Part shown: positions 1 through 36,753 of the stretch, in pieces | Layout of the letters: each line of letters opens with the position of its first letter | Numbering within the stretch: position 1 is the stretch's first letter | Source of the DNA: Actinomycetota bacterium | GTDB taxonomy: Bacteria > Actinomycetota > Coriobacteriia > Anaerosomatales > UBA912 | Direction: 5' to 3' | DNA length: 36,753 bases | NCBI GenBank assembly: GCA_018334075.1 | Contig: JAGXSC010000024.1 | Location: forward strand, 1 to 36,753 | Notes under the pieces: generated by a model | Database searches by the model: none | Told to the model about the DNA's origin: nothing | What the model saw: the letters and a program-made list of their open reading frames with translations, nothing else | Position numbers and translations under genes: made by a program

Positions 1-1362
1 CTCAATGTCTGCCAGCGTAAGTGTTGAGTTAGTCAGCTGCCCATCTGCAACCTTATTCTCGATCACCCTTCTCACGGCGTTCTCAACCCTGATCGCCGTA
101 GGCTTCCTGAGCGCCCTGACCGAAGCTTCAGCGCAATCCGCAAGCATCACCAGTGCGGCCTCCCTGGAGTGAGGCGCATCTCCGTCGTAGCGGAAATCAG
201 CTTCATACACCGGAGTATTCCCCTCGGCGGCCTTCGAGTAGAAGTAGCTTACGAGTGAAGTCCCGTGATGCTGGCGAATGATGTCGATGACCTCTTGGGG
301 TAAAGAATGCTCCCTGGCCAGCTCAACCCCCTCACGAACATGAGCGGTGATGATAAGGGCGGAAAGTGACGGCAGCCTCGAATCGTGTGGGTTGCCTTCT
401 CCCCCTTGGTTCTCGGCGAAAAAACCAGGCCGCCTCAACTTCCCGACATCATGGTAGTAAGCTCCCGCGCGGGCGAGCAAAGCCCTGGCGCCGGTGGCTT
501 CCGCGCCTGCCTCGGCAAGGTTACCTGTGATGATGGAGTGGCTGTACGTACCCGGCGCCTCCTGCATCAATCTTCGCAGCAATGGATGGGAGGAGCTTGT
601 CAGCTCAAGTAAGCGAACATCCGTTGTCACACGAAAAACGTTCTCGAAAAATGGTAACAGTCCATAACCGAGAATTGCCGAAAGAAAACCGCCTACAGCG
701 CCCCATCGAGCACTATCGAGAGCTGCCGAGAGTGGCTGTTGCAAGCCCAATGTTGCCGCAAACGCAACTATCGCTCCGGATAAAACGAGAAGCGCACCAA
801 CGCTGAGAGTCGCTCGGCGCTCAGAAATCATCGATGCCGCAACAGCGCCAGTGATCGCCCAGATCAACACCCCGACGGCGCCTACGTCGGTAGATACACC
901 CATAAGCGTCGCATTGAGTGAAGTCACAACGGCTACAAGAAGTCCTAAATTGGATGAGAGCAACCACGTTGCAAGTAGCGCGCCCAGTGGAATCGGCAAA
1001 AGGTAAAGTGGCGTGTCGGGATGCAGCCACATTACGGCCCTGGTTGTCCAAAGCATCCCGATGATCAGAGTAGACACGATGAGCAGGTCGCGGATCGAGC
1101 CCCATGTCTTGCGCTCGTAGCGCCAGATAAAGGCGGCTCCCGCCAACACCGACAAACAAAAGAGGACGGCCAGCGGCAGATACCGAAGCGCCATCTCAAG
1201 TGAAAATTCCTGCATGAACTGGACGGGATGCACGCGTACAATCAGCGGCGGAAGTGACATCGCTATCAAAAGCGCTCCCACCCCAAGGCGTTTTAGCCCG
1301 AGACGCGCCACAACACCGCGAATTGATACCTGATCTAAAAATCTGTCCATCAGGCTAGCCAT
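1..1362 (-). CDS. pgpH: PgpH/YqfF-type 7TM-HD phosphodiesterase (3' end cut by window edge)
   Basis: Membrane HD-domain phosphodiesterase; characterised PgpH proteins hydrolyse cyclic di-AMP on the cytoplasmic side. The frame is open from an ATG at 1362 to the left edge (454 codons, no stop). It has one hydrophobic segment near residues 24-43, then seven more from about residue 58 to 250, then the HD domain. Family motifs are clear: EAPGTYSHS just before the domain, YYHDVGK with H304/D305, RRPGFFAENQ, IIRQHHGTSLV, and ADF.Y near the edge. Oddity: characterised homologues carry a large extracellular 7TMR-HDED domain of roughly 250 residues between the first helix and the 7TM bundle, and here only about 15 residues lie there. 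The ATG overlaps the end of phoH by 8 bases; a second ATG at 1350 is possible. The phoH-pgpH order is common and ybeY would be expected next. Function is confident; loss of the sensor domain is read from the sequence. Confidence 0.9.
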   Translation of the reverse strand, partial: MASLMDRFLDQVSIRGVVARLGLKRLGVGALLIAMSLPPLIVRVHPVQFMQEFSLEMALRYLPLAVLFCLSVLAGAAFIWRYERKTWGSIRDLLIVSTLIIGMLWTTRAVMWLHPDTPLYLLPIPLGALLATWLLSSNLGLLVAVVTSLNATLMGVSTDVGAVGVLIWAITGAVAASMISERRATLSVGALLVLSGAIVAFAATLGLQQPLSAALDSARWGAVGGFLSAILGYGLLPFFENVFRVTTDVRLLELTSSSHPLLRRLMQEAPGTYSHSIITGNLAEAGAEATGARALLARAGAYYHDVGKLRRPGFFAENQGGEGNPHDSRLPSLSALIITAHVREGVELAREHSLPQEVIDIIRQHHGTSLVSYFYSKAAEGNTPVYEADFRYDGDAPHSREAALVMLADCAEASVRALRKPTAIRVENAVRRVIENKVADGQLTNSTLTLADIE

Positions 1363-2392
1363 TTTGGCGGTTGGCCTGAGCCTCCTCGTATACATGATAA
1401 GCACTGACGATTCGCTGCACCAGGCGATGCCTGATCACATCGCGAGCATCCAGCGTAACAAATTTAACATCATCCACACTGCCGAGAATCTCTACAACAC
1501 GCTTTAGTCCCGAGGCGCCTTTCGGCAGATCAACCTGTGTCACGTCGCCGGTAACAACCATCTTGGAGCCAAAGCCCAACCTAGTGAGAACCATCTTCAT
1601 CTGCTCGGGGGTAGTGTTCTGCGCCTCATCCAGGATTATGAAACTGTCGTTCAATGTTCGGCCGCGCATAAATGCCAGCGGAGCGACCTCGATAATTCCT
1701 TTATCCATGAGTTGCTGGGATTTGTCCGAGTCCATCATGTCAAAAAGGGCATCATAAAGCGGCCTGAGGTAAGGATCGACCTTCTCGAAAAGCGTCCCGG
1801 GCAGATACCCTAAAGATTCGCCCGCTTCGACCGCCGGCCGGGTCAGGATGATCCTTCCAACCTCACGTCTTCTCAGCGAGTCGACAGCCATTGCCATCGC
1901 CAGATATGTCTTGCCGGTTCCGGCCGGACCAATTCCGAAAGTAATAGTGTTGGATCGGATAGCGTCCACATAGAGCTTCTGGCCGATCGTCTTGGGCCGA
2001 ATCGACTTGCCCTTGTGAGTCAGCACAACATCGGAGAGCACAGTCGAAGGGTGGCATTTACCCTCGCGTACCATATTGATTACCCGCTCGACCGTATCCC
2101 TGGTCAAGCGCTCGCCACCTTCAATAAGGCCGATCAGCTCGGTTAGCAATATCGAGATCGCTTGGGTCTCCACGGCGCTGCCCGACACGTTGATCTGATT
2201 GCCTCTGACACTGACATCCGACTCGAAACTGTCCTCTATCAGCCGAAGCAAATCATCTCCTTCGCCGAGAAGATCGAGCATATGCAGCTCCGGAGGAACA
2301 ACTATCGATATCTGCGTAGGCTCAACCAAAGATTCACCTTCCGTGATTTCGATGGGTCTGCTTGCAATCTTTTGTGTTTGCACATCGATCAT
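1355..2392 (-). CDS. phoH: PhoH-family ATPase
   Basis: Cytoplasmic PhoH-like ATPase of the P-loop family, 345 residues, close to the family norm. Residues 1-130 form the KH-like N-terminal part; the ATPase core has Walker A GPAGTGKT at 155-162 and Walker B FIILDEAQN at 251-259, followed by the VVTGDVTQVDLP motif. The family is linked to RNA metabolism and ribosome maturation because it usually neighbours ybeY, but its exact substrate is not settled. The ATG at 2392 overlaps the mtaB stop in an ATGA junction, so translation is probably coupled. The gene lies in the hrcA-dnaJ-rsmE-mtaB-phoH-pgpH operon and may follow heat-shock control from the CIRCE promoter. Confidence 0.95.
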   Translation of the reverse strand: MIDVQTQKIASRPIEITEGESLVEPTQISIVVPPELHMLDLLGEGDDLLRLIEDSFESDVSVRGNQINVSGSAVETQAISILLTELIGLIEGGERLTRDTVERVINMVREGKCHPSTVLSDVVLTHKGKSIRPKTIGQKLYVDAIRSNTITFGIGPAGTGKTYLAMAMAVDSLRRREVGRIILTRPAVEAGESLGYLPGTLFEKVDPYLRPLYDALFDMMDSDKSQQLMDKGIIEVAPLAFMRGRTLNDSFIILDEAQNTTPEQMKMVLTRLGFGSKMVVTGDVTQVDLPKGASGLKRVVEILGSVDDVKFVTLDARDVIRHRLVQRIVSAYHVYEEAQANRQNG

Positions 2393-3672
2393 CTACTAAT
2401 CTTAGCAACATCGGCTCCCTTTAGCACGCCAGAGACAAGCGCTTCAATCTTTACTGACACAAGATCCCCCGAGCCGACATCCACGCCATCATCAAAGCGA
2501 ACTTTGGCGTAATCGGAAGTCGTCCCCTCGTAAGCCGAGTCGTTCACAGCGCTCTCCACAAGCACTTCCTCAACCGATCCAATCTTGGCGGCAAGAAAGT
2601 GTGAGTGCAACTCCTCTGCCAATCGGCGAACCCTGCCCGCTCGTTCACTTATGACTCTCGGATCAACTCGGCCAGCCATCTTCGCGGCGGTCGTTTCGTG
2701 CCGAGGAGAGAACCTGAAAACATGCATCCCTGAAAACCCGATCTCCATGCAATACTCGATCGTCTCCCTGGCCTCGCCCTCTGTCTCGGTTGGAAACCCG
2801 CAAATCAAGTCGGTTGTCACCGCCAATCCCGAAATCGCTCCTCGCGCAAGATCGACAAGACGGCGGTACTCGGCGGTCGTATAGCTTCTACCCATCGCGG
2901 CGAGTACGCGATCCGAGCCCGACTGCAACGGCACGTGCAGTTGGCGGCAGACCGATGGCGTGGATGCCATCACCTCTAATAGTCGTTCGGTAATGTCGAC
3001 CGGCTCGATGCTCGAAAGACGCACTCGCGCTACGCCGGTGCGCGATACCTCGCGAACCAGAGTCGCGATATCAGCGCCAGAGTCGCTGTACCTTCCGAGG
3101 TTGATCCCGGTAAGCACGATCTCTGGTGCTCCGAGGGCCACGAGTTTCTCGGCGGAGGCTATAATTTCTGCAAGCGGCGACGAGCGAGGCGCTCCCCTCG
3201 CGAAAGGCACAATGCAGTAAGCGCAGCCCGCATCACAGCCATCCTGAACCTTCAGCATTGCGCGAGTCCGCGGGAGTGCAAGGTTGCCAACGGGCTCGCC
3301 GAGGTCGTGCCCTCGCTCAGCGAGAATCTCGATGACTCTTTCGGCGACCTTTGTCTTGTCGGCGAGCACTTCGACCCTGTCGCCAAGATTAGATAGCCGG
3401 CCGTCGTCGAGCACAGCCATGCAGCCGGTAACCACAACAGCAGGAGATGCGCTCATGCCGTGTGCGCGCCGCAGATACTTGCGCGCCTTACGGTCGGCCT
3501 CGGCGGTCACGGTGCATGTATCGAGGATAATCACCCCCGCTTCCGACTCATCGGTCAGCTTGACGCCAAGACCGGCCAGCTGCGAGCGAATCGCCGTAGA
3601 CTCGGTCTGATTGACCTTGCAACCGAGCGTCTTTATGTATACACCGCCTGAATCAGGCGCGCGGCTGCTCAT
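2389..3672 (-). CDS. mtaB: tRNA N6-threonylcarbamoyladenosine (t6A) methylthiotransferase
   Basis: Radical-SAM methylthiotransferase that converts t6A37 of ANN-decoding tRNAs to ms2t6A. It is 427 residues long. The N-terminal UPF0004 domain carries the three auxiliary-cluster cysteines C18 (TLGCKVNQ), C53 (DTCTVT) and C84 (TGCMAV). The radical SAM core has CDAGCAYC with C146, C150 and C153. A TRAM-like C-terminal region follows (about 365-425). The LGCKVNQ form of the first motif and the hrcA/phoH neighbourhood favour MtaB over MiaB; this subfamily call is inference. The ATG overlaps the rsmE stop by 4 bases (ATGA) and the stop overlaps the phoH ATG in the same way. Confidence 0.9.
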   Translation of the reverse strand: MSSRAPDSGGVYIKTLGCKVNQTESTAIRSQLAGLGVKLTDESEAGVIILDTCTVTAEADRKARKYLRRAHGMSASPAVVVTGCMAVLDDGRLSNLGDRVEVLADKTKVAERVIEILAERGHDLGEPVGNLALPRTRAMLKVQDGCDAGCAYCIVPFARGAPRSSPLAEIIASAEKLVALGAPEIVLTGINLGRYSDSGADIATLVREVSRTGVARVRLSSIEPVDITERLLEVMASTPSVCRQLHVPLQSGSDRVLAAMGRSYTTAEYRRLVDLARGAISGLAVTTDLICGFPTETEGEARETIEYCMEIGFSGMHVFRFSPRHETTAAKMAGRVDPRVISERAGRVRRLAEELHSHFLAAKIGSVEEVLVESAVNDSAYEGTTSDYAKVRFDDGVDVGSGDLVSVKIEALVSGVLKGADVAKISR

Positions 3673-4445
3673 TTGGAGCGCCCGCCCAAGGCGCCGAGAG
3701 AGTACAAAACCAGCGATACAGAAACGATACCTGCCGTCTCGGTCCTGAGCACCATATCCCCGAGGGTGAACTCTACAGCCCCAATGCCGGCTAGCGCCTC
3801 CACTTCCTCGCGGGCAAATCCGCCCTCCGGGCCGACGACCACGGCGACATTTGAAGGCGACTGCGGGCCAGTCGAAGCCAGAGCGTCCCCCGCTCCAGGA
3901 AGCGCGTCGACCCCTTCGCGGGCAAGCAGCACCGCGTTATATTCGGCGAGCAGCGCAAGGGCTGAAGTGAAATCCACCGGATCGTGCACCTGCGGAACGA
4001 AGTTGCGTTTTGATTGCTTGGCGGCAGCGAGCGCGACACGCCGAAGTCTCTCCCCACGCGCAAAACGCCGCTGCGAGTCCAGCGTCACCACCGATCTGCT
4101 AAATAGCACCGGGACCAAAACACTCACCCCGATCTCGACGGCTTTTTCCACCACAAGGTCGGTTTTGTCCCCCTTAGCCATACCTTGAAACAGAGCGACT
4201 CTCGGCCACAACCTGGGTTCTGCTATCTGGACAGCAAAACCGCAAAGCGAGTTTACGGGAGCTGCGCTGAGCCGAATAAGCAGGACTTTCCCGTCTGGAT
4301 CCACCGCTTCGGCCATATCATCCGCCGACAAGCGCAACACGCGTGCAGCGTGATGTGCGTCTGTCTCGGCAAGCTGGACCTCGACGGAATCTCCGATGCA
4401 AAGCTGCCCGAAATAATCACGGGTAAAGAAACGCGGTACGCTCAT
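3669..4445 (-). CDS. rsmE: 16S rRNA m3U1498 methyltransferase RsmE
   Basis: SPOUT-class methyltransferase that N3-methylates U1498 of 16S rRNA using SAM. With the ATG at 4445 (MSVPRFFTRDYFG) the protein has 258 residues. The N-terminal PUA-like domain has the typical FF start and the HHAARVLRL stretch; the C-terminal SPOUT domain shows KAVEIGVSVLVPV, VVVGPEGGFAREEVEAL and LRTETAGIVS, the knot and SAM-site motifs. An upstream in-frame extension of 20 codons has no family match and overlaps dnaJ, so I reject it. The start lies one base after the dnaJ stop (TGA-A-ATG) without a clear ribosome site, which suggests coupling to dnaJ. Confidence 0.93.
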   Translation of the reverse strand: MSVPRFFTRDYFGQLCIGDSVEVQLAETDAHHAARVLRLSADDMAEAVDPDGKVLLIRLSAAPVNSLCGFAVQIAEPRLWPRVALFQGMAKGDKTDLVVEKAVEIGVSVLVPVLFSRSVVTLDSQRRFARGERLRRVALAAAKQSKRNFVPQVHDPVDFTSALALLAEYNAVLLAREGVDALPGAGDALASTGPQSPSNVAVVVGPEGGFAREEVEALAGIGAVEFTLGDMVLRTETAGIVSVSLVLYSLGALGGRSK

Positions 4446-4446
4446 T

Positions 4447-5559
4447 TCAGCCGGTAATCCACTTGTGCAACTTCTGCAGCGTCGATTGCCGCTCCGGATC
4501 ACCAAACGACACGCCCAGCTCGGTCATGAGTTCACGCTGTTTTTTGGTGAGCTTGCGGGGAACCTCAACAGCCACGTGCACAATCAGGTCACCGCGGCCA
4601 CCGCCGCGCAGGCGGGGCATTCCTCGGCCACGCAACCTGACGGTATCGCCATGCTGGGAACCGGGCGGCACGCTAACGGTGTTCTCCTCAGGGATTCCGC
4701 ATACTGTTATATCGGCGCCCAAGGCGGCCTGTGCAATCGAGATCACCGCACTGCAGTGAAGATCGTCTCCCTGCCGATGAATGAACTCGTGTGGGGTCAC
4801 CTGGACGTTTACCAACAGGTCTCCGGCGGCCGCGCCGCGAATTCCCGCCTCACCTCGGCCGCGCATTCTGATCTGCATTCCGTCATCGATTCCTGCCGGA
4901 ATCTCGATATCGACATGCTCCCTGTCTGGAACACGCCCCTGACCCGAACACTCCGAGCACGGATCCTCGACGAACACGCCAGTTGCCGAGCAAGTCGCGC
5001 ACGCAGTCGCGGTAGTGAGAGTCCCAAGGAAGGTCTGGCGGTAGCTTTGTGTTTGGCCTGAGCCATTGCACTGGGCGCACCTTTTCACTCCGCCGCCGCT
5101 GGAGCTTCCCGTCGCCGAGCACTCCTCACAGGGAACGAGCCTGCTGAGAACTACCTGCTTCGTGACTCCGGAGGCGGCCTCTTCCAGCGTCAAGCTCAAG
5201 GATACCGCGATATCGCGCCCCTCAAATCGCACACGCGTGCCTCCGGAAAACCCTCCAAAAAATGCGCTGAAAAGGTCTTCCATCCCAAATCCCGCAAAAA
5301 TATCTCCGAAGTCAGCGCTTCCCCCGACTCCGCGGGGGTCGACCGTTCCGTACTGGTCATAGAGCGCACGCTTCTGCGCATCAGAGAGAACATCGTACGC
5401 CTCATTGATCGCCTTGAAGCGCTCCTCGGCGTCCGGATCAACGCATACGTCCGGATGTGTCTCGCGAGCTTTTCTCCTGAAAGCCTTCTTGATCTCCGCA
5501 TCTGTAGCGTCACGCGCAACGCCGAGCAGCTCGTAATAGTCTTTGGTTCCAGTCGTCAC
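4447..5559 (-). CDS. dnaJ: DnaJ co-chaperone (actinobacterial DnaJ2 type)
   Basis: Hsp40 partner of DnaK. The 370-residue protein has a J domain with HPD at 35-37, a Gly/Phe region at about 75-110, four zinc-binding CxxCxxxG repeats at 144-151, 161-168, 187-194 and 201-208, and the C-terminal substrate-binding domains. Two of the repeats read CSATG instead of CxGxG, a mild change. The start is a GTG at 5559 with a purine-rich AAAGGAAG site upstream. It sits 16 bases after hrcA with no grpE or dnaK between, the arrangement of the second dnaJ copy in many Actinomycetota. Regulation by HrcA through the CIRCE upstream of hrcA is expected. Confidence 0.95.
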   Translation of the reverse strand: MTTGTKDYYELLGVARDATDAEIKKAFRRKARETHPDVCVDPDAEERFKAINEAYDVLSDAQKRALYDQYGTVDPRGVGGSADFGDIFAGFGMEDLFSAFFGGFSGGTRVRFEGRDIAVSLSLTLEEAASGVTKQVVLSRLVPCEECSATGSSSGGGVKRCAQCNGSGQTQSYRQTFLGTLTTATACATCSATGVFVEDPCSECSGQGRVPDREHVDIEIPAGIDDGMQIRMRGRGEAGIRGAAAGDLLVNVQVTPHEFIHRQGDDLHCSAVISIAQAALGADITVCGIPEENTVSVPPGSQHGDTVRLRGRGMPRLRGGGRGDLIVHVAVEVPRKLTKKQRELMTELGVSFGDPERQSTLQKLHKWITG

Positions 5560-5575
5560 TGACTCGTACTTCCTT

Positions 5576-6589
5576 TCACGTCATCTCCGAAAGCCCTTGT
5601 GCCGCGAGTCTTACAGCTGCTATCGAGCGCTGATAGTCCATTCTCGTCGGCCCAATGACACCAACAACACCATCTGAACAAGAAGACGCATAGTTCATCA
5701 TGACCAGGCTCATTCCGCCAAGCTCCTGGCGCGTGTTTTCGCTTCCGATGCGAACAACCATGCGCCTGGCTTCAGCCACCTCGGAAAGCGTATCGAGCAT
5801 GGCTAACCCGTCTTCAAGCAAGTTCAGCAGCGGACGCAGCTGGGCAGTCTCGGCAAAATCCGGGAGCGCCGCGAGCTCTCCAACGCCCATGTGATGTACC
5901 CGGTCGCGATCCGCCTCGTCCAGGCAAGCCACCAGCTCATCGAGAACCTGAACCGCGAGTGAGAAGGGCGGCAATCCGAGTTTCAGCTCCCCGCAAAGCG
6001 CTCGCACCTCATAGGCGCGCTTGTTGACAAGCGCCTCGTTCAAAAACCGTTTCACCTCGCCGATATGATCGGCTGAGACATCTTCGCGCACATCCAGATG
6101 ACAACTGACCACCTGTCCCGAGTTCGTAATCAGGACCACCAACGCGCGGCGCGGGCCCATCTGCAGCAGATCGATCTTGCATACCTGGGCAAAGTTGATC
6201 ATCGGGGCAAGCACAATGGCCACATAGTGAGTAAGGTTGGAGAGCAAGGCCGAGGTGCGCATAACGAGGTTATCGACCTCCGTCATGTGCGGTAGATAGC
6301 GATCGCAAAGCTCGTTATAGGGGGTGTAGTGCGATATCGGAAAGTCTTCCTCGAGAATACAGTCGACGAACTCCCTGTACCCGAAGTCAGTAGGAATCCT
6401 CCCGCTGCTCACATGTGGCTGGTATACATGCCCACTTTCCTCCAGCGCCGCGAGCTCGTTTCTTACCGTTGCGGAGCTGCAGGTCAGACCGTAGCGATCC
6501 ACTAGATGCTTAGATCCCACAGGTTGACCGGTGGCTATGTACTCCTGCACCAAGGCTTTTAGTATTTGATATCTTCGAACCGGTAACAT
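5576..6589 (-). CDS. hrcA: Heat-inducible transcription repressor HrcA
   Basis: Repressor that binds CIRCE operators and controls chaperone genes. It begins with a winged-helix domain (RRYQILKALVQEYIATGQPVGSKHL, quoted here in two parts: RRYQILKALVQEYI and ATGQPVGSKHL), includes SSATVRNELAALEESGH and the QPHVSSGRIPTDFGYREFVD segment, and ends with IGPTRMDYQRSIAAV, all HrcA signatures. I choose the ATG at 6589 (337 residues) because a GGAG lies five bases upstream; a GTG at 6595 overlaps that site and is less likely. A CIRCE-like operator lies 26 bases upstream, so the gene is probably autoregulated. Confidence 0.95.
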   Translation of the reverse strand: MLPVRRYQILKALVQEYIATGQPVGSKHLVDRYGLTCSSATVRNELAALEESGHVYQPHVSSGRIPTDFGYREFVDCILEEDFPISHYTPYNELCDRYLPHMTEVDNLVMRTSALLSNLTHYVAIVLAPMINFAQVCKIDLLQMGPRRALVVLITNSGQVVSCHLDVREDVSADHIGEVKRFLNEALVNKRAYEVRALCGELKLGLPPFSLAVQVLDELVACLDEADRDRVHHMGVGELAALPDFAETAQLRPLLNLLEDGLAMLDTLSEVAEARRMVVRIGSENTRQELGGMSLVMMNYASSCSDGVVGVIGPTRMDYQRSIAAVRLAAQGLSEMT

Positions 6590-6614
6590 ATCCACTCCAC
6601 CAAAGAGCTATCGT

Positions 6615-6641
6615 TTAGCACTTGATTATAGCGAGTGCCAG
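6615..6641 (-). promoter_or_regulatory. CIRCE operator with hrcA -10 box in its spacer
   Basis: Left arm TTAGCACTT (6615-6623), nine-base spacer (6624-6632), right arm GAGTGCCAG (6633-6641). The canonical CIRCE is TTAGCACTC-N9-GAGTGCTAA, so the left arm matches 8 of 9 and the right arm 7 of 9, with the exact spacer length. On the minus strand the spacer contains TATAAT (6625-6630), a perfect -10 hexamer pointing toward hrcA. No good -35 hexamer is visible 16-18 bases upstream. HrcA bound here would cover the -10 box. The position before hrcA makes the call strong. Confidence 0.85.
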
Positions 6642-6707
6642 CCTAAAGTCGCCAGCAATCTTCAAGCCAACCCCTGACCAACTCCAACATCGACTCGGCA
6701 ATGAATT

Positions 6708-7898
6708 TTAATCCACCCATATCCTCGAATAAATCTCATTACCGAGCAACCACCCGGTACGGGTAGCGCGAACCTGCTGGCTCACGCACTCGACAAGGCC
6801 GTCCCTTAGCAGGCCGTCGAGCACCAGCCGTAGCTCCTTCTCATCGAAGAACGCCACAGGTACCCCCCGGGTCAACCTCATCCCTAACATGATATCTTCG
6901 CGATGGGCCTCTTTAGCATTGAGCAACTCGATCGTTGCCGGCGTACCGATAAGCCACTGGTTGACATTACTTGGCTGCCCGAAACGAACTCTCGCCGCAT
7001 CTGCGTCAGCACCGTCTACCAGCCCGACTGAGGCTGCGGTCGGCGCATCGAGCATGCTATGAGCCGCCGGGCCGATGCCCAGGTACGACCTGGCGCTCCA
7101 ATACGCCATATTGTGCCTGGACTCCTTTCCGGGGATTGAGTAGTTTGCGACCTCATAGCGATAAAGCCCATGCTTCGAAAGCTCCTCTTCGGCAAGTATC
7201 ATGTGTTCGGCGGCGATATCCTGATTGGGCGGCTCGACGAGTCCCACAGAACACGCCACCTCAAGCGGCGTTCCCGGCTCGATCGACAACGGATAGACCG
7301 AGATATGGCCAGCTCGAGTGCTGGCAGCCCTATTCAATGTGGATAGCCAACTCTCCTTCGACTGCCCAGGAATCGCGCAGATCAGATCGAGCGAAAGATC
7401 CAGGCCAAGCTCGCATATCACCTTCGCCAACTCCACCACGCACTCCGGCGAATGACTTCTTCCGAGCAAACCCAACTCGGTAGCGTCGAATGATTGCACA
7501 CCGAGACTGATTCGCGTGACACCGGCCTGGGCGAGCTCTTCTAGCAATGGGCGGCTCAGCGAATCGGGATTGGCCTCTATGGTGACTTCCACATCGGGTG
7601 TGTGGGGAAACATCTCAAGGATGTGCCGGGCGAGCTCGACCAGACGCTGGGAGAGGATGGTAGGAGTGCCACCGCCGATATACACGGTCTCGACGACCCC
7701 CGGCAGTGCCGCTGAAGCCCACCGGGTGACCTCGCTTTCGATCCCCTTGCGAACGGAATCGATCGTGAGCGCATCTGCATCTGCGATCGACGCGAAGTCG
7801 CAGTAAGAACATTTCGCGCGGCAAAACGGAACGTGCACGTAGATGTGCGCGGGCATAACAGGACCGGTCACCATTGCGACAGGGTCGAACAAACTCAC
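6708..7898 (-). CDS. hemW: Radical SAM heme chaperone HemW
   Basis: HemW is a radical-SAM protein that binds heme and delivers it to targets; it is often annotated as HemN-like coproporphyrinogen oxidase. The 396-residue protein has [10 protein letters not shown] (C26, C30, C33), the GGGTPTIL motif, and a C-terminal HemN-type wing region. The short N-terminus before the CxxxCxxC, with no extra upstream cysteines or HemN N-terminal arm, favours HemW over true HemN. The start is a GTG at 7898 overlapping the lepA stop (GTGA); an in-frame ATG at 7874 lacks a ribosome site. lepA-hemW is a common pair and they are probably co-transcribed. Confidence 0.92.
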
Positions 7899-9697
7899 TC
7901 CTCGACCTTCAAGATAGCCATAAAGGCCTCCTGTGGCACCTCGACATTCCCAACGTTTTTCATACGCTTCTTGCCTTTTTTCTGCTTCTCCAGCAGCTTA
8001 CGCTTGCGGGTGATGTCACCGCCATAACATTTGGCAAGCACATCCTTGCGTTTCGCGCGGACTGTCTCCCTGGCCAGTATGCGACCGCCGATCGCCGCCT
8101 GGATCGGCACCTCAAACATCTGGCGAGGAATGATCTCTAGCAATTTTTCGGTAAGTATCTTTCCGCGCGCATAGGCTTTGTCTTTGTGAATGATAAAAGA
8201 AAGCGCATCCACGGGCTTGCCGGCAAGCAGGATATCGAGCTTGACCAGATTGCTGGCCTGGTACCCAAAAACCTCGTAATCCAGGGACGCGTACCCTTTG
8301 GTGCGGCTTTTCAGTTGGTCGAAAAAGTCCATTATGAGTTCGGCCAACGGCATCTCGTAGTGCATGTCGACGGTCGTTTTAGAGAGGTACTGCATATCTT
8401 TGAAGACCGCCCTGCGGCTCTCGGCAAGCTCCATGACCGCGCCCACGAAATCCGGGGGAACGATGACCTGCACTTTCAGATACGGCTCCTCGACTCGCTC
8501 GATCCGGCCCGGGTCGGGCATCTCCTGCGGAGAGTGTATCTCGCGGGTTTCTCCATCGGTCGTGGTGACCCGATAAGCAACGCTAGGCGCGGTTGCGAGC
8601 AGATCGAGATCGAACTCCCTTTCGAGACGCTCCTTGATGACCTCCATATGAAGCAAGCCGAGAAAACCAACGCGAAACCCGAATCCCAAGGCATGACTGT
8701 TCTCCGGCTCAAACACCAGGGCTGGATCGTTGAGCTTGAGCCTGTCGAGAGCGTCCCTCAAGGCTGGGTATTGATCTCCGTCCATCGGGAAGAGCCCGGT
8801 ATAGACCATGGGCTTGACCTCCCGATAGCCAGGCAGTGGGGTCTCGACTCCATTCTTGGCAAGGGTGACGGTATCTCCTACCTTGACTTGAGCGGGAGAC
8901 TTCAGCCCGAGGACCAGATAGCCCACCTCTCCTACCGTAAGGGAGTCGACAGGCTGATTGGCAGGTCTTCTAACGCCGACCTCCTCGATTTCGGTGACCG
9001 CCCCTGTCGCCATCAAGCGAACCTTCATGCCCTTTCGAATCGAGCCATCAAATATCCTGACCAGCGCCACGACACCTCGATAGGTATCGAAGTAGGAGTC
9101 GAATATCAAGGCCGAGAGTGGCGCTTGCTTATCACCTTTAGGGTGAGGGATCCTCTCAATCACAGCCTCGAGTGCATCCTGGACTCCATCACCGGTCTTG
9201 CCGCTGGTCAACACCGCCTCATCGGCAGGAATAGCGAGTCCCTCCTCGATCTCATGGCGAACCCTCTCGGGATCCGCCGCCGGTAGATCGATCTTGTTGA
9301 TCACCGGGATGATTTCGAGATTTGCGTTCATCGCCATCATCGCGTTGGCGACGGTTTGGGCTTCGACTCCTTGCGCCGCATCGACAACTAACAATACGCC
9401 CTCGCATGCCTGCAATGACCGGGACACCTCGTAGGTAAAATCAACGTGCCCGGGGGTGTCGATGAGATTCAGCTGGTACTCCTGGCCGTCGAGTGCTTGA
9501 TAGAGAACACGAACCGCTTGGGCCTTGATCGTGATTCCACGCTCACGCTCGATATCCATCGAGTCTAGAACCTGCTCCATCATTTCACGGTCCGAAACGG
9601 TATGCGTAAGCTCGAGGATCCGATCCGCAAGTGTGGATTTCCCATGATCGATATGGGCGATGATGGAGAAGTTCCTGATATGCTTGTGTTCGCTCAT
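7895..9697 (-). CDS. lepA: Elongation factor 4 (LepA), ribosome GTPase
   Basis: Translational GTPase EF4, acting on the ribosome in back-translocation or biogenesis roles. From the ATG at 9697 it is 600 residues, the standard length. The G domain begins with AHIDHGKST (residues 14-22), then DTPGHVDF and NKIDLP. The EF-G-like domains follow, and the LepA-specific C-terminus includes [20 protein letters not shown] 39-codon upstream in-frame extension lacks similarity to the family and is rejected. No Shine-Dalgarno site precedes the ATG; instead an extended -10 lies 8 bases upstream, suggesting a leaderless message. hemW follows with a 4-base overlap. Confidence 0.96.
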
Positions 9698-9705
9698 AAC
9701 GCACG

Positions 9706-9714
9706 ATTGTAGCA
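9706..9714 (-). promoter_or_regulatory. Extended -10 promoter of lepA, possibly leaderless
   Basis: On the minus strand TGCTACAAT matches the extended -10 pattern TGnTATAAT at all but one position. The lepA ATG begins 8 bases downstream, about where transcription would start, and no ribosome site lies between. No clear -35 hexamer is present at 16-18 bases. Confidence 0.4.
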
Positions 9715-9749
9715 GGGTCCTGCCGATAAGTGACATTATCTTCATCGAA

Positions 9750-9769
9750 GCCAGCAATATCGAGCTGGC
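9750..9769. repeat. Inverted repeat in the lepA/rpsT divergent gap
   Basis: Perfect six-base arms GCCAGC (9750-9755) and GCTGGC (9764-9769) flank an eight-base centre. It lies between two divergently read genes, upstream of a TATGAT hexamer (9784-9789) that could serve rpsT. It may be an operator or a chance palindrome; the sequence does not decide. Confidence 0.35.
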
Positions 9770-9865
9770 GAACAGAGTGAACCTATGATAGTATTTCCGG
9801 GTTCGGCTTGGCACTTATAGCCCAGCGAACAACTACGATGACAGAGCACCGGAAGGATTTTATAA

Positions 9866-10126
9866 GTGGCAAACATCAAGAGTCAGAAGAAGCGGATTCT
9901 CACTAACGAGAAAGCCCACCAGCGCAACAAGGCTGTAAAGTCCGAAGTAAAGACCGCTATCAAAAAAGTGGATGCATCGATCGCAGCAGGCGATAACTCA
10001 GCCGCCTCATCTGCTGCAAACCATGCTAACCGGCTGCTCGACCGTGCCGTAAGCAAGGGTATAATCCACAAGAACCAGGCAGCGAACAGGAAGTCCGGTC
10101 TCGCGAAGCGAGTCCCCAAGGGATAG
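9866..10126 (+). CDS. rpsT: 30S ribosomal protein S20
   Basis: Primary 16S rRNA-binding protein of the small subunit. The 86-residue lysine/alanine-rich helical protein starts [23 protein letters not shown] and has the S20 pattern throughout, with [25 protein letters not shown] near the end. The start is a GTG at 9866, nine bases after GGAAGG (9851-9856). It is transcribed alone, divergent from lepA and convergent with holA. A likely terminator lies at 10214-10237 inside the 3' end of holA. An unusual start codon in S20 is known to matter for its autogenous control in other bacteria; whether that holds here is inference. Confidence 0.97.
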
Positions 10127-10168
10127 GACCCTTTTCGCTCTTATCTGCCCGATGACGAATCGGTTGAA

Positions 10169-11158
10169 TCAACGTTTGCGTTGGCAGACCGAGATCAACC
10201 AGACTTCAAATGCGAGCCGCGGAGTGCGGCTCGTTTTCATTTCAGCCTCAAGCGAAGCTGCCTGACGCAAACCGTTGACCAATTCCTCCGAGGTGAATCT
10301 CTCGGCCTGCTTGATAAGATTGCGAGCCTGCCATGATTGCATGCCCGCGCCTAGCGCCCGTGCGATCGCATCTGCGGTTCGTGGAACGTCGGGTCTTTGC
10401 AGCATGGCGCGCACTGCGATCAGGTTTCGCAGATGCCTCATGGTCATAGCATGAATTCCATGGATTGATTCCCCCGCCTGCATTTGCCTGGAGAACAATA
10501 CAAGTGCCTGATTGATATCCCTGGCTCCAACGGCATCAAGAAAGTCGAACACCGAGACAGGCGCAGTCTCCAGCATGACTTCTTCGATATCCTCCCGCGA
10601 TAGAGTCTGCTTGTCTCCCAAGAAAGCTACTACCTTGTTGATTTCGGTATCGACATGCCGCAAGTCATATCCCACGGCGCGGACAAAGGACTCAGCGGCA
10701 TCGATGCCGATCTTCTTGCCGCGCTCGGCAAACAGCTGAACGATCGTGCGCGGAAAGTCCTTCTTCGATGGCGACTTATATTCGGCTATGCCTCCGAGTG
10801 CGTCTACCGCCTTGTAGATTCGCAGGTTTTTGGCGATCTTGTTGCAAACGAGGACCACTGTAGCGGCAGGATTTGGGGCGCCGCAGTAATCAGCGAGCAG
10901 CCCAAGCTCTGAGGTGGAAAACTTGTCAGCGCGTTTGACGATAACCAGGCGACGCTCGGCCATCAAAGGCAACATGTTCGCCGAGGAAAGCACTGCTTCG
11001 ATCGAGGCGTTCTCGCCATCAAATACGTCGATATCGAACTCGAAACCACCGGAGTCAATAACGCGTTTCCGGAGTCTATTTACCGCGCTTTGCAGCAAAA
11101 ACTCCTGGTCTCCGTAGATCAGATAGACTGGTTTTAGATCCGCAAGCCCAGAGGGCAT
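10169..11158 (-). CDS. holA: DNA polymerase III delta subunit (clamp-loader wrench)
   Basis: Delta subunit of the clamp loader, which opens the sliding clamp. The 329-residue protein has the N-terminal YLIYGDQEFLL motif, the SSANMLPLMAERRLVIVKRADKF region in two halves (SSANMLPLM, ERRLVIVKRADKF), the sequence YDLRHVDTEINKV in the lid domain, and C-terminal RTPRLAFEVWLI. The ATG at 11158 has GGAGAG seven bases upstream. It lies 88 bases after comEC on the same strand, matching the comEA-comEC-holA order found in many bacteria. It is convergent with rpsT with a 42-base gap. Confidence 0.93.
   Translation of the reverse strand: MPSGLADLKPVYLIYGDQEFLLQSAVNRLRKRVIDSGGFEFDIDVFDGENASIEAVLSSANMLPLMAERRLVIVKRADKFSTSELGLLADYCGAPNPAATVVLVCNKIAKNLRIYKAVDALGGIAEYKSPSKKDFPRTIVQLFAERGKKIGIDAAESFVRAVGYDLRHVDTEINKVVAFLGDKQTLSREDIEEVMLETAPVSVFDFLDAVGARDINQALVLFSRQMQAGESIHGIHAMTMRHLRNLIAVRAMLQRPDVPRTADAIARALGAGMQSWQARNLIKQAERFTSEELVNGLRQAASLEAEMKTSRTPRLAFEVWLISVCQRKR
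10214..10237 (+). terminator. Likely rpsT terminator lying within holA coding sequence
   Basis: Stem GAGCCGC (10214-10220) pairs perfectly with GCGGCTC (10226-10232) across a five-base loop, followed by GTTTTCATTT in the rpsT direction. On the opposite strand no T-run follows, so holA reading would not be stopped. It is 88 bases after the rpsT stop and encodes part of the last 20 residues of HolA. Confidence 0.6.
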
Positions 11159-11246
11159 TAGACATCTCTCCTAAACGTGCGCCTTAGTTTCAATCACAAT
11201 CAGCGAACAGTAAGCGACTGCCATTGTCGCACAAGGTTTGCCACAC

Positions 11247-13532
11247 TCAATGCTCAACCCTGCCACTATCGAGGCAGATGCGAATCTCAGCATCGCGATC
11301 GGTACGAAACACTCTCGAACCTGCCTTCTGCAGCAGTCCCAGCGTCGAGTCCGCGGGGTGCCCGTAGTCGTTGTCGTGAGCCACGCTTATCACCGATGCA
11401 CGTGGGTTGAGGGCGGCGAGAATCTCCTCGCTCAAGCCATCTGCACTGCCGTGATGCGGCACCTTCAACACACATACCGGCTCAAGATAGCCCTCACGAA
11501 GCAGTCTGCCGAGAGGCCCTGTCTCTGCATCGCCGGTCAACAGCATTGAGTGCCTGGAGTTGTCGATGCGGACTATCAGACTTGAATCGTTAATGTCATC
11601 CCCCCTCCAATCCACAGGCGGCCACAGCACATCCCCTTCAATCTTTCCTGCTCGGAAAGTGTCGCCTTTTGAAACCTCCAGTACACCTATACCCAGCCTT
11701 TTTGCGATACCTCTAACCTCTGCGAAGTCATCCTTGTTTGCGGTATCAGGAATCATGAGCGAGTCAATTCTGACAACACCGGCTATCCCTTCGAGTCCAC
11801 CGGTGTGATCATGGTGATCGTGAGTGATAAGTACGCTATCGAGCCTGCGTACCCCGTGTCGCGCGATCGCTTCTCTAAGCACATGGGGATACGCTCCCGT
11901 ATCGATCAGAACCTTTGCCTGACCGCTTTTTAGCAATATCGCGTCTCCCTGACCAACATCAAGCGCGATGGCTGTGCAGCGTCCCGGGCTGACAGGTCCA
12001 AGAGCGATACTTGTGACCACTACGACTGCAATGACGCCTACAAACACGGCCCGCGATCTTTTGACGGGACGCGGCCATATCACCCAAATAGCAATCCCTG
12101 ATGCAACCGTGAACCCGGCTAAGGTTATCCCCGACCCCGCCAGAGGAATGGCAGCGTAAGGAAGACGGGACAGCCAGGAGGCAAGTTCTGCCGAAGCAGA
12201 GGCGGCGACCGTAGATAGCTCAAGAAGAAATGTTCCCGCCCGCGGCCAGAATAGATACACAAATGCGGCCGGCATCCCCAGAGCAAGACTAACGCTGACT
12301 AGCGGAAGAGCAAGAATGTTGGCTATCGGACCGATCACCGAGAGCATGTTGAACACAGAGACACTTATCGGAGAGGTCGCGGCCTGCGCAACTATAGTCG
12401 CGGAAAGAACAGGGGCGAGAAATGCGGCCCTCTTTGGCATCGCTTGCTCTACCCACTCGCTAGCCAAGGAGCCAAATATCGCCAGCCCGGCGACAGCGGC
12501 CACGGACAAGAGCAAACCTATCGAAAACGCCAACGTTGGCCATATCGTGAGCTGAAGCATTATGGCGACTGCCAGCGCACCAAGGCAATCTTCTCGCCGC
12601 TGGGCCAGCGCCGCAAGCGCGGCAATCGCCCCCATGATCAGCGATCGTACCGCCGAGACCTGCGCGCCACTAAGCGCGACATAGCCGCCGCAAGCGATCA
12701 CCACGATCAAAACCCGTATTTTCCTCGGCACTTTCAGTACAATAAGGGTGGCTCCCAGAAGGTATGCGACTATCACCAGGTGTCCGCCGGATACCGCTAT
12801 CAGATGCGACAGTCCGCATATCCTGAAATCTTCCTCGACTGCACTGCCCCTTAGGCGGGACATCTCGCCGATAAGCATGCCTTCGAGAAGAATCGAGCCA
12901 TCTCCCGGGATACTTCGCAACCTTTCAGAGAGACGCTGGCGTGCCGAGGCGGCCATGCCAACTGGTGTTGCCGAGAACGGACCCATCTTTGCGTCGATGA
13001 CCTTCAGGCTGAATGCCTCCCCTCTCCTGTGCGCGCGCCTAGCGACAAACTCACTGGTAGCTCTCTCGCCCACAGAGCCGCGCACAACAACCAGCTGCCC
13101 CGCACGCGGTATGGCGAGATCCTTTGGCCAAAACGCGCCAACGTTCGTGGCCCTTCGGTCAGGACCCGTCAACCGCAACCGCACAAGCGCGCCTCGCTCG
13201 GTCAGAACCGGATCCTCTGTTACCAGCCCGGACTCGTGAATGCTTGTACCCGGTTCATGGGCAAGCGTTGTAGCCCTGATGCTGCTCCAATAAAGACAGC
13301 CGCAAAGCAATCCGGCCATAAATCCGCAGATAGCAATCGGCCAGAGAGCGTGTGTTGCGCGCCTTCTTGCCACCAGCAACACCATCACTAATATTCCAAC
13401 TGCCCCAAGCGCGAGCAGATGCGTCTTCTGCAAATCATCGAGCCAGCGTGCCCATGCGAGTGACTCTGCCGCAACTACACCGAGCCACAGTGAAAGTGCC
13501 GTCCACATGACCGGTGGTAAAGTTGGCCGCAT
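11247..13532 (-). CDS. comEC: ComEC DNA-uptake channel
   Basis: Inner-membrane channel that passes single-stranded DNA during transformation. Order of parts: N-terminal hydrophobic segments and DUF4131 region (about 1-200), a Competence domain of many membrane helices (about 210-510, with LIAVSGGHLVIVAYLLGAT split around residue 250), then a metallo-beta-lactamase-like domain beginning ALDVGQGDAILL and including THDHHDHTGG near residue 569 and VLKVPHHGS. I place the start at the ATG at 13532 (761 residues), which has GAAGG five bases upstream. A TTG at 13580, only one base from the comEA stop, would add 16 residues and lacks a site. The protein looks intact. The window lacks pilus genes, so natural competence is possible but not shown. 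Confidence 0.92.
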   Translation of the reverse strand: MRPTLPPVMWTALSLWLGVVAAESLAWARWLDDLQKTHLLALGAVGILVMVLLVARRRATHALWPIAICGFMAGLLCGCLYWSSIRATTLAHEPGTSIHESGLVTEDPVLTERGALVRLRLTGPDRRATNVGAFWPKDLAIPRAGQLVVVRGSVGERATSEFVARRAHRRGEAFSLKVIDAKMGPFSATPVGMAASARQRLSERLRSIPGDGSILLEGMLIGEMSRLRGSAVEEDFRICGLSHLIAVSGGHLVIVAYLLGATLIVLKVPRKIRVLIVVIACGGYVALSGAQVSAVRSLIMGAIAALAALAQRREDCLGALAVAIMLQLTIWPTLAFSIGLLLSVAAVAGLAIFGSLASEWVEQAMPKRAAFLAPVLSATIVAQAATSPISVSVFNMLSVIGPIANILALPLVSVSLALGMPAAFVYLFWPRAGTFLLELSTVAASASAELASWLSRLPYAAIPLAGSGITLAGFTVASGIAIWVIWPRPVKRSRAVFVGVIAVVVVTSIALGPVSPGRCTAIALDVGQGDAILLKSGQAKVLIDTGAYPHVLREAIARHGVRRLDSVLITHDHHDHTGGLEGIAGVVRIDSLMIPDTANKDDFAEVRGIAKRLGIGVLEVSKGDTFRAGKIEGDVLWPPVDWRGDDINDSSLIVRIDNSRHSMLLTGDAETGPLGRLLREGYLEPVCVLKVPHHGSADGLSEEILAALNPRASVISVAHDNDYGHPADSTLGLLQKAGSRVFRTDRDAEIRICLDSGRVEH

Positions 13533-13581
13533 GGCACCCTTCTCGACCCAAAGATGAGCTATGGATGCCTCGTTGATCAAA

Positions 13582-14283
13582 TCAGTTGACTGTTACCAAG
13601 TCGGCCAACGCCTCGAATTTTTTCTCCCCGATGCCAGACACCCGTTTTAAATCCTCTGGCGCAGAAAAGGGTCCGTTTTTCTCCCTGTCGGCGATGATTC
13701 GTTGCGCAGTCGCGGGACCAACTCCGGGCAAGGTATCAAGCAGCTCCGCGTCAGCCGAATTCAGGTCAACAAGAGCGTTTGCCGGCTGCTGTGCCTGAGG
13801 AACTCCAACTTGCCCTGCCAGGTCTCCGGATTTCACCTCATCGGAGGTGGGGACATATATCTGCTCGCCGTCAGTAATGACTCGCGCAAGATTCAAGGCG
13901 TCTTGCGCCGCACTACCGAGAAAACCCCCCGCGGCGTTGATCGCACCCTGAACCCTGCTGCCCGACGGCAGATAAACAACCCCGGGGCGCATAACTGCGC
14001 CGGCAACGTGTATAACCAGCGTCTCCTCGGCAGATGGCGTGGAATGCAGTGATGGGCGATCGGAGCCGGCCTCCTTCGAGTCGGATGCCACTTCATGGGT
14101 TTGCGATATCGAAAAACCCATTTGATCCTGCCCGGCTGCCTGCGGCCACCATCTGTACAGCGCAAGCGCGGCAATAACCACACAAAGAAGTGCGACTGTG
14201 ATGACAACGCTTCTTCGAGCGCCTCCCAAACCCGCTCGCACGATCAGCTCATCGAACCTTGATTTGCCGATGGAAGAAGACAC
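13582..14283 (-). CDS. comEA: ComEA-type DNA-binding competence protein
   Basis: Membrane-anchored receptor that binds double-stranded DNA outside the membrane and hands it to ComEC. It has one membrane helix near residues 25-45, a low-complexity linker, an SLBB domain (about 90-150, VIHVAGAVMRPGVVYLPSG, INAAGGF), and two helix-hairpin-helix units at the C-terminus (LVDLNSADAELLDTLPGVG and LKRVSGIGEKKFEAL). The start is probably the GTG at 14283 because GGAGG (14292-14296) is eight bases upstream; the in-frame GTG at 14290-14292 touches that site. It is immediately upstream of comEC. Confidence 0.92.
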   Translation of the reverse strand: MSSSIGKSRFDELIVRAGLGGARRSVVITVALLCVVIAALALYRWWPQAAGQDQMGFSISQTHEVASDSKEAGSDRPSLHSTPSAEETLVIHVAGAVMRPGVVYLPSGSRVQGAINAAGGFLGSAAQDALNLARVITDGEQIYVPTSDEVKSGDLAGQVGVPQAQQPANALVDLNSADAELLDTLPGVGPATAQRIIADREKNGPFSAPEDLKRVSGIGEKKFEALADLVTVN

Positions 14284-14343
14284 TTTTTTCACCTCCGTTG
14301 ACGTGAACGCATCAGCGGAGGGGACCTGGATGCTTTACTTGGC

Positions 14344-14370
14344 CAGATACCAGAAAAGCATATCCGTCAA
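14344..14370 (-). promoter_or_regulatory. Candidate comEA operon promoter
   Basis: Minus-strand TTGACG (14365-14370) and TATCTG (14344-14349) are separated by 15 bases, short of the usual 17. They lie in the gap between leuS and comEA, 61 bases before the chosen comEA start. Evidence is hexamer similarity only. Confidence 0.3.
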
Positions 14371-14416
14371 ACTAGTCTCTATCCGAGCCTTAAACCAAAG
14401 TTATCTTCATGCGGCT

Positions 14417-16951
14417 CTAGCTTGCGACAACCACACTGACAAGCTTGCTGGGAACAACGACGACCTTGCGAATCTCGGCATCTTTTGTCCACTCCGAGAC
14501 GGCATCTAGCGCAGCCTCCACAATTGAAGGCTCGGCTGTGTCGATTGCGACCACAATCCTGCCACGGACCTTGCCGTTGACCTGGACTACCATCTCGATC
14601 TCATCGGGAATCACCGCAGCGGCATCAAATACAGGCCACTGAGTGAGGTGTACCGAGTCGCTCTCGCCAAGCACCTCTTGCCACAACTCCTCGGCGATGT
14701 GCGGGGCAAAGGGTGCCAGAAGCCGAGTCAGATCACAAGCGACCTTGCGCTGAAGACTGACATCACGCTCATGGGGCAAAGTAGCGTTTGTATACTCGTA
14801 GGCCGCGTTGGTTAGCTCCATCATTGCGGCTATCGCGGTGTTGAGCTGGAATCGCGCCAGATCGTCGGTCACCTTCTTTATGACCTCGTGGGTTTTTCTG
14901 TACAGGGCCTGCCCGGCCACATCCTGAGGGATGCCGTCGAGGCTGGTCGATCCAGAGGTACCCTGAAGCGTGCTAACAAAACGCCAGACCCGGCCGAGCC
15001 AACGATAGGTCCCCTCCAGACCCTCGTATGACCACTCAAGATCCTTGTCGGGCGGGGCCATAAAAAGAATGTAGAGACGCAGTGTGTCCGCGCCGTACTT
15101 TTCGATTATCTCCTCAGGCGCCACAACGTTGCCTTTGGACTTGGACATCGTCTCGCCGTCCTTCTTGACCATTCCCTGGGTCAAGAGGTTCGTAAAGGGC
15201 TCGGAGAATTCGATCAACCCCATATCACGAAAGACTTTCGTGAAAAAGCGTGAATAGAGCAGGTGCAAAATCGCGTGCTCGATACCGCCGATGTATTGGT
15301 CGACCGGCATCCAGTGATTCGCCTTGCTCTTTTCCCAAATGGCATCGTCGTTTCGCGGATCGCAATAGCGCAGGTAATACCATGATGAGCAGGTGAACGT
15401 ATCCATGGTGTCAGTTTCTCTGCGGGCGGAAGCGCCGCACTTCGGGCAGGTGGTCTGATAGAAGCCCGGATGATCAGCGAGTGTCTGGCCACGAGTGATG
15501 TCGACATCCCCCGGCAGCCTGACAGGAAGCTCTTCGGCGGGAACCGGAACCAAACCGCACGCATCACAATGTATCGCCGGTATGGGATTGCCCCAATAAC
15601 GCTGCCGGCTGATGAGCCAATCACGCAAACGGAAGTTCACCGATTTCCTGCCGAGGCCACGAGACTCAAGCCACTCAATGACTCGCATCACGCCTTGGCC
15701 GCCCTTGGAGGTCGCAACGCCTGTAAACTCTTTGGACTGAACCATGATCCCGGGTCCGTCGTACGCACACTCCCAGTCGACATCGTCCACTACTCGCTCA
15801 TAAGCATCGCGAAGCCGTTCGTAGAGCGGATCATCCTCATGGACAACAACGGGCGGGATAGGCAGTCCGTACTTGCGAGCGAACTCAAAATCTCGCTGGT
15901 CGCCACAGGGAACAGCCATGACAGCGCCGGTCCCGTACTCGAGCAGCACATAGTCGGCGACCCAGACGGGCACCTTCTCGGCATTGACCGGATTGATGAC
16001 GTAGCGGCCGGTAAACGCGCCTCTCTTCTCGCGATCGCCGGAGGATCTCTCTACAGCGGTCTGCCGAGACGCCGCCTCAACTACGGCCATAACCTCCTCG
16101 GCAGATGGAGTGCCATGGACGAACTCGTGGACGAGCGGGTGCTCGGGAGCGAGCAGGAAGAATGTGCAACCGAACAAAGTGTCGGGCCTGGTGGTAAACA
16201 CGGTGATCTTTTCTTCGGTAGGCTCGCCGGCCGCGTCACAGATTGTGAAATCCACCTCGGCACCCTCGGAGCGTCCGATCCAGTTGGCTTGCATCGTTTT
16301 GACCCGCTCAGGCCAACCGGACAAGCTCTCCAAATCATCGAGCAGCTCTTGAGCATAGTGAGTTATCTTCAGGTACCACTGCTCGAGATCCCGTTTGATG
16401 ACAATGCTCTTACAGCGCCAGCATTCGCCATCGCCTATTACCTGTTCATTGGCTAAGACGGTTGCGCAACTGGGGCACCAGTTAACTGGCGAGAGCCTTC
16501 GCTCGACCAGATCCCGCTCCCACATTTTCAGGAAGATCCATTGCCCCCAGCGATAATAATCTTCGTCGCAAGTAACAACGCTGCGATTCCAGTCATAACT
16601 AAAGCCCATTCGCTCAAAGCTGCTTTTTTGCTTTTCGATATTGGTATACGTCCAAGTTGCGGGATGTGTATTCCCTTTGATGGCGGCGTTCTCGGCGGGC
16701 AAGCCAAAAGCGTCCCAGCCCATAGGGTGCAAAACGTTGTAGCCCTTCATTTTTAGATAGCGGGCCACCACATCGCCGATAGTGTAATTCCTGACATGCC
16801 CCATGTGGATGTCTCCCGAAGGGTATGGAAACATCTCCAGAACGTAATACTTTGGCCTGGAGGCATCTTCACCCACGGCATATAGATTGGAGCTTCTCCA
16901 TGCATCCTGCCACTTGCCCTCTATTTGCTGCGGCTCAAAATCGCGAATCAC
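14417..16951 (-). CDS. leuS: Leucyl-tRNA synthetase
   Basis: Class I synthetase that charges tRNA-Leu. It contains the HIGH signature as [13 protein letters not shown] near residue 50, the CP1 editing domain ([26 protein letters not shown]), the zinc-binding WCPSC and CWRC regions, the KMSKS motif as TMSKSKGN, and the C-terminal anticodon-binding region ending in the VNGKVRGRI motif. The GTG at 16951 gives 844 residues and has GGAGG (16957-16961) five bases upstream. A TTG at 16963 would overlap that site. No T-box leader is visible upstream. It lies 83 bases downstream of the PASTA gene and may share its transcript. Confidence 0.97.
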
Positions 16952-17033
16952 ATGCGCCTCCAATGCCAGAAAATGTCCTTACGAATTCTAGACGAGGAAT
17001 GCCGATATCGAAATGCCGAGAGCGAAAGCAAGC

Positions 17034-18149
17034 TTATTGAGAAGCCAACCACTCGCCCAGGCCGCGATATATTGAACGGGCAACAGCGTCGGACCACCTC
17101 GGGTCGGCGAGCAAAGCCGCGTCACTTGTCACCGCTTGCGAACCAAGCGCGATTCGCACCGCAGGAACAGGCAGCGCGGTTGTCACCGCATCCCCCACAG
17201 TCTCACTTGATCGGGCGGCCTTCTCATCCTGAGCAAATGAACCGGATAGCGCACGGGTCAAACTGAGCGCCTGATCGTAGGTTTGCGGCGCCGATATCCT
17301 GTTCACGGTCCGAATATCGATTCCGGGCCGCTGCGGATCGTTTACTACATCGATTCCCACGACGGCCGACACCGTGCCTGTTACCAGTGCGGAGCGAGCA
17401 GCCAGCGATATATCTTCGCTCGTGACCGAACGCGTGATGATGACCCGTGCGCCAGCCGCCTCAAACAGGGAGCGCAGCCTTCTTGCCACTTCAAGCGGCG
17501 GGTCGACCGGCGGATCGGCATTCGCCGCATCCTGCTCTCCTTCGGCCACCAAAGCCCGCACAGGCGCAGGATCCAAAACCACGATCTTGCCGGAGAGCTC
17601 GAGAGGAACCAACGCAGGAATGTCTTCGGGTGCTGTCGCCACAAACACTCGCACGATATCTCCAGTGCGAACGGTCGCCCCCGGGGAAGGGTTCGTGGAT
17701 ACGACAGTTCCCATCGGCTGATCCGAGACCGCGCTATCCTCGGTAAGCACAAGACCGCGGCCTTCGAGCCTTGATCTAGCCACAAGGATCGAGTACCCCA
17801 TAACGTCCGGCAAAATGAACTCTTCTATACCCGCCGAGACGCGCAGGGTCACAACTTCACCCTGGCCGAGCGTTGCCCCAGGCGCGGGTTCCTGCTCAAG
17901 GACCGTCCCTGCGGGTGATGGATCGAACACCCTGTCCACAACGAGAATCTCTAAGCCGGCTAAGTTGAGCCTGGCCTCGGCCTCGCTCTCCTGAACCCCT
18001 ACCAGCTCCGGCACCTCGGTAAGAGCCAGTCTGGTATTGAGGAGGAGCGCTGACGCGACAAGTATCGGGAGAAGCACCGCCAGCCCCGCTACAACATATA
18101 CTACCCTTGGAACGAAGGGTGGTCTTTTGGGTCGATCTCTGTCAATCAT
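17034..18149 (-). CDS. Membrane PASTA protein with degenerate N-acetylmuramoyl-alanine amidase domain
   Basis: A 371-residue protein with one N-terminal membrane helix (about 16-37), two PASTA repeats (about 44-107 and 111-173, both with the PxxGxxV...P.PG...G pattern), and a C-terminal region whose layout follows Amidase_3 cell-wall hydrolases (about 187-370). PASTA domains bind peptidoglycan or beta-lactam-like ligands outside the cell. In active Amidase_3 enzymes the zinc ligands and catalytic Glu fall in DPGHGG, a Glu before the first helix, SIHAN and VELG. Here the matching places read DPAP (193-196), PLEVA with E220, GID (265-267) and IALG (333-336), so both His and the catalytic Glu are missing. 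It is probably a non-catalytic wall-binding protein. I do not know a gene name. The ATG at 18149 has GGGAGA about nine bases upstream. Confidence 0.75.
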   Translation of the reverse strand: MIDRDRPKRPPFVPRVVYVVAGLAVLLPILVASALLLNTRLALTEVPELVGVQESEAEARLNLAGLEILVVDRVFDPSPAGTVLEQEPAPGATLGQGEVVTLRVSAGIEEFILPDVMGYSILVARSRLEGRGLVLTEDSAVSDQPMGTVVSTNPSPGATVRTGDIVRVFVATAPEDIPALVPLELSGKIVVLDPAPVRALVAEGEQDAANADPPVDPPLEVARRLRSLFEAAGARVIITRSVTSEDISLAARSALVTGTVSAVVGIDVVNDPQRPGIDIRTVNRISAPQTYDQALSLTRALSGSFAQDEKAARSSETVGDAVTTALPVPAVRIALGSQAVTSDAALLADPRWSDAVARSIYRGLGEWLASQ

Positions 18150-18181
18150 GCGTACATTCTCCCGCTATGTTGGCATCGGCC

Positions 18182-18208
18182 TTGCAGAAAACGTGGCTTG
18201 TGTATAAC
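18182..18208 (+). promoter_or_regulatory. Candidate fmdB promoter
   Basis: TTGCAG (18182-18187) and TATAAC (18203-18208) are 15 bases apart, in the 113-base gap between the divergent PASTA gene and fmdB. The hexamers are good but the spacing is short. Confidence 0.35.
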
Positions 18209-18262
18209 CTTTCACACTACTCAAAATCGTTTACCCGAAACATCGTATAAGGAGCATACCAG

Positions 18263-18526
18263 ATGCCAAAGTATGACTTTCGTTGCACCTCCTGTGGCGA
18301 GATAACAGAGGTGACGATGAGCGCCGGTTCCAAAAATTCGGAACCTTGCGGCAGCTGCGGAGGCGCCCTCAAGCGTATATTTACCCCGGTCGGCGTTGTG
18401 TTCAAGGGCTCGGGCTTTCACAACACCGACTACAAGCCACGGCAAAGCGAAAAGCCCGAAGGTGGATCGTGTGACAGCGCCGGATCCAAAGACTCCTGCC
18501 AGAAGTGTCCTGCCTCGGCGAGCTGA
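18263..18526 (+). CDS. FmdB-family zinc-ribbon protein
   Basis: Small putative regulatory protein of the FmdB family, 87 residues, single zinc ribbon. It starts MPKYDFRCTSCGEITE and has a second Cys pair CGSCGG at about 29-34, then the family KRIFTPVGVVFKGSGFHNTDY segment (here in two pieces: KRIFTPVGVVFKGSG, FHNTDY). The C-terminal tail has three more cysteines. AAGGAG lies about nine bases before the ATG. It stands alone on the plus strand, convergent with glpX after an 11-base gap. The family's function is not established, and binding of DNA or another partner is only assumed. Confidence 0.88.
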   Translation: MPKYDFRCTSCGEITEVTMSAGSKNSEPCGSCGGALKRIFTPVGVVFKGSGFHNTDYKPRQSEKPEGGSCDSAGSKDSCQKCPASAS

Positions 18527-18537
18527 CAACCAACCGG

Positions 18538-19503
18538 TTAGTCCATACGCACCCAGAACCTCTCGGCTCCCGTACGGTAGACGGTCTCGATAAATCTTAC
18601 CGTCCCGGTCTTGCCGTCCATTGCGATGGAGTGTGTGCGTGATCCGGCTCCGAAGTATTTTACGCCGCGCAGCATCTCTCCGTCCGTCACTCCAGTGGCG
18701 ATAAACGCTGCCTCGTCGGTTGCTACCAGGCAGTCCATTGTCAGCACACCATCGATGTCGCACTGCGTCATCTTGAGAGCTCGGGCCCTCTCTTCTTCGC
18801 TGCGGAAAGCGAAGCGACCCATGAAGCAACCCCCTATGCAGCGCATCGCCGCGCAGGCAAGCACTCCTTCAGGTGCGGCGCCGATTCCCAGATAAAGGTG
18901 TATTCCCGTGCCCTCGATCGAGGTTGCCACGGCGCCAAAGACATCACCATCGGAGATCAGACGGATTCTTGCGCCTGTCTGCCTTACCTCGCTGATAAGC
19001 GAAGCATGCCGAGGCCTGTCCAAAATACACACAACGATGTCTTCGACAGGGCGACTTAGCGTCTTGGCGACAGCTATTACGTTTTCTGTCGGGGTGGCAT
19101 CGATGTGAACCGCATCAGCGGCTAGTGGGCCTACCGCGATCTTGTTCATGTACGTATCCGGAGCATGAAGCAGAGTACCTTCCGGCGCAAAGGCGAGTAC
19201 GGCCAAAGAGTTCGGCTGGCCGTTTGCGGTAAGATTGGTGCCCTCCAAGGGATCCACAGCGATGTCGATACGCTCGCCTCCGGAGCCAACCTCCTCGCCG
19301 ATAAAAAGCATCGGAGCCTCGTCTCTCTCCCCTTCTCCGATCACAATCCGGCCGGAGATATCGAGGCCGTTAAATGAGGCGCGCATCGCTTCGACCGCAG
19401 CTCTGTCGGCAGCGTGCTTGTCACCCTTGCCCATCCATCGACCTGCGGCCAGCGCTGCGGCTTCGGTAACCTCGAGCATCTCAACGATCCTTGTGCTTCG
19501 CAT
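18538..19503 (-). CDS. glpX: Class II fructose-1,6-bisphosphatase
   Basis: Metal-dependent phosphatase of gluconeogenesis that converts fructose 1,6-bisphosphate to fructose 6-phosphate. The 321-residue protein has GRWMGKGDKHAAD near the N-terminus, GEGERDEAPMLFIGE, the DPLEGTN metal/phosphate motif near 85-91, RPRH, and SDGDVFGAVAT. All are GlpX hallmarks and none belong to class I enzymes. The ATG at 19503 is preceded by a strong AAGGAGG seven bases upstream. It is the last gene of the metK-priA-def-fmt-rsmB-glpX run, 12 bases after rsmB. Why a gluconeogenic enzyme sits here is not clear from the sequence. Confidence 0.95.
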   Translation of the reverse strand: MRSTRIVEMLEVTEAAALAAGRWMGKGDKHAADRAAVEAMRASFNGLDISGRIVIGEGERDEAPMLFIGEEVGSGGERIDIAVDPLEGTNLTANGQPNSLAVLAFAPEGTLLHAPDTYMNKIAVGPLAADAVHIDATPTENVIAVAKTLSRPVEDIVVCILDRPRHASLISEVRQTGARIRLISDGDVFGAVATSIEGTGIHLYLGIGAAPEGVLACAAMRCIGGCFMGRFAFRSEEERARALKMTQCDIDGVLTMDCLVATDEAAFIATGVTDGEMLRGVKYFGAGSRTHSIAMDGKTGTVRFIETVYRTGAERFWVRMD

Positions 19504-19515
19504 AACTCGTCCTCC

Positions 19516-20892
19516 TTACAATGCCGTCGGCAGCGGCTTTCTCCTGAGCGCCGCCGCAAAATGACCATCGGGACCGTCAGTTGACGGCCACGTCGCAAAC
19601 ACTCCCTCTTGTGCCGCCGAGGAGATCAAACTCCACTCGGCCGGCAGCAGAAGGTCTACCTTCACAAACTCCTCCCCGGTGCTCGTAGAGAGAAAATCAT
19701 CCACGACCTGGTCGTTCTCCTCGGAAAAGACCGTACACGTCGAGTACACCACGAAACCCCCGGGCCGGACAAGTCTGGCGGCAGAGTCGAGCAGCTTTGC
19801 GCCCAGAGCAGCCAACCGCGAGATATCGGCGGTGTTCATCCGCCAACGCTTTTCGGGATTGCGACGCAAGGTGCCTGCCCCACTGCACGGCGCGTCGACG
19901 AAGGCGACGTCGACCGGTCCTCCTGTCGCCGAGATCAGCTCATCGAAGTCGGTGGCATCAGCGCGTATCGCCGTTACCTTAGGGACGCCAAGATCACGCA
20001 TCCGGTTGCGCAGCACCTCAACCTTGAACTCGTGTAGGTCAACCGCGATGATCTCGGCCAGGCCGCCTTTCCGAAGCGCGTTGGCCTGCATCAGCAAGGT
20101 CTTGCTCCCTCTACCGGCGCCGATGTCGGCGACTCGCATTCCCGGCTCGATCGGCGCCATCGCCACAATCGCCTGCGCCGCCATATCGACTACCACTCCG
20201 CGACCAGCCGCAATCGCAGTCGAGGCAAGCGCAAGCGCTGGCGGATCACAGCGGAAACACCCGGGAGGGCCACACTTGAGCAGATCGGCACCGGATTCGC
20301 GCACCATCTCGATAAGCGCATCTTCCTCGCCGAGAAACGGGTTGTGCGAGACGTAAACAGGAGCCGAGGAGGCGTGTGCATCCATGAAATCCATCGCACA
20401 TTGAACGCCTGACTTTGCAGCCAGACGATCAGCAAGCCACCCGGGAAAGCCCCTTAGGCGAGCGCGGGCTGAAAGCTCCACTTCCGGATCTCCAAAGGGA
20501 AAGTCTGGCGCGTCCTTTGCGACCTTGCGAAGAACGGCGTTGGCCAGCGCCTTTGCGCGCGGGTTCACCGCCCCTGCCAGTTCCACAGCCTGATGCACCG
20601 CCGCGTGCGCGGGTGTATCGAGGAAGAGCAGCTCATAGGTCGCAATCCGAAGCACATCCATTAATTGCGGCTGGAGTCTGTCGGGGGCGCTAAGGTGACG
20701 GGCGAGAATCTCGTCGAGCACGCCTCCCATCTCGAGAGTTCCTAGAGCAAGCCGGGTCGCAAGAGCAATTTCCCGCGTTTCCGCGGTGCTCCCTTTAAGC
20801 TCCGAGGCAAGCGCCTCGTGGGCCCATGCGCCGTCGCGCCTAACTCTGCCGACCACTTTCAGTGCTATCTTGCGCGCGTAGGTACCGCTCAT
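19516..20892 (-). CDS. rsmB: 16S rRNA m5C967 methyltransferase RsmB (Sun/Fmu)
   Basis: SAM-dependent methyltransferase for C967 of 16S rRNA. From the ATG at 20892 it has 458 residues: a NusB-like RNA-binding N-terminal domain (about 1-140) and a Rossmann methyltransferase domain with DIGAGRGSKTLL, the releasing cysteine in DAPCSGAGTLRRNPEKRW and the catalytic cysteine in YSTCTVFSEEND. The ATG overlaps the fmt stop (ATGA), as is usual for fmt-rsmB. A longer in-frame reading that starts inside fmt is rejected. Confidence 0.95.
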   Translation of the reverse strand: MSGTYARKIALKVVGRVRRDGAWAHEALASELKGSTAETREIALATRLALGTLEMGGVLDEILARHLSAPDRLQPQLMDVLRIATYELLFLDTPAHAAVHQAVELAGAVNPRAKALANAVLRKVAKDAPDFPFGDPEVELSARARLRGFPGWLADRLAAKSGVQCAMDFMDAHASSAPVYVSHNPFLGEEDALIEMVRESGADLLKCGPPGCFRCDPPALALASTAIAAGRGVVVDMAAQAIVAMAPIEPGMRVADIGAGRGSKTLLMQANALRKGGLAEIIAVDLHEFKVEVLRNRMRDLGVPKVTAIRADATDFDELISATGGPVDVAFVDAPCSGAGTLRRNPEKRWRMNTADISRLAALGAKLLDSAARLVRPGGFVVYSTCTVFSEENDQVVDDFLSTSTGEEFVKVDLLLPAEWSLISSAAQEGVFATWPSTDGPDGHFAAALRRKPLPTAL

Positions 20893-21812
20893 GACACCGA
20901 CGACCATCTTTCCTCGGCCGAGATGCGACGACCGCAAGCGAACGCTCCTCCATCCACCGGCGCCTTTCCTGCCGCCTTCACCCTGTCGAGCCATAGTGCG
21001 CCGTCGGTAAAGCCTGCCAACAGGCCGCCGGAGACCGCCTTTAGCTCACCCGCGCCGATCTTCTCCTCGGCGATACGCGCACGAGCGACCTCGACAGGAC
21101 ACTCCCCGATCATCATTTTGGCGCGCGCACTTGCCGAGGAAACCCGTATTCGCCGCAGGGCTTCGGTGGCAAAGAGTCCTGGCTCGAGTCTCACATCATC
21201 ATCGGTGATCTTTCCGGCGTATGTGGCCTTCGAGTCATCCTGCGGCGACCAGCTTAGCGTTTGCGCTCGAAGCTCAGAGAGCGTCTCGATCAAGGCCTCA
21301 GCGCCGAGAAGAGAAAGCTCGCCGGTAAGCTCGTCGAGGTACTTGTCCGCCACACGAGTCGAGCGCACAGCAGCGGTCGGGCCGGTATCAAGACCCTCCT
21401 CCATCAGCATGATCGTAACGCCGGTAATCTCGTCACCTTCAAGGATGGCGCGGTGCACCGGAGCCGCTCCGCGGTGCCGGGGCAACAGCGAGGCGTGGAC
21501 ATTTATGCAGCCCAGCGGCGGAATCTCGAGCACCTCGGCAGGAAGAATGAGTCCGTATGCGGCCACACAGATAGCATCCGGCGCGTACTTTCGCAAAGTC
21601 GCCGTCGCACTCTCGCTTCGAAGCGTTTGTGGCTGCTCTACCGGAATTCCATGTGCAAGCGCAACGGTTTTGACCGGAGTCGACACCAGGTTCTTGCCGC
21701 GGCCACGGACGCAATCCGGCCTAGTGTAAACCGCGACAACCTCGTGATGGTCGCGAAGCGCCTCAAGTGAAGGTACAGCAAACTCAGGTGAGCCCATAAA
21801 CAAGACGCGCAT
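20889..21812 (-). CDS. fmt: Methionyl-tRNA formyltransferase
   Basis: Transfers a formyl group from 10-formyl-tetrahydrofolate to initiator Met-tRNA. The 307-residue protein starts MRVLFMGSPEFAVPSLEAL and carries the active-site stretch NVHASLLPRHRGAAPVHRAI (Asn and His near 106-108) and the EGLDTGP loop near 144, then the C-terminal OB-fold domain. GAGGGG lies five bases before the ATG. It sits 23 bases after def, the usual partner, and overlaps rsmB. Confidence 0.96.
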   Translation of the reverse strand: MRVLFMGSPEFAVPSLEALRDHHEVVAVYTRPDCVRGRGKNLVSTPVKTVALAHGIPVEQPQTLRSESATATLRKYAPDAICVAAYGLILPAEVLEIPPLGCINVHASLLPRHRGAAPVHRAILEGDEITGVTIMLMEEGLDTGPTAAVRSTRVADKYLDELTGELSLLGAEALIETLSELRAQTLSWSPQDDSKATYAGKITDDDVRLEPGLFATEALRRIRVSSASARAKMMIGECPVEVARARIAEEKIGAGELKAVSGGLLAGFTDGALWLDRVKAAGKAPVDGGAFACGRRISAEERWSSVS

Positions 21813-21835
21813 GTAAGCCCCTCACACTTTCAGCG

Positions 21836-22324
21836 TCATCGGGATTGTATCAATTCGTTGTACCTTCTGATCGCGGCCTTTCGATCCTCTAGTGTGGCGC
21901 GATCCAGGATCAGTACACCATCAAGGTGATCGATCTCGTGCTGCAACACTCTGGCTAGCAGCTCGTCCGCCTCGATTCTTATGGTGTTTCCAGAGATGTC
22001 CTCGGCCTCACATGTCACCGAGGCCGGCCTCTCGATAGGCACATCGACTCCGGGAACCGACAGGCAGCCCTCCTCAACCACAACATTTTCCGAGGAGCAG
22101 GCCACAATCCTCGGGTTGCACAACGCTACAAGTTCCTCACCAAGATCGTAGACCATGACCCTTTTGAGGACACCGATCTGGGTTGCAGCCAAGCCGATGC
22201 CCTGAGCGGCATACATAGCCTTGGCCATGGTGGCGATCAAGCGCTTCAGATCGGGATCGCGCTTCGGATCCACCTCTGTCGCCGCTTCTTTCAGTGCTGG
22301 GCTTGGATAACTGACGATGTTCAT
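21836..22324 (-). CDS. def: Peptide deformylase
   Basis: Fe/Zn metalloenzyme that removes the formyl group from nascent proteins. All three motifs are present in 162 residues: GIGLAATQIG at 42-51, EGCLSVPG at 85-92 with metal ligand C87, and QHEIDHLDG at 128-136 with ligands H129 and H133 and catalytic E130. It follows priA after 40 bases and precedes fmt by 23 bases, pairing formylation with deformylation. Confidence 0.97.
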   Translation of the reverse strand: MNIVSYPSPALKEAATEVDPKRDPDLKRLIATMAKAMYAAQGIGLAATQIGVLKRVMVYDLGEELVALCNPRIVACSSENVVVEEGCLSVPGVDVPIERPASVTCEAEDISGNTIRIEADELLARVLQHEIDHLDGVLILDRATLEDRKAAIRRYNELIQSR

Positions 22325-22364
22325 GCGAAATATTGTACCTTTCCTGCGCTTGCCTGCCGAATAC

Positions 22365-24620
22365 TCACAGAGTGTCTACCGGATCGACATCTATCGCCAG
22401 CTTTACGCCCTTGAAGCGAAACGTCCCTAAAGCCTCGCGCAATAGCTCCGGCACTCCTTCCCTTGCCGAGGACTTCAGAAGAATCCGCCAGCGCCAGGCG
22501 CTCTTGACCCGCCTGATGGGAGATGGTCCCGGGCCAAGAACCTGCACATCCGCGCCGGCGCGCGCGGTAAGGACGCTTGCCGCCTGAATGGCCGCCTGCT
22601 GCACCGATTGCTCATCCGGACCCGAGAAGATGATATGCGCCAGTCGAGCGAAGGGCGGGTAGCCAAGCTCGGCTCTGGCCTGCTTTTCCTCGGAAAGGAA
22701 ATCTTCCCGCCTCCCGCTAGCGACTGCCCTGATCGCATGATGGCCAGGCCAGTAGCTCTGGATGACTACTCGGCCCGCCTTGTCGCCTCGGCCAGCCCGG
22801 CCCGATACCTGCGCGAGCATCTGGTAGGTTCGCTCGGGAGCAAGGAAATCCGGAAAGCGCAGGGTCGTATCGGCGTTTAGCACCCCTACCAACGTGACCT
22901 CGGGGTAGTCTAGTCCCTTGGCGACCATCTGCGTCCCCAACAAAATACCGGTCTTTAGCGACTCGAACCTGGCCAGACAGCGCTCGTGACCGCCCTTCCC
23001 CCGGGTAGTATCCGCATCCATGCGAACTACCGGTAGCTGCGGAAAGCGCTCGGCAAGCTCCGCTTCCACCCGCTGTGTTCCCGCGCCGAATTTCCGCAGA
23101 AACACACTGCCGCACTGCGGGCAAGCTGCGGGAACCGCCCTGTGTGCGCCGCAATAGTGGCAGGCCAGCACAGGATTCTGGTCATGATACGTCATCGATA
23201 TCGAACACGATCCGCACATCGGCACATGGCCGCAGTTCCGACAGAGTAAGAATGAGGCGAAACCGCGCCGGTTCAGGAGCAGCACCGCCTTGTCCTTCTC
23301 CTCGGCGATCTTTTGAAGCGCCGAGATAAGCTCACGGGAGAACATCGAGCGATGCCCCTCTTCGAACTCCCTGGTCATGTCAACGACGCTCACACTCGGC
23401 TGAGGTCTGTCCCCAACGCGCCTAGGCAGTGCAACCAGGGTGTAGCGACCGCTATCGACCCTGCTCAGAGTCTCCATTGATGGCGTCGCGCTTCCAAGCA
23501 CCAACACGGCCCCTCTTGCCAGCGCCATGCGCTCAGCGACTTCGCGAGCGTGATACCGTGGCGAGGAGCCCTGTTTGTAGGAGTTGTCGTGCTCTTCGTC
23601 AATAATGATAAGAGCGAGATCACGAACGGGCGCAAACAAGGCTGACCGCGCGCCAACCGCAATTTTCGCTTCGCCAGAGCGAAGTCGATCCCACTCATCG
23701 AACCTCTCGCCTGCCGACAGGCGACTGTGCAAGACTGCAACATCATCGCCAAATCGCGAACGAAAACGACCTACGGTCTGCGGGGTGAGCGATATCTCGG
23801 GAACCAGCGCTATCGAACCGTGGCCTGCTTGAAGCGCGGCCTCTATCGCTTGCAGGTACACCTCAGTCTTGCCCGATCCAGTCACCCCGTCGAGAACGAG
23901 AGTGCCGCGTCGGACGCGATATGCCGCCAAGATTGCGTCGAGCGCTTCTTGTTGCCCTTCTGTAAGCTCCGAGGGCCGATGCGCGGGATAGTCACGCGAC
24001 TCCGGCCTTCGGTAACTTCGGCGAGTCTCGACAGCGAGAACACCGGCGCGCGTCAGGGTCGCGATCGCCGAAGACGCGCCTGGCCCTATCATCGCCCGCA
24101 GCTCGACAGCGGAAAGCGGTCCCGCGCGCAAGGCGTCCAGCAGTGCCCACTGATTTGTGGCAGCCCTGCTCGGCGTATAGGCCGAATCAACGATCGAAAC
24201 CCAGCGCTCCTCCTTCGCCCGAGTTTGCGTAGCACCACCGAAGCGCGATGGGCCCTGCGCCGAGGCGCTCGTACCGGAAGCCTTAGAGCGACCAGGCGGG
24301 AGAAAGAGCTTTACCGCCTCGGAAAGCGAGCAGACGTACTCGTTGGCGATCCACTCGGCCAGATCCGCTGCCGCCTCGTCAAAGAGTGGCTCGCCGAGAA
24401 CCTCGCGAATCGGACTCGCGTCACAGTGCTGGGTGGAGGCGGAAAGGCCGCAAACCCAACCTGCGAGCTTGCGACCCGAAAATTCGACCAGAACGGGCGA
24501 TCCAATCTCGATCTTGCCCACCAAAGCCGAAGGTATCCGGTAGTCGAACGCACCAGATACCGCCCGGGCGGGCACATCGACGATCACACGAGCGAAACTC
24601 TTCTGAATACAATCATCCAT
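22365..24620 (-). CDS. priA: Primosomal helicase PriA
   Basis: 3'-5' helicase that restarts stalled replication forks. From the ATG at 24620 it has 751 residues: the N-terminal 3'BD (about 1-100), a winged-helix part, a helicase core with Walker [15 protein letters not shown] and DEEH in [12 protein letters not shown], the zinc-binding insert with paired cysteines (CRNCGH, CGSC, CHYCG, CPQCGS), and the C-terminal domain. Both helicase motifs and all eight cysteines appear intact. The ATG overlaps the metK stop region by eight bases. A reading with 28 more N-terminal residues lies inside metK and is rejected. Confidence 0.95.
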
Positions 24621-25872
24621 CAAGCCCGGCTGCCTCGGCGAGCGCCTGTGCCTTGTCCGTGCGCTCCCAAGTGAAATCCCTGTCTGCTCTGCCGAAGTGA
24701 CCATAAGCGGCGGTCTTGCGATAGATTGGACGGCGCAGATCGAGATCGCGAATTATCGCTCCCGGCCGAAGATCGAATACCGAAGCGATCGCTGCCTCTA
24801 TGTTCTTTTCGGACACCTTGGCTGTGCCGAAGGTCTCCACAAAAACCGAAAGAGGATGCGAAACGCCTATCGCGTAAGCCAGCTGTATCTCACAACGGTC
24901 AGCGAGTTCGGCCGCGACCACATTTTTCGCGACCCATCTGGCCGCATAGGCAGCGGAGCGATCGACCTTCGTGCAGTCCTTGCCGGAGAACGCGCCTCCT
25001 CCATGCCTTCCCATGCCGCCATAGGTGTCTACGATAATCTTGCGACCCGTAAGGCCGGTATCTCCCATCGGGCCGCCGATAACAAAGCGTCCGGTGGGAT
25101 TGACGTATATCTCGGAATTTTCATGGCTTATGTTCTCAAGCTCGAAAACGGGCCTGATGACGTGCTCGATCAGATCCGGCCTAAGCAGGTCCTCGATGTC
25201 GACTCCATCAGCGTGCTGTGTGGAGATCAGGACCTTGTCGACCGCGACCGGAACATCATCGACGTAGCGGACGGTGACCTGAGTCTTGCCATCAGGGCGC
25301 AGGTACGGCAACACTCCGCCCTTACGCACGGCCGTAAGCCTTTCCGCGAGGCGGTGCGCAAGGTAGATCGGCATCGGCATGAACTGCGAGGTCTCGCGGC
25401 AGGCGTACCCGAACATCATGCCCTGATCGCCCGCGCCGATGGTGTCGAGCGGATCCGAGTGCATCCCGTGTTGCACCTCGAACGACTCGTCGACTCCCAT
25501 GGCGATATCCGCACTCTGCTCATGGATCGAGGTCACGACTCCGCATGTCTCGTGGTCGAAGCCGTATTTGGCTCGGGTATATCCAATATCGGCGATGACC
25601 TCACGCACGATTGAAGGAACATCCACGTAAGCGTGGGTGCGTATCTCGCCGGACACCACCACAAGTCCGGTGGTGATGAGTGTCTCGCAAGCCACCCTGA
25701 CATACTCGGGACTTGCAGGCTGACCCGCCGGCGAGACGAAGCCCGCGTCGGCCAGCTCGGTTTCGCGCTGAATGATAGCGTCGAGAATGGCGTCGGACAC
25801 CTGGTCGCAAATCTTGTCCGGATGCCCTTCGGTGACCGACTCGGAAGTGAACAGGTAATCGCGCTTGGCCAT
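24613..25872 (-). CDS. metK: S-adenosylmethionine synthetase
   Basis: Makes SAM from methionine and ATP. The 419-residue protein has [20 protein letters not shown] (20 residues near the start), the [12 protein letters not shown] motif, and the [19 protein letters not shown] loop typical of the family. The ATG at 25872 has AAGGAGG upstream; a longer in-frame reading extends into the leader and is rejected. It is the first gene of an operon whose 5' leader carries a SAM-I riboswitch and terminator, so it is probably turned off when SAM is plentiful. The downstream genes priA, def, fmt, rsmB and glpX may share the transcript. Confidence 0.97.
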
Positions 25873-25927
25873 GTGCCCTCCTTGTGTTGACAGCAATTGC
25901 TCGAATCCGCTCGAAACGATTTGACGC

Positions 25928-25963
25928 AAAAAACAAACACCCCTGCCTGGGCTGGACAAGGGT
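25928..25963 (-). terminator. Riboswitch-controlled intrinsic terminator before metK
   Basis: On the minus strand ACCCTTG (25957-25963) pairs with CAGGGGT (25939-25945; one G-U), with two more pairs inside, followed by GTTTG and six Ts. The 5' arm segment CCCTTGTC (25955-25962) can instead pair over eight positions (two G-U) with GATGAGGG (25998-26005), which contains the 3' half of riboswitch helix P1. This is the usual SAM-off switch: SAM holds P1, frees the terminator arm and stops transcription. Confidence 0.88.
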
Positions 25964-25999
25964 CTCGCTACACCGGTAGGTTCTACCGAAAGCTCTTCC

Positions 26000-26127
26000 C
26001 TCATCTTCCAGGCGTAAGCCTGCCGAGAGTTGGCACCGCTTCGTCATTTTCGACGCCGGTTGCCGGGGTGTCATCGGGCTCGGTCCCTCGACCCTTTTGC
26101 GGCCTTATTCGACCGCCTCTAGATGAG
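26000..26127 (-). promoter_or_regulatory. SAM-I (S-box) riboswitch aptamer of the metK operon
   Basis: Minus-strand elements in order: P1 CTCATC (26122-26127) with GATGAG (26000-26005); TAGAG; an additional hairpin GCGGTC/GGCCGC (26111-26116 and 26099-26104) with loop GAATAA; P2 GGGT/ACCC around the kink-turn AGGGA...GATGA; the conserved CGGCAACC; P3 CGTC/GACG; GGTGCCAA; and P4 CAGGC/GCCTG followed by GAAGATGAG. The P2 loop CCGAG (26079-26083) is complementary over five bases to CTCGG between P3 and P4 (26023-26027), the pseudoknot position that in the B. subtilis yitJ type is CUGG/CCAG. This compensatory change supports a real fold. Ligand identity is by class, not measured. Confidence 0.92.
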
Positions 26128-26131
26128 TCGC

Positions 26132-26159
26132 TATATATTATCGCTTAAGTCAGTGACAA
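26132..26159 (-). promoter_or_regulatory. Candidate metK operon promoter
   Basis: Minus-strand TTGTCA (26154-26159) and TATATA (26132-26137) are 16 bases apart, and the riboswitch begins five bases after the -10. TAATAT, which overlaps it, is an alternative -10. Position just before the aptamer supports the call. Confidence 0.5.
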
Positions 26160-26259
26160 GTCACCCGGTAATTGCGTTCGATTCCCACAAATATACGCTG
26201 ATGCGTTGTACGATGTAGTACTGGTCAGGAAATATCTTTATTGCAAGGAGTAAACCGTA

Positions 26260-27729
26260 GTGTCTGAAACCGTAAGAGTAAGATTCGCGCCCAGCCCGAC
26301 AGGGCATCTCCACATCGGCGGAGCCAGAACCGCCATCTACAACTGGGCGTTCGCGCGCCATCACGGCGGAAGCTTCATCTTGAGAATCGACGATACCGAC
26401 AAGGAGCGCTCCACCGACGAGAACACACAGGCGATCCTCTCGGCGATGCGCTGGCTGGGTCTCGATTGGGACGAAGGCCCTGATGCCGGAGGAGAGTTCG
26501 GCCCCTACTCGCAGGCGTTACGCAAGAGCATCTACGACCAGGCGCTAAACGAGCTCAAGCTTGCAGGAAACACCTACCCGTGCTTCTGTGACTCTGCGCT
26601 ACTCGAGGCCAAGCGTGAGGCGGCCAGGGCCGCGAAAAAGTACTCAGGCTACGATCGCACCTGCCGAGACATACCCGCGCATGAGTCCGAGAGACGCATC
26701 GCGGCGGAAGAGCCGCACGTCTGGCGCATCAAAACACCGCTGGATCGTGGCGATATCGTCATCGATGACGTGATTCGCGGTCAGGTGACTTTCCCTCTCT
26801 CGGCGATGGATGATTTCGTCCTTGTTCGCACCGATACCTCGCCGACATACATGTTTGCAACCGTCGTAGATGACTGGCACATGGGTATAACCCACATCAT
26901 CCGAGGAGACGATCACCTCTCCAACACTCCTCGGCAAGTAATAGTCTTCGAGGCACTCGGCGCCAAGGCGCCTGTATTCGCCCACATGGGCCTGATCTTT
27001 GGCCCCGATGGCAAACGGCTATCGAAGCGCCACGGTGCCACCAGCGTCGAATCCTATCGGGAGATGGGCTACCTGCCTGAAGCCTTGCTCAACTATCTGG
27101 CGCTGCTTGGCTGGTCGCTTGATGAAGACAACATCTTCGACCGAGACACACTAGTGAGGCGCTTCGAGCTTTCCCGGGTCTCGAAGAACCCGGCAGTATG
27201 GGATATCGGCAAGCTTGAGTGGATGAACGGGGTGTACTTGCGTGAGATGACCGCCGAGGAGTTCATTTCGAAGGTCCTCCCACTCCTTGACGAAGCCGGT
27301 TTGATCGCCGAGGACCAGGTGAGTCGTTCTTCGGATTGGTTGCTAGAGTTGGCCCCGCTGGTATCCGAGCGCATCAAAAGGCTCGACGAGGTAGTCGAGA
27401 TGGTCGCGTTTCTCTTCACCGACGATCTGGTAATCGATGAGCGATCTTTCGATGCGGTGTTGGCCAAAGAGGGCGCATCCGATGCCCTAGAAGCGGTGGC
27501 ATCCGTTCTAAATGAGGTCGAGATGACGCCGGAAGCTGTCGAGGAAGCGATGCGAGAGGTACCGGGTAAGCTTGAACTCAAGCCCAAGCTTGTGTTTCAA
27601 GCCACCAGAGTCGCTGTGACTGGGTCTACGGTAAGCCCACCGTTGTTCGAGTCGATCGTGCTCCTTGGACGAGAAAGAGCTCTGAAGCGTGTTTGGGCAG
27701 CGGTTGACAGTATCAAGAAGCGCCGGTAG
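26260..27729 (+). CDS. gltX: Glutamyl-tRNA synthetase
   Basis: Class I synthetase that charges tRNA-Glu, and in organisms without GlnRS also charges tRNA-Gln with Glu for later amidation. The 489-residue protein has PSPTGHLHIGGART (residues 11-24), a zinc-site candidate C108-F-C110 with C135, WRIKTP, DHLSNTPRQ, and the KMSKS motif as KRLSKRHG near 252. The start is GTG at 26260, nine bases after AAGGAG. Two genes for its possible substrates, tRNA-Gln and tRNA-Glu, follow at once. Whether it discriminates between them cannot be told from these motifs. Confidence 0.97.
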   Translation: MSETVRVRFAPSPTGHLHIGGARTAIYNWAFARHHGGSFILRIDDTDKERSTDENTQAILSAMRWLGLDWDEGPDAGGEFGPYSQALRKSIYDQALNELKLAGNTYPCFCDSALLEAKREAARAAKKYSGYDRTCRDIPAHESERRIAAEEPHVWRIKTPLDRGDIVIDDVIRGQVTFPLSAMDDFVLVRTDTSPTYMFATVVDDWHMGITHIIRGDDHLSNTPRQVIVFEALGAKAPVFAHMGLIFGPDGKRLSKRHGATSVESYREMGYLPEALLNYLALLGWSLDEDNIFDRDTLVRRFELSRVSKNPAVWDIGKLEWMNGVYLREMTAEEFISKVLPLLDEAGLIAEDQVSRSSDWLLELAPLVSERIKRLDEVVEMVAFLFTDDLVIDERSFDAVLAKEGASDALEAVASVLNEVEMTPEAVEEAMREVPGKLELKPKLVFQATRVAVTGSTVSPPLFESIVLLGRERALKRVWAAVDSIKKRR

Positions 27730-27764
27730 CATACCAATTCGCGTTTACTAGTGCGCAACAGTAC

Positions 27765-27840
27765 TGGGGTATGGTGTAACTGGCAACACGTCGGATTCTG
27801 GTTCCGAAGAGTCTAGGTTCGAGCCCTAGTACCCCAGCCA
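27765..27840 (+). tRNA. tRNA-Gln (anticodon CTG)
   Basis: 76 bases including an encoded CCA. Acceptor TGGGGTA (27765-27771) pairs with TACCCCA (27830-27836), discriminator G, then CCA. The anticodon stem TCGGA/TCCGA holds the loop TTCTGGT, anticodon CTG. The T arm GGTTCGAGCC is standard. Confidence 0.97.
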
Positions 27841-27846
27841 CTGCAT

Positions 27847-27922
27847 GGCCCGTTCGTCTAGAGGCCTAGGACACCGCCCTCTCAAGGCGGAGGCACGGGT
27901 TCGAACCCCGTACGGGCTACCA
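27847..27922 (+). tRNA. tRNA-Glu (anticodon CTC)
   Basis: 76 bases with encoded CCA. Acceptor GGCCCGT (27847-27853) pairs with ACGGGCT (27912-27918; first pair G-U), discriminator A, then CCA. The anticodon stem CCGCC/GGCGG holds the loop CTCTCAA, anticodon CTC. It begins six bases after tRNA-Gln, so both probably come from one transcript. Confidence 0.97.
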
Positions 27923-27940
27923 AGCTTCACCCTGGCTTCA

Positions 27941-27979
27941 TGCGCCCACTTTCGGCGCACACTTGAAGTGTCCCTTTTT
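27941..27979 (+). terminator. Possible terminator after the tRNA genes
   Basis: Hairpin TGCGCC (27941-27946) with GGCGCA (27954-27959), then a small ACACTTGAAGTGT dyad (27959-27971) followed by CCC and five Ts (27975-27979). The second hairpin is weak, so termination may be partial. Confidence 0.4.
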
Positions 27980-28009
27980 CGCGACATTTATCCCACTTGC
28001 ACAAGCTGC

Positions 28010-28015
28010 TAGAAT
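28010..28015 (+). promoter_or_regulatory. rnpB -10 box
   Basis: TAGAAT matches the -10 consensus at five of six positions and lies seven bases before the first paired base of RNase P helix P1. No good -35 is visible at 17 bases (TTTATC there). Confidence 0.5.
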
Positions 28016-28021
28016 AGTCGA

Positions 28022-28377
28022 TGGAGTGGGCCGGGCGGTCGCGCGCGTCGAAGGTGGGCGCGTGAGGAAAGTCCGGACTCCAAAGGGCATGGTGCCTGCT
28101 AACGGCAGGGCAGGGTGACCTGACGGAAAGTGCCACAGAAAAGAAAACTCTCGTGGCGAAATCCGGCACGAGAAAAGCTGAAACGGTGCGGTAAGAGCGC
28201 ACCAGCGTCGCGGTGACGCGGCGGCTTGGCAAACCCCACCAGGAGCAAGGGCATATAGGAGCGGCTAAGACCGGCCCGGTCGACGCTCGGGTAGCCCGCT
28301 AGAGGCCGCCGGTGACGGCGGCCCCAGATAGATGATCGTCCTTAGACAGAATCCGGCTTACAGGCCCACTCCACCGC
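28022..28377 (+). ncRNA. rnpB: RNase P RNA, bacterial type A
   Basis: Catalytic RNA that cuts 5' leaders from pre-tRNAs. The 5' GGAGTGGGCC (28023-28032) pairs with GGCCCACTCC (28363-28372) to form P1. The 5' strand of P4 GAGGAAAGTCCGGACTC (28064-28080) and its 3' partner ACAGAATCCGGCTTACAGG near 28345-28365 are the universally conserved motifs, and the middle GAGCAAGGGCATATAGGAGCG is also typical in part. A run of five Ts (28378-28382) just after P1 probably ends the transcript. Exact ends are plus or minus a few bases. Confidence 0.97.
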
Positions 28378-28399
28378 TTTTTGCACTGCCTGGCAGCGA

Positions 28400-29974
28400 C
28401 TACCGCGGAACCACCCTGACCGCATTGGGGCCGACCCTGATAAGCTCGAAGTTTCGAATTTCAACGCGGTGCACCGCACCCCACGTCACATTGCCAGCTG
28501 GATCCTGAACCCGGAGCCTGAAGGTATACCTTCCGGGCACAGGCGCCGAGTTGTTCGGCCCCCTGCCGTTCCATGCGATTGAAACAGCGCCGGCGGGGAA
28601 GTGTGCGGAACGCGTAGCCCATATCGCGCCTGTGGACGAGTAGACGACTAGCTGGACGTGAGCCCGCTCGGAGATTGTGGCCCGCACGGTCATGTTGTCC
28701 CTGATACCGTCACGTATGATCGGGTAGAAAAGACTCGGCGAGAAACTGAATCCTGAGATTGCCGGTGGCGTCTTGTCTAAGACGAAGGGGACCTGCTGGG
28801 TTACCTGCCTGCCGAACATATCTGTGACGGTGGCGGAAAACGTGCGTGCGCCATTCGGAAACGCGCTCAAGTTCAGGCTGGCGCTGTATGGCGCCGACGT
28901 GTCGGTATGAACGAGGTTGCCATCGATGTGGAAACTGACATCTCGAATACCAGCCGCGTCGGAAGCCACAACCGAAAACGTGCTAACAGCTGGAACAAGC
29001 GCATTTGCCCTGGGGGCCGAGACAGAAATTGTCGGTGTATCGGTATCGGAGTTGAAGTAAACGACCTGCGGAGCGCTACGGTTCGTCGCACGGTCAACAG
29101 CCACTACCTCGATTCTGTTACGCCCAGGCCGGATCACGTCGTTTTCAAGCGTGAGGTTGGTGGCTACTTGGTCGAGATGGAAAAGTCTTGTCGGATGCAG
29201 CTTCCCGTTGACGGTGAACTCATAAAGAGCTGTGCCCGACAGTCGGTCATACTCAATATCGTTCCATCTGATATTCGCGCGCTGAGAGTTGAACCATACA
29301 TCGCTTCCTGATGGGCCGGTATAGCGAGCGTGAGGTATGGCAACAAGATTTTCAGGAGAACGCGGTGGAGTTACATCTATTCCAAAGGGTATGTGAACAG
29401 TTTCGGTACTATAACGAGAACTGTCGTACCAGCGGTAATGTAGATGCCAGCGTCCTTCATGCGAAAATGTAGCTCCTGCAGGCAGCGTAGGTAGCGCCGC
29501 AGCCTGGATCCCCACGATATCGAGAAAGAGTGGTGTAAACATACTAGTATCCTGAAGATCAGCCCCGAGCTGGTAGTAATTTTGAGGTGTGGCGGTTTCT
29601 ATCTGAGTGCCAGGCATGCGGTCGACAGTGTAAATCATCCCAAGCGCATAGGCGGTATTGTCCGCGGTGGCTCTGTACAGATTGAACAGGGGAAATGGAT
29701 TGTTGCCCCATCCGTTCCTCCACCAGGACCTCTCAAAGCCAGGACCGCTGTCACCGGGATATGGCACGGTCAGTGAGGTGTTTATAAAAGGCCCCGACGG
29801 ATACTGGGGATTGGTAGGGCTCTCACCTGGTTTAGTATCGCCCCACGCTTGTCCTGGCAACGGAGGTAAATCCATATGCCTTTGAGCCGCTCCGGCGGGA
29901 ATAGTGCTTGCCAACAAGACGAGGCAGGTGACTATTGAGGTGAGTGCAATTCTACGATTTGTGCGACATCTCAT
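28400..29974 (-). CDS. Secreted multi-domain Ig-like protein
   Basis: Predicted exported protein, 524 residues from the ATG at 29974, where GGGG of GGGGAG lies six bases upstream; an ATG at 29986 overlaps that site. A signal peptide is clear: basic start RCRTNRR, hydrophobic core LTSIVTCLVLLAS, then PAGAA with cleavage near residue 31. A Pro/Gly/Trp-rich N-terminal region follows, then Ig-like beta-sandwich repeats: one near 205-310 (VTPPRSPENL..., NRIEVVAVDRATN), one near 320-405 (PTISVSAPRANALVP, FHIDGNLVHTD), and a FlgD/Ig-like one near 410-510 (TPPAISGFSFSP, APVPGRYTFRLRVQDPAGN). No catalytic domain or sorting motif is seen. Surface or matrix binding is likely but unproved. I do not recognise a named family. 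Confidence 0.72.
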   Translation of the reverse strand: MRCRTNRRIALTSIVTCLVLLASTIPAGAAQRHMDLPPLPGQAWGDTKPGESPTNPQYPSGPFINTSLTVPYPGDSGPGFERSWWRNGWGNNPFPLFNLYRATADNTAYALGMIYTVDRMPGTQIETATPQNYYQLGADLQDTSMFTPLFLDIVGIQAAALPTLPAGATFSHEGRWHLHYRWYDSSRYSTETVHIPFGIDVTPPRSPENLVAIPHARYTGPSGSDVWFNSQRANIRWNDIEYDRLSGTALYEFTVNGKLHPTRLFHLDQVATNLTLENDVIRPGRNRIEVVAVDRATNRSAPQVVYFNSDTDTPTISVSAPRANALVPAVSTFSVVASDAAGIRDVSFHIDGNLVHTDTSAPYSASLNLSAFPNGARTFSATVTDMFGRQVTQQVPFVLDKTPPAISGFSFSPSLFYPIIRDGIRDNMTVRATISERAHVQLVVYSSTGAIWATRSAHFPAGAVSIAWNGRGPNNSAPVPGRYTFRLRVQDPAGNVTWGAVHRVEIRNFELIRVGPNAVRVVPR

Positions 29975-30100
29975 GATACTCCCCATCCACAGGCGCCAAC
30001 ATACTCGCTATCCAGTAAAGCTACCTAAAAACACTACTGCACTGACAGATTATCGGAAAACACCCCATCAAACTTTACCCCAAAGCTATTGCATTGTACA

Positions 30101-32080
30101 TCAAAGACGCGTCCGCATCGCCTCTTTGATCACGCGGCCATCAAGATCTGTCAGCCTCAGGTATTCTCCTCCCACGATGCGAGCGATCTCCCGTGCTCCG
30201 CTTGTCGCTTTCGGCCCTGTGCCTGTATCGAATACGATTGTATTGATTTTTGCCGATCTCACCCTCACACCAGCTGCGCGGGCATCTTCGCTACCCAAAC
30301 CGCCGTTGAGCCCGACATTCGCCCGCCCATCGGTGACCAGCACGAGCCATGGAATGACCTCTGAGTCTCTCCTTGTTTCATTTTCAAGAAGCTCCAACGC
30401 CTTGAGGAGTCCGGCAGCCAAAGGTGTCGCTCCACCTGTAGGCATCGATTTCAACTTGAGCTGCGCAAGCTCCACGCTGGCCGTTGGCGACATGATGATG
30501 TCCGCCCCCTCGCCGCGAAATGTGACCAAACCGACTCTGTCCCTGCGCTGGTAAGCATCCTTGAGCAGGCCGAGCACCGCTGCCCTTGCGGCCTCCATGC
30601 GATCTGCCGCACCCATCGAGCCGCTGGCATCCACACACAGAACAATTGAAGCTCCTGTTTTCCGCTTCCTGACCTTTGACATAATGTCAGAAGGATCAAT
30701 GTTGATAGCGAGATTCCCCTCACGTTCGAGCTGATAGGGCGCGGCTGAGCGAAAGGTGGCGTCGATGGCCACATCCGCCAAGGTAGTGGTGGCGGCCTTG
30801 ACGGACCGTATGTGGCGGCCTTTGGAATCGCTGGAAATGCTTTCATGTCTTCGGCCGGAAACTGCACGGCGCACCGCGTCGAGCTCACGCAATACACCTT
30901 TTTCGATGAGCGGGAGGCTTTCACTTGCGGTTTCACCCAAATAACGTGTGGCTGTTGTGCCTGGCCTGACTCCGTCGCCTGCGTCGTTTTTGTCACACCG
31001 CTTTTCGGCGTTATCTGTATCGCCGCAAGAAACGGAGCTCGACGTCTTGGAAAACGCCGAGACAAGCTCCTCGACTATGGACTCGGCAGACTCGGTGTTG
31101 GCAAACGGGGCCTTTCGTATGCGGTGCAACAGTACCATCGAAGCTACCGCAACAACATCCTGGTGCTCCACGAGTGTCCGGCCCTCTAGGGAAGTCCTGG
31201 CGGCGGCGGCTCTAGCCATGACCAGATCCGCTCGATGGCCGTCTACATCGGCCTCGATACAAATCGAGACGATCAAGCGTTTGATTTCATCGGTCAACTC
31301 GACGGTCGGAAGCCTTAGCCGGGCATGTGCCAGACGGACGCGAAGTTCATCCTCAGAGTCGACCCAAGCACGAATGAACGACGACGGGTCCTCATCGAAT
31401 CGCTGCCGCCTGTCCATGATCTCCATCCGCAAAACCGGGTCCTTCACCCCGCGAACATCCACGCATAGCCCGAAGCGATCCGTGAGCTGAGGTCGCACCT
31501 CACCCTCTTCCGGATTCATCGTGCCTACCAATATAAATCTCGCCGGATGTCGAAAAGACACACCCTCCCGCTCGACCGTATTTACCCCCATCGCCGAGGC
31601 ATCGAGCAGCGTGTCGACCAAGTGGTCATCGAGAAGGTTCACCTCGTCAACGTAGAGGATAGAGCGATTGGCCTTCGCCAAAATCCCAGGCTCGAATTTC
31701 CTCTCCCCGTGCTTGAGTGCGTGCTCAAGATCGAGTGTCCCAACCAGTCTGTCCTCGGTGGTTGACACGGGAAGATCGACGATCCATGGCTTACGCAAGG
31801 ATGTCACAACGGAATCGACGGTGTGGCTTTCACAACAATCGGCGCACCAAAGTTTCGGGTCGGAGGGATCGCAGGAAAAGCGGCAGCCTTCAACGACGTC
31901 CATATCCGGCAACACGACCGCAAGCGCCCTCACGACGGTGGATTTGGCGGTGCCCTTCTCGCCCCGGATAAGAACACCACCTACCCCCGGATCCACTGCG
32001 TTTAGCAGCAAAGCCGTTTTGAGTAGATGTTGATCCACAACCGCCGTAAATGGAAAGGTATGAGCCGGGCGCTCGGCCAC
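30101..32080 (-). CDS. Magnesium/cobalt chelatase-like AAA+ and VWA fusion protein
   Basis: Resembles the fused BchI/BchD-type subunits annotated as putative cobaltochelatase. From the GTG at 32080 (GGAGG six bases upstream; a TTG at 32098 overlaps it) it has 659 residues. AAA+ domain: Walker A GEKGTAKST (about 40-48), a cysteine cluster CRFSC...CADCC at 66-83, sensor region LDDHLVDTLLDASAMGVNTVEREG in two halves (VDEVNLLDDHLVD, DASAMGVNTVEREG), and GTMNPEEGEVRPQLTDRFG split likewise. A linker at about 320-470 leads to a VWA domain with MIDAS DASGSMG near 484 and GGATPLAAGL. These proteins load metal with a large CobN/BchH subunit, which is absent in this window. Substrate metal is therefore unknown. 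It is preceded by a strong dyad operator-like repeat. Confidence 0.85.
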   Translation of the reverse strand: MAERPAHTFPFTAVVDQHLLKTALLLNAVDPGVGGVLIRGEKGTAKSTVVRALAVVLPDMDVVEGCRFSCDPSDPKLWCADCCESHTVDSVVTSLRKPWIVDLPVSTTEDRLVGTLDLEHALKHGERKFEPGILAKANRSILYVDEVNLLDDHLVDTLLDASAMGVNTVEREGVSFRHPARFILVGTMNPEEGEVRPQLTDRFGLCVDVRGVKDPVLRMEIMDRRQRFDEDPSSFIRAWVDSEDELRVRLAHARLRLPTVELTDEIKRLIVSICIEADVDGHRADLVMARAAAARTSLEGRTLVEHQDVVAVASMVLLHRIRKAPFANTESAESIVEELVSAFSKTSSSVSCGDTDNAEKRCDKNDAGDGVRPGTTATRYLGETASESLPLIEKGVLRELDAVRRAVSGRRHESISSDSKGRHIRSVKAATTTLADVAIDATFRSAAPYQLEREGNLAINIDPSDIMSKVRKRKTGASIVLCVDASGSMGAADRMEAARAAVLGLLKDAYQRRDRVGLVTFRGEGADIIMSPTASVELAQLKLKSMPTGGATPLAAGLLKALELLENETRRDSEVIPWLVLVTDGRANVGLNGGLGSEDARAAGVRVRSAKINTIVFDTGTGPKATSGAREIARIVGGEYLRLTDLDGRVIKEAMRTRL

Positions 32081-32100
32081 GAACCACCTCCGAAACAATT

Positions 32101-32132
32101 GAACCCAACCACAGTATATTGTAGTTGGGTTC
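32101..32132. repeat. Near-perfect 32-bp dyad upstream of the chelatase gene
   Basis: Arms GAACCCAAC (32101-32109) and GTTGGGTTC (32124-32132) are exact inverted copies; inner ACA (32111-32113) and TGT (32120-32122) continue the symmetry around a TATA centre, leaving two mismatched pairs. On the minus strand TACAAT (32118-32123) inside it is a 5/6 match to a -10 box, with no -35 at 16-18 bases. The edge is nine bases from the chelatase ribosome site. It is either an operator or an RNA hairpin in the leader; there is no T-run on either side, so it is a poor terminator. Confidence 0.75.
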
Positions 32133-32167
32133 GCAATGCTACCTATATTTCGTGGTTACAGTTAAAA

Positions 32168-33076
32168 TTACACCACTTTCCACTGGAAGTTTCCGCAAGA
32201 GATCGGATCGGCTCCCTCCTTGTTCGGGCAAGTGCTCACATAAACGCAATCATCGCACTGCACGTCGGGACCAGGAGCAAAATTTTCAGATGCGGGTGTC
32301 TTCCGATCCTCAGGCTCGTCGGAGTCCGGAAGATCAGGTGTAACGATCGTCAGATCCTCGAGTACCGATCCCCTGACTCTGTCGGGAAGCAGGGTATCAC
32401 TATCGACAGAGGGCTCCTCAAGCGGATCGAATACATATGTGGCGCCCGCTTTCTCGTCCGCAGGCTCAGCGAGTGGTTCTGGCTCTTCGGAGAGTGAGAC
32501 TTTAGCGGGCTCTTCGGAAGCCGGATTTTTTGTGTCCGACTCCCAGGGCCAGCTCTCCACGGTGGAGACAACAGACTCTGGGGCCTTGATCCCTTCGGCC
32601 TCCAGCTGGCTGGCGGCACGCTTCAGGGCATCTGAAAGCGAAGCCCCTTCAACCGGTTCGGCTGGCTCGGTCTCTTCGTTCCCGGCCTGCTCGATAATCT
32701 CATCCAGCACCGCGTCAGATTCCTCATAGGGCACCGGCTCATCACGAGGCGCATCGGATGCCACTTTGGGCTCCTCGGCATCTTGCAACGGGGTCACCAG
32801 AGGCTGCGGAGGCACAGGAGCAAGCAGGTGCTCCGCGGGCTCTGCAGGCTCTGCTGCCAAGGGCTCTTCAGGCGCTGCTCCCGGAGCAACAATGAGAACC
32901 GGGATGGAGGCATCCAGATAGCAAAGGCAGTAATCGAAATCTTCATGGTGGAATTCGGGCGACGACGACTCTATCGACAACGCCTTAATTGCCTCCTGCT
33001 GGGTGTCGTACACGACTCTGGTGACCAAGTCGAGCTCACCATCGTGACGGTTTCGGCGGAGAAGAAAATAGCTCAT
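32168..33076 (-). CDS. Unrecognised acidic protein with C-terminal four-cysteine motif
   Basis: 302 residues from the ATG at 33076; a TTG at 33082 is closer to GGAGG but the ATG is preferred. Three parts are visible: a folded-looking N-terminal piece (1-65, YFLLRRNRHDGELDL...DYCLCYLDASIP), a long linker very rich in Glu, Pro, Ala and Asp with almost no aromatic residues (about 66-265), and a cysteine tail C274-x2-C277-x5-C283-x10-C294 followed by GNFQWKVV at the end. The cysteines could hold zinc or an iron-sulfur cluster; no known enzyme signature is present. It lies between nfo and the chelatase gene on the same strand (nfo stop is 50 bases upstream). No signal peptide or membrane segment is seen. 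Function unknown. Confidence 0.8.
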   Translation of the reverse strand: MSYFLLRRNRHDGELDLVTRVVYDTQQEAIKALSIESSSPEFHHEDFDYCLCYLDASIPVLIVAPGAAPEEPLAAEPAEPAEHLLAPVPPQPLVTPLQDAEEPKVASDAPRDEPVPYEESDAVLDEIIEQAGNEETEPAEPVEGASLSDALKRAASQLEAEGIKAPESVVSTVESWPWESDTKNPASEEPAKVSLSEEPEPLAEPADEKAGATYVFDPLEEPSVDSDTLLPDRVRGSVLEDLTIVTPDLPDSDEPEDRKTPASENFAPGPDVQCDDCVYVSTCPNKEGADPISCGNFQWKVV

Positions 33077-33126
33077 GACCAAAGAACCTCCATCGGTACG
33101 GCAGCAGGAAACATGTTAGCACCAAA

Positions 33127-33993
33127 TCATCGGCCTGAAACCCTCATCGACTTTAGTCTAGCTATGTTGATCTCATCTTTTTCCGGTATTTGGCCTGGCG
33201 CCTCAATTATCACGCTAATATCACTCGGCCCCAGCACAGAAAACATCGACTCGAACGCCTCGTATCCTAGATGTCCCTCGCCTATCCACGCATGTCTGTC
33301 CCTTTTGGATCCGCGCTCGAACATGCAATCATTGGCGTGTATCACCTTTATGCATCCCGGGCCGCATGTTGTCTCGTACGCGTGAATGTACTCACTCCAT
33401 GCCTCCGGCGTCGACAGATCAGCGCCATACGCATGAGCATGGCAGGTATCCAGGCAAACGCCGAGCCTTCCAGCGTCCATCTCGGCCGCATGCGAAAACA
33501 CAGCGCCTATATCCTCGGGACAACACCCGAAACCCGTTCCCGCGCCTGCGGTGTTTTCAAGCAGCAAAACGACTCCCGATGCAGTCGGCCCAGCCATCTC
33601 ATAGGCCGAGGCGATTCGTTTCGCGACTCTTTGCGCCGCCGCCTGAGTGTCACCCGCCTTATCGTTACCCAAATGCGTAACCACTCCATCCGCCGAGAGA
33701 ATTGCCCCTCGGACAAGCTCATCGGCGAGCGCCTGCACTGATTTCTCACCAATTTCGGCATCGGTTGTCGCCAGGTTGATCAGGTAAGCCGTGTGAGTGA
33801 AAAGGGGAATCCCGCTGTGTCGCTCCCTACGCGCTTCAGCGAACGCCGAGGCAGCAGCACTGTCAAGCCCCGGAGCGCTCCAGCGGCGAGGAGTTTTTGC
33901 GAATATCTGCATCGTCTCACAGCCGACATTTTCGGCATACCGCAACGTTTCATCGTACCCACCTGAAACCGAAAGATGCGCTCCTATAAGCAT
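33127..33993 (-). CDS. nfo: Endonuclease IV (AP endonuclease)
   Basis: Zinc-dependent AP endonuclease and 3' repair diesterase of base-excision repair. From the ATG at 33993 (GGAG six bases upstream) it has 288 residues. It starts MLIGAHLSVSGGYDETL and shows QIFAKTPRRW, LLENTAGAGTGFG, VCLDTCHAHAYGAD, IHANDC and IGEGHLGYEAF, the trinuclear zinc-site motifs in order, then IIEAPGQ. A 31-codon upstream extension is rejected because it runs into the dinB start region. It is divergent from dinB with a 78-base gap. Confidence 0.95.
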   Translation of the reverse strand: MLIGAHLSVSGGYDETLRYAENVGCETMQIFAKTPRRWSAPGLDSAAASAFAEARRERHSGIPLFTHTAYLINLATTDAEIGEKSVQALADELVRGAILSADGVVTHLGNDKAGDTQAAAQRVAKRIASAYEMAGPTASGVVLLLENTAGAGTGFGCCPEDIGAVFSHAAEMDAGRLGVCLDTCHAHAYGADLSTPEAWSEYIHAYETTCGPGCIKVIHANDCMFERGSKRDRHAWIGEGHLGYEAFESMFSVLGPSDISVIIEAPGQIPEKDEINIARLKSMRVSGR

Positions 33994-34045
33994 GATCCAC
34001 TCCATGAGCCGCGTCGAATGATCCAAAAAGCATAGTGAACAACCG

Positions 34046-34067
34046 GCGATAAGCATAAACTTATTGC
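34046..34067. repeat. Inverted repeat across the dinB initiation region
   Basis: GCGATAAG (34046-34053) and CTTATTGC (34060-34067) pair at seven of eight positions (the other is G-U in RNA) around CATAAA, ending four bases before the dinB ATG. No Shine-Dalgarno site is seen before dinB. It could be an operator or a translation-blocking hairpin. Confidence 0.4.
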
Positions 34068-34071
34068 TGCT

Positions 34072-35304
34072 ATGGATGCCAAACAAATCAATTCAGATAA
34101 GCTCTGGCAAGGTCCGGCGATACTACATGTCGACCTGGACGCATTTTTTGCCGCCGTTGAGCAGCTCGACCATCCCGAATGGCGCGGCAAGCCCGTGATT
34201 GTCGGGGGCTCGCCGAAGGGCAGAGGCGTAGTTTCGACGGCATCGTACGAGGCGAGACGCTACGGCATCCGCTCGGCGATGCCGGCTGCTCGCGCGGAGC
34301 GTCTGGCTCCGCAAGATGCGATATGGGCCCGACCGCGATTCGAGCGATACAAAGAGATCTCCGACCAGGTATTCGACATATTTCACGACGCAACGCCACT
34401 CGTTCAGCCACTATCGATCGACGAGGCGTTTCTCGATGTGACACCCGGCAAGCACGGGGCGCAGGATCCGGTAAAGATCGCTGTCTGGATCGCCGAGCAG
34501 GTCTCGCAGCTCGGAATCACCTGCTCGGTGGGTCTGGCCTCGTCAAAGACCGTCGCGAAGGTAGCGTCTGACCGCAACAAGCCCTGCGGACTAACGGTAG
34601 TCTATCCAGGCCAGGAGAAGGCCTTCTTAGCCGAGCTCCCAGTTGAAAGCCTAAGCGGAATCGGGCCAAAAACCGCCACACGCCTAAGGTCCATGGGGAT
34701 CGCAACTTTGGGTGATCTTGCGGCTCTGGACGAATCCACCGCAAGCGAAGTTCTCGGCCAGCACGGCGATATACTTGTGCGACATGCCGCCGGACTCGAC
34801 GAAAGCAAGGTTCGGCGCAGGTCAACCGTCAAATCGGTTTCCAACGAACGAACCTTCCCTGCCGACATACACAACGCCGCACAGATCGAATCGGCGCTCA
34901 ATCAGCTCGCATCCAAAGTAGCTGGCAGGCTTCGGCGGAAGAAGACCACCGGCACAACCATCCACATCAAGGTTCGTTTCAGCGACTTTACGACACGCAC
35001 ACTCCAGCAAGCCCTGGCATCGGGTACCGACGACGAAAAGCAGATCGCTGAAGTCGCCGTAGATCTTGTGCGCCGGATATGGAGCGAGGGTGTCGGAATC
35101 AGGCTTCTCGGCGTGGGTGTAACCGGGCTTAACCTTCGCGATGAGCAGCTTGAGTTGCCTACTAGCGATGAGCCGATTGGCCAGGGGCGGCCTCAAAGCA
35201 GAGAAGAGCTGCTCAAAGGCGTAGATGCGATCAGGGAGCGATTCGGTGAAGACGCCATCTTCCGAGGAGTCGCGGGCCTCAAACCCAAAAACCCCCAAGA
35301 GTGA
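34072..35304 (+). CDS. dinB: DNA polymerase IV (Y-family)
   Basis: Error-prone translesion polymerase. The 410-residue protein has HVDLDAFFAAVEQLDHPEWRGKPVIVGG in pieces (catalytic Asp in VDLDAFFAAVEQ), ARRYGIRSAMP, the SIDEAFLDVT motif with the second acidic pair, the thumb GIGPKTATRLRSMGI helix-hairpin-helix, and a little-finger domain. DEQLELP near residue 361 resembles the beta-clamp motif QLxLF. The ATG at 34072 lacks a visible ribosome site. It is divergent from nfo and its stop is two bases from the convergent HD-GYP stop. Confidence 0.95.
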   Translation: MDAKQINSDKLWQGPAILHVDLDAFFAAVEQLDHPEWRGKPVIVGGSPKGRGVVSTASYEARRYGIRSAMPAARAERLAPQDAIWARPRFERYKEISDQVFDIFHDATPLVQPLSIDEAFLDVTPGKHGAQDPVKIAVWIAEQVSQLGITCSVGLASSKTVAKVASDRNKPCGLTVVYPGQEKAFLAELPVESLSGIGPKTATRLRSMGIATLGDLAALDESTASEVLGQHGDILVRHAAGLDESKVRRRSTVKSVSNERTFPADIHNAAQIESALNQLASKVAGRLRRKKTTGTTIHIKVRFSDFTTRTLQQALASGTDDEKQIAEVAVDLVRRIWSEGVGIRLLGVGVTGLNLRDEQLELPTSDEPIGQGRPQSREELLKGVDAIRERFGEDAIFRGVAGLKPKNPQE

Positions 35305-35305
35305 C

Positions 35306-36628
35306 TCAGGCTGACCGCGCTTGACTCGCCCTGTCGTGCCGATGTAGTAAAATCCTGCCGATCACACCCGAGTCGATGGCTCCAAGAAGAGCGTCGACCA
35401 CATGTGGATCAAACTGGGTCCCCCGTCCGCGCATCAACTCCATGCGCGCTTCCGGCAGTATCATCGCCTGACGATAGGGTCGATCAGAGGTCATCGCGTC
35501 GAATGCGTCAGCCACAGCAAGGACGCGAGCCAACTTCGGGATTTGCTCACCAACCAGCCCATCAGGATAGCCCCTGCCATTCCAGTGTTCGTGATGATGT
35601 CGAATCAACGGTACGAGCGTTTGCAGAAATGGAATGGACTCTATGATCTTGCTACCGGCTACACTGTGGCGCTGGACAATCGAAAACTCTTCAACAGTGA
35701 GCTTCGACGGCCTGAGCAGTATCTCTTCGGAGACACCGATCTTGCCGATGTCGTGGAGAAGTGCCGCCCGCTCCAATAGCTCGATCTCGTCGGCCTGAAA
35801 CCCCATCCGCTTGCCCAACAACACCGCGTAGTCCGTCACACCAAGCGAGTGGCTGGCCGTATAGCTGTCCTTCGCGTCGACTGCCGCCGTCAAGGCCTGC
35901 AAGGTGCCAAGCGAGTGCTCCTCTATGCGGGTAAGTGAGTGCTCGAGGCGGGAGTTGACCTCAGTCACCTGCTCCTCGGTCTCCACAAGCTCTCTTGCGA
36001 TGGAGCGAACCATTTGAAGTTGAAGCAGATAAGCCGCACCGGTTCCAACAATCAGAAACGCCCAGAGTATCGCAATGGACCATCTGACCTCTCGCTGAAT
36101 CGGCGCATAGTACTGGTATGTCTCGAAGATGCCTAAAACGGCACCGCTGGCAGGGTCCTCCACAGGGGCATACACTTCAAGCAGCGGACCGGCATGCTCA
36201 AATTGCCTGATGTTAGCCGGCTGCGGCTGGCGTATGATCTCCGAGACGATCTCGCCCTCCACTGCCCGGGCTACCTCAGGGTCATCTGCAAAAGAAGCGC
36301 CTACCCGATCTTCGGGATCAGAAGAGTAAACGAGCACGCCCTGTGGGCTCCAGAGCTTGACAGCGAATATGCCAGCTCCACGCAGCTCAGTCTCGAGCAA
36401 CTTATCGATAGCGGCACTTTGCTCGGGGTCGAGACTCGAAGCAAAAACTCCTGTGCCCAGGCGCGAAACAATCGCTGCAGAGGCAACCGTATCAGCGGTA
36501 ATGATTGCGTTATTGCGATAAACCTGCTCGACTCGCCAGGACAGCGCCAACCCTAAAGCACTGACCATCAAAATCATCAGCATCAGCGTCCGAACTCCAA
36601 AAGACCTGACAAGTTTTGTGTCACGCAT
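35306..36628 (-). CDS. Membrane HD-GYP phosphodiesterase with extracytoplasmic sensor
   Basis: Predicted cyclic di-GMP phosphodiesterase, 440 residues. A membrane helix at 12-30, an outer sensor region of about 150 residues (35-180) without a named match, and a second helix (183-203) precede a short coiled segment (205-240) and the HD-GYP domain. Motifs: HDIGK at 292-296, HHEHWNGRGYPDG at 345-357, and VADAFDAMTSDRPYR near 372-386. The residues needed for metal binding are present. The ATG at 36628 has only a weak purine stretch (GAAGCG) upstream. It is convergent with dinB. GGDEF or EAL partners are not in the window. Confidence 0.9.
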   Translation of the reverse strand: MRDTKLVRSFGVRTLMLMILMVSALGLALSWRVEQVYRNNAIITADTVASAAIVSRLGTGVFASSLDPEQSAAIDKLLETELRGAGIFAVKLWSPQGVLVYSSDPEDRVGASFADDPEVARAVEGEIVSEIIRQPQPANIRQFEHAGPLLEVYAPVEDPASGAVLGIFETYQYYAPIQREVRWSIAILWAFLIVGTGAAYLLQLQMVRSIARELVETEEQVTEVNSRLEHSLTRIEEHSLGTLQALTAAVDAKDSYTASHSLGVTDYAVLLGKRMGFQADEIELLERAALLHDIGKIGVSEEILLRPSKLTVEEFSIVQRHSVAGSKIIESIPFLQTLVPLIRHHHEHWNGRGYPDGLVGEQIPKLARVLAVADAFDAMTSDRPYRQAMILPEARMELMRGRGTQFDPHVVDALLGAIDSGVIGRILLHRHDRASQARSA

Positions 36629-36662
36629 GCGCTTCGCTTTCGTCTAGCTGTTGCAGATTGCG

Positions 36663-36753
36663 CTAATATTTAACCACAAACACACTGTTGGCCACTTCCC
36701 GTCCGATGACATGAGTTACACCATCTACCTCTATTGTGATAGGTCCAAAGAAA
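36663..36753 (-). CDS. C-terminal end of an unidentified leftward gene (cut by window edge)
   Basis: A minus-strand frame runs from the right edge through 29 codons to a TAG at 36663-36665. The end reads FGPITIEVDGVTH then VIGREVANSVFVVKY. It is too short to identify and lies 34 bases upstream of the HD-GYP start, so they may be co-transcribed. It looks like a beta-rich C-terminus; no motif can be named. The edge of the window hides the rest. Confidence 0.5.
   Translation of the reverse strand, partial: FFGPITIEVDGVTHVIGREVANSVFVVKY

Follow-up and report, generated by a model that had tools for sequence, protein, structure and literature searches.

The metK leader and its riboswitch

SAM-I riboswitches are textbook regulatory RNAs with a well-known four-helix junction. 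The leader directly upstream of metK in the window (the whole stretch of 36,753 nucleotides that was analyzed) raises the question of whether such a riboswitch can carry a further helix at its junction, and what that helix would do there. The element lies at 26127 to 25928 on the minus strand, as do all of its parts. It matches the Rfam covariance model of SAM-I (RF00162) over its full length, with 42.5 bits and an E-value of 1.7e-8, and the gathering score of the family is 44.4. Under curated Rfam thresholds no family is reported for the element, and the RF00162 match appears under an E-value threshold. RF00162 is the sole family matching the element up to E 10 (cmscan), and the match is the single one in the genome. 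An earlier note, made from the letters alone, had named the element a SAM-I riboswitch, and this identification holds given the match (although it lies under the gathering score), a core and helices that are kept in relatives, and the downstream metK.

The predicted regulated gene, metK (24613 to 25872, minus strand), encodes S-adenosylmethionine synthetase (TIGR01034, 561 bits; Pfam S-AdoMet_synt N, M, and C domains) and is preceded by a Shine-Dalgarno-like AAGGAGGGC (25875 to 25883). A consensus scan places a promoter-like GTGACT-16-GATAAT at 26137 to 26164, from which the RNA would start just ahead of P1. On the other strand, a glutamyl-tRNA-synthetase-like gene diverges from a GTG start at 26260 (region 26260 to 28376) and is followed by two tRNA genes (27765 to 27837 and 27847 to 27919) and a class A RNase P RNA (28023 to 28376), all on the plus strand.

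All four helices of SAM-I are present, and one is added. Pairing is given as the percentage of cells in A2, an alignment made with MAFFT, blind to structure, from 35 distinct sequences of the same order, in which the pairing of P1 to P4 and of the pseudoknot is supported throughout. P1 (CTCATC, 26122 to 26127, with GATGAG, 26000 to 26005) is 99.5% paired. J1/2 (TAGAG, 26117 to 26121) is followed by the extra hairpin, here named Pi, which lies between the J1/2 GAG and P2 and consists of GCGGTC (26116 to 26111), loop GAATAA (26110 to 26105), and GGCCGC (26104 to 26099). Its stem has five Watson–Crick pairs and one U-G pair in a hairpin of 18 nt. The linker AAAA (26095 to 26098), usually a 3-nt AGN in relatives, leads into P2 (26066 to 26094; P2a 100% and P2b 99% paired), in which an asymmetric internal loop between P2a and P2b (GGGT..CGA..GGG / CCC..GATGAC..ACCC) aligns to the RF00162 kink-turn and is probably its equivalent. 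P3 (26032 to 26064; 89.7% paired) holds the core GGCAACC...GGTGCC, assigned from both the Rfam alignment and that of relatives, and P4 (CAGGC..GCCTG, 26009 to 26022) is 98.9% paired. The ligand-pocket core, that is, the J1/2 GAG and the P3 GGCAACC/GGTGCC, consists of invariant columns in the 35 relatives.

The usual short passage from P1 through J1/2 to P2 is absent here, as Pi enlarges the spacing between GAG and P2. That passage belongs to the common anatomy of SAM-I and not to its definition by ligand, and its absence is what sets the element apart as a variant. In the RF00162 alignment, part of J1/2 is deleted and GCCGCA, from the 3' side of Pi, is misused as a mismatched 5' strand of P1; the GCGG stem is not absorbed into P2. 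The window scores below the cut-off because Pi and a short A-rich linker precede P2. The RF00162 cut-off is an operational one, and it is through the insert that score is lost; R1, a covariance model built with Pi, gives the window 119 bits.

The pseudoknot pairs CCGAG in the P2 loop (26079 to 26083) with CTCGG in J3/4 (26023 to 26027). The earlier note had pointed to it as re-paired, which is correct but not unusual: across the 35 relatives the columns read CCGAG/CTCGG, CCGCG/CGCGG, or CCGCA/TGCGG, all five pairs are 100% paired, and three of the five show double-sided changes. The change is real but ordinary.

Downstream of the aptamer, the 5' arm of an antiterminator, GATGAGGG (25998 to 26005), extends the 3' strand of P1 by two bases and forms eight of eight pairs with CCCTTGTC (25955 to 25962), which is part of the 5' arm of a hairpin that serves as intrinsic terminator (25939 to 25963; nine pairs) with a U-rich tract (25928 to 25938). 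Both alternatives are visible, as the note had claimed, but its statement that they share GATGAG does not stand: GATGAG is common to P1 and the antiterminator, and CCCTTGTC is what the antiterminator has in common with the terminator. In folding, a free 3' strand of P1 yields the antiterminator, whereas a P1 strand that is held yields the terminator. A terminator is found in 35 of 35 relatives of the order, and the antiterminator arm lies within its 5' arm in 31 of 35; a simple test did not find this overlap in the other four. Antiterminator pairings of seven of eight bases are common by chance (shuffling expects 20 of 35), and the informative point is solely where they lie, within the terminator arm.

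In the usual logic of SAM-I, SAM holds P1, the terminator forms, and the downstream gene is off. The anatomy of the leader, read with established knowledge of S-box RNAs, suggests a standard expression platform of this kind, an OFF switch acting on transcription. During transcription Pi would form first, giving a junction of five helices instead of four in which Pi follows the J1/2 GAG and precedes the remainder of P2, and would take no part in the switch itself. With SAM, P1 including GATGAG would be held, CCCTTGTC would be free, and the terminator ACCCTTGTC/GGCAGGGGT would form, turning metK off. Without SAM, GATGAGGG would pair with CCCTTGTC, blocking the terminator and allowing metK to be read.

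Comparison of sequences supports P1 to P4, the kink-turn loop, the pseudoknot, the conserved core, Pi, the terminator, and the overlapping antiterminator, and a SAM gene with an expression platform is in place (metK downstream of terminator and antiterminator). We are confident that the window element is a genuine SAM-I (S-box) riboswitch that at high SAM shuts metK off through termination of transcription and carries Pi as an extra constitutive hairpin.

Distribution of Pi

Relatives in the same order have the same organization. A search with RF00162 of 41 genomes from many families of the order found one match each in 37 genomes, with only 13 genomes passing the Rfam cut-off, among them one of the same family (51.1 bits). 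The loci all read CTCATC-NNGAG-GC..hairpin..GC-short linker-GGG, with slight variation in P1. Seven pairs of Pi were scored in A2, where the row of the window is off by one column at the 3' side of Pi (a consequence of its 4-nt linker) and hence counts against Pi. Nevertheless, 93.5% of pair cells are standard, double-sided changes number 44 (11.8 ± 3.0 in shuffles), and the covariation score is 0.524 compared with 0.181 when shuffled and at most 0.118 when the pairing is slid. RNAalifold draws Pi unprompted.

Across the class (most likely Coriobacteriia, that of the host), R1 was searched over 248 genomes and matched in 88. As to the name of the class, PriA of the window, compared over similar lengths, shares 50% identity with a named Coriobacteriia MAG and at most 43% with eight further named genomes. 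Four matches (L093–L096, 22–26 bits) were rejected as riboswitches since they are false positives in coding sequence. The remaining 86 loci score 83–139 bits; 61 of them belong to the order, and four other families of the class account for 25. All 25 loci of the other families were read, and in each an insert occupies the same point and is capable of forming a hairpin, with stems such as GCACCC/GGGTGC, GTGCCC/GGGCAC, and GCATTC/GGATGC, though Pi pairs less well in L089 and L092. In one locus (L090:1001-1187), the insert has grown to 67 nt and is apparently branched. A separate, non-overlapping alignment of 24 sequences from other families of the class (A4) again supports the helix: 87.4% of Pi is paired, double changes number 29 versus 9.8 when shuffled, covariation is 0.592 versus 0.243, and RNAalifold also finds Pi. 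The stem GCGGTC/GGCCGC with loop GAATAA followed by AAAA, as the note had described it, is therefore borne out on the minus strand, both by the minimum free energy (MFE) fold of the window leader, in which Pi is formed, and by covariation in two separate sets, the 35 and again the 24 sequences, in which the insert is paired rather than random.

In sum, Pi is carried by 73 of 73 class loci read. Its loop varies freely in length and sequence and its stem from about 4 to 11 bp; in relatives its two basal pairs are near-constant, and so is the short linker, mostly 3 nt. By our own count, about 26 of the 86 insert-bearing loci reach the Rfam gathering score; standard models often miss the switches of this class because of the extra hairpin at the junction. 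With roughly 70% of Pi-bearing switches under the cut-off, regulation of metK in the class tends to stay unannotated.

Outside the class, Pi is absent from the loci covered. R1 scores at most 66 bits in a search of 396 genomes across the phylum versus 83–139 inside the class, a clean separation. None of 44 loci read from other classes of the phylum has Pi, and in all 44 the spacing from GAG to P2 (GAGGGA) is 5–6 nt. In the class loci that were assigned, GAG and the P2 RAGGG are 22–35 nt apart, and 73 nt in one. A pattern search of the home phylum likewise gave canonical spacings, its longer matches looking by eye like chance matches in coding sequence. In another phylum (that of a Lachnospiraceae genome; 199 genomes, gapped pattern search), no Pi is present among the SAM-I matches listed; spacings are 5–6 nt, with one unrelated, hairpin-free exception among those matches. 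Within the class, a search of 248 genomes with RF00162 turned up no P4-bearing SAM-I that lacks the insert: the matches either carry Pi or are of a P4-less form in families f19, f22, and f24 (20 loci read). Since Pi is found only in loci of the class and canonical spacing prevails elsewhere, Pi looks like an innovation of the class.

The P4-less form (L135–L154) is a SAM-I-like element in which ACCA/UGGU replaces GGCA/UGCC at the base of P3, the pseudoknot is GUUGGC/GCCRAC, and no helix lies between pseudoknot and P1. Rfam assigns it to RF00162 at 44–58 bits, not to RF01725. The 3' strand of P1 runs into the Shine-Dalgarno sequence (GATGAAGGAGG), which suggests translational control. In five loci (L137, L142, L146, L148, and L150), the element precedes an uncharacterized protein of about 130–220 aa rather than metK. 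Two examples of these proteins had no match to a Pfam or NCBIfam family, and the protein is possibly a new SAM-regulated gene family.

Insertion point and role of Pi

In other classes, GAG is followed by a base that forms a P2 pair and changes together with its partner (for example A-U in L115, C-G in L120). In loci of the class, the order is GAG, Pi, linker, and then the remaining strand of P2. As the post-GAG base belongs to P2 elsewhere, the insertion point of Pi falls after the final G of J1/2 and before the P2 base that comes next. This placement depends on which of two similar motifs is J1/2. Most relatives have a second AGAG-like motif beside P2 (AGAGGG), and were that the functional J1/2, the hairpin would have been inserted between P1 and J1/2. 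Such an assignment draws on the likeness of CCGC-AGAGGGTCGAGGGA to the canonical AGAGgGGcgGAGGGA and on the Rfam alignment of the window, which places J1/2 at the second motif. However, it is the GAG beside P1 that is unchanged in 35 of 35 aligned relatives and keeps its canonical 2-nt spacing from P1; the second motif is variable (AGA, AGC, AGT, or AAAA, with other families having AUA or ACA). We therefore take the first GAG as the functional J1/2 and regard the alternative as improbable. In most relatives, GAGG ... AGAGG flank the insert like a direct repeat (26095 to 26121 in the window); that they are a relic of an origin of the hairpin by insertion or duplication is speculative.

Readings in which Pi is a chance feature or the ligand has changed fare poorly. 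Stems of 6 bp within about 20 nt are not rare where DNA is GC-rich, and Pi could in principle be a chance stem-loop or assembly artifact of a single genome; the relatives already refute this, as the same position and compensatory changes recur in many families and genomes, and we give it practically no credence. Natural SAM-I variants that have switched ligand, such as those sensing spermidine, are marked by changes in J1/2 and P3 (PMC10853860), which offers a precedent for a variant sensing another ligand. Here the J1/2 GAG and the P3 GGCAACC/GGTGCC core are unaltered and the downstream gene in the window is metK, making a change of ligand highly unlikely.

With Pi taken as real and the ligand as SAM, Pi may well be a neutral, variable insertion at a permissive site that affects neither the binding of SAM nor switching, in what is still a SAM-I riboswitch. 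Non-conserved stem-loop insertions that leave the core undisturbed are frequent in riboswitches (PMC2258182), the loop and stem length of Pi vary freely (a stem of about 4–11 bp, and the 67-nt insert of L090), and folding is equally good without it: in silico removal under nearest-neighbor folding revealed no benefit of Pi, with other helices equally or slightly better formed. On the other hand, Pi occurs in all 73 class loci inspected, insert-free SAM-I with P4 is missing among the RF00162 matches of the 248 class genomes, and the near-constancy of the two basal pairs and short linker exceeds what neutral drift is expected to leave. Its fixation in the class speaks for some role. A tentative but credible reading is that Pi acts as a functional, class-fixed fifth helix that would tune folding, SAM affinity, or the decision made during transcription, or serve as a handle for a protein; if so, Pi would mark off a structural subclass within SAM-I. 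Because folding shows no benefit, only conservation argues for a role beyond toleration.

Several specific roles were considered. Prevention of misfolding was rejected since the other helices are unharmed by in silico removal, and a conserved loop contact since the loops vary in sequence and length. Compensation for a short P1 is not convincing: P1 is mostly 6 bp in the class and slightly longer outside it, with broad overlap. Pi is predicted to be formed in nascent RNA with a probability of at least 0.8 in 32 of 35 relatives, and it is absent from the alternative terminator and antiterminator pairings. Pi is conserved at its base, its 3-nt linker hardly changes, and its tip varies freely; this pattern suggests a peripheral element whose effect is to shape the junction or to shield J1/2, and not an arm used for docking or sensing.

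Relation to known riboswitches

The Pi-bearing form is a structural variant of a known riboswitch, class-wide in occurrence and ordinary in regulatory mechanism. A helix added on the strand that links P1 and P2, and retained in many sampled families of the class, implies that the ligand-binding junction allows rebuilding while its pocket stays the same, and Pi-bearing switches are natural variants for probing the role of J1/2 in folding. A search of the open literature on SAM/S-box riboswitches and on added or lost helices found no description of a J1/2 hairpin.

With RF00162, the element shares P1 to P4, the kink-turn loop of P2, the pseudoknot between L2 and J3/4, the GAG and GGCAACC/GGTGCC core, the metK target, and a terminating platform. 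It differs by a covarying hairpin and linker after the J1/2 GAG and by variable bases just 5' of GAG, and both the window and most relatives score under the Rfam cut-off. SAM-I/IV (RF01725; its variants are described in PMC2864571) and SAM-IV (RF00634) belong to the same SAM clan and also have altered peripheral helices (PMC2864571). However, the element matches RF00162 only, P4 is present, the added helix is elsewhere, and the P2 internal loop, the loss of which is the feature of RF01725, is kept. The spermidine-sensing variants are likewise natural derivatives of SAM-I and transcriptional OFF switches, but in them the bases of J1/2 and P3 that contact the ligand are altered (PMC10853860), whereas here the core is kept and a helix is added; in place of altered contact bases and polyamine genes, we find an unchanged core and metK. 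A parallel in kind is the optional P3a of the TPP riboswitch, also a stem-loop added at one site of a standard aptamer, and stem-loop insertions at unusual sites of riboswitches are known to score poorly (PMC2258182). In contrast to P3a, the hairpin described here is fixed in a class and located at the SAM-I junction.
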